From: a virus
Direction: 5' to 3' (one strand)
IMG/VR virus record: IMGVR_UViG_3300024519_000003
Location: 1 to 44,081 of that record
DNA length: 44,081 bases
The notes under the pieces are model-generated. The model was not told where the DNA came from and ran no database searches. It saw nothing but the letters and a program-made list of their open reading frames with translations. Below, piece after piece: positions 1 through 44,081 of the stretch; the stretch's first letter is position 1, and every line of letters starts with the position of its first letter. The position numbers were made by a program, and so were the translations under genes.

Positions 1-126
1 AAATAGGATTGGTTATATCCAGGCTATCAATAAAAAGCCTGTTTACCTTACTTATAAAAAACATGGGAAAACTTACAACTAAAGTAATAATTTGAATATT
101 ATTGGCATCTGTATTAGTTATTGTAG
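1..126. repeat. Terminal direct repeat (circular assembly overlap)
   Basis: These 126 bases are identical to 43945-44070. The repeat carries the 3' end of the last gene and the start of the first, so both genes become continuous when the ends are joined. It therefore marks a circular map or assembly overlap, not a biological repeat between two loci. It could also be a short terminal redundancy, which read coverage would resolve. Confidence 0.9.
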
Positions 127-413
127 TTTGATTCTTTCAATCTAAGAAGGTCATATCACAACAAAATGATCTTATAGCTAGACAATCTACTGTTATCAGT
201 AATTCTATTACATGACCAGACGCTAAATCTAAGAAAACACTAGATGAGATAAGAAAAGAGATGTCTGAGGAAAAAGAAAATATAGAAGAACTGAAAACAT
301 TAAAAATTGAAGTGGATCAAAACTTGTTTGATGCAGAAACAAATTATATGTTATTGTTAGATGCTGCCAATATTGTTAAATGAGATTTAAAAGAATCTTT
401 TTGATTGAATTAG
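63..413 (+). CDS. Membrane-anchored coiled-coil protein, spanin-like
   Basis: 116 aa with three in-frame TGA codons read as Gly. One N-terminal membrane segment (about residues 7-25) is followed by a charged, probably coiled-coil domain rich in Lys and Glu. It overlaps the peptidoglycan hydrolase at 380-922 by 34 bases. A single membrane anchor, a coiled coil and a lysin neighbour are the layout of an inner-membrane spanin (Rz-like), but no diagnostic motif is visible and the role is inferred. A truncated second copy of its start lies at 44007-44081 because the window wraps. Confidence 0.75.
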
Positions 414-922
414 ACCCAAATGTAGTGTCAGCGCATTATATTGAAAGTCAAGAAACTGGTACTGAAACAATAATAGAACCAATCAAGGTACACAATGCAC
501 CTGTTGAAGAAATTAAAGTGAAGTACGCTGAATGAGATGATAGATATAAGAAAGTCGGTCATCTAATGAATATATTTACAGAAGAAGAGAAAAAATATAT
601 ATGAGAACAATGTCTCCATACGCCAGATCCTGTGCGTTGTAAAGCTATCATAACCCATACTTGCTATCAAGAAACACATTGCGGTAAAGCTTGAGTTGGT
701 ACTAGAAATAATCTATTTGGTGTATATAATTCACACTACAAAAACTTCCCTAGTTATGATACTAGACTAGATGCAATAAAGGAATGGTTAGATAAATATA
801 ATACATATCGATATAATAACTCATGTAGTCAGATGATTACTAGATCAAGATATTGTGTAAGTTGATGCAATGATCGAATACCTAACTGTCAAAATACATT
901 TAATAAGTTTAAACATTGATAA
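380..922 (+). CDS. Glucosaminidase / lysozyme-like endolysin
   Basis: 180 aa, TGA=Gly. Residues about 85-145 look like the glucosaminidase (GH73-like) fold: a likely catalytic Glu (E98 in YQETHCGK), then GTRNNLFGVY, then the SYDTRLDAIKEW segment typical of these peptidoglycan hydrolases. Six or more Cys residues sit around the core and could form disulphides. No clear signal peptide. It overlaps a membrane-anchored coiled-coil gene upstream, and its TAA overlaps a tiny membrane ORF downstream. It probably cleaves host peptidoglycan during lysis. A second lysin, an amidase, is encoded on the other strand at 4392-4985. Confidence 0.8.
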
Positions 923-996
923 TGAAATTTATTATATGATTACTAGTATGATTAATTATATGATCTTGGATTAATATATTATTGTATTATACATAA
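922..996 (+). CDS. Tiny membrane peptide
   Basis: 24 aa, nearly all hydrophobic, with three TGA=Gly codons. The ATG shares its A with the stop of the lysin gene, as in other coupled genes of this phage. A single membrane span with no loop could assist lysis. It is too short for family assignment, and it may be a chance ORF. Confidence 0.4.
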
Positions 997-1239
997 TACC
1001 ACGCCCTGGGTAAGGCACTAAAAGACCTATTCTGATAATATCATGGGTGGTTTATTAGATAAGGTAGCACATGTCGACAATGTATTCTGTGCTATCTCTA
1101 TTCTCACAATGAGTCTAAAGATTTGTATGGGTTAGATTGTAAAAATATCTGCGGGTCTTGCTTGGGTTTATATGTGGGGTAACTGGAGCCTTAAGGTTCG
1201 ATTCCTTAATACTTCGATTATTTATATTTATATATATCT
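997..1239 (+). other. Non-coding stretch with structured-RNA signals
   Basis: No convincing ORF in either code. Visible pairings are TAATACCAC with GTGG..TATTA (about 994-1057), a TAGCACA/TGTGCTA hairpin around 1065-1096, and a tRNA T-arm-like TAAGG-TTCGATT-CCTTA at about 1192-1208. No acceptor stem matching the ATACTTC that follows could be found upstream, so it is not a complete tRNA. Possibly a degraded tRNA or part of a larger folded transcript. Confidence 0.4.
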
Positions 1240-1392
1240 ATGGACGATAAAACCAGAGAGCAACTTAAGATGGTTATTAAGCATCTAAACGAAAACCACC
1301 ATCCACACACTACACTAATCATAACACCATCTTGATGGGAACTAATGGAATGAGTAGAATCACAAAAAGTAACTGAATTTATCAAAGACTAA
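1240..1392 (+). CDS. Small unknown protein
   Basis: 50 aa, two TGA=Gly codons. N-terminal charged helix, a His-rich HHPHTT stretch, then LIITPSGWELMEGVE. No family recognised. It is followed after 22 bases by another small gene on the same strand. Confidence 0.6.
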
Positions 1393-1414
1393 TTTTTATT
1401 AGACGTTCTTCCTA

Positions 1415-1654
1415 ATGGATTTCACATGAGAATATATCACAGAAATTATTATTAAAAAGTGACAGATAAAATCACTCGAGAAAGCAAAAAAAATAGCAAA
1501 AGCTATTGAGACTATAGAAATGGAATGTGGTATACATGAATGTAAAATCACATTTTCTGAATGCTTCTTTTGTCCAGATATAGATCTTAATAAACTAATT
1601 GATACTCCAATGGAAGAATGTCTAAAAGAGATCATAGAGATATGTAATAATTAA
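1415..1654 (+). CDS. Small Cys-containing protein, unknown
   Basis: 79 aa, two TGA=Gly. Lys/Glu-rich helices and six Cys spread along the chain (ECGIHEC, SECFFCPD, EECLKE, EICNN). This could be metal-binding, but the spacing does not match a known finger. Same transcriptional direction as the flanking small genes. No family recognised. Confidence 0.7.
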
Positions 1655-1739
1655 ATTCTATGGTATTTGATAGGGTTAAAGCCTATCAGTGCCAGATATT
1701 CTGATCCTATAATAGGAGGGGGTAATGATCCTCCTATAT
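1655..1739 (+). other. Two hairpins ahead of the tRNA-like element
   Basis: Two stem-loops: GATAGG/CCTATC (1669-1687) and ATAGGAGG/CCTCCTAT (1712-1737, 8 bp). Neither is followed by a T-run, so they are unlikely to be terminators. The second ends two bases before the tRNA-like element and could be a processing signal. Confidence 0.5.
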
Positions 1740-1826
1740 GAAGCGGTAGTGTAATGGTAACACGTAAGTATTCAACTATCTAACGGTAGGGCTTGTATAC
1801 TTAGGTTCGACTCCTAAGTTGCTTCG
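1740..1826 (+). tRNA. tRNA-like element with abnormal anticodon arm containing UCA
   Basis: Acceptor stem GAAGCGG/TTGCTTC (two G-U pairs), a D-arm GTGT-AATGGTA-ACAC with the GG of the D-loop, and a T-arm TTAGG-TTCGACT-CCTAA are all present, with G at the discriminator position. The central arm is too long: between GTAAGT and GCTTGT lies ATTCAA followed by a 14-base hairpin (CTATC-TAAC-GGTAG). If that hairpin is an insert, the loop reads A-U-UCA-A-G, an anticodon that would decode UGA. It could be a UGA-Gly tRNA, a pseudo-tRNA or a tRNA mimic. No CCA is encoded. Confidence 0.5.
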
Positions 1827-1835
1827 AATATGTGT

Positions 1836-1999
1836 TATAGCAACAAAAGTATGGTATGAATGGCGAAAGTATAGACGCTAGCTGAAGAAAAACAGTGATG
1901 TTGGCAAGTAACGAGAGTCTTGCAAGGGATTGGTATTCCTACGAACAACACAAATGCAAGGAGAAAGGCCTTGCTTCATGCCATACTTTTGTTGCCATA
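1836..1999 (+). ncRNA. Large folded RNA closed by a 25-base-pair stem
   Basis: 1836-1860 pairs with 1975-1999 with only one mismatch and one G-U. Inside, a TGTTG/CAACA stem encloses two hairpins (GCAAG..CTTGC and GGGAT-TGGT-ATTCC), followed by a GCAAGG/CCTTGC hairpin just before the closing stem. There is no ORF. The nested arrangement looks like a functional non-coding RNA. I do not recognise a known family. The strand is assumed from the neighbours. Confidence 0.65.
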
Positions 2000-2029
2000 G
2001 TACAATGTTTTAATTTTTGAAATGATATT

Positions 2030-2287
2030 ATGAGGGTAAAATTATTAAAATTAAATTGATATAAAAGTGTAACAAAAATAGAAGCAGTATATTTTCAATG
2101 AAAGCATGTGGCTAATATAGATTGAGAAATAATAATAGTTGATGACTATACACCAATAAATAAAGGAAATTATTTTGCTAATGATAAAGAAGGAATAAAG
2201 TATCTTATAAAAGATTTAAAGAGTAGTATAGATTATCACACTGATGCAATGATGAAATACCAATCTTTGTTAGAAAGTATTGAATAA
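2030..2287 (+). CDS. Small unknown protein
   Basis: 85 aa, three TGA=Gly. The N-terminal half alternates basic and hydrophobic residues (KVTKIEAVYFQGKHVANIDG style strands) and the C-terminal half is helical and charged. It starts directly after the folded RNA at 1836-1999 and ends just before another RNA hairpin cluster. No family recognised. Confidence 0.75.
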
Positions 2288-2293
2288 ATAATA

Positions 2294-2351
2294 GCCGATG
2301 GACACTAATGTCCGTCTCATGTCAAGATCTAGCCTAAAGCTAGAGATTGGC
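2294..2351 (+). promoter_or_regulatory. Multi-hairpin leader before UGA-free gene
   Basis: Two hairpins, GATGGACA-CTAA-TGTCCGTC (2297-2316, 8 bp) and TCTAGC-CTAAA-GCTAGA (about 2328-2344), sit between GCC and GGC arms (2294, 2351) that can close a three-way junction. No T-run follows. Its place immediately upstream of the gene at 2379 suggests a 5' leader element. The hammerhead core motifs are absent. Confidence 0.45.
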
Positions 2352-2378
2352 GATTAACTAACCAAAACAAAATTAAAA

Positions 2379-2687
2379 ATGATTAAAAAGATTCTATGCT
2401 TATTGTTACTTGTAAACACCGCTTACGCTCAACAAGTAGATACTGTATACTCAGATACTACAATTACAATTGCATTCATTAATGTGTGCACAGGGAATAT
2501 TGATTTACCTGACACAGTGACACAATTAATGCAAGATACCTCAAACAAGGTGACTATTAAATTGTTTCATGAAGGTGAATGTATTCTTGATAATAAATCT
2601 TGGGGGTGCTTGAGAATTTATAAGGCAACGGTAACGATTAGGACTTACGCAACAAAACTAAAACTTAAAACAAATGAAAAAAAGTAA
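2379..2687 (+). CDS. Secreted small protein, UGA-free
   Basis: 102 aa with a Sec signal peptide: MIKK, a Leu/Val-rich core, then a likely cut after AYA before QQVDT. The mature part is a Thr/Val-rich beta-like domain with three Cys. It contains no in-frame TGA and its three glycines use GGG, GGT, GGG, unlike its surroundings. The A-rich upstream sequence without Shine-Dalgarno and the AYAQ signal peptide resemble Bacteroidota genes, so transfer is suspected. It overlaps the next gene by 14 bases. Function unknown. Confidence 0.75.
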   Translation: MIKKILCLLLLVNTAYAQQVDTVYSDTTITIAFINVCTGNIDLPDTVTQLMQDTSNKVTIKLFHEGECILDNKSWGCLRIYKATVTIRTYATKLKLKTNEKK

Positions 2688-3081
2688 AGAAAAGTATGAA
2701 GACCATCATGTGATTTTCGTAGCTGCCGAAGGCTATAATTGGCCTGAGAACATCATTAGAGTGACTGTGAGTGATCATAAATTAATTCACCAAACTCTAA
2801 ATATTCCATACCAGAAAATTAGAACTTTCCGTATGAATACGAATCACATGGTACACAAGAATTCACAGGAGTTTATTAGAGAGCTCAAAAAGGTTCATTT
2901 AGCCTTTTTTGCTAATCTAAATAAGCTTCCACAGAGATTACAACATCAGATGCGTGATTCTATTAGATCACAAACCCTAAGGATTATTAGGGAATACAAA
3001 CTTGAATTAAAGACTCCAGATTACGATTCTGATCTATTCTCTTGGATTCGATCATTTCATTATTCCTTGTTATTAAGGTAA
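2674..3081 (+). CDS. Possible HNH-like small protein, UGA-free
   Basis: 135 aa, rich in His, Arg and Lys, readable in the standard code. The DHHV...NIIRV...DHKLIHQTL pattern (H-H, N, H..H) resembles short HNH-type proteins that are common in candidate-phyla bacteria, but this is a weak visual match. The C-terminal half is a basic helix. Only one glycine (GGC), no TGA. Overlap with the preceding gene suggests the two moved together. Confidence 0.65.
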   Translation: MKKSKEKYEDHHVIFVAAEGYNWPENIIRVTVSDHKLIHQTLNIPYQKIRTFRMNTNHMVHKNSQEFIRELKKVHLAFFANLNKLPQRLQHQMRDSIRSQTLRIIREYKLELKTPDYDSDLFSWIRSFHYSLLLR

Positions 3082-3127
3082 ATACTATTATCATCATATA
3101 ATACATTTATTGTTTATGGAGACAATT

Positions 3128-3814
3128 ATGAAATGAGATATATTCTGAGATTGGGTTAAAACATGAGAGACGATTAAAAAACCACTTAGTTCTTGAAGGA
3201 TGATGATTTATGATGAATGTATTTGTATTTGCTGAACAAAGAAGCCAGTACAGAGATATCATCTAAAAAGTTGAGCTTCAGTTAATTGTTGATGTAAGAG
3301 AGCTGAAAGGACAAGGAAATTATGAAAGTCTCAAACTACGCATTGATTGGCAGACACTAGAATATATCGTAAGTTTTCTTCAATAAAGACAAGGTGTACA
3401 AATAAATTGACTAATGGATACGATAATTATTGATGACGTTGAATTAAATGTTTGTGGGTAGATTTCAAATCATTTCGAGATGATATGTGAGAATCATATC
3501 TGAAACACTGTAAAATACATTGAGCCGATAAAACTACTATCGATCGCATCGATTGTAATTGAAACTACTGTAAAGAAAATTGTAAATGGGCGACACGGCA
3601 AGAGCAACAAAACAATAGAAGAAACAATACTAATGTTACTTATAAAGAAAAAACGCAAACTATTACTCAACGAGAAAGACAATTATGAGTTAGGGTGTGA
3701 TTTATAAGAGATAGATTAAAATATTGACGATCTATTAAAGATGCTATTGAAGTGCCGAATTTGTGATGACGTTGAAAAAAATTAAAGGACTATAAAAAAT
3801 GAAAGTTGAAATAA
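3128..3814 (+). CDS. HNH homing endonuclease (AP2/HNH phage type)
   Basis: 228 aa. The C-terminal two thirds carry the classic phage HNH pattern: NYGGRGI, SFRDDMGES, then the TIDRIDCNGNY strand and KENCKWATRQEQQNNRR. N-terminal Cys pairs (CICICG, NCGCK) suggest a zinc ribbon. Of 23 glycines I count 22 as TGA and one as GGA, and the GGRG motif is TGA TGA CGT TGA. This makes the gene one of the clearest proofs of the code. Such endonucleases cut DNA and spread by homing. A GGAG lies upstream of the start. Its 3' end overlaps the next ATG. Confidence 0.93.
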
Positions 3815-3963
3815 CACAAATTGGAAACTATTATCACGTCTATAATTTAGATGGCAACGAAGAAATATGGGTCACTACAAACAGATTCGCATTGTTCTTA
3901 GCTATCATAATTAATGGGTGGGATATACAAAAACAAACAGATGAAGACGATAGTAAAAGGTAA
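3799..3963 (+). CDS. Small unknown protein, UGA-free
   Basis: 54 aa, overlapping the end of the HNH gene by 16 bases. Short beta-like N-terminus (EITQIGNYYHVYN), then a hydrophobic helix (RFALFLAIIINGW) and an acidic tail. Its three glycines use GGA, GGC and GGG, with no TGA. No family recognised. Confidence 0.6.
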   Translation: MKVEITQIGNYYHVYNLDGNEEIWVTTNRFALFLAIIINGWDIQKQTDEDDSKR

Positions 3964-3964
3964 G

Positions 3965-4081
3965 ATGAAAAATCTTAAAAACAAACTTGCAAAGAAAAAG
4001 ATCAAACAAAAAGGTAGCGGTAAACGTTGCTGGTGTGGCAAACCTGCTCTAAGGTCAGGGTACTGTCCAGATCATTTATAA
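3965..4081 (+). CDS. Mini zinc-ribbon protein, UGA-free
   Basis: 38 aa. A Lys-rich N-terminus precedes CWCGKPALRSGYCPDH, a compact Cys/His cluster (C-x-C ... C-x-x-H) like a one-knuckle zinc ribbon. Four glycines use GGT, GGT, GGC and GGG. It starts 2 bases after the preceding stop and is followed by a clear terminator. Probably a nucleic-acid-binding peptide. Role unknown. Confidence 0.65.
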   Translation: MKNLKNKLAKKKIKQKGSGKRCWCGKPALRSGYCPDHL

Positions 4082-4088
4082 ACAATTA

Positions 4089-4117
4089 GAGGTGAGTTAT
4101 ATACTTGCCTCTTTTTT
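4089..4117 (+). terminator. Rho-independent terminator
   Basis: Nine-pair stem GAGGTGAGT/ACTTGCCTC (two G-U pairs), loop TATAT, followed by six T. It closes the rightward accessory genes, although one more small rightward ORF follows. Confidence 0.8.
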
Positions 4118-4132
4118 ATCCTTATATATCTT

Positions 4133-4264
4133 ATGAGACTAACACGAGATGAAAAACTAATTGAAGGATTGTTAAAAGAGGTGCAACTCAAAAAAATAAC
4201 AAAAGAAAAAGCAAATCATCTAATTGATAAAATAAGGGAATTAAAAAAATCTCTACCAAATTAA
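4133..4264 (+). CDS. Small charged helical protein
   Basis: 43 aa, almost entirely Lys/Glu/Leu helix. One glycine (GGA), no TGA. It is the last rightward gene before the convergent leftward amidase. No family recognised. It could be a small DNA- or protein-binding helix or a chance ORF. Confidence 0.5.
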   Translation: MRLTRDEKLIEGLLKEVQLKKITKEKANHLIDKIRELKKSLPN

Positions 4265-4391
4265 TGATAGAGATAGTATTAATAGTATAAAAAGTATTAT
4301 ATTAGTGATATTATCGCTCAAATCCATGGTTGCACCGTAACATAAATTTAAATAAGAATAGTGATTAGGTTGAGTGGTATATTTTATCAAC

Positions 4392-4985
4392 TTAGTCTTT
4401 TTTTGATGCTTTTTCTGATAAGATAGCGATCAAAAATGTCATTTCAGATAATTTGTCTTCTATTGATAGATCTTTGATTCTTTCAAGGAAAGCTTCAGGG
4501 TCTTTAAATATTCTATTATCTATAGGAGTCTTTCAATGGACTTTTCTTCGCATGCTTTCATAGAACAACATTTCTTTTAATCTATTAAGATCTAAATTTC
4601 TTCATGGACAACTCTTTGTTGCGTATTCATTATGTCAGTGAATAGAGACTTTTGGATATTTAGACAGTATTTTGATTGCTGATTTATATTGTGCCTCTGT
4701 TGGTTTCTCGTTATCGAAGTTACCAGTAAAACAAATACCTATACTTTCTTTGTTTATTTTAAGGTTACTTGCATGATACCCTACTTCGTTTATTCATCTA
4801 GTTTGTTGATAAGAGCCATCTCAAGCAATCACGTAATGGTAACTAATATGTAAACCTAAAGAGTTTTTGTTTGGATGTAATCTCTTTTTGTGGTTCGCAT
4901 TAAATGACTTTATAGACTTTGCTAAGGTCTGATCACGACTAGATACGGAATGATGAATAATAGCTTTGTTTATTGTTCTAGACAT
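4392..4985 (-). CDS. N-acetylmuramoyl-L-alanine amidase (Amidase_2) endolysin
   Basis: 197 aa. It begins at the catalytic domain: AIIHHSVSS with zinc ligand H11, GYHASNL, the ESIGICFTGNF strand, then SIHGHNEYATKSCPGR carrying the second His ligand and the Cys ligand (C126). The CPG glycine is TGA. Residues about 140-197 form a charged tail. The enzyme cuts the amide bond between muramic acid and the peptide. I chose the ATG that overlaps the holin-like stop by 8 bases; an in-frame ATG at 5012 is an alternative. It ends the leftward block. Confidence 0.92.
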
Positions 4986-5190
4986 CTTTTGGGTTTGAGT
5001 TAGATAAATCATTGTTTGCGTTTGTTGTTGTTCCTTTGAAGTAAGAACCAAACACCATACTTATAATAGGTATAAAGCTATCTTCTGAAACAATTCATAA
5101 TCAGGTCAATAAACACAAGGCTAAAGTTAATATCAGTAATACTATTTTTGTTGCACTATTTAGTATGTTAGAAACAAATTCTTTAATCAT
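4978..5190 (-). CDS. Holin-like small membrane protein
   Basis: 70 aa with a strongly hydrophobic segment (about residues 15-35), a second mildly hydrophobic stretch (FIPIISMVFG) and a polar C-terminal tail. It sits directly before the amidase with overlapping stop and start, the usual holin-lysin order. It would make the membrane permeable to, or accessible for, the lysin. Assignment rests on topology and position only. Confidence 0.7.
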
Positions 5191-5467
5191 AATATCCGTT
5201 ATTAGTACATAAATCTTCACATGGTATTCAATCTGAATCCCTATCTAAATAAGTGTGTCATATTACATACCGCAATATAGCTGTATTACAATCTAATAAC
5301 ATATCACATGTTACTGCCTTATTTAAATCTATTATCTTTTCTCATACTACAAATTGGTTAGAGTTTGAGCCTCAATTATATGTTACTACTTGACTTGTCT
5401 GTAAAAAAAGAAAAACACTTAATATAAATACAATTATAATAAGTGTGATTATTGTTTTTGTGTACAT
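5183..5467 (-). CDS. Excalibur-type calcium-binding membrane protein
   Basis: 94 aa. N-terminal membrane segment or signal anchor (residues 5-23), then a domain ending in YLDRDSDGIPCEDLC, which matches the excalibur motif (DxDxDGxxCE) of extracellular calcium-binding proteins. Four TGA=Gly. The last bases overlap the holin-like start. Probably displayed outside the membrane and part of the lysis cassette. Its role there is unknown. Confidence 0.75.
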
Positions 5468-5476
5468 TGCTATGTA

Positions 5477-5710
5477 TTATTTAGAATGAATAGAGTCTGT
5501 TTTTTGATATATAATCTCAACCATATCATGAGTCTTTTTTATTAGACTGTCTCACTCATTGTCATGTATCCCATCGTGTATTGTGTCAATCTTGTGATGA
5601 GTCTTCCTATGTGACAATATTACTAAAAATAATATAATAATCAATAGTATCATTATTATCAACACAATAATGCTAGGGTCAGAATATATATCATTTAAGA
5701 CTTCTCTCAT
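5477..5710 (-). CDS. Small membrane protein with coiled tail
   Basis: 77 aa: short N-terminus, one long Ile/Leu-rich membrane segment (about residues 13-33), then a charged helical tail with several His (HRKTHHK, IHDGIHDNEG). Located between two other membrane proteins of the lysis cassette, overlapping the upstream gene by 4 bases. Could be an accessory holin or antiholin. No family motif. Confidence 0.7.
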
Positions 5711-6054
5711 GTTTTACAAGGCAGTGATATAAACTTTTCTTTCAATGATTCCATTTCGTTATTCATTTTATCTCTATATTTATCTTGGTTATTTTCCATA
5801 TTCTGCATTGATTCAATAATCTTCTCAAGAGATGATGAAACTTTATAAATAAACTCAAACATTTTATCCTTATCTTTGGTGTTTTGAGTTCTCAATATTC
5901 ATATAGTTATGTTTTTGTCATCAATCATCTTGTCTTTGCTAGATAGTAACGTTTTTGTTAACCAAATCAAGGCTATTAGACTCAAAACTAATACAGAACC
6001 GATTGGTCATCATCACAAAATGTCTTGTAGTGCTGTATCGGCTATGTTTTCCAT
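5707..6054 (-). CDS. BhlA/UviB-like holin candidate
   Basis: 115 aa. N-terminal ALQDILGGGPIG followed by one membrane segment (about 18-36) and a long charged coiled coil (SKDKMIDDKN onward). The ALQ-G-P start, single span and coil recall BhlA/UviB-type holins. Three consecutive TGA codons encode the GGG. First gene of the lysis cassette after the structural genes. Moderately sure of the holin role. Confidence 0.7.
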
Positions 6055-6077
6055 TAGCTTTAATTATATAAAATAAA

Positions 6078-7295
6078 TTATCTCTTTTCAATTACATAAA
6101 AGCTATCTAGCTCAGCCGTAATGTTTCAGCTTCAAGTTAAATTAGCTACTTGTAGCTTAATATAATCATTTTGATTTAGAAACACTGTATTTGATGAAAT
6201 ATTGAAATATCAGACATCTCTTCCTCATTGTAAATTATTTATTGTCCTTGTTATAATTCTTCAATCTTCAAACATTGAAGTAGCATCTCTCCATATAACA
6301 ATTTTTAATGAAACATCATTATTTTGGTTAGACTCAAGAATTAGTTGTCAGCTGATTGATATTTCTAAAGGGTCTCAAATATTTCTTAATTGTCACTGAG
6401 AAGGAGAATCAAAGTGCTGTAAGTTGCTAGCGGAAAAAGTTCAATTAAGATCCACAAATGTGTTTGAGGAAGTAATATTTGTTGTGACTTCTGCATCAAT
6501 ATTAATTAGTCATCACATAGTAGTGTTAAACAATCATTTATTACCAGCCCATATAGAAGAAGTATTTGTATGATCTATATTAGGTGATATAGTTGAGTCC
6601 ATTGGATCAAAAACCCCATTCCTTGACACTATCGCTCCTTGTATCTGTAAGGTTGAAGGATTTGGCAAATTTACATCACTAAAATCAATAAATGGTGCAG
6701 TAGATCCAAGATCTATATTCATATCTGTTAAGAATCTTGATTGCATTGTAAATCATACCCCAGCCCTAAATATTGCATCAACCATTGCATTGTCTAATCA
6801 GCGAGTAATAGATGTTGTTATTCTGGCTCATCAAGACCAAGTTCAAGTAAATGTTAAAGAAGGTGTTCATCAAAATCTCCCAGTTCAAGATTCCAATAAT
6901 TGTCTATAGCTATCTATTGACCCTAAACTAGTACAATTATTGTAATTAATCGCTATTAACTCCAATGCTTCAAATCATGTCAAACTTGATATATCAAAAA
7001 CTTGAGAATTTGATCCACTAACTTCTATTTGCAAATTATCCCACACTAAATTTCAACTCCCTCAAACAGGACTAGTAAACATTGTGTAGTTGGCATCATT
7101 ACAAACCAATCAAGACAAATCAAAATTATGTCACGATAAGTACAAACCTCAAGCAGGCACTTCAATACTTATTCAAAGTCACGTCAAATCAATTACTCCA
7201 TCTAAAAAATAGACAAAATCAGAAGAAAGTCATCAAGATAATTGACTTGCCTCAATTATTACTTTTTTTGCTTTAGATACTACATGCTCTGCCAT
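6078..7295 (-). CDS. Tail-associated structural protein
   Basis: 405 aa, rich in Gly, Ser, Thr and Asn with about 30 TGA=Gly. Segments such as TDMNIDLGSTAPFIDFS and NPSTLQIQGAIVSRNGVF closely resemble proteins encoded beside tail fibres in Bacteroidota phages. Presumably a beta-rich distal tail or fibre component. It lies between fibre genes and the lysis cassette. Confidence 0.75.
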
Positions 7296-7306
7296 TTATT
7301 GCATTG

Positions 7307-7624
7307 TTATTTTTTAAAAGAAATAGTATGTATTTTTTTGTAATCAACATCAATAATCTTATTTACATCTCTGAATGTCCTTAGACAACATTTCGGTAGT
7401 GGTTTTATAGATTCATCTATTCACATTATTTTTCATGATTGATTTTTTACAACTGATCAACGCTTAATTAGGTCTCAACTAATAATATCACCCTTCTTTA
7501 GTTTTATTGTTTGAGGTACTCTTGCTAATATATCCTCATCGCTACTGCCCTCAACAGGCAATAGCTTATAGTGTGAAGAAATTTTTAATTTTTGATCCAT
7601 TCTTATAAGAATATTGTTGCTCAT
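7307..7624 (-). CDS. Small structural-region protein, unknown
   Basis: 105 aa, basic, with an acidic patch (PVEGSSDEDI) and KKGDIISGDLIKRGS. Its ATG shares one base with the stop of the 737-aa gene, so it is translationally coupled to a tail gene. May be a fibre chaperone or a minor tail protein. No family recognised. Confidence 0.7.
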
Positions 7625-9837
7625 TATGATATAGCGCTAGTAGATAAAGCTCATGTTGTATTTACAAAAGTTCTTTTCCAGTAAGTTCAGTCAGGAGATT
7701 TTCAAACAATATCTTCATCAATAATTGATGTAACGCTCCAAGACACTCAGTCAACATTAGGCATAACTGTAGTATTCGAAAACTCAACATCAAGATCAGA
7801 ATCAACTACTATCTGCATAAAGTTTGTTTGATTTATGTTTTGGGTGATCGTATTACCCTCAAATGATCCCATCAAATTAACAATCCTAAACTGAAGTCAA
7901 GAAAGATCATTTCCATCAAAAGTAATTCAATACATAGTTACAAATTCAAAATCAGAACTAACTGTATTATTCCAGATACTTTTTGCATGTCATTTGACCG
8001 CAACAAATCATCAAGTGAAATCACTATCTCTAAATCAGTCTGTTACTTCAAGGTAATTCTTTTTAAACTCTCCTGTTGTATTCCACCCAGTGTTAGTATC
8101 TCATGGGTTTCATATCCAGAAATAATTTCATTCCATATTGTCTGTAACATTGAAGTAGCAATCTTCCATATTAGAACCCCTTAGGTGAAAGTAGTTATTT
8201 TCACAATTACCTGTAGGTGTATCTATTCTTACACCTTCAATGGAACCATCATAGAAGTTAAGGTTTTCAATATTAGTGTTTTCAAAATTAAATCCCGATA
8301 TAGAAGAATTTATTAAATTAAATCCTGAAAATGATCCATTTTCATTTGTTAGTCCTCAATCTATATCTCATCAAATTACTGTGTGTTTACTTATTCAAGA
8401 AACACAGAAAGAATAGACTAGTGAGGAATCATTTTTAACTATTATATCTTCACCTCCTTGTAGGTATACTCAAGCATGAAAACAGTTCTGTCCTATAGTA
8501 ATATTTTGAACCTCTCCCTCATAATGCAGACCACCCGAAAATCAATCAAATTCATATCAAATGACATCTGAAGCAAAGGTTGCATTTAATCAGACTATTC
8601 AGACTGAAGACCTAAACCCTTCTACATTACCATAATTATTAAATATAGGCACCTCCTGTATATCGTTTCAGTCAACTGTTATAGTTTTTGTAGTTGATCC
8701 CCATGATCAAGAAGAAGTTTCAGATATATCGTTTAGTTCATAAGATCAATAAGTAGATCATATACTATATCAAGCACTAGATGGATCTAATAATGCCCTA
8801 TTTAGGGCTGATCATCTAAAGTCGGCTGTATCATAATCTAATGTAGCACTTCATATTGTTACAAGATTAGACTGAATAGGGTCTTCTCTCCTGGTTATTC
8901 TTCCTTTGGTTACACCCAAAACAGCATTAGAGCTTTGGTCTGTATAATACTGATCATTGTTTCATATAACCAAAGAGAAGTCAAAAATAGATCAATTATT
9001 CTGATCTAAAGACAATATAGATATATCATAGTTATTACCTCAATTATCTACAACAGAAATATCTCCACCACCAATTAAATTGGTCATAGTATCATTAAAA
9101 TCCCAATAATCACCATTACTAAGATTTTCAAAAACGAATGCCCAACTAATATCTAAATCGAGAGCATTATCTAATGTTATGTTAAATCAAGCAGTAGTCA
9201 TATTAAATGAGGAAACTCATTGCAAGCTAGTAGTAAACACTGTTGATCACTCTCCCTCTTCATATGCTGAATAAGGAGTGGTTATAGTATTTGGTTCTAG
9301 TTGATATGAGATCAAATCATTAGGGAAATCTTTACTACTAGCGTATGGAGATAATTCATTTGTGCTTATAGCTATAACATCTAACTCTTCAACGCCTCAA
9401 GTAAATATAGTGTCCGTAACTGGATCTTTATATATTGTCTGAAAGTCAGTTATAGTATATAATTGTCAAATCTCTAATAAATTCGAATCTTTCAAAACTA
9501 TTATTTCAGAGTGTGTTTTACGTACGTTAAGGGAAGTAGAAGATGATCAACTCATAACCATCCAGCGACTAATTCAATCTGATTGAACAATATATGATGC
9601 ATCAAGTGTTGGTGTAATTGTGTCTAATGTATCACCTCAAGTTGTGGCGAATGTGATAGTATTTGTTACATCTATAAACTTAAGTGTAAACTCATAGAAT
9701 CAAGTTATTGCTGCTGGGAATGTTACAGTGAATGCTCCTCCTGATGAATCTAATTTAGATGTATTATCGTTTATTCAAAGTGTAATATTTCATGTAATCG
9801 CTTTAACTTTTTGGAGCGATGCTCTTATATTTACCAT
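7624..9837 (-). CDS. Large tail fibre / spike-like protein
   Basis: 737 aa, dense in TGA=Gly, Ser, Thr, Asn and Asp, typical of beta-helical fibres. The N-terminal 110 residues form a beta-rich head. A region around residue 140 (GQLYTITDFQT) matches a motif seen in many phage tail-fibre proteins. The remainder is repetitive beta structure. Probably contacts the host surface. No catalytic motif was spotted. Confidence 0.75.
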
Positions 9838-9859
9838 TATTAATACTTAATAAGTAAAA

Positions 9860-10204
9860 TTAGTTAAACAATCCTTGTGCATCAAATTGCTCAACTATTG
9901 ATTGTGTTATATTTGGACAAGCCTCAGCTTTTGTTATATTTGCAACATCTTGAAATTCACAAGTCTCCATTGCTTGCGACCTTAGAGCGTTATAATCAAA
10001 ATCTCAGTCATTAGAATTTCATACACAAACATATTGTCCTGTTTTCTTTCAATCTCAGTCCTTAGTTGTGACTATTCATCCTATAACAATTTGTCTATAG
10101 CCTCAGTTTTCGAAAAACTCACATCCATCAATATCGAACTCTCTTGTATCTCATTCGTTACCAGCTTTTGGATTAGCTGGGTTATTTGATATTGTTATAA
10201 TCAT
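9860..10204 (-). CDS. Small fibre-region protein, unknown
   Basis: 114 aa, acidic, Gly-rich (about half TGA) in the first 75 residues (DIDGCEFFENGGYRQIVIGG), with a helical C-terminus. Six Cys. It lies between two fibre genes in the same direction, so perhaps a fibre tip or assembly protein. No family recognised. Confidence 0.7.
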
Positions 10205-10220
10205 TTTGATATATTAAAAA

Positions 10221-11447
10221 CTAAAGATTAGCAGCAATAACATCATTATTGACTACTTGATTTACTACTCAACTTGTGTCATATGGCTTACTCATTAAAC
10301 ATGATGACTTTAAAGTTAATCAATTTATCGTTCAAGTTGGTCGATCAATAGACTCAGGAGCACTAATGGTAAGTATATTATTATAAGAGGTTACTTTTGC
10401 TGCTCATGCAGCTCATCATACAGCATTAAAACTCATCAAGGTTCAACCTCATGTTGTGGCAATAGTGTTGTTTTTTAGGTTTAATTGGCTAACCGCTAAT
10501 CCACCAAACACATTAGCACTAGATACTATATTACATTGCTCTATATCTATAATAGTATCTGAATCTAAACTACTTATTAAACCAGCCACACTACAGTTTC
10601 ATATTCTCTTAAATTCATGTATTTTTGTTTGTCATGGGCTTACAGGATTTCAAGAAACTAATATGCCTGTAGATATAATACGACCAATATCGTGCAAAGT
10701 AACAATTAATTGAGAGGCAGTTGGTGATTTTAATGTTCAAGTAACAGGTTGTACAATATCAACGTTTGATATATATAATGATGATCCATTAGCTGGAATT
10801 GTTCATTCTGCATCTCAAGCAAAAACAGATAAATTTTTTACGCTTGTTATTGTTCCTTGTAGGGTTCAAGTATATTTTGATCTAACAAATCACGAAGAAG
10901 CTCCCCTAGTGAATGTATCTTGAGTTTTATCTCATGATAAATATTGAATATTTCAATTAATATTTCATGTAAGTATTGAATTGCGAAGTATTATTGATTT
11001 AAGAGATGCTCATGTAATATTTTCTGTGAAGTCTCAATTAAGAACATACACATATCACAAAAAAGGCGTTGCTGTAACTGCTGCTTGTATAGTCGAAAAC
11101 GGCTTGCTTGCATCACCTACTTGTGCTATTGCATTGTCTCAATTTGGAGTAACTATAGAAGTAGTTGGTCAAATAGGTACTGTATGGGTAGATGTTAATT
11201 GATTTAATAATATTTTCTTGTGATCTCAAGTACTAGTATCATAGATAGCTACATAATCAGTCGCATCATCTGGTGTAGGATCAGCTACTAATCAATTAAT
11301 ATCTAATTTTATAGGAGTCGCTAAAGAACCATCTCCTTGTACTCATTCTGTTGTGTTTTGTCCTCAAGCAATCGGAGTAGATCAACTTGGTGCATCCGTA
11401 AACAAATCTTCTTCTACTAGTTGTCATATATCAACACGTACATTCAT
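10221..11447 (-). CDS. Tail fibre with beta-helix domain
   Basis: 408 aa. N-terminal attachment region, then NAIAQVGDASKPFSTIQAA, the standard entry motif of parallel beta-helix tail fibres, followed by repeated short strands (GDFTENITG, KSIILRNS, SGDKTQDTFT). Many glycines are TGA. Likely a receptor-binding or depolymerising fibre, but no catalytic residues can be assigned. Confidence 0.85.
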
Positions 11448-11473
11448 TGGTGTATGTTGTTAATTATAAAATA

Positions 11474-11737
11474 TTATGCGTATATATAAGTTCCTCTATC
11501 ATCCCAAACTAGAAATTCAGTAGTGTAATATTTTCCTGTCGCTGGATCTACTGGTTTTAGTACTTCTCCCGTTCCATTTACTCTATAAATTTTCCAACAT
11601 TTTTCTCCTGTTCTTAAAGATACAGGCGTTTCACCTGCAGCTATTTTTCCTACAATAGTATCTCCCGCAAATGTTGTAGAGTCTGTCCATGGCATTTCTT
11701 CTCTATTTAGATTCAAGACATCGATTACTGGTTTCAT
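11474..11737 (-). CDS. Small structural protein, UGA-free
   Basis: 87 aa, soluble, beta-rich (KIAAGETPVSLRTGEK, KYYTTEFLVWDDRGTYIY). All eight glycines are GGN and none is TGA, like the major capsid and decoration proteins, which suggests high expression. Between two fibre genes. Perhaps an abundant tail or fibre adaptor. No family recognised. Confidence 0.75.
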   Translation of the reverse strand: MKPVIDVLNLNREEMPWTDSTTFAGDTIVGKIAAGETPVSLRTGEKCWKIYRVNGTGEVLKPVDPATGKYYTTEFLVWDDRGTYIYA

Positions 11738-11770
11738 GTTATAATTGTATAATGTAAATATTTAGTTAGC

Positions 11771-11792
11771 GACCAATACCTAAGTACTGGTC
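11771..11792 (-). terminator. Hairpin downstream of long tail fibre gene
   Basis: Nine-pair stem GACCAGTAC/GTATTGGTC with loop TTAG in the leftward transcript, between the 734-aa fibre gene and the UGA-free 87-aa gene. Only a loose T/A-rich tail follows, so it may be an attenuator or a stability hairpin. Confidence 0.5.
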
Positions 11793-11802
11793 ACCTTTAT
11801 AA

Positions 11803-14007
11803 TTAGAAGTAATATGTTGTTCCTGATGAAGCACCAGTAAGTCATGTATCACCTACAGTTAATGTATTTGCTATGGTGTCCCAATTAAATCTATATTGAG
11901 GAGCTCATATATTAAACAAACCAGTGTCTTCATATATTCCTTTTCTAAGGTATATATTAGTTACAGGTCAGATCTGTATCCACAATAGTTCAGTATTTGC
12001 TGGAACTGCAAGAACCTGTGTCGCTCATGATCAAACAGTCCAAGATCATGTACTTATCAAGGCTGGATTAGCAATTCATGTAACTGGTCATGTGAATGTA
12101 GTTGTCCCATTTATTACAGTATTACCATTTAATATTGTAGTACCGTTATTGATAATTGTACTAGTATCATCAAATACATTAGTAACACCGTTATTTGTTT
12201 CATATGTGTTATTGTTTTCTGTAATATCTCCGTTATGGATATGGATTTTATTATCATAATTATTTACTGATACTCCATTATACCAACACAACGGATCTAC
12301 TGCTGCGAATGTAAAGAATCAAGGTGTTCAAGCAGTAATACTAACAGTTAGATCTCATGCTGCCCAAGATGTTGTAATTTCTCCTATATCTGTTGGTGTT
12401 ACGAAACTAACCACTTGACCGCTTCAATCTAATACAGTTTTAATTGTCTTAGTAACGACTGGATCGACTGTATTATCATATTCTATAATCACCTCTGCTC
12501 GTTGTGTTAATGGAGCTGCAGTATAGGGTGTCGCAAATGCAGGTGCTACCTCACACGAAATTTGATTAGGCGTATCTGAGAAGTTTTGTGTTATCTGTGT
12601 ATAGTTCATAGTAGAACCATCATAATTTGACACATAGTTACTATCAAAGTTTTCAGTCCCTGTTGTTGTAGCGTTATTGTAGTTTGTTGTTGATCAGTTA
12701 TAGTTTGATTGATAGTTACTGTCATAGTTTTCAGTAGAACCGTTATAATTAGATACATAACCAGCATCAAATATTTGGCTTCCTGTAGTAGTTACTCAAC
12801 CCATATTAATTGTAGGTGTTGGTAATGCTGTATAACTAATAACACTTTCATCAATAGTATCTGCATTTACTCATACAGAGAATACTAGTTTATTACCTAC
12901 TGATACTGGAGTATTTAAATAGTTAATACCACCTGCTCATCCTCAAGTACCTTCATTAGTTACCCAAGTAGATCAGTCCCAGATATATATATTTCCATCA
13001 GCTGGATCAAAACGTCATTCTCATACTACTGTTCCAGGTGCTACAGGTATTCATGTAGTTACAGGAAATACAGATGGAGAAATAACTAGATTCCAAACAG
13101 CTCAATCTCGGATATATAATGCGTTATTTGTATAATCAATATATAGATCACCTAGACTAGTTCCTGTTACTACTCAGTTTGGATTACCTGATCACGCAAT
13201 TACAGCTACTCAACCTGGTACTCAACCTGTCCCTACAAGTGTCCAATATCAAAGAGCTAGATCTGCAGCAAACGAACCACTAGATTGATGATTTACTGTA
13301 CATAGATACAAATTACCTCCAAATACTACTGTTGATCTAATGTCGTATGTAGTAGATGAAACGAAATTAAATCTATAATAATTGATAGATGGTCACCATA
13401 CTTGACAAAGCGACGCTTTCCAGATTAAATCTGTTTTATTAGTAATTTTTTTGATAATATCATTATCGTCACTATCTTGTATTACGAAAAGATCGTCCAA
13501 ATGTTGTTGGATATCTGATTTCTCTACCAAAGGAGTGAAATTTCCTGGTGTTGTAGATAATTGTTTATCATTTGTAACGTTACCTATACCAATATTAGCT
13601 GGAGTAGTGTTATGTGGATTAGCAAAATCTGTCAAATGATTAGATGCTGCATTTAGTTCTAGTACAGCAGTATCGGTAAAATCATTTGCAGTTCTAACTC
13701 GTGTCGTTCAATTTGGTACATCATCTTGATCTAATGCAACGACTCATGTTTGTCAATTTACACTATCAACGGAGTTTACTTCAGCTCAAGTTTGTATTGA
13801 CGCTAATTTAACTCTCTCTCATGGTGTTTGGTATAGATTCGTCGCTCATTCAGGCAAAAAGTCAGTATTGTTTGATGGCAATCACGCCAATACTACTGCT
13901 CAGGGCGTATTTTTCTTTAATTGATCAGAATCACTAGTATCAGAGAACATAATGTTATCCGTATTATCTGGTGCAGCTGTTGGCACTCCTGTTGGAAATA
14001 CTGTCAT
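11803..14007 (-). CDS. Long tail fibre protein
   Basis: 734 aa. Near residue 80 it carries VNSVDSVNGQTGVVALD-QDDVPNGTTR, the hallmark repeat of many phage tail fibres. The middle has degenerate repeats of a DSNYxSNYxGSTxNY unit (about residues 410-470), and then Asn/Thr-Gly repeats (NNGTTILNGNTVINGTTTF) typical of trimeric fibre shafts. TGA encodes many glycines. Start overlaps the stop of the 47-aa gene. Role: host recognition. Confidence 0.88.
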
Positions 14008-14008
14008 C

Positions 14009-14152
14009 TTACTGTCGGTTTGGGTTAAATGGTATTGATGGTCAAATGAAATAGATTACATCATTATTAACGTCTTCTATCTCTACTAAGTTTACGTCTT
14101 CTAGTGGATATAAATCTGTATATGCCACTGTAGTCACTGGTGTTCGTGTCAT
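14009..14152 (-). CDS. Small fibre-leader protein
   Basis: 47 aa, acidic, TPVTTVAYTDLYPLEDVNLV, ending NPNRQ with a TAA that overlaps the fibre ATG (TAAGATG). Resembles the N-terminal attachment segment of fibres, so it could be a separated anchor or a small tail protein translated together with the fibre. One TGA. Confidence 0.65.
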
Positions 14153-14158
14153 ATTTTT

Positions 14159-14191
14159 TCTTATAATAATAAAGCCCCTTAGAAAAGGGGC
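14159..14191 (-). terminator. Terminator before tail-fibre genes
   Basis: GCCCCTT-TTCT-AAGGGGC stem in the leftward direction, followed by a T-rich tail (TTTATTATTATAA). Separates the large virion-protein operon from the fibre genes, implying a separate fibre promoter or partial read-through. Confidence 0.75.
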
Positions 14192-14194
14192 ACG

Positions 14195-14247
14195 TTGTAG
14201 TAGACGCACGTAGGGGGTGTACGTCTATTACAACACACCCCTACATG
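14195..14247. promoter_or_regulatory. Pseudoknot-capable RNA structure before the fibre genes
   Basis: A 12-pair hairpin (14195-14206 with 14222-14233) has a 15-base loop, CACGTAGGGGGTGTA. The loop is complementary to ACACCCCTACATG just outside the stem (about 14235-14247). This gives an H-type pseudoknot or two alternative folds beside the terminator. Wobble positions do not decide the strand. Likely an expression-control element for the fibre mRNA. Confidence 0.55.
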
Positions 14248-14286
14248 TATTGCTTTAATAGTATCTTTATTTTGTTTTATTTCAAT

Positions 14287-14505
14287 CTAATTGTTTTCAA
14301 GATCATATAATCTATCTTCAGCCCATATCATATATTTTTTTAAATCCTCTATTTCATAGTAATTGTTGCCGTTTAACGTGGTTTGTGAGTCTAACAAGTC
14401 ATTTGTCTCATATATCTGATCTTGTAAGTTACTTATCCTATTGTTGGTTGTTATATAGAATACTATCATCCCAATAACTCACATCCATATTAATAATTTA
14501 TCCAT
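14287..14505 (-). CDS. Small membrane-anchored coiled-coil protein
   Basis: 72 aa: an N-terminal membrane segment (residues 3-20, two glycines, one as TGA) and an Asn/Glu/Leu coiled coil. Follows the 1020-aa virion protein. Unknown role, perhaps tail assembly or superinfection control. Confidence 0.65.
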
Positions 14506-14603
14506 ATTTTCCCTACTTAATAATAAATACTTTTAATACTTCTTTTTACCTTTTTTCTTAGATTTTACTCATCACTTCTTACGTGATTTTATTATTGCCT
14601 ATC

Positions 14604-17600
14604 TTATATTATAGAGATTGAATCTTTATTAAATATAACTACCTCTTTTTCTCCAGGTAGATATACTCAATCATATCCTTTAGCCTGTAGTTTTTTTATT
14701 ATAGGATTTAAGTCTTCTGCATAATAAGTTACATCTGTAGTTGCTAACTTCAACTCTCTATTAGGCTTAATCTCTAAGACCTCTCCTCCATCTGCAAAGC
14801 GAGCAGCTTCCTTCTTATCGACCGAGAAACTTATACTATTTTGAGGTAGTCAAGAACCACCACCTCTTCTAAGTTCATCAATCTCTGACCCTAATTTAAA
14901 TCATCATGCTTTGATATCCGCAGCATTCTTTGTACTGGTACCATGGAATAACCTATTTATATCTATATCATAATCCCTAAATTCAGATACCTTAATTGCA
15001 TTTGCTTTCTCTTTCTTTAAACGTTCCTTTTCTTTGGCTTTAATTTCTTCCATTTTTTCTTTTCTAGTTTTAGGTATTTTCTTTGGTTTTGTAGGCACAC
15101 TTGGTTGTTGCTCTTCTATAAATCTTCTTACCTTACTTCTTTCTAATAATCACTTATTCGCATTACCTTTAATCTCTATAAGATCTTCATCCGTTAATGA
15201 ATCAAAGAATTTATTGAAATCTTCAGCTTTTGGTCAAATATCCTTAGCTCTCTGTTTTAGTGAGTCTAATCATTTTTTAGGTTCAGGTTTCGGCGTAAAT
15301 GTACCTCTTAGTTGCATTGGGTCGTTTGTAGTTCTTGTTATTCCAGGTTGATTAAACATTCATGGAAAGCCCTGGGTTTTATTGAATTTACCTGGCGTAT
15401 CTTGCAATGGTGTTATTGCTTGAGATAGTGTTGTTTGAAGTTTAGTTTTAGCCTTTTTTGCATCTGATCATTTATCTATAGCATTTTTTGCTTTTTTAAT
15501 CGCTCCACGTAGTTTTATTATTTTACTAGGATCAAACTCAAATCAAGATCAATCTAGCTTCTTTGCCATAGCTAATAATGCCTTATCTGGATCTCCAAGA
15601 ATTTTCTCTCCTATTGATGATAATATTCTACCTACTAATTCAATTGGTCTTCATAAAAAAGCAGATTTTGCTATTCAACCTATCTCGCTTGTAGTATCTA
15701 ATAATGACTTAACTGTATTATCTCAATACTTAGTAGCAAAATGCTTAGCTATTCTTGCTTCACTACCCCAATCACGACCAACCAATTCCCCAAACTCTTT
15801 AATATCCCTATCTACATCTCATGCTGCAGGTGAAAATAACTTCTTAATAGCAGATATCGTCTCTGTTCATGTCTTTTCTTTCATAAATAATGGCTTAAAT
15901 CTGTTCTTCATATTGGCTAATTTGCTATATTCAGCATTAAGTTCTTTATATTGTCATCACAATCATAATTGGTCATCTATTTTACCAACTATATCTTGTT
16001 TAATTTCTTCTAGGCTAGATATCAAGTTTTTGTTTTTCTTGATTTGACCTGCTGTTGTCATTTTGTTTTGATATATTTTATTCATATCATTAATTCTTTC
16101 TATTGCATCAAACAAGTTATCACTCTTTAATACCTTGTTCCTAATTTCCAAAACTGCACTAATATCTACTGGCGACAGATCCGCCGACACACTCGCTCAT
16201 TTAACAGGAATTAGGTCTCAATCAACAAACTTAGCGTTATATTTATCTGAAAGAATATTATCAAGCTTACTTATAGATCAGGTTGGATCAAAATCTACAT
16301 TATCTCATTTTTTAATAGTATCTTTTAGTGCTCCTATTTGCTTTCAAACCGCTTTCATTGGCTCTTCTATGAAATTCTTGTATTTAATATTCATTTCATC
16401 CGTTACTCATAATAGGGCTGATTTTTTATTAACATCTTTTTGTCTAGCTTTAGCCATAGATAGATACTTAGCAGCTTGACCTTCTCATACATTACCAATC
16501 GCTGTTTTAACTTGTTCATCCATTGGGTATCTTAACATCTCTTGTTGCAATCCCTTCAATGCTTTCTTAGGTGCTGTGATAATCTTTGGCACACCAGGCA
16601 TTACTTTACCCATTCATGCTTTACCAACATCTAATGCTTTATTTCATAGATCACCTGCTGTTTCAATAGTCTTTCATATACCTTTCGTTACTGTCTTTCA
16701 AATCGCTCATCTAGCTGCTCAAGCACCTCACAGTGTTGCCACATCCAATGCACCAAATAAACCTCACATAGCACTTCATATATCTTTAGCTGCTTCTGGA
16801 TGCTTAGCAACCCAAGACAAAGTCTGCTCTACGGGTGCCGAAGTAGCTATGCTCTCCATTATTTCTTTAGCTCACTCTGACTCCATAGCCACATAAATAT
16901 CTCTACTAGTTAGTCATTTATTAGTCAAATTATCAACAAATTCCATTACTCACATACCTGCTTCTCCAACAAGACTACCAGCCACATTACCTAAATATCA
17001 AAAATTAGCCAGTATAGATTTTGCATTTTGTTTTAATTGTTGCCCAAAAGTATCATCATTCATTTTTGATATTTCGTCCTGTCTCTCAGCTAACTTGTTT
17101 GTAAGTTTTGCTACAGTACTTCAATAATTAGATGCCCTAGACATCAAATCTAATCAAATCCTTTTTGCAGTTCACATCTTATATTCCTCTAATGCCGCCT
17201 CGTTTCCTTGGTTCTTTTCGATATAGAATAGAGCCCTTTTGGCTGGGTCTGCATCTTGTGGTAATCACATTTCCGCACTAGCTTTTTGTGCTATCTTATC
17301 AATATTGGCTGGATCTATCCCATATCTTTTTTCCATATCAATTGCGATATTATCATACATACGCTCTTGTCTTATTGGATCGGAGATTGGTGCTTGCTCC
17401 ATAGGTTGCTGAGTTTGTTGTGGTGATTGTATCGATTGCTGAGGCTGTTGCACTGGTTGTTGAGCTGGTATTGGTGACGACATCGGAGTTTGTATGTCTT
17501 GTAGTCACAACAAAGGATTTGCTGGCTGTTGTATTGCTGGTTGCTGAACTTGTCATTGAGGTTGCTCCATAACTGGTGCTTGTATGTCTTGTATACCTAG

Positions 17601-17666
17601 TAATGGTGTTTGCTTCATCATATCACCAAATCCTTTTGATATATCTATTTGTGGTAATTCTGCCAT
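14604..17666 (-). CDS. Large virion protein with C-terminal ADP-ribosyltransferase-like domain
   Basis: 1020 aa in one TGA=Gly frame. Residues 1-110 are Gln/Pro-rich and disordered. The middle contains Ala/Gly-rich hydrophobic stretches (about 240-310, perhaps membrane-active) and long helices. Residues about 900-1020 look like an ADP-ribosyltransferase fold: LFHGTS with H908, SISFSVDKKEAARFA, then GYDGVYLPGEKEVVIF with the candidate catalytic Glu near 1006-1008. Position among head-tail genes suggests an internal or ejected protein that enters the host with DNA. The ART activity is inferred. It could also be an inactive fold used in assembly. Confidence 0.8.
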
Positions 17667-17681
17667 AATCTATATTAGTAA

Positions 17682-20573
17682 CTAAAATCTATTATCTATA
17701 TCTGAACTGAAACTTGCAAATTCTTGTAGGTTGTTTTGTTGGTTCATTATTTGTTGTTGCTCTTGTTCTTGTTGTTGTCTTTGTGTAGCTGCTTCTGGAT
17801 TAAAAGACAATCAATAGTTCTCTGCTTTTGCTCACACATTCTCATTAAATGTCCTTCTAGCATTTTCCATTTGCTTCTTAAGAAAGCTTTTTGATCTAAA
17901 TTTTGCTCACAATGATCAAGGAGTAATACCTAAAACATTTTCCATTATTACTAGATCTGGTCAGTTCAGTACTCATAGATTATATATTTCTTTACCCTTT
18001 AATAGAATATCTTGATATAATTGATTCATTTCTGTTTTAACTACTCAAGGCATCACCTCACCTCCGTATCTATCTATCAATGAGATCATTCTTTCAAATG
18101 ATGGTTGGGCTTCTGCCGCAAAATCTATACTCTCATTTAGTTTTTGTTTTAATTTAGAGTCAGACCTAGCAAACAATCAAGGGTTTTTTAATTCAAATCA
18201 TTTCACCGCATAATCATCTCTAATTAGACTTGCATATGCTTTATTGGCTTGTTTATCAAACTCTCATAATGACGAAAATCACATCGCTTTCAATACTTCG
18301 CTATTTGGAGTCTTATTTTCTTCTACCCAAGACATAATAGTTGGTCAATATGAACTTAGGTCTTTATGGCTTGCTGCCATATTCTTCAATGATGCGTCTG
18401 TATCTTTAACAGACATCATATTTCAATTCTGGTCATACATTTCAACACTAGCATGAACACCCTTATGATTGAGATCTGGTCTCAATAATTTACCATCTTT
18501 ACGTACCCAAACCCATTGATTTGTATTAGGGTCAATTGTTTTAACATTACCTGTATTACCGATAAATCACACAGTCTCCCCTGCTCATACTGGAATATTT
18601 AGCGATGTTTTACCTGTAAAGCTTGGATCAAGTCATAAATGAGCCAATGTTTTTTCATCTAAATGATCTACATCCATCTTTCTTCCATCTGATAATCTCA
18701 TACGAACTCTGATATTTCACGTGCTGTGTCTTTCAGCTCATACAATAGTTCAATCTATAGGTGCTTTAAATCATGTTCCTTTTGGTGCTGGATAATCTGC
18801 TCCTCTATTTCATTCATAATCATTTGGTGTTTGTCTAAATAAGTCAAACGTATCATCAGTAATTTCTACATATCATGGTGATGTTTGTCATGCTATAGGG
18901 TTTGCACCTACAGGTATATCATACCTACCAGATTCTGCGTTAAATTGATATGTATTATCTCAAACTTTAACTGTTTTCATCATATCAGATGCACTATATC
19001 ATCCAACTTGTTGTTGAAACCTAGATTGTTGCGACATAGTACCTAATATTTGTTGAGGTGTATATCCTTGCTCTAGTGCACCACTAATAATATTTATATC
19101 ATCACCATTAGGTGTTCACATTTGAGCTAATGTATTATATATTAATCCTTCTTGATAATTTTTATACATATCTGAATATCATTCAGGTATTTGTCACGTA
19201 ACTTCCATTTGTTTTAAATCCTCAGATGATGTTCCAAATAACGCAACTCATCAGTTCGCTTGTAGAAAATCCATAGATTGTTTTTGTTGTGCTAGTTTTC
19301 TTTGTAGTTCTTGCTCTCTTTCTTGTCTAATTCTCTCATAATCACCAACCTTAGCTTGGCGTTCAGCTAACTTAGTTTGTAGCTTATTATCAATACTTAT
19401 TTGTCTATCGTAAACAAAAGCATTTAATGCTGACTTAGAAATACTTGTAGGAAATTCTGCTTCAATATCTGTTTTAACATTTTTTAATTCTTGTTGCAAC
19501 CCAGCTATTTCTTCATCTACTCAACTAATCTCTCCAGACAATGTAGTCAACTTATCGTCAGATGCTATGCTTTTAATTTCTTGTTTGGTGGCTTTGTCTG
19601 GATCAGCAATACCCAAAGACTCCTTAACACTGTCTGTTGTAGTAGTTGGGGCTTCTGTTGTTATTGGTTTGCCAGAAACTACATCATTAAATTCTTGTGT
19701 TTTTTGGTCTTCTTGTTGTTTTGCTAGTGCTTGTTTGTATTTATCAGAATTCATAACCGCCTCCCTAACTGATACTGGAAGTTTAGATGATTTCATAGCC
19801 TCCAACATAGTATTGTCATCAAAAGCCATTATTCCGTCTGTTATTTTTTGGTTTCTTAGTATCTCTTCTTGTGACATAGCCACTTCATCCATACCAGTCT
19901 CTTCAAATCTTTTAGATAAGAAATTCATAGCTTCTTGTGCTAACTCTGGAGTTCATCAAACCTCTGCAAGCTTTTCTATAATTTGTTTTCTTGTAGATGG
20001 ATCAATTTCATTCCCTTTAGCAATAGAATCATTAATCATCTTATAGGCCTTGTCTGCTAGTTTCATTGATGCAGATACTGTACTTTTTTCTATACCTCAA
20101 ATTTGACCAGTAGGCTGACCTGCTGGAATAGTTGGATCTAGTGTTTGATCAACAACTGGTTGTTGCACTACTGGTTGCTGAGTTTGTTGTGGTGCTGGTT
20201 GTTGGTATCTAGTTTGAGGTACTTGTTTTTGTTGCACTGGTTGTGTATCTCTCTGCACTGGAGCTGGAGATTGTTGTGTATTTGGATTATATAACGACTG
20301 ATTTTGTTGTGGATTGTATGGTGATATATTACCTTCAGACATCATTTTTTGTTCTTTGACAATCGGAGAACTATTGATATCAGACTGCATTTTCCCATTA
20401 GTTAATGAGACTGCATCTAAGTTATTATCAAAAGTAGGAGTAGGTGCCACTGCCCCTGCTTCTACATCTGCTCATTTAAATCCAGAAACCGTATCATTAA
20501 TCAATGGTTGTCATAAGTCTTTTGCTTTTGTTCCTCTTACTACCTCTGTTGGGCTCATGTTTGTGTCTGCCAT
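17682..20573 (-). CDS. Large virion protein with degenerate M23/LytM peptidase-like domain
   Basis: 963 aa. Residues 60-160 are Gln/Pro-rich, like the N-terminus of the following 1020-aa protein. Helical middle (190-480). Residues about 585-715 fit the M23 (LytM) fold: GNRGADYPAPKGTGF, APIDGTIVGAE, DVDHLDE (H637), ETVGFIGNTG, HKGVHASVEM. The first-motif metal-binding His is replaced by Asn589, though Asp593 remains, and the HxH motif is HAS. Catalysis is therefore doubtful. Likely a structural or cell-wall-binding part of the ejection apparatus. Confidence 0.8.
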
Positions 20574-21481
20574 TATAATCATATAATGCTAAATCATGTT
20601 TGATATTGTGTTGTTGTAGGAAATACAGTTCATGGTGTTACAGTTAAGTTTCATCCACTATTTTGTCTTACCTCTGCACTAATTACTTGTCATTCTTCTA
20701 ATCTACCATATCGTGACACTCTCTGCGTTACGTAATCCATATTGCCTATAGTTATGACAGTTGAAGCATTAATCGCTCACCCTACACTATCCGTTCAGGT
20801 AGTAACTGCTGTTATGGCTGGTATTTCATGTGAATCATAAGCAACTTGCGTTGTATCTATCATTAATCTTAACTCTGTTAATGTTTCTCCTGGTTTTTGC
20901 AGCCATGTGACATATCAATGCAACAAATATTGTCCTGTACGATTAATTGTCGCTGTTTGTATACCTCTAGTATCTGGCAATGTAGATAATACATAATCAT
21001 TCACTAATGCTCAGATCTTTATATAAGAACCACTTGGTATTGATTGATCTACTGTTGCGTTATTTATATAGCTATATCAGTCTTGTGGTACCCGATCCCT
21101 AATTGTATTAGCTCTTATCCAATCAGGAACTCAAGGCAATCAAGGTACTGTAGTTCCATTCTCTGTATACCATAGGTCTCCTAAATAATCTACATATGTT
21201 CATGGATTTGCTAAGAATGGTTGCGTTACTGTTGGTACTAGTGGTCATCTATAAGATTGAGCAATATATATCTCAATCTTTCAAGTATCTGTATTATATA
21301 TCATATCTCAATGTCTAGGATTCGTCGGTCTTTCGTATACCATACCTATAAACCTAAATCCTAGTTGTTCTGGTTTTTGTTTATTACCTTTAACTCAGAA
21401 TCAGGGAGTCGTATCTGTTACTATAGGACTATCATCCAAGACATTAAGGTCTTTAAATTCTTTATCTGTCTGCTTGCTCAT
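20573..21481 (-). CDS. Tail structural protein
   Basis: 302 aa, beta-rich, Gly and Thr-rich. It begins MSKQTDKEF, with segments VYERPTNPRHGDMIYNTDTG and DYLGDLWYTENG like phage tail or receptor-proximal beta-domains. Its start overlaps the stop of the 478-aa gene by about 20 bases and its stop shares a base with the next ATG, so it belongs to one translational unit. Specific role unknown. Confidence 0.75.
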
Positions 21482-22898
21482 AGAAAATATTCATAGAATA
21501 AAGACTTGGCGTTACAGTTGGGTCTGAAGTTGTCATTTCTATCTTATATTGAAACTCATATCACTGTCTGATTATATCTGGAGACGCTATTTTGATATTT
21601 CACTCAGTATCACTGATAGTTTTCAATAACTCATATGTATCTCATCCATCTACTGCCACATATATTTTAATTTCAGTGTCTGTAGGTGTATTATACCTTA
21701 ATACCATTTGTGTTTGCCTAATTTTATAGGTTCACATAACATACTTCTTTGTATAATACAATCATTCTGTTTGATATGTAGGTATTGGTGTTCTAAACAA
21801 GGGAAGAGTTACTATAGATCAGTTTCATGACAAATCTTGTACTGACATATATATTGTATCGGGTCAATCTTCAAACCAAAGGGTTCACATATCTACCCAA
21901 TCTGAATTTATAGCCTCAGTCACTGTTCATTGTGGCAATCAAGGTGTCTTATTTCAATATGATTCTAGTGATCAAGCCTCTGCGTTTGTTATAAACACCG
22001 CTTTTTCATTAGCCACCATTGTGAAATTACCATAAGGAACCTTAGATCAATAAGCATGTCTCCATATCTCTTGTCCTGGATAAGCCATATCACGTGTGAA
22101 TTGTCCCTGTTTAATTAATTGGAACGATTGTCATTGTGATATAAACAACTTAGAATATACCGAAGCAGCTTGTCATGCAACTACATAATCATAATTTCTA
22201 GTACCAAATACATATCTAATAGGCTGACCTAGATCTACATACCCGTCGTGTTGTTCACTAAATCCATCCCAGAAATACTTTCTTCCATCTTCTAAATAGA
22301 TTCCTATTTGTTGACCCTGTCTAGTTAATCATACTACATCCTTTTCTAGTACAATTCCTGGTGACATAAGCCCTGGCTGACTAACTAGTGAGGTATAAAT
22401 CGTATTCTTACCTATAAAATACAAGATATCTTCACTATCATTCAATGCTACACAATAGTTATGACCATTAAGATCAGGAGCAAATGGTGACAAATCAGGA
22501 TTAAATCCATAACCAGCAACTGTTGATCACCAAATAGGAGCTCATAATGCAGTTGTAGGCGTTTGAGTCAATTTAAGTTGCCCTCAATCTACATAAAACC
22601 CTATCCAATCACTTCAAAACTTAATAGCATTATAGAAAACTCATGAAGGCAATGTATATTCTAATCATCATCCACTATTATATACTTCTCCTGCATCTGT
22701 ATAATAGAATCAATCAATATGAGCGACAGTTATACCCGCACCTGTACTAATCATTGTATTTACTGCCCTATTTAGCTTCAAAACTTCTGGCTGACTCATT
22801 CAATCAGTGTTTTCTTGGTATGCACATACTGCATCAGAAGCATAAGCGTCTGTGTCCGACATTCATCAATAGAATTTGTTGATTACTAGTGTTGCCAT
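21462..22898 (-). CDS. Tail tube / nozzle-like structural protein
   Basis: 478 aa, beta-rich throughout, starting MATLVINKFYGGMSDTD. Strand-turn segments such as GFYYTDAGEVYN, NYCVALNDSEDILYFIG and RKYFWDGF look like a beta-propeller-type nozzle of short-tailed phages. It lies between the head-tail adaptor and the large ejection-type proteins, where a nozzle would be expected. The name is inferred from context. Confidence 0.7.
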
Positions 22899-22901
22899 GG
22901 A

Positions 22902-23600
22902 TTAGTAAACATACTGTTTAAATGAAGCATTATATCATTTCATAGGTCTAATTACTCTTTTCTTTAATTGTCTTAACATTTTTTGTTTATCTACTTCATA
23001 CTTTTGTTGATAATATCATACCCTTTCATCTTGTTGTCTATGTTCATATACATAAGGAATAATAGATTTTCACATTATATCATGATATTCTCTTTCAATT
23101 AATATGTCCGCCTCGGTCATTGTTGCATCTAAATCGTATGGTCTTTGATTAGAGTACATTTGCAAACCATTTGGGATAGAATTATCAGGTGTTGGGAAGA
23201 TTTGTATGCTATTATCAGTCACAATATAGAACGGTTCACTCTTTGGTTGGTTATCTGCATACCATTCTGGCGCTCTATTTAGATTATCCCAATCTAAAAG
23301 CTTTGCTCTATACGGATATTTCTGAGATAGATCGTATGTAACGAACACAGATTCGATCTTTATCTGTCCTGTCGCTTGTGTTGGAGCTTGAAACGGTAGC
23401 AATAAAGCATATGAAGAGACTCAAGAAACCAAGTTAGTGTTTCGTACTCTAAGCTTGTAGTTTTTATCAATTCAGGCTACATCTTGCCATAATCTTCTAT
23501 ATTCAATATTCAAATACGAAAAAAGATCACTATCAGGTAGTTCGTCTACTCTACATTTTGATAGTGTTCTTGCATATTGTACAATCTCCGATGGAGTCAT
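22902..23600 (-). CDS. Head-tail adaptor / connector protein
   Basis: 232 aa, helical at both ends (MTPSEIVQYARTLSKCRVDELPDSD and ERVGYYQQKYEVDKQKM) with a beta-rich centre. Length, the helical layout and the place between capsid and tail genes fit a gp4/gp6-type adaptor binding below the portal. Four TGA. The ends are separated by only 3 bases from the downstream gene. Confidence 0.75.
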
Positions 23601-23638
23601 ATTGTTTTAATTATGGAATAAATATCTATTCCCCCTAA

Positions 23639-23881
23639 TTATTCTGCTAGTTTAGATTGAATCCATTCTGCGTTATTCTTTTTATTAACGGGTACATCCT
23701 TTTCAAACTTAGCTTTATATTCCACTCTAAGTGCGTCAATTTCAGTTGTGTCTTTAGTTACAACCACTTTCTCTTCTACTGGAGCCACTACTACTTCTTC
23801 TACTGTAGCACCTTCTTTCATCTTCAAAATATCTTTAGCCGCAACCATACGACCATTTCTTTTAAACATTACGTTTTTCAT
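23639..23881 (-). CDS. Small capsid-operon protein, UGA-free
   Basis: 80 aa: N-terminal KNVMFKRNGRMVAAKDILKM, a Val/Glu-rich linker and a C-terminal helix (NNAEWIQSKLAE). It resembles small head-completion or LEM-like helix-extended-helix peptides found beside capsid genes. No TGA; two glycines, both GGT. Downstream of the strong capsid terminator. Confidence 0.7.
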   Translation of the reverse strand: MKNVMFKRNGRMVAAKDILKMKEGATVEEVVVAPVEEKVVVTKDTTEIDALRVEYKAKFEKDVPVNKKNNAEWIQSKLAE

Positions 23882-23921
23882 GTCTATTGGATTAACTTAG
23901 TAAATATTAACTTTATAATAA

Positions 23922-23947
23922 TAAAAAAAAGGCGGATTTCAACCCGC
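23922..23947 (-). terminator. Strong terminator after major capsid gene
   Basis: Leftward GCGGGT-TGAA-ATCCGC hairpin followed by eight T. Its single wobble pairs as G-U only on the leftward strand, which fixes the direction. It would sharply limit read-through from the abundant capsid mRNA into the adaptor and tail genes. Confidence 0.85.
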
Positions 23948-23974
23948 ACTTTCTTGCTATACCATAGCGCATTA

Positions 23975-24967
23975 TTATGCTCCTTCAGAACCGTATAGTC
24001 CAATAGGAATATTGATCACTCATGTCTTGTAGTATGACACGTATGTTGTTTGGTGAGTCAATGTATCAACTCTGTCTTCCATACCGTAAATAGTTGGTCT
24101 TTGGTGGAATCCTAGATACAATGGGTTTTTTAGAACACTGTTATTGTAGTCTTCCATAATGTAGTAAGCTGTACCACTAGTGATGAAAGGACATTCAATC
24201 AATGTGTATTCTAGTTCGTAGATATTTACTCCATTTGCTCCAGTAATTTGTGTTGGTGCATATCTGTTAGGATTAATGATTTTAGAGAACTCTCTAAATG
24301 CCTTACCTCCTCTTTTAACAAGAATAATTCTTGGGTTCAATGACATTGGTCTTCCTCCTACATCAGTGAATGCTCCTGCTCTTTCTTGTACATCAGCCAA
24401 TACATCCAATGATGGTGCTACTGCTGGCAATAGATTATCAAATACATTGTTTCCTGTTGCTGGTAGATCTGCTGTAAATGTATGTGCAGCTGAGAATAGA
24501 ATTTCTCCATCTGGTGATAGTGTTGCGTTTGCTCAAGCTGAAGCGAAACCATTGTTTAGCAATGAAAAGAATTGTACATTAATTTCATTGTATAATCCCC
24601 ACATCATAGATTTAGAATCTGCATCATATTCTTTCATGATCTTTTGTGTATCATCTCTTTTTCCTTCGTTGTATTCGAAAGAGTATGTCAAAGAATCTGT
24701 TGTTTTGTCGTGTGGTGAAACGATAACTGTATATCCTTCGAAACTGTCGCTTGCTCCAACATTTTGACCTTCTGGTGTTTTTTGTGGTGCTGACAATCTA
24801 ACTGTAGATACAAACTTTTCGTTGATTTCCGTAGTATCCATAACTCTAGCAACCTTAGAATAAGCTTGTCTGTCATTATGTAGTTCTACTGAATTATCAT
24901 ATAGTTCTTTAGTTTCTTTTGTTAGCCCGTTCATATAGGCTAAAAAATGTGGATCTGATAGTTGCAT
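23975..24967 (-). CDS. Major capsid protein
   Basis: 330 aa, soluble alpha/beta. Motifs such as TVRLSAPQKTPEGQNVG, SFEGYTVIVSPHD, then RPMSLNPRIILVKRGG and the terminal IPIGLYGSEGA fit an HK97-fold coat protein. It follows scaffold and decoration genes and precedes a strong terminator. Glycine codons: 22 GGN against only 2 TGA by my count, the reverse of most genes here, consistent with very high expression. Confidence 0.88.
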
Positions 24968-24985
24968 GTTTTAATAATGTTAAGA

Positions 24986-25411
24986 TTATAAAGATAGTGG
25001 TTTATTTACAATAACTTTTACTTTTTCAACTGAACCAACTGTTCCAGCGTCTTCTGTTGCTAGTACTTTTAGTACATCTGTTGCAGAAGCTCCTACATCA
25101 ATAGTTTGGTTACCCGCACCATCAATTGCGATATCTACTTCTGTATTTCTCATAGTTTTAGCGAATGCTGCATCAGCTGTTCCTTCAATAACTGCTGTTG
25201 GATCTGCTAGAACCATAACGTGAGTATCATCAACAACACTCATAACCAATGCGATTTGTGTTGAAGCTGCTACTGCTTTAATTGCTAGTCCTGTTGCTGC
25301 ATCAATAGCACAGAATTGTCCTTGAACGATATCTGTTGTTAGCGCATCTTTTTCAAGAATAGCAGTTGAAGCAGAATGTCCGTTTTGTCTTACGACGTTA
25401 AAGTTTATCAT
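24986..25411 (-). CDS. Capsid decoration / head-fibre-like protein
   Basis: 141 aa, Ala/Val/Thr-rich small beta protein (GQFCAIDAATGLAIKAVA, DTHVMVLADPTAVIEG). Size, composition and position directly before the coat gene match capsid decoration proteins. All nine glycines are GGN with no TGA, again suggesting abundant synthesis. A terminator-type hairpin lies just upstream. Confidence 0.82.
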   Translation of the reverse strand: MINFNVVRQNGHSASTAILEKDALTTDIVQGQFCAIDAATGLAIKAVAASTQIALVMSVVDDTHVMVLADPTAVIEGTADAAFAKTMRNTEVDIAIDGAGNQTIDVGASATDVLKVLATEDAGTVGSVEKVKVIVNKPLSL

Positions 25412-25430
25412 GTTCTAATTTCATAATTAT

Positions 25431-25454
25431 AAAAAAAGTAGGGCGTGCCCCCAC
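25431..25454 (-). terminator. Terminator between scaffold and decoration genes
   Basis: Leftward GTGGGG-GCACG-CCCTAC hairpin followed by seven T. It separates the scaffold from the decoration/coat genes, so the latter may have their own promoter. Confidence 0.75.
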
Positions 25455-25481
25455 TCACAACTAATAATCTGTCTTCTTTAT

Positions 25482-25916
25482 TTAGGCAATCCCTAAACGT
25501 TTCTTTCTTTCTTCCAAATAAGCATCTGTCTTCTTTTTAGGTTGAGTCACTTCTCTACCAATGATTGCTTTTCCAGCAGTTCCAAGATAACCTAAAGCCT
25601 CTTCAATCGTTATATCCTCTGATTCTGATATTGCTTTAACAACACTATACTTTACCCCAGGATAATCTGATTCAAACGCTTCTTGTTTTCTTTTGGCTTC
25701 GTAACGTCTATCAAAATCATCATACATAGCCGCTTTCTTAGATGCTTTAGCTATAGCTTTCTGCTTCTTAGCCTTAAGCTTTGCATTTTGAATCCTGAGC
25801 CTCTCCACCTCTGCTTGTAGATCTTCATCAGATCATTCGTTTTGCGAGTCTTCATCTTCATCCAATTCTTCTTCTAGATCAAGATCTTCAATAATTTCTT
25901 GTCATTCGATTGTCAT
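25482..25916 (-). CDS. Scaffolding protein
   Basis: 144 aa: a strongly acidic N-terminus (EDLDLEEELDEDEDS), a Lys/Ala coiled coil (IQNAKLKAKKQKAIAKASKK) and a basic C-terminus (YLEERKKRLGIA). This is the typical scaffold charge pattern, located between portal and coat. In-frame ATG codons up to 9 bases upstream are alternative starts. Confidence 0.8.
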
Positions 25917-25983
25917 TGCTATCATACACATGATAAAAGTGTGGTCTTATTGACGTTGCCTTGGTTTTAATATAGTAATATTT

Positions 25984-26358
25984 TTATTTATTTCAAGTAA
26001 TTTTATTTATGAGTGCTTTTAACGTAGAAACTTCGTCCTTTTTAACATTGATTTCTCATCCTCACAATATATCTGCCTTAGACTTCACTAGTTTAGCTAT
26101 TTGATCTCAAAGCTTTTGCAATTCAGCATCTTTAACTCAAGCTCTCTTTCATTTAATTACTTGTTCCTTGATTTCTCTTAATAATTCATTCTTTAGATTT
26201 CTTGCGTCTGTGATTCTAAATCTCATTACTGTATTATAAGAGTATTTTATTTCATCATTTTCAGGGTTACAATTAGTCGCTATTTGTATTGTTGAATCTT
26301 TTATAACCTTATTGCAATAATCTATAACCCCTTCTACTATATGATCGTGAACGAACAT
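25984..26358 (-). CDS. Portal-proximal helical protein
   Basis: 124 aa, largely helical and charged. N-terminal FVHDHIVEGVIDYCNKVIKD, C-terminal KSKADILGGGEINVKKDEV with TGA-encoded glycines. Lies between portal and scaffold. Could be a small head protein or scaffold helper. No family recognised. Confidence 0.7.
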
Positions 26359-26364
26359 CCCCTA

Positions 26365-28284
26365 TTAATTATTTGGTAAAGCTTGTTGTTTTTGTGCTAT
26401 ATCTGCTGACATTGATTGTGCTGCCATACTGTTCGCTACTCATTCCATTCATGGTGTTGTTGGCGCTGGTTTATTCAATCATTTCTCTATCATTAGCGTT
26501 GTTAATGAATTTAGAACCTTTTCTTTAGAGTCGTTATCTACACATCTATTGATATATATCCATAATGTTTGTAGATCTAGTCATGGTATAACTAAATTAT
26601 CTGGTATCATATCGAGGTTTACGATATCTTGCATCCTAGCAGCATGTTTCTCGCTTCAATTCATGTCATAAACGGTATGTGTAAATTCATCTCCTTGTCA
26701 TTGCAAAGAAAACAATTCACGTTTAAACATTTTTTTACCTATTGGAGATACTTCTGGATCTTGCATTACTATTGGCAACATTGCCTGCATACTTGATGCT
26801 CTTCTATTATTATCATCTGCAACCTTCCTTTTACTCTTGATAGTTATATATGGAGTATTGAATCATTTAAGCTCTGTGCTCTTTAGAGTTACAATATCTC
26901 ATCAATCTATACCTAGCACTGCTGCCTTCTCTCTAATGAACGGCAAATTCTCCTGTAATGATCTGTAGTAAATATTTATCCAGAACATTCTCTCACCTGC
27001 TACTAATGTTGTTGCATCTACTGAGAACAAGGCATTACTCTTTTGCATTTGAATCTCTGCTTCTCCTAGAGTTCCAGCATCTGGACTTAATCATCTAACA
27101 ATACCAGTCAAAGATGTTGTGTTTTCTGCATAGTATTCTAGTTGTTTTATATACTCTTGTGTCTTTGTTGTATCATTGCTTTCCATTACTGGAGTTGTAA
27201 TCGGTCATCATCCCAAATTAGTCGCAGGAATAAACAATGGTCAGCCAGTTGGTTTAACTAATAAGTTTGCTGGATTATCTATCCTATCTATATCATACAA
27301 ATATCTGTCATATCAGGCATCTCTCATTTGTTTACTATGTATTGCATTTATTACCTCAGTTAATGCAATTTGTGTAGGATAGATCTTTTCTCTATAACTT
27401 ACTCACGTTGGACTATAAGCATCTACCATCGCATTTGAAATAGATATCTTAAACGGGACTAAGATACCATTCTCTTTTTCTTCCTTTGTTCTTGGTAATA
27501 ATCTTTCCCACTTAATAATCTTTGTTTGATCGTTAGCTAGCACACAGAAATACCTATGACTATTAATTGTAATGAAACAATTGTAGACATATACAGTATT
27601 GTCTGTTGAATCGTCTGAGTTTTGTAGTCTATATTTCTTTCAGTCTTGATTTTCACTGTTTCTAGAATAATCACCAGTTTCAACTTCTTCTAGATCAAAA
27701 TATCATCACGACAAAGCATCAGTATATTGCAAAGCAGAGAGTGATGTTTGAAAATTAAACAAATGATAATCAAAATCATTGTCTATAATTGATCAATTCG
27801 GATCATAATACCAAGACAAAGGCGATGGTGTAATAAACAATGGGCATTTATTTACTTTATCATATCCATTGTATACTCTCAAACCTACTCCATAATCAAA
27901 TATATCTGACAATATCTTTTTGTCTTTAAGATCTTTTTTCATGTTCTCTATATCGAACTCAGCTATCTTGTTTATTTTTTGGGTTATCTCTTTATCAAAA
28001 TAATCACGCTCATTAAACACTGGCGTTAATCCTTCACCTTGAAACATTGCAACAAAACTCTTTTTATAAGAATATGCTAGATCATAGACTTGTCTATCAT
28101 CAGCGTGTAATTGTTTAAGTGCTTCATCTATACTTCTATGATAATTACGCCATTGTCATGATGAATCATCTGAGTTATTATATCCAATTTGGATTTGTTC
28201 ACATACACTATCATGAAGCTTTTGATTTTTCATGATATCTTCCTGTGTAATTACTTTTCTTATTCCCCAGTCTTTAATAAACAT
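26365..28284 (-). CDS. Portal protein
   Basis: 639 aa, in the canonical place after TerL and before scaffold. Helical N-terminus with WRNYHRSIDEALKQLHADDRQVYDLAYSYKK, then a beta-rich middle (GVGLRVYNGYDK, PSPLSWYYDP), long central helices (PTQIALTEVINAIHSKQMRDAG) and a Gln/Ala-rich C-terminus. Fits large podovirus-type portals that form the dodecameric DNA gate and the terminase docking ring. Identified mainly by size, layout and order. Confidence 0.82.
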
Positions 28285-28326
28285 AGTCTTTGGTTTAATC
28301 TAAAGCCCCTACATATTATTTAATAT

Positions 28327-29637
28327 TTAACTTTTTGCTTGTATAATTCAAGCATTAGAATATTTCCTACGAACTAATAATAAATAAGCATCTGATACAT
28401 ATCTAAACGAGTCTGCAAAATGAGACTCTACTCAGTGATAAGGTTTATCCTTAAAGATTGCACGATGTTCATCATACTCCTTTCTATATACTTCTATATG
28501 CTCTAAGAACGTCTTACATTTATCTTGATCTACCCATACATGAGCAAAGACTTCTCTTGTTCTATTTATATTCTCCCAGAGATTGTTTGTTCTAGCCAGT
28601 ACTTGGATATTCTCTATCCCTGCACTTCTCGCATCGTCTGTATAGGTTCTTAGTGTTGACTTAGATCTTATATTAGCATCATGAGGTAAGAAATGTTTCT
28701 TATACTTATATGGTTTATCACGCAAGACTTGAGCATAATGTTTCACTCATTCGTTATCATTATAATAACTATCTATAATTCTCAATTCTTTACCGTAGAT
28801 TTGAAAGAATAGAATTGTTGTGTAATCACTTATTCACACATCCCATGCTGTATATACATCTAGTGCATCATCCCAAGGAACATGAGAAAACCTTCACTCG
28901 TGTCTTGCTTGTTTGATTTGTGCTCCATAGATCGAACCTTTCACATCATACGCTTCCCAATCTCATTCTAACCAAGCCTTCCTTAGTTGGTCATCCTTAA
29001 TCCCTCTCAGATATTTTATATAATCTGGATCTTTATCTAGCAAAACTTGATTATCTGTAATCTTAGCTGATATAAACACCCTAGTGTTTCATTCGCTGTC
29101 TTGATATCTTAATCATGGTCTTGTTATATCTACAAACCTTTTCTTTACTCGCAGCCTTCAAGGTCAATCTGGATTAGTAGTTAGAAAGATCTGTGGCTTT
29201 AATCATGTAACTGTGCTACGTAATGAACCCATCAACTTCTCATACTTCTCTTCTGCTGGAATCAATGTCAACTCTTCTATCAACATCTTTTGATATTCAT
29301 GACCCTTGTATTTTTCATATGATTGTCCTTTAAGGTATCATGTTCTTATCTCTGCTCAGCTTGGAAACTTAATCACACAAGGATTTCATGATTTGACAGC
29401 ACCGAAGTTAGAATATATAACCATTGCTCTATCTATCCAATCAACAAGATCGTTATAACTTTCTCTTAGAACCAATCATCTTAGTCATGGATTTTCTACC
29501 CAACGCAAAAACCAACATATTCAAGCGTCGGTCTTTCCTCATCATCTTGCTCACCCATAAAGTATCTCCTTTTCTGTTCTAGTTAATACCTTAGTCTGAG
29601 GTCACGGGTTCGGTTGTCGTAGAATCTCCTGCATCAT
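28327..29637 (-). CDS. terL: Terminase large subunit
   Basis: 436 aa. Walker A GGARGGGKT at residues 28-36 (four of its glycines are TGA), Walker B-like KMLIEELTLI, coupling-motif-like FLTTNPDGPGRKWVKKRF, then LEGDWEAYD and the nuclease-domain WDVGISDYTTILFF. This is the ATP-driven DNA packaging motor and headful or site-specific nuclease. The TGA=Gly reading is required to restore all of these. Its start lies 47 bases inside the small-subunit gene (two ATG codons in tandem). Confidence 0.96.
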
Positions 29638-29980
29638 CACTTAGAGGTGGTAAAGTAACTACCTTTGCATTTAGGTTTACGTTGCTTGTTTGATCTATCT
29701 TATCGTTGTATCTTTTATCTCTTCTCTTTAAGATCTCAACAGCCGCTTTCTCGCTTCCATTTGAAGCAGCGTTAAACAACGTTTTTCTGGCTACAATAAA
29801 GGCATAATCCTGTGCTGCAGACATTTTATCCGAAAACTTCTCATCTTTATCTAACCAATCATAATAAGTAGACGTCCCTATTCCTGCTTGAGAACAGGCT
29901 TCTTCCACCGTACCATCTATATGAAATATCTCTACAAGCTTATCCTCTATTTCAGGACAACGTTTAGTTGGTCTTGCCAT
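29591..29980 (-). CDS. terS: Terminase small subunit
   Basis: 129 aa. N-terminal helix-turn-helix KLVEIFHIDGTVEEACSQAG then STYYDWLDKDEKFSDKMSAAQDYAF, the usual DNA-recognition domain of TerS, followed by a helical oligomerisation region and a Thr-rich acidic tail. Recognises the packaging site and recruits TerL. No TGA codons. Overlaps terL. Confidence 0.88.
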   Translation of the reverse strand: MARPTKRCPEIEDKLVEIFHIDGTVEEACSQAGIGTSTYYDWLDKDEKFSDKMSAAQDYAFIVARKTLFNAASNGSEKAAVEILKRRDKRYNDKIDQTSNVNLNAKVVTLPPLSDDAGDSTTTEPVTSD

Positions 29981-29999
29981 TTAATTGTTTGTATATAAA

Positions 30000-30188
30000 T
30001 TATTTTTTATTTATAGCATCTTTTAATACATCCTCTACTAATCATAACACCACATCTCTGGTTCATTCATCTTTATCGAGACAACAAGCCATTCACTCAC
30101 CATGAGCACAGCAATAATGTTTATGCTTCTTTGTATCAAGATAAATATCTAACTCTTTAGTGAATTTATTCATATGTATCTTTACCAT
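30000..30188 (-). CDS. Small Cys/His protein
   Basis: 62 aa (55-57 from the second ATG). Contains KHKHYCCAHGEGMACC, two Cys pairs with His, a probable metal-binding knuckle, then an acidic helix. Start chosen at the ATG that shares a base with the upstream stop (TAATG). Precedes the terminase genes. Unknown role. Confidence 0.65.
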
Positions 30189-30649
30189 TATCCTTTAATT
30201 AATAAGTCTGCAATCTTTACTAATAGCTCTATATTTCCTTTACCACGTGTTCATTTAAGAGTAGAGTTATCTAGGCTATCTTGTCACATTACCATATCTA
30301 ATATTGCAACTATAGCTTTTCCTTCTTCTTTTGTAATATTTACTTCTACTATCTTTTCGTCTATTAGAGTTGTTAGTGCTTTGATCTCTTTTCTTCTTTC
30401 TTCTATAACTTCTTTTTTAGAGGCTCTTTCAGATTTCTTACCTGTTATCTTATTTTCGTCCTCTTTTAGTTGTTCTAGTTCTTTATTGAAAGGTCTATAA
30501 GCTTCTATAAATTCGTTTACTGCGCCATGTACCTTTTCTTCAAAGATAGCCATAACACTTAATATATTTCTTGCCTCGCTTATATTAGTTACTCTTGCTC
30601 TAGCTATTAGATCGTTTAGATAGAAGAGATTTGTATTACTGATTTTCAT
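30188..30649 (-). CDS. Coiled-coil protein, unknown
   Basis: 153 aa. A helical, highly charged protein (residues 35-115 are Lys/Glu-rich and coiled-coil-like) with a C-terminal region containing four TGA glycines. Sits between unknown early genes and terminase. No family recognised. Confidence 0.75.
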
Positions 30650-30711
30650 ATAATCACAAAAGAGAATAAATTTGTTATACTTAGTTATACTTAATTAGTT
30701 TTGTATTTCAA

Positions 30712-30918
30712 TTAGTTATTAGAAATAAGGTCACTTCATTCATAATCCTCTATGTTAGTAATATCTATATCGAGCTTAACCCTTATTTTATCCCTACATT
30801 TCATACATATACTTTCTCCATCTATTGTTATTTCTTTTATATGCTCATATCAACGTATATTTCTAATATCTAAACATAATGGACACCTAATCCCAAATTT
30901 TCTAAAATAATAAGCCAT
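30712..30918 (-). CDS. Small zinc-finger protein
   Basis: 68 aa. Two C-x-x-C knuckles (RCPLC and ICMKC) about 30 residues apart form a classic four-Cys zinc site, likely in a nucleic-acid- or protein-binding ribbon. Two TGA. Unknown specific role. Confidence 0.75.
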
Positions 30919-30937
30919 TCTAGCTTTAATATATAAA

Positions 30938-31714
30938 CTACTTATTCCCTTCTGTAGCGTTTAAATGTTTACGTGCAATTAAAATCATATCTCCATTACT
31001 ACACCTATATTTTATCATTTCACCAATTTTTATAGTGCTTGGGATTATGTCTTTGATAGTTACCTTATAATCGTTTTTTAGATGAAAAATAAGGGGCTGA
31101 GGCGTTCAAGGTCGAGTATTGTTGCCCTTCGATTTAATTCTAATGTATGCTACGTTTTCGGTGTTAATATCTCGTGGTAACTTGTCCGTTACTAGCGTAG
31201 TAAACATTGATTGCTCTATCAAAGAAGTATCTATATTTTCTATGGTACGTACTGATCAGCATACAAAGTGTATTTCTTGATCTACTTTATCTCACATTTG
31301 ATTTACAGTACTATGTAGATTTGTCTCAACATGTGCATTTTTTGCACTAACTCAATACACTCTCTCCAGTCATTCATTTATCTCTTCTGCTAGTTTTTCT
31401 TCTTTCTCCTCTCACCCTAGAAAGTCAGATGCTTCATAAATAGTATATCATGCTTTCTTATAATGTTTAATATTCCCATAAGAAACTCATGTATCTGTAT
31501 CACAATATTTATCGTCTTGATCATAAGAATAGCAAGTTGACGACTTATAGTTGTGTCGTTGATCTATAAAACTATCTATGTATTTCTTTGTACCTCTTCC
31601 GCTAATTTTTCACATCATATCTAATATTTGATATGCTTGAGCTTTTGTCCCTACATGAACCGCATCTTTAGATCATAGATTCTTGATCTTGTCTATTGCC
31701 TCCTTTCTTTTCAT
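30938..31714 (-). CDS. Unknown 258-aa protein
   Basis: 258 aa. N-terminal basic helical part, a Tyr/Asp-rich central part (NYKSSTCYSYDQDDKYCD), a charged coil (EEKEEKLAEEINEG) and a beta-rich C-terminus (TIKIGEMIKYRCSNGDMIL). About 14 TGA=Gly. Starts within the preceding gene (overlap 47 bases). No family recognised. Confidence 0.75.
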
Positions 31715-31901
31715 AAAATTCTTTAAGCTGTAAAAATTTATTATATGCTCCGCCTCAATAATATCTATTAATTATAGCATTCTTCCTTTCATCACCTTCA
31801 GCTGTTGTTTTTCATATACTTCGATTAAAATCATATGAACTATCTATAAGTCTTTCACATTCATTAATAAACATTCTTGCGTAATACTCTTCTTTATTCA
31901 T
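31668..31901 (-). CDS. Small helical protein
   Basis: 77 aa, helical, with RYYGGGAYNKFLQLKEFYEKKGGN. TGA and GGN are mixed in the GGG. Overlaps both neighbours, consistent with coupled translation. No family recognised. Confidence 0.7.
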
Positions 31902-32322
31902 AGATTTTCTTTATTGAAATTAAAATCTTTAGTACTTCTTCATCTTCTACTCGATCATATAAATCTCTATCAAGTAAACTAGTATCAAATAATACGATTA
32001 CTAGTTTTTGCCATAAATCAATTATATCAGTGTTTTGATTATTTATAGCATATGTCTTTAGTAGTGCGTATAATCTTCATCGAGTTAGTGGGTGTCAAAT
32101 AATTGTGTGACTGTTGATAAATTCAAACTTTGTAATCTTCCTTTCCAATCAAGAAGTTCATTCTATAATATCTCAACTCATTGTATTTTCAAAACAAGTT
32201 ATTCTATAAGTAAAACAACGGTCTCACATGCGTCATTTTTGATACATACACCCAAAACTTAATCTCTTGTCACTAAACGTCTTCATATACCAATCTGTAA
32301 TTTCTTGTTTCGTTATACTCAT
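31894..32322 (-). CDS. Unknown 142-aa protein
   Basis: 142 aa with Cys near residues 25, 39 and 46, an HPLTRGRLYALLKTY helix and an acidic C-terminus. TGA supplies nearly all glycines. Stop overlaps the next start. No family recognised. Confidence 0.75.
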
Positions 32323-32442
32323 TTAAGTTAAGTATCAATTTAAATAAAGGTGTAATATAAATAATCATTCAATTGCTACTACTATCCATCAGATCGTAAA
32401 AAACATTAATATACAATTACCTATTAATTCTTCTCTTTTCAT
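32323..32442 (-). CDS. Tiny membrane protein
   Basis: 39 aa with a single hydrophobic segment (about residues 9-34) after a charged N-terminus KREE. Three TGA=Gly. Could be a small membrane effector. Too short for more. Confidence 0.55.
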
Positions 32443-32486
32443 AGTATTGTTTTATATAAAAAATTTAACCTGACTTATTCTCGTAT

Positions 32487-32654
32487 TTACAATTCTATTG
32501 CTATTTTTCAACTAAAAACACCTAAACTATAATCAGTTAGTGTGTCTTCTATTAATATTTTCTTATCTCAAAGGTAATGACTCCTGAACCTCTCTACCCT
32601 AATCTTAAATTCCTCCTCAGACTCATTAGTTTTTGATTCAAGTTGAATTTGCAT
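32487..32654 (-). CDS. Small acidic protein
   Basis: 55 aa: acidic-basic helix (SKTNESEEEFKIRVERF) followed by a short beta C-terminus. Two TGA. No family recognised. Confidence 0.6.
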
Positions 32655-32701
32655 TATAACTCTATTATATATCATTCTTCCTTTTTATAGAAATTAAAAC
32701 A

Positions 32702-33073
32702 TTAATATTCCCTAAATCGCGCACCACATTCCTTACTGTCTCATTGTACCGCATTACACCTAAATTCTATAGCCTTCGTTTCGTACTCTCCTCATTCTCT
32801 CTTATAACAATGATGATTATATGTTGCAAATAATCAAGTTGATACGACACGTTGTCATTCATCAGGCACATATTGATATATTTTACCAGAAAAAACACTT
32901 ATATCATAATTCCAGTCATATATTTTTTCTCATTCTCAAGAAAATTGACATATATAGTAATTATCTGTAACATTACTGTCTTCTAATAGTTCTACTATGT
33001 AATTACCATTGTACGGCTCACACCCACTAAGTATCACTACTGCTAGTATAGGTATTATTAGTTGTAGTTTCAT
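32702..33073 (-). CDS. Phage lipoprotein
   Basis: 123 aa. Signal peptide MKLQLIIPILAVVILSGC ends in a lipobox (L-S-G-C), so Cys18 should be lipidated and the protein anchored on the outer side of the membrane. The mature part has six more Cys and several TGA=Gly. Phage lipoproteins often block superinfection. This fits its early-region position but is inferred. Confidence 0.8.
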
Positions 33074-33085
33074 GATTAACCTAAA

Positions 33086-33472
33086 TTAAATAAATGATAA
33101 TAGATCTTTTGCTTTCTCTATAAATTTTTGAGTATCTCATATTTTCATCCCATGTGTTATATAAGGGCAAGAACTATAAATTCTCTGATTTTTTTCTAAC
33201 TTTTCCGAATAATTTGATATATATAGTAAGTGGTATAATATATCGTAAGATGGTTTTGTTTTATCTATTCATGCAATAAACATACCTCGATACTCTATTT
33301 TTTCTGGACTTGGCCCAAATGACATAGTACTTTCATAAACCTTTCATTTATTAACTATAACTCGCTCCTCTGCTTTTTTATTCCAGTACTTAGCCTTCTC
33401 TCTATTTAATTCATCTTGTTTTAACTCTAGTTGTTTTTTTAATTCAAATATTTCATTCTTTATATTTTTCAT
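33086..33472 (-). CDS. Unknown coiled-coil protein
   Basis: 128 aa. An N-terminal coiled coil (residues 1-45, Lys/Glu/Leu-rich) is followed by a compact globular part (STMSFGPSPEKIEYRGMFIAG). Three TGA. No family recognised. Confidence 0.7.
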
Positions 33473-33507
33473 AATCATCTAACAATCTAAATATTTACTG
33501 TGGTGGG

Positions 33508-33753
33508 TTAATTAAGCTCAATTGTTAGGGTTTCGTAATCATACATCGATATATGGTATCTATCTAATAGCGCTTCTAACTTTGACAACTCTTTCGTAAT
33601 ATACATATTGTTTTTATAATAATACTCATCTAACCCTTGCCTAGACTCAAAATACTCTTCTTGATTCACTTTTAAGATCCTACAAATATTTCTAACATCT
33701 GACCCTAGGATAATTCACATATTAATTTGTATTTCTCGTGCTTCTTTCTTCAT
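33508..33753 (-). CDS. Small helical protein
   Basis: 81 aa, helical, Glu/Lys/Tyr-rich, one TGA near residue 13. Ends with TYETLTIELN-like residues. No family recognised. Confidence 0.65.
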
Positions 33754-33763
33754 TATATAATCT

Positions 33764-34051
33764 TTATTGAGTTAAATAATCTATATATAATCACACTATT
33801 CATCCTACCATAACAGCCCCTATCAACATTCAAAAAAGAACGGGGATGATATTCCACATATCAGCTTTATATATTGTATCTCATATTTTATAATCAACTC
33901 ATAACTCATCTAGGGCCTCTAATGTCCTTCTATCTATCGTGATAGTTACTTCACCTGTAAGTTCTGTAGTTGTGTATGTTCGCTCTGATCAGATATTTGC
34001 ATTATTCATATATATATCGGCATATGGTCTTGGTCGTATTGAATCTGGCAT
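33764..34051 (-). CDS. Small membrane-tethered protein
   Basis: 95 aa. A soluble N-terminal 70 residues (TELTGEVTITIDRRTLEALDELG) precede a C-terminal membrane segment of about 22 residues with many TGA glycines. ATG directly follows the DUF1737 gene's TAG. Could be a tail-anchored regulator. Unknown. Confidence 0.65.
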
Positions 34052-34252
34052 CTATATACTATTACTATCTAAATTTTCATACTTTACCATTGCTTGCATA
34101 AACATTAAATTATTAACGGGGTCTTCAATTAATCATCATATTGGTTCGTATCAAAACTTAATATATTTACTGACCACGTTAGATATATAGACATCTTCAA
34201 TTTCAAAAGGAGTTCACCTTACTATCTTATACTCTACTATCTTTCTATTCAT
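34052..34252 (-). CDS. DUF1737-family protein
   Basis: 66 aa. KIVEYKIVRG, a helix, then GYEPIGGLIED and MFMQAMVKYE match the DUF1737 signature (GW-plGG ... QAMVK). The two glycines of PIGG are TGA, another check on the code. These small proteins are widespread in phages and bacteria, function unknown. An AAGG lies before the ATG. Confidence 0.85.
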
Positions 34253-34364
34253 CCTTTAATAAGTTATTTATTTAAAAAAAGGGTCTGACTCCTTCAACTA
34301 CAGATAGTATATTCATGTCTATCTATAATGTAAGTTTTATCATCCCTTTAGTGTATACTTTTAG

Positions 34365-35030
34365 TTATCAGTTTGTTTTTTTTAACTCCATTTCCTTATT
34401 AATTTTTTTCCATTTCTTAATCTCTTTAATCATATGATCCCTATCAAGAGTAACTATTCTATGTTTTTTGGACTCCAATAATTCTACTTTCTTGATGCCT
34501 ATCTTTTCAATTAATCATTTTCTATATTCAATAGGGGCTCATCATTTAAACCCATTACAGGTTTTACATTGCAAATGGATATTATCTAAATCAAAAGCAA
34601 CTGAATTTAATCTTCTTGATAGATAATGTCCTCCATCACATCATTTATAATGTCTTATGTTTTCGCAAGAAATACATTTTCAATATCAAGCTTCATTTGA
34701 ATCTCTAAGTCTTACATATTTCTGTAATGCTGTTAGTAGATCTTGTTTTAATTTTGGCAAGGTTTTTCAATTAGACTTATATTTTACTAACTTATATCAC
34801 TTGATGGCTCTTATTTTGTTTTTAAATTTGGTCTCGACTTGTCTCTCTATCTTTTTTTTTGCTTTTTCCCATTCCTGTTCTTGCTTCAAAATTATTTTAC
34901 ATCTCTTTGTGTCTAACATTTTAATATATTTTCTATTTAGAGACATCTCTTTTGCAAAAAGCTTTTGTTTTAATTCATGAGCCATCTTATATTCTAATTC
35001 TTGTATTTGTTGATCTTTTGTTTTTTTCAT
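34365..35030 (-). CDS. ninG: NinG-like recombination protein
   Basis: 221 aa. N-terminal Lys/Glu coiled coil, then the NinG core: CISCENIRHYKGCDGGHYLSR, FDLDNIHLQCKTCNGFKGG, followed by YRKGLIEKIG. Four Cys form a zinc site beside the HY motif of this lambda Rap/NinG family, which acts on recombination intermediates. TGA supplies the conserved glycines. A TTG five codons upstream is possible, but the ATG was preferred. Confidence 0.85.
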
Positions 35031-35054
35031 ACCTATGCTATACAAGATAAATAT

Positions 35055-35378
35055 TTAGAAAGGAAGCAAATCATCAGAATCTTCTACTTGTACCCCAATC
35101 TCTATTTTCTTAATACTCCAAGCATTCACCCCATTATAGAATTTACCGTTATACTCGTTCGCTCTAAAGTTTAATGATGCCTCAATATTATCTCATACCT
35201 TAAAGTCGTTTAATATATCTACTCTATCTTTAATAAGATCTACTGCTATTGATCCTTTGTATTCTTTATCAGACACTTCTTCGATAACGAATGTCTTTTT
35301 GCGTAGATTGTTTTGTCCTACAGTCTCTTCTTTTCCTATGTAAGTAATAGTACCCACAAATTTTCCTTCTTTAATCAT
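35055..35378 (-). CDS. DUF3127 OB-fold ssDNA-binding-like protein
   Basis: 107 aa. GKFVGTITYIG, then LRKKTFVIEE, VDILNDFKVGDNIEASLNFRANEY and FYNGVNAWSIKKIE follow the DUF3127 pattern (OB-fold, phage single-stranded-DNA-binding type), ending in an acidic VEDSDDLLPF tail like those that recruit partners in SSBs. Likely coats DNA during replication and annealing. Confidence 0.8.
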
Positions 35379-35380
35379 AA

Positions 35381-35401
35381 TAATGTTTTGTAATAATAAA
35401 T
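35381..35401 (-). repeat. 21-base leader repeat, copy 1
   Basis: Identical to 35635-35655. In the leftward sense it reads ATTTATTATTACAAAACATTA, just ahead of the DUF3127 start. Confidence 0.7.
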
Positions 35402-35404
35402 AAT

Positions 35405-35635
35405 TTAATCTGAGTCTCATTCATATAAACAGTCACAACATATTACCTGTCATCTACACATAGGACAGAGCTCATTATCGCATCAAATTACATGCAATTG
35501 TCATTCCTTTACCTTACAATCATGACACTCTACTCAATCTCATCAATCATAAGCTATACGATCCACATATGCTATAATTTTATATGTTTTTTGAGTCTGT
35601 GCTTCCTTTATCCTCTCTGGTCGTTCTGGTAACAT
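35405..35635 (-). CDS. Multi-Cys zinc-ribbon protein
   Basis: 76 aa. ECHDCK, GCDNELCPMCRG and VICCDCLY hold nine Cys in C-x-x-C patterns, enough for two zinc sites. TGA encodes most glycines. Likely nucleic-acid- or protein-binding. It shares its 21-base leader with the OB-fold gene. Confidence 0.75.
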
Positions 35636-35655
35636 AATGTTTTGTAATAATAAAT
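35635..35655 (-). repeat. 21-base leader repeat, copy 2
   Basis: Second identical copy of the AT-rich leader, immediately before the zinc-ribbon ATG at 35635. The repeated position directly before two start codons suggests a shared initiation or regulatory signal. Confidence 0.7.
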
Positions 35656-35717
35656 CAAAAATATTTTACTGATACGGTGTACGTCTACAACATAGTATTA
35701 GTATTTGGTGATAACTT

Positions 35718-35894
35718 TTAGTTAGTTCTTTCACCCGTAACCATAACTTGGTTCTCATTCAGGTCATCTTTTTTTACTTTATCCATACAGTAATGACATA
35801 CAGGTATAGGTATCTTATCGTTACCTAATGTGAAGTTTATCTTTGTTTCTGTTATCTCTACTTTTTTTCAGCATTTAACGCATATTTTGAGCAT
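35718..35894 (-). CDS. Small zinc-binding protein
   Basis: 58 aa. ICVKCGKK and VCHYCMDK form a four-Cys site with a short beta hairpin between. One TGA in the first knuckle. No further assignment. Confidence 0.7.
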
Positions 35895-35905
35895 TGAATA
35901 AATTA

Positions 35906-36139
35906 TTAATTAAAAATACTACTTCTTTCTCTGTTTTCTATAGGCGGATCAATAGCATTTAATTTAATTGACTTAATACTCAATGTTCAGTCATATAATT
36001 CTATATTAGTTACTCTAAATGATTCATATTTATCTGGATAGTCAAACATATCTATCACAATATGAGCAAGTAATTCGTTTGGAGTCAATGTTTGTAATAA
36101 TCATATATCAAAAGTAGATTGTTCTTGATCTTTAGTCAT
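35906..36139 (-). CDS. Small early protein, unknown
   Basis: 77 aa, acidic. Helical N-terminus (LLQTLTPNELLAHIVIDMF), then beta strands. Two TGA. No family recognised. Confidence 0.7.
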
Positions 36140-36165
36140 TATTATTATTTTTTTTATATAAAACT

Positions 36166-36405
36166 TTATTTACTAGCCTTTTTGATTTTTATGAATTTAT
36201 CAAATGCTTGTTTGAAATCTCATCATACACGCTGTGACAGTATTCATAGAGCCATCCAAACTTTACCATGAGTTTCTATTAAATCATTTGATACTTCAAC
36301 TATATCTTTGTTTGTAGTTCAAAAATCTAGTATAAAATCTTTGAGGCTGGTAACATCTTTCATTGTTTCTTGATCTATGTGTCTTTTTTTTAATGAATTA
36401 AGCAT
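36166..36405 (-). CDS. Small early helical protein
   Basis: 79 aa, helical. NDLIETHGKVWMALGILSQRVGG with TGA glycines, basic C-terminus. Overlaps the next upstream gene. No family recognised. Confidence 0.7.
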
Positions 36406-36850
36406 TATTAGGATATGTAAGATATAAATATTCACAAACTATTTTGCGCATTAAGTCGACATACTTTTTATCAAAGGTTCATTGTTCATTGAACTGAATA
36501 GGTATCCAGTTTTCAGGCAGAGGGATTTGAAACTTCTTTCTCAGCGCTTTTAGTAAGAGATATTCAGTCAATTTAACCTCCTTAATTTTTTCATACTCAC
36601 CCATTATATGTAAAGCATCTCACCTAACACTTTCAGGTAGCGATACGATTAAATCGTAAATCTCATTAGACGGTATTGGTCAATACGATGATATATTTGT
36701 AACATTTAATCTTGTTCAAGATACTGTCACGAACTTATTAGTTTCTAGCAAAGCGTCTACTAATTTAGCTTTATCTGCTTCAAATATAAATATTTGTTTA
36801 TCATAAGTCTTAAGCATAAATAGTTGTTTAAACTCTTTAATTGCCGTCAT
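36398..36850 (-). CDS. Early protein, unknown (replication operon)
   Basis: 150 aa, helical. VRGDALHIMGEYEKIKEVKLTEYLLLKALRKKFQ then a Trp-containing loop and a final Cys-containing helix. Its ATG shares a base with the stop of the replisome organiser, so it probably works with it (a loader-like partner would be a guess). Confidence 0.7.
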
Positions 36851-37584
36851 TATATATTTATTTTAGAAACTGAAAGATTCTTTTTAGGGTTTTTAACTTC
36901 TCAGTACATCTGGTTAGCAACTTGTTGCAACGACGCTAAGTCGTAATAGATCTTCTTAGGTGAAGATATCTTTCTAATATCGTACTTACTCTTAGATATC
37001 AGTGCTAGTAATCCTGATAGATAATCATCCCGCTTCCATTCTCAGGACGCAATCTTATCTAATTTGTTAATTTTGTTTATGAGATGTTTAGCATATTGAC
37101 GTTGTTCTTTCTTAGTTCAATCTACTATTCAGCCATTTACTCATTTAATTAAATCTAAACACAAATTCACATCCTCGTTTCAATAGACTTTAGTCTCTTT
37201 ATCTTTAGATAAAGTTATTTCTTTCTTTTCATTATCAGTAACAGTATCAGTTACATTAACAGTATCAGTTACAGCTAGATTTGCTAGATTTTCTTTAGCA
37301 ATTTTAGCACTTGCTAGCTTTTGCTTAGTTTTGCTTGATTTTGCTAGTCATCATTTCTTTCCAGCTATCTTTCTTTTTTCCAATACTTCTTCTCGTTTGC
37401 TGTTATTATCATCTATCTGTTTCTTTATTTTAGACCAGATAAACTTAATTGGTCATATATCTCACACCTCTATTCAATTGTAGTAATTCATTATTGTCTG
37501 GAAAAATAGTCATTTCTCTTCTAAATTCATTTCAGTAGTGTAGTCTATCCAATCAGCATAGACTATAAAAGTTTTCTTTGCCAT
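36850..37584 (-). CDS. Replisome organiser-like protein (DUF6291 / DnaD-like)
   Basis: 244 aa. Residues 1-85 (KKTFIVYADWIDYTTEMNLEEKG, FQTIMNYYNG, KFIWSKIKKQIDDNNSKREE, AGKKGGLAKSS) match the N-terminal phage replication-initiator domain family (DUF6291-like). A Thr/Val-Asp repeat linker (VTDTVNVTDTVTD) leads to a helical C-terminal domain. Probably binds the phage origin and recruits host helicase. First gene of the leftward block, behind a structured leader. Confidence 0.8.
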
Positions 37585-37591
37585 CAAAAAA

Positions 37592-37682
37592 ATACATATA
37601 ATAAAAAACTAGAGGACCTAAGCCGCCAAGCCAAGTATCCCCTAGTTCTTTATTATATGCATTAGAATAGGTGGCGGCTTAG
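37592..37682 (-). promoter_or_regulatory. Pseudoknotted leader / attenuator of the replication operon
   Basis: A 25-base stem (37592-37616 with 37638-37662) closes a 21-base loop. Its three non-Watson-Crick positions are G-U in the leftward RNA but A-C mismatches on the other strand, so the leftward transcript is the functional one. Loop bases 37618-37628 pair perfectly over 11 bp with 37672-37682, forming an H-type pseudoknot or alternative fold. The stem ends in a T-run just before the replication-gene ATG, so it can act as a terminator or block initiation. Confidence 0.75.
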
Positions 37683-37879
37683 ATTTAAACTTGATTGACG
37701 TTTCGATCTACTGCCATCCTATACAAAGAATCGTATCTTTCAATACTAATTCAATAAAACGAGTTTACATTTTTACATTTTGTTTTCAAGTATTTTTATG
37801 TTTATTCGATAACTTACGGTTTGCATTGATATTATCTATTAAGTCGGTGATAATGCTTTGAAAACGTAGTGATGCAACC

Positions 37880-37905
37880 AACAAGTCCTTCGGGGTTGTT
37901 TTTTT
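37880..37905 (+). terminator. Terminator-like hairpin 1 in control region
   Basis: AACAA(G)TCC-TTCG-GGGTTGTT stem with a UUCG-type tetraloop, followed by seven T. Strong rightward terminator for which no upstream rightward gene exists, implying a small RNA. Confidence 0.8.
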
Positions 37906-37978
37906 GTTTGACTTCACTATAACAATAATATCATTGGAATACACAACCGAGCACATAAGATTTCAAATGTAAGATGAT

Positions 37979-38001
37979 CAGAGCTACGTCCTCTGGTTTT
38001 T
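37979..38001 (+). terminator. Weak terminator-like hairpin 2
   Basis: CAGAG-CTACGTC-CTCTG followed by GTTTTTC. Short stem, moderately convincing. Confidence 0.45.
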
Positions 38002-38066
38002 CTTTCCCTTGAAAACAATACTAACTTTCTTATCTTATTATTAGGTTTATGCAAAACCGTCCTTAA

Positions 38067-38092
38067 AAGACCTGTTCGACCAGGTCTTTTTT
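38067..38092 (+). terminator. Terminator-like hairpin 3
   Basis: Eight-pair AAGACCTG-TTCGAC-CAGGTCTT followed by six T. Strong rightward terminator, again without an upstream ORF. Confidence 0.8.
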
Positions 38093-38133
38093 CTTGAAAT
38101 AAATGTATTTTTCTATATTGTTCTAATACCAAT

Positions 38134-38195
38134 ATTCAGCGGAGATTAAAATGCGAGCTATAGTAGTGCATTAATCTTGACGGCTGAATTTTTTT
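38134..38195 (+). terminator. Long terminator-like hairpin 4
   Basis: ATTCAGC/GCTGAAT outer stem, inner AGATT/AATCT and AATGC/GCATT helices, then seven T. Longer than a simple terminator. It could be a small structured RNA that ends in its own terminator. Confidence 0.65.
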
Positions 38196-38196
38196 A

Positions 38197-38212
38197 ATAA
38201 CCAAAAGTTATC
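38197..38212. promoter_or_regulatory. Operator-like dyad
   Basis: ATAACC-AAAA-GTTATC, an imperfect dyad of the GATAAC/GTTATC type, about 90 bases upstream of the first rightward gene. Related sequences occur at 43064-43080 (perfect GATAACT/AGTTATC), 35710-35724 and 34357-34369. Could be a target of the Cro-like protein encoded at 40040. Confidence 0.4.
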
Positions 38213-38298
38213 ACTAAATTGTTATTATATATATATTATATGTTTTGATTGTTTATTATAATATTGTTTAGTAAAACTTTATGATCAAATAATTAATT

Positions 38299-38685
38299 AT
38301 GAACTTAAGAGATATAAGAAAAAAAACAAATAAAATTGTAAAAAGATTAAGCAACCTAGATTCATTGATTAATTATTTACAGAAAACAAAAAAAGAAGAC
38401 TGGATGTTAGGTGTATGTGCATCTAAAAACTGAAAAAAAAGGTGTTTATTAGGTCACATATTTTACTGGGGGTGAGGGGATGATTGATCGTGATCTGAAA
38501 CTATAGATATATTTGAGGATATGCGAGCTACAACATATATGTTTTATCCTGTGAATGATTGACAACACCCAAAATATAAACAAAAACATGCTAAAGATAG
38601 GTGTATACAATACTTGAAAGACCTACAATTATGAAAAAGAAAGACTACGCAACAATTATGTGAAGATCAGGTTAAATTTTTTTAA
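38299..38685 (+). CDS. First rightward early protein, unknown
   Basis: 128 aa. Basic N-terminal helix, then GVCASKNGKKRCLLGHIF, a GGGDDGSGS loop made mostly of TGA glycines, and a Cys/His-containing C-terminal half. The middle loosely resembles small phage CLLG-type domain proteins (DUF6197-like), but not enough to assign. First gene after the control region, so likely early. Confidence 0.75.
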
Positions 38686-38698
38686 AAAAAGAAACACA

Positions 38699-38896
38699 AT
38701 GGCGCAATTAATAAGGAAGTTTGAGTATGAAAGTAAGATATTACAAAAAAAAATAGAAGCTGGGCGATATTGGGACTCAATGAAAATTATAGCGTTCTCA
38801 ATAGATTGATCGAGTATAACACTATGGACAGAAGACTTGCTTCAAATACGAATTAAATGGGACGGTAAGACCTTAGATTTTATTAGTAATAATTAA
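38699..38896 (+). CDS. Small early protein
   Basis: 65 aa: basic helix, then beta strands (MKIIAFSIDGSSITLW, QIRIKWDGKTLDF). One TGA. No family recognised. Confidence 0.7.
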
Positions 38897-38898
38897 GT

Positions 38899-39303
38899 AT
38901 GAATAGATTTAAACAAAGAGTACGAACAGGAAATTGATTTATATATAACTATGAAGAAAATTGCTGTAGCTGGGACACTGCATTAGATGAGTATTGTGAT
39001 TACGATAAAGAAGCTAAAGTCTATTATGGGAAAAATAGATCACAGTGCACATGACTTAAAGATAAGAATGGAGTTGATATATATGAGGGGGATATCCTAC
39101 AATTTTCAAATAAGCGAGAACGATATAAAAAGTTTTGATTAAATAAGGAAGAAGTTGAGAACAATCACACAAAGTATCCCTACGAAAGGAGAGAAGTTGT
39201 TGTGCCTGAAGGGTATGAGCGATTATTGTCTAATGAAATAATGCAATACCGAGAAGTCATATGAAATGTCCGAGAGAATCCAGATTTACTTAATAAAGAC
39301 TAA
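38899..39303 (+). CDS. YopX-family phage protein
   Basis: 134 aa. CTGLKDKNGVDIYEGDILQF and REVIGNVRENPDLL are the signature start and end of the YopX family of small phage proteins (beta-rich, function unknown). Four TGA=Gly, two of which fill conserved family glycines. Starts 2 bases after the previous stop. Confidence 0.9.
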
Positions 39304-39304
39304 T

Positions 39305-39739
39305 ATGTTTGGTTATAATCCAATTCAGAAATATATAATAACAAATATTGACAATATTCTTGAATGATTATCTATAGATGATTTAGCGTTTATTAAAAAC
39401 AGAGCATCTAAAATTAAAAAAGAAAAAAAATTATTGAAAATGTCTTTAAATAAAACAAAGCTGACGTGGGATGTATTCATAGATAAAAACAAGGAACAAC
39501 TAAAACAAACCAAAGGGATGGAGGATAAAATAATATTTACTAATCACGCTAGATATAGAGGATGGGAAAAATTAGGTGAAGATGTAGAATATATAAAAAA
39601 TGACATCAAAAATTTCAGGAAGCATGGGAAGGTAATATTAAATAATAAATTAAAAATATATACAAATGAAAACAGATATATCGTAGAGTATCTACCAAAA
39701 GAGGATAAATATATAATAATAACTTGTTATAAAAAATAA
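39305..39739 (+). CDS. DUF4258/RelE-superfamily-like protein
   Basis: 144 aa. Charged N-terminal helix (1-45), then IIFTNHARYRGWEKL, an internal helix, and strands NENRYIVEYLP and KYIIITCYKK. The T-x-HA-x-x-R start and beta end are typical of DUF4258 proteins, distant relatives of RelE-type mRNA interferases. Toxin activity cannot be claimed. No antitoxin is evident next door. Confidence 0.7.
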
Positions 39740-39759
39740 TTTAACCCCTAATAAAGATA

Positions 39760-40047
39760 ATGAATAAAGAGTTTGAAAAAATGATTAGTGAAATAACTTC
39801 ACTAGATATGCAAGCATCAGTAGATAATGATGATCCAAATGAGTCACATATCACATATACATATAATTGAGGAAAGCAGGTTGTTGTTAAATGTGATGAA
39901 CGAAAGAGAACTAGCGAAGACTTAAAAAGTGAAATCATCCGAAGGTTATTAAATAGGCAATGCAACTATAATAAAAATAAGGCAATACTTAAATTTGCAG
40001 TAATAGTATGTTTTTTACTTTTTATAATGGGATTGTTTAATGTTTAA
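39760..40047 (+). CDS. Early tail-anchored membrane protein
   Basis: 95 aa: soluble acidic N-terminus, basic middle (DERKRTSEDLKSEIIRRLL), C-terminal membrane segment (about 75-93). Overlaps the HTH gene by 8 bases. Unknown. Confidence 0.7.
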
Positions 40048-40228
40048 AGCAGCGAAAATCAATATAGCAGACCTAGCCAAATATCTAGGACTAGAAAGAC
40101 AATTTTTATATCAAATAGATAAGGGAGAAAGAAAGTTACCCAAAAAATATCGACCTTTAGTGAGAGATTATATCCAGATAGTTGCAAGTTGATTACTGGC
40201 GTTAGATAACATAATGAAAGAAAGTTAA
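40040..40228 (+). CDS. Cro/XRE-like helix-turn-helix protein
   Basis: 62 aa. INIADLAKYLGLERQFLYQIDKGERKLP is a helix-turn-helix with the QI-GxRxLP tail of Cro/C1-type regulators. One TGA in the C-terminal helix. Small size suggests a Cro-like repressor acting at the control region (candidate dyads at 38197 and 43064). Confidence 0.8.
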
Positions 40229-40372
40229 AAGAAAGTCTTGCATTACAAATGTAAAGCAGTATAGTTTAAGACAGTCAAGCGAAAGACACAGTCAGGATTC
40301 AAGTCATTAGTATTTATACTATACCTTGCAAACGTTAAAGCTTAGATCTTCTTTATTAACTATACTATTATT
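40229..40372 (+). other. Intergenic stretch with possible RNA fold
   Basis: No ORF. GTATAGT (about 40259) and ACTATAC (about 40318) can close a stem around GACAGTC and GACTGTG-like repeats. May be a leader for the gene at 40373. Confidence 0.3.
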
Positions 40373-40744
40373 ATGGACTTCATCTATTCAGAAGAATTAA
40401 AAAAATGATTTGATACTGACATGTATATATCAGATTGTATACCATCTCTTAATATTCAAAGTGAAGATAGTTTATTAGAGAAGTTGTTTAGCGGTAATTT
40501 GTTTTTTGAAAAACTATTGGGTATAAAAAGACATACTGATATAAATGATGCTCTATTACAAAACTATTATAATTATTGTTTTTGAAATGATGCTGAGTTA
40601 AGAAATTGATTTAAAGAATATCTTAGAGATTTAGGTTATAGTAGTACTGAATGAGTAGAAGATGGATATGAAAAATATTGTAGAGAAAGTTATAGTGAAG
40701 TATGTAGTAAAGAAGAGCTCCCTTTATTTAATAAACTGGACTAA
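40373..40744 (+). CDS. Early protein, unknown
   Basis: 123 aa, acidic, Tyr/Asn/Leu-rich with four Cys. TGA encodes most glycines. Stop and next start overlap by one base (TAATG). No family recognised. Confidence 0.75.
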
Positions 40745-41025
40745 TGAAAAGAGAAATAGAAGTAGGAAATGTGTATAGATTAGATATACCGCAAAAAAGG
40801 ATGTATTGATGAGACGATTACGCTTATATTAGAATTGTTAGTATGAAATGAGATCACTTCTATGGTGTTAACTGGTTGTCTTATAATTTATTTTGATTTG
40901 GAAGTACCAGTATTGTTACTAGAGAATGATTGAATGGACGAATCTCTAGATCTAAGTATGTTTGAAAACTAAAGCCTCGATATAAACGTTTATTTGGTAA
41001 ACAAATATGGGAAAATGATAAGTAA
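40744..41025 (+). CDS. Early protein, unknown beta-rich
   Basis: 93 aa, beta-rich and basic. VGNVYRLDIPQKRMYGGDDYAYIRIV then YGVNWLSYNLFGFG. Could be an SH3-like small protein. Unknown function. Eight or more TGA. Confidence 0.7.
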
Positions 41026-41158
41026 TAGAGATCAAGCAATTGAAATAAGTGAACAGTTAGAACAACAAGAGAATAAACAAATGGATTTTGAGTGTTATGA
41101 TTATGATGATGAATATGAATACGGAAATTGAGATATTTGATGTTGACCTGATTTTTAA
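41015..41158 (+). CDS. Small acidic protein
   Basis: 47 aa, Gln/Glu helix followed by a Tyr/Asp-rich acidic tail ending NGDIGCGPDF. Overlaps the previous gene by 11 bases. Such tails often mimic DNA or bind partners. No assignment. Confidence 0.6.
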
Positions 41159-41176
41159 TATTTAACGACAACTATA

Positions 41177-41653
41177 ATGAACTTAAAAGATTTAAAAGCC
41201 ATTATACCAACTAAATTTAGAATAGGTAATTGAGTAGGTAATTACACAATGGATTGATCTATAAAAGTATATCAAAAGTTTTCTGTACTTGGTTATATCG
41301 ATGCTAGGGATGTGATGGATTTCTTAGATAAAACTGTAGGAGAAGAGAACCGACAAAGAGATCATAAAGAAGTTGCTTGAAAGGTTTATTCATGACTAGG
41401 GTTGAAAATATGAGAAGAGCGAGTCTGGAAATGGGATTGTTGAACTGCTAGTAAAACAGAAAAAGATAAATGACAAGCTAGTGACTCATTCAAACGTGCT
41501 TGTGTAAACTGGGGGATTGGTAGATTTCTATATACATTACCTAATCTATATATCTCTAAATCAGAGGCTGATAGCAATAAATATAAGATAACAGAATTTG
41601 TTAAAATTAAATTTAAATCTAATTTACTTGATCGACATATCAACAATAGTTAG
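41177..41653 (+). CDS. Rad52/22-like single-strand annealing protein
   Basis: 158 aa. SVLGYIDARDVMDFLDKTVGEENRQ, CGTASKTEKDKGQASDSFKRACVNWGIGRFLYTLPNLY is the Rad52/Rad22 (Sak-type) phage recombinase core: the SFKRA-x-x-x-(W/F)GIGRxLY motif is diagnostic. TGA fills conserved Gly positions. Anneals complementary strands during phage recombination and replication, probably with the DUF3127 SSB-like protein. Confidence 0.9.
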
Positions 41654-41672
41654 TTTATATATTAAGTATAAA

Positions 41673-41831
41673 ATGAAACCAATAATAGTGTTTAATATGA
41701 ATTCATTTAGAAAACTAAAAAGAGTATCTAATAAATATAAGACATCATATGATGCTCTTACTGCAATAGAAAAGGTTTATACAATTAATAATAATTATAG
41801 AGAAAAGATTTTATCGCTTTATGAGGAATAA
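41673..41831 (+). CDS. Small basic protein
   Basis: 52 aa, basic, helical (NSFRKLKRVSNKYKTSYDALTAIEKV). No glycine, no TGA. Start MKPIIVF is shared in style with the NinB-like gene at 42000, hinting at a duplicated 5' segment. Unknown. Confidence 0.6.
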   Translation: MKPIIVFNMNSFRKLKRVSNKYKTSYDALTAIEKVYTINNNYREKILSLYEE

Positions 41832-41980
41832 TGTTGTTTAATATATTAGTATTATTATGTATACACATATGAGCATATTTATGTGTATACTGGGAAACAT
41901 CATCTAGGTCATCTTTCTATATATGATTGATTGTAATGTTTGTAATGTTTGTAATATGATCATATATAGAGCCTATCTAA
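41831..41980 (+). CDS. Small membrane protein
   Basis: 49 aa with two hydrophobic segments (residues 3-18 and 29-44) separated by WETSSRSS. Start overlaps the previous stop. Unknown. Confidence 0.6.
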
Positions 41981-41999
41981 TTTATATTAGTGATATATT

Positions 42000-42338
42000 A
42001 TGAAACCAATAATAGTATTTAAAAAAGAGGATTGACGTATTAAAGACAGAGAGAAATTTAAGTTATGTTTCACTAATTTAAAGGACGGTAAGTATGTAAT
42101 AGAAGAATGGAAGAATGTAAGGAGTTCTCAGCAAAATAAACTATATTGGAGTATTCTTTCAGAAATAGCACACTATACAGGTGACCTAGATCATTATTCA
42201 CTGCATCAGTACCTACTATCTAGGTGTATGAGAACTACAACTACAGACATGGACACCTCTGAATTTACAGATTATATTTTTTTCTGTAGACAATGGGCAG
42301 AAATGAACCTGTGAATTTATTTAGATCATTTAGATTAA
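42000..42338 (+). CDS. NinB-like recombination protein
   Basis: 112 aa. RSSQQNKLYWSILSEIAHYTG, HQYLLSRCM, MDTSEFTDYIFFCRQWAEMNLGIYLD matches the NinB pattern (QNxxxW ... MxTxEFxxYI). NinB proteins bind ssDNA and support phage recombination, fitting its neighbours Rad52 and Gp157. Few TGA. Confidence 0.7.
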
Positions 42339-42339
42339 T

Positions 42340-42570
42340 ATGTTTGAAGTAATAATAAATAAAAAACTTAAATGAATAAATGAAACTGAAAAATTTATCA
42401 TAAGTAGAATAAATCACTTTAGAGAAGTATACCATAGAAGCGCTATTTCCTACATGAATAGACAAAGTGCGGAATCAATAAGTCTTATGATCAATGAAAG
42501 ACTCTCTGCATATGAAGAAATATTAGTATGTTTGAGGGATAGTTGTATTTATTTAGATGACGAAAATTAA
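42340..42570 (+). CDS. Small helical early protein
   Basis: 76 aa, helical, with one TGA. SAISYMNRQSAESISLMINERLSAYEEI looks like a dimerising helix. No family recognised. Confidence 0.65.
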
Positions 42571-42571
42571 T

Positions 42572-43060
42572 ATGAAACTATACGATATAGGAAAAGAAAT
42601 AAACGACTTATTAAATAATATGCCAGAAAATCCAACACCTGAAGAATTAGATAAACTGCAAAAAGATTACCTTAAATATGATTGAGACTTTACTAATAAG
42701 ATTGAGAATACTATTAAATTTATAAAAAACTTAGAATCTGATACAAACGCATTAGATTTTGAGATAGATAGATTAGAAAAAAAGAAAAAACCTATTATCA
42801 ATAAAATAAATAGATTGAAAGAATACATAGACTCAGCAATGAATATGGTATGATATGAGAAATTAACTACAACTATTGCTAAAGTTACATATAGAAAGAG
42901 TGAGAGCATACATATTGAAGACGAAGATCTATTGCCAGAAGAGTTTAAAACACAGGTTACTTCTACTAAAATATCTAAATCCGAGATAAAGAAAGCTTTA
43001 AAGGCATGAGAAGTACTTTGAGTAAGATTAATAACGAAACAGAACTTACAAATAAAATAG
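42572..43060 (+). CDS. Siphovirus Gp157-like protein
   Basis: 162 aa. Long coiled coil with EIDRLEKKKKPIINKINRLKEYIDSAMNMVG, then KVTYRKSESIHIEDEDLLPEEF and EIKKALKAGEVLGVRLITKQNLQIK: the layout and the KS-x-x-I-x-IxDxxxLP/K-x-x-x-IK-LK-G motif of the Siphovirus Gp157 family, linked with phage resistance and replication functions. Two TGA glycines fall in the conserved AGEVLGVRL. Confidence 0.85.
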
Positions 43061-43063
43061 ATT

Positions 43064-43080
43064 GATAACTAAAAGTTATC
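43064..43080. promoter_or_regulatory. Perfect 7-bp dyad GATAACT/AGTTATC
   Basis: GATAACT-AAA-AGTTATC between the Gp157-like gene and the next ORF. Related copies lie at 38197-38212, 35710-35724 and 34357-34369. Operator or small terminator. No T-run follows, favouring an operator. Confidence 0.4.
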
Positions 43081-43152
43081 GCAAGATATACTAAATCTAT
43101 TACACTTTCTTATAATATGATTATAACTCTAATGTTTATCTAAAGAAAGTTA

Positions 43153-43437
43153 ATGAGTTACTTAAAACCATACGGAACATTGAAACATAACCATATATCA
43201 TTAGATCATTATCAGATATATATTCTTCTTGAGAAGAAATTAATAAAGGAGTGACAAAAGATGATACATATAAATCTATTAGCTAGACGATATAGAATAG
43301 GTTATATAGATAAAATAAATCATGATCAAATAAAAGAGATAACAAAATTATTTGAAAGTATTGGCTACAGATTTAAGCAATGAAAGATGCGAAAAACACA
43401 GGTCTGAACGTCTCTAGTATTTGATCATAATAAATAA
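43153..43437 (+). CDS. Small basic protein
   Basis: 94 aa, basic and helical. YGTLKHNHISLDHYQIYILLEKKLIKEG and a LARRYRIGYID helix. Three TGA. Possibly nucleic-acid-binding. No family recognised. Confidence 0.7.
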
Positions 43438-43519
43438 TACTATAAAATTTGCATAATAGTAACACTAAGTATATAATTATATAGCTTAACAAAAGCACTT
43501 TATTATTTATTCTTATATT

Positions 43520-43693
43520 ATGACTCGAAGAAATGTATATTCGACGTTTTGATTATGATATTCATCGCCTATTAATAAGTTATTAGCAAAAGCTTGTTAT
43601 AAAATTACTGGTATTTATCCAGCAGGTAGAAGAGAATTAAAAAAAGCCATGTTGGGACATGACCTTTCTTTACTACTTAATTATGTTAAATAG
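43520..43693 (+). CDS. Small basic protein
   Basis: 57 aa, Arg/Lys-rich, TFGLGYSSPINKLLAKACYK with two TGA. Start follows an AT-rich stretch. Directly abuts the next ATG. Unknown. Confidence 0.6.
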
Positions 43694-44026
43694 ATGTTTG
43701 CACTTGTATGCTTAGCTATTGTATTGATTATTATATGTATTGCCATTAAATATAAACCAAAAATAAAGCCTGATATGGTTCTAGTTCAAGCTGAATTATG
43801 GAAGATGGTAGAGATAATGCAAGAAAGATGAGATGATAGAAAAAATTGAAAATTAAGAAAACAATTCGTTACATTGTGCTATGATTTGCATTCTATGACG
43901 TGGTGACCATATGCTGTAGCTAGAAAAAACTTTTCTTCTAGAATAAATAGGATTGGTTATATCCAGGCTATCAATAAAAAGCCTGTTTACCTTACTTATA
44001 AAAAACATGGGAAAACTTACAACTAA
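43694..44026 (+). CDS. Membrane-anchored small protein
   Basis: 110 aa: N-terminal membrane segment (residues 2-18) followed by a basic soluble domain with TWGPYAVARKNFSSRINRIGY. Crosses the artificial end of the map: its last 82 bases recur at 1-82. It overlaps the spanin-like gene by 20 bases, so it is probably part of the rightward lysis transcript. Confidence 0.75.
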
Positions 44027-44070
44027 AGTAATAATTTGAATATTATTGGCATCTGTATTAGTTATTGTAG
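43945..44070. repeat. Terminal direct repeat, second copy
   Basis: Identical to 1-126. Joining here gives a circular genome of 43,944 bases. Confidence 0.9.
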
Positions 44071-44081
44071 ATTGTCTAGCT
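44007..44081 (+). CDS. Truncated second copy of the spanin-like gene start
   Basis: The first 64 bases equal 63-126. The final 11 bases are not real continuation (see the fold-back artefact), so the reading after residue 21 should be ignored. Confidence 0.85.
44071..44081. other. Fold-back assembly artefact
   Basis: The last 11 bases, with the preceding GTAG, are the reverse complement of 176-190 rather than the expected continuation at 127-137. This is a short chimeric fold-back at the contig end. Confidence 0.85.

Follow-up and report, generated by a model that had tools for sequence, protein, structure and literature searches.

The window analysed here is the whole stretch of virus DNA in IMG/VR record IMGVR_UViG_3300024519_000003 (44,081 nt, positions 1-44081). 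UGA encodes glycine in this phage, as in code 25 (Gracilibacteria/Absconditabacteria). The Walker A motif of the terminase, GGARGGGKT, appears only when TGA is read as G, table-11 ORFs of the window are broken, and the terminase of a close relative (L003) contains 20 TGA codons. The host of the virus is a candidate-phylum bacterium. Structural genes run leftward up to ~37.6 kb, followed by a divergent non-coding region of 700 nt and then by a rightward gene set. A tRNA-like gene at 1740-1826 (+) scores 34.5 bits against RF00005 and has an insertion of ~15-17 nt in its anticodon arm; it was not called by ARAGORN. Three terminator-like hairpins at 37880-38190 (+) in the divergent region (~37880-37904, 38063-38095 and 38133-38190) are perhaps small rightward RNAs.

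The leftward gene beside this region (Table 1) is open only when TGA is read and contains 12 TGA codons. Its product has a DUF6291 match (5.7e-14) and, at low significance, matches to primosomal PHROGs (E 0.013-0.015), so that its identity as a replisome organiser, proposed in an earlier sequence-only reading, is plausible but not proven. The product is 37% identical to that of L094:11368-11997. No close relatives were found with this protein in viral_contigs, phages or genome_contigs.

Upstream of the gene, at 37591-37682 (-), lies an element consisting of a 27-bp stem, a 19-nt loop and, 8 nt upstream of the stem, an 11-nt perfect complement of the loop. A repeat search located the arms at 37591-37616 and 37638-37663 (26 nt, of which 88% are complementary when read as + strand DNA) and, at 37618-37628 and 37672-37682, an inverted repeat of 11 nt without mismatch. 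The sequence-only reading had placed the element at 37592-37682, which is correct within one base, and the perfect 11-bp pairing that it described between the loop and sequence upstream of the stem was recovered. It had also described a 25-bp stem with three G-U pairs on the leftward strand only. The stem and the strand of the G-U pairs stand; the counts do not, since we found 27 bp on the - strand, made up of 23 Watson-Crick and 4 G-U pairs with no A-C. Each A-C mismatch of the stem on the + strand turns into a G-U on the - strand. The T-run and gene start that it reported downstream are present as two U-tracts and the ATG. The - strand folds at -44.9 kcal/mol, compared with a shuffle mean of -21.4 (z = -7.6, equalled by 0 of 200 shuffles), and the + strand gives z = -5.4. 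By shuffling, the chance of an 11-nt loop complement within 50 nt upstream is ~1e-4 for the window alone.

Table 1. Positions of the leader features and of the downstream gene in the window
Feature	Position	Strand	Remarks
Candidate leader promoter TTGAAA-16-TAGGAT	37716..37743	-	weak, 9/12 consensus bases
a' segment UCAAGU	37689..37694	-	pairs with 5' part of loop: 5 Watson-Crick, 6 with one G-U; two-part detector
Spacer UUAAAU between a' and b'	37683..37688	-	UUAAAU/UUAAA also in L094 and L034; UAAAU in L164
b' segment CUAAGCCGCCA	37672..37682	-	11/11 complementary to 3' part of loop; shuffle p 1e-4
Putative terminator hairpin, 5' arm	37637..37663	-	27-bp stem
19-nt loop ACUUGGCUUGGCGGCUUAG, halves A and B	37618..37636	-	folding and two-part detector
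Hairpin 3' arm: apical GC-rich part UCCUCUAG, then U6 tract	37591..37617	-
U6 tract, terminator-like	37603..37608	-	directly after apical stem, inside 3' arm; direct reading
Second U7 tract	37586..37592	-	between hairpin and ATG; direct reading
Controlled gene: DUF6291 protein, putative replisome organiser	36850..37584	-	code 25; ATG at 37584

The apical stem UAGGGGA/UCCUCUA followed by U6 gives the window the GC-rich stem and U-tract before a gene that an attenuator calls for, and the same arrangement was found in L117, L164, L210, L211, L212, L214 and L034. The loop can pair at 11 of 11 positions with single-stranded sequence outside the stem, as in a pseudoknot. The a' segment is short, its main support being its position and the spacer common to L094 and L034.

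At 37985-38000 (+) a rightward terminator-like arm resembles the 3' arm of the element at 14 of 16 positions and might base-pair in trans with the 5' arm; we judged this likeness to be due to chance.

Relatives with the same architecture

About 10 other phages or Patescibacteria contigs have the same architecture upstream of replication-initiation or helicase-loader genes: L094, L117, L164, L210, L211, L212, L214, L065 and L034, together with L097, in which the gap is longer. Their sequences have almost nothing in common, and the members cannot be aligned by sequence. Loops and tails differ between all phages with the pairing retained, the exception being the near-identical pair L117/L119. The sequence-only reading had named compensatory changes in relatives as its own test, and the outcome was positive: in each relative, a changed loop comes with a matching change of the upstream segment. 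In 8 of 10 loci the gene downstream of the element is a PHROG helicase loader or replication initiator, and the distance from stem to ATG is 1-15 nt in most members.

The leader of L094, a contig of a Gracilibacteria-class genome reached via a code-25 EF-Tu pattern, reads GCTAAACGA-TTAAAT-TAAGTCGC, followed by a 24-bp stem, the loop TCGTTTAGCGACTTA, a U-tract and the ATG. From the window to L094 the stem changes from AAG[C]CGC/GCG[G]CTT to AAG[T]CGC/GCG[A]CTT. L164, L210, L211, L212 and L214 were found by protein search first and their leaders inspected afterwards; all carry the element. The organisers of L117, L164, L210, L211 and L212 have a C-terminal domain in common (INPTLNWGNKT...YAPVATTPYQMKEKLAQFKIYF), L214 being more distant, and their N-terminal domains differ, belonging to several DnaD-like or initiator families. 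We take the C-terminal domain to be a modular helicase-loader part.

The element is not general to DnaD-type helicase-loader genes, since it was absent from ~40 other IMG/VR phages with such loaders, taken via proteins 24-48% identical to the reference. The DUF6291 genes of L095 and L096 lack it, and L215 has a plain terminator-like hairpin only. The exact 11-nt repeat pattern was not found in viral_contigs, as expected for an element whose sequence turns over. L003, a terminase relative (95% identical), ends before the element.

Several further hairpins were observed. L097:1881-1946 (-), which equals L154:14255-14320, is a similar hairpin at the DUF6291 gene of a Patescibacteria MAG (UBA3291); L097 has a separate terminator before this gene and two tRNA genes close by. 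No U-tract is present in L028, whose gene belongs to no clear family. Related hairpins precede probable scaffold genes of the late operon at L045:6154-6232 (+) and L155:6487-6568 (-), with loop complements of 13 and 11 nt, respectively. Terminators overlap the long stem at these two loci, which suggests that the stem could be an antiterminator there. In G007 (joined L114-L116), several hairpins at 36277-36352 (-) are built from a repeated TTGGGGTGC/GCACCCCAA unit.

Loop complements and strand bias

A detector run over 1.39 Mb in 86 related phage records gave 141 strong hairpins. After partner shuffling, 0.5 loop-upstream complements of at least 9 nt were expected and 7 were observed; at least 10 nt were reached by 5, compared with 0.1 expected, counts that include a few near-duplicate records such as L117/L119. 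With a stricter two-part detector on the same 1.39 Mb, the window was the top match in the real order, with L117/L119, L094, L034 and L065 also on top. Each of the top loci is directly upstream of a helicase loader or putative replisome organiser gene. Only these top matches are meaningful, because a control with reversed order (swap) gave about as many weak matches (35 and 36 for the swap/real comparison). Two of the strong swap matches, L028 and L045, are themselves elements.

Over the seven loci picked by protein homology (L164, L210, L211, L212, L214, L094 and L097), the combined shuffle p was ~1e-13, a value whose true counterpart is less extreme, as the choice at each gene fell on the nearby hairpin with the best complement. 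Self tail-loop pairs match at 7/7 in all 14 of 14 members, and only 2 of 182 non-self combinations reach 7; this comparison is a description and not an independent test, because members were chosen with self matches of at least 7. On the coding strand, the stems contain 34 G-U pairs and 6 A-C under symmetric scoring (p = 4e-6), with the homology-selected members weighing most because detector-found members were partly selected for G-U. We read this excess as RNA-level, strand-specific selection. That the element exists as a conserved RNA element is, on this comparative evidence, close to certain.

Folding of the leader and a model for attenuation

The window's best promoter match is at chance level (p = 0.40). 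Promoters in relatives are better: those of L065, L210 and L211 match 11 of 12 consensus bases with 17-nt spacing and that of L117 matches 10 of 12, and in all four the distance from the end of the promoter to the first complementary base is 9-22 nt. Weaker sites in L164 and L028 lie 2 and 6 nt before this base. With promoters so placed in relatives, the leader RNA likely begins with the complementary tail itself.

When prefixes without the 3' arm were folded, the tail-loop helix was the best structure in 12 of 14 members, including L212 and L214; no such helix formed in L211 and L097. Upon extension of the 3' arm base by base, the hairpin took over once its GC-rich apical part was complete. 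A U-tract is mapped in 11 loci, and in 7 of these (window, L034, L117, L164, L210, L212 and L214) the predicted switch falls at most 3 nt from it, the balance expected of an attenuator in such a model; in L094, L211 and L097 it comes well before the tract. In the computed prefix folds, the two competing pairings are thus about equally stable where the decision falls. By nested folding of the window, the finished hairpin (-55.7 kcal/mol) is far more stable than the tail-loop helix (-24.8 kcal/mol), and antitermination or read-through would therefore be only kinetic or factor-assisted.

The sequence-only reading had called the element a pseudoknotted attenuator that switches between a terminator stem and a pseudoknot. 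A leftward-strand, attenuator-like RNA element before a replication gene is retained from this. The proposed switch is not, since the loop helix uses no bases of the stem arms and the two pairings are not exclusive base by base. The exclusion appears to be steric: in nearly all members a linker of 0-17 nt stands against a stem of 17-31 bp (8 nt and 27 bp in the window, 0 nt in L214, 2-3 nt in L117, L155, L045 and L212), so that the full helices could hardly coexist. A full pseudoknot is consequently doubtful. More probably, the structure that alternates with the terminator is a plain helix of 5' tail and loop, made while the 3' arm has yet to be transcribed. Six of the nine two-part members have the tail order a'-b' facing the loop order A-B, in which one antiparallel cis helix cannot use both segments at once; the ordinary antiparallel order is found in L210, L211 and L028.

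We lean, if only slightly, towards attenuation of transcription in cis, by the leader of the phage replication-initiation operon. RNA polymerase would start upstream, at a site judged from the promoters of relatives, and make a 5' tail with one or two segments whose sequence is complementary to the loop made later. The 5' arm and loop would be made next, and before the 3' arm exists the tail would pair with the loop as an antiterminator. With the emergence of the GC-rich apical 3' arm the terminator hairpin would become more stable, in the computed folds of 7 members at about the time that polymerase enters the U-tract. Whether transcription ends there or continues into the downstream gene would be settled by a kinetic race. 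Early replication could be tuned by whatever favours or removes the tail-loop helix, such as another leader RNA, a protein or the speed of elongation. The full hairpin would lie within ribosome reach of the ATG, and translation may be hindered too.

Other readings of the element were weighed. An ordinary terminator hairpin with a loop complement due to chance in one phage is hardly credible. Terminator-like hairpins are indeed common and a' in the window is only 5-6 nt; against this stand the shuffle probability in the window alone, the ~10 further loci with the combined p over those found by homology, and the excess of complements of at least 9 nt among the 141 hairpins. Chance complementarity is refuted unless the comparative set is wrong. 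The repeats might instead act in the DNA as an origin, a cruciform or a protein-binding site, for which the position in a divergent non-coding region by a replication gene would be suitable, inverted repeats being DNA features as well. The excess of G-U over A-C on the coding strand, the constant orientation to the downstream ATG, the U-tracts and the promoters that place the tail at the RNA 5' end make this very improbable. A real H-type pseudoknot, with apical stem and loop helix formed and the basal AU stem open, could serve as a protein-binding or translational operator, for example if the replication protein regulates its own synthesis. Roughly estimated from lengths, up to ~15-19 apical bp could coexist with the loop helix in this form, the ATG is close to the stem, and gene 32 of phage T4 is autoregulated via a leader pseudoknot. 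We nevertheless hold it to be improbable, given the shortest linkers (in L214 the tail abuts the stem) and the lack of any conserved loop or stem sequence for a common protein to read.

The direct a'-b'/A-B order leaves room for a trans-acting RNA in immunity or copy control, a reading that we regard as rather unlikely. The terminated leader would itself be a small RNA, whose loop, presented on a long stem, would pair with the 5' tail of new transcripts; with the tail blocked from its own loop, termination would be promoted, and each phage would recognise only its own kind. Loop and tail diverge quickly but jointly, like specificity determinants, the stems of most members exceed what a terminator needs, and the tail order would fit the clamping of another molecule's formed hairpin better. 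A precedent is the CI RNA of satellite phage P4, whose pairing with seqA and seqC shuts off the replication genes of P4 by premature termination (PMC4825925). However, the window shows no sign of lysogeny, of an integrase or of a stable small RNA, and the complementarity needs no more than cis pairing to be explained. The equivalent of seqC is also missing, as no loop complement of at least 7 nt was found within 300 nt downstream in replication-gene members except L097 (7 nt).

Comparison with known systems

No Rfam family (Rfam 15 covariance models, gathering score) matched the element, in agreement with the earlier statement that no known riboswitch was recognised, and a search of the window region to E 10 gave no match to C4 (RF01695). 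Nothing describing such an element in these phages came up in an open literature search of partial coverage. Attenuation in the leader of a replication gene is a known kind of control; the architecture is not known from described systems. In the plasmid attenuators of pT181 repC and pIP501 repR, alternative pairing in the leader of a replication initiator decides read-through, as proposed here. Those are switched by a counter-transcribed antisense RNA, whereas here the leader's own 5' tail would pair with the terminator loop. In the IncB/IncI repZ leader pseudoknot, a hairpin loop and a distant leader segment control the replication gene. The likeness is in loop-leader pairing before such a gene; the repZ partner lies downstream and activates translation, while here the partner lies upstream, next to the probable RNA 5' end. 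C4 antisense RNA of phages P1/P7 has short unpaired segments complementary to its own transcript, a feature in common with the element, which in contrast is a single long hairpin.

Premature termination caused by P4 CI RNA (PMC4825925, refs 45-47 therein) is similar in the replication-operon leader, in an RNA segment complementary to the leader and in the premature termination suggested for our element. CI acts in trans after processing and has targets on either side of it (seqA-seqB-seqC), whereas here a putative intrinsic terminator carries the loop. The IsrK leader of prophage Gifsy-1 ends at a Rho-independent terminator, has self-complementary segments that form alternative structures, and controls an antiterminator gene by long-range pairing with downstream orf45 (PMC4825925); it resembles the element as a terminated leader with alternative structures and lacks the loop/5'-tail architecture.

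Since unrelated-looking copies of the same architecture precede replication genes of other such viruses, the element is probably an RNA on/off switch for virus replication that had not been described before. The leader RNA seems to belong to a class not yet described, in which architecture is conserved and sequence is not, and sequence- and family-based searches therefore miss it. Its place is where replication is decided in phages of candidate-phylum bacteria, a setting in which hardly any gene regulation is known. A widespread RNA self-recognition among Patescibacteria phages, in which each leader yields a terminated hairpin RNA whose loop recognises only its own 5' tail and thereby sets replication timing and superinfection immunity groups, is a speculative and unlikely extension. 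The design, a 5' tail against a terminator loop, is simple and testable, and it may possibly be an RNA immunity system.
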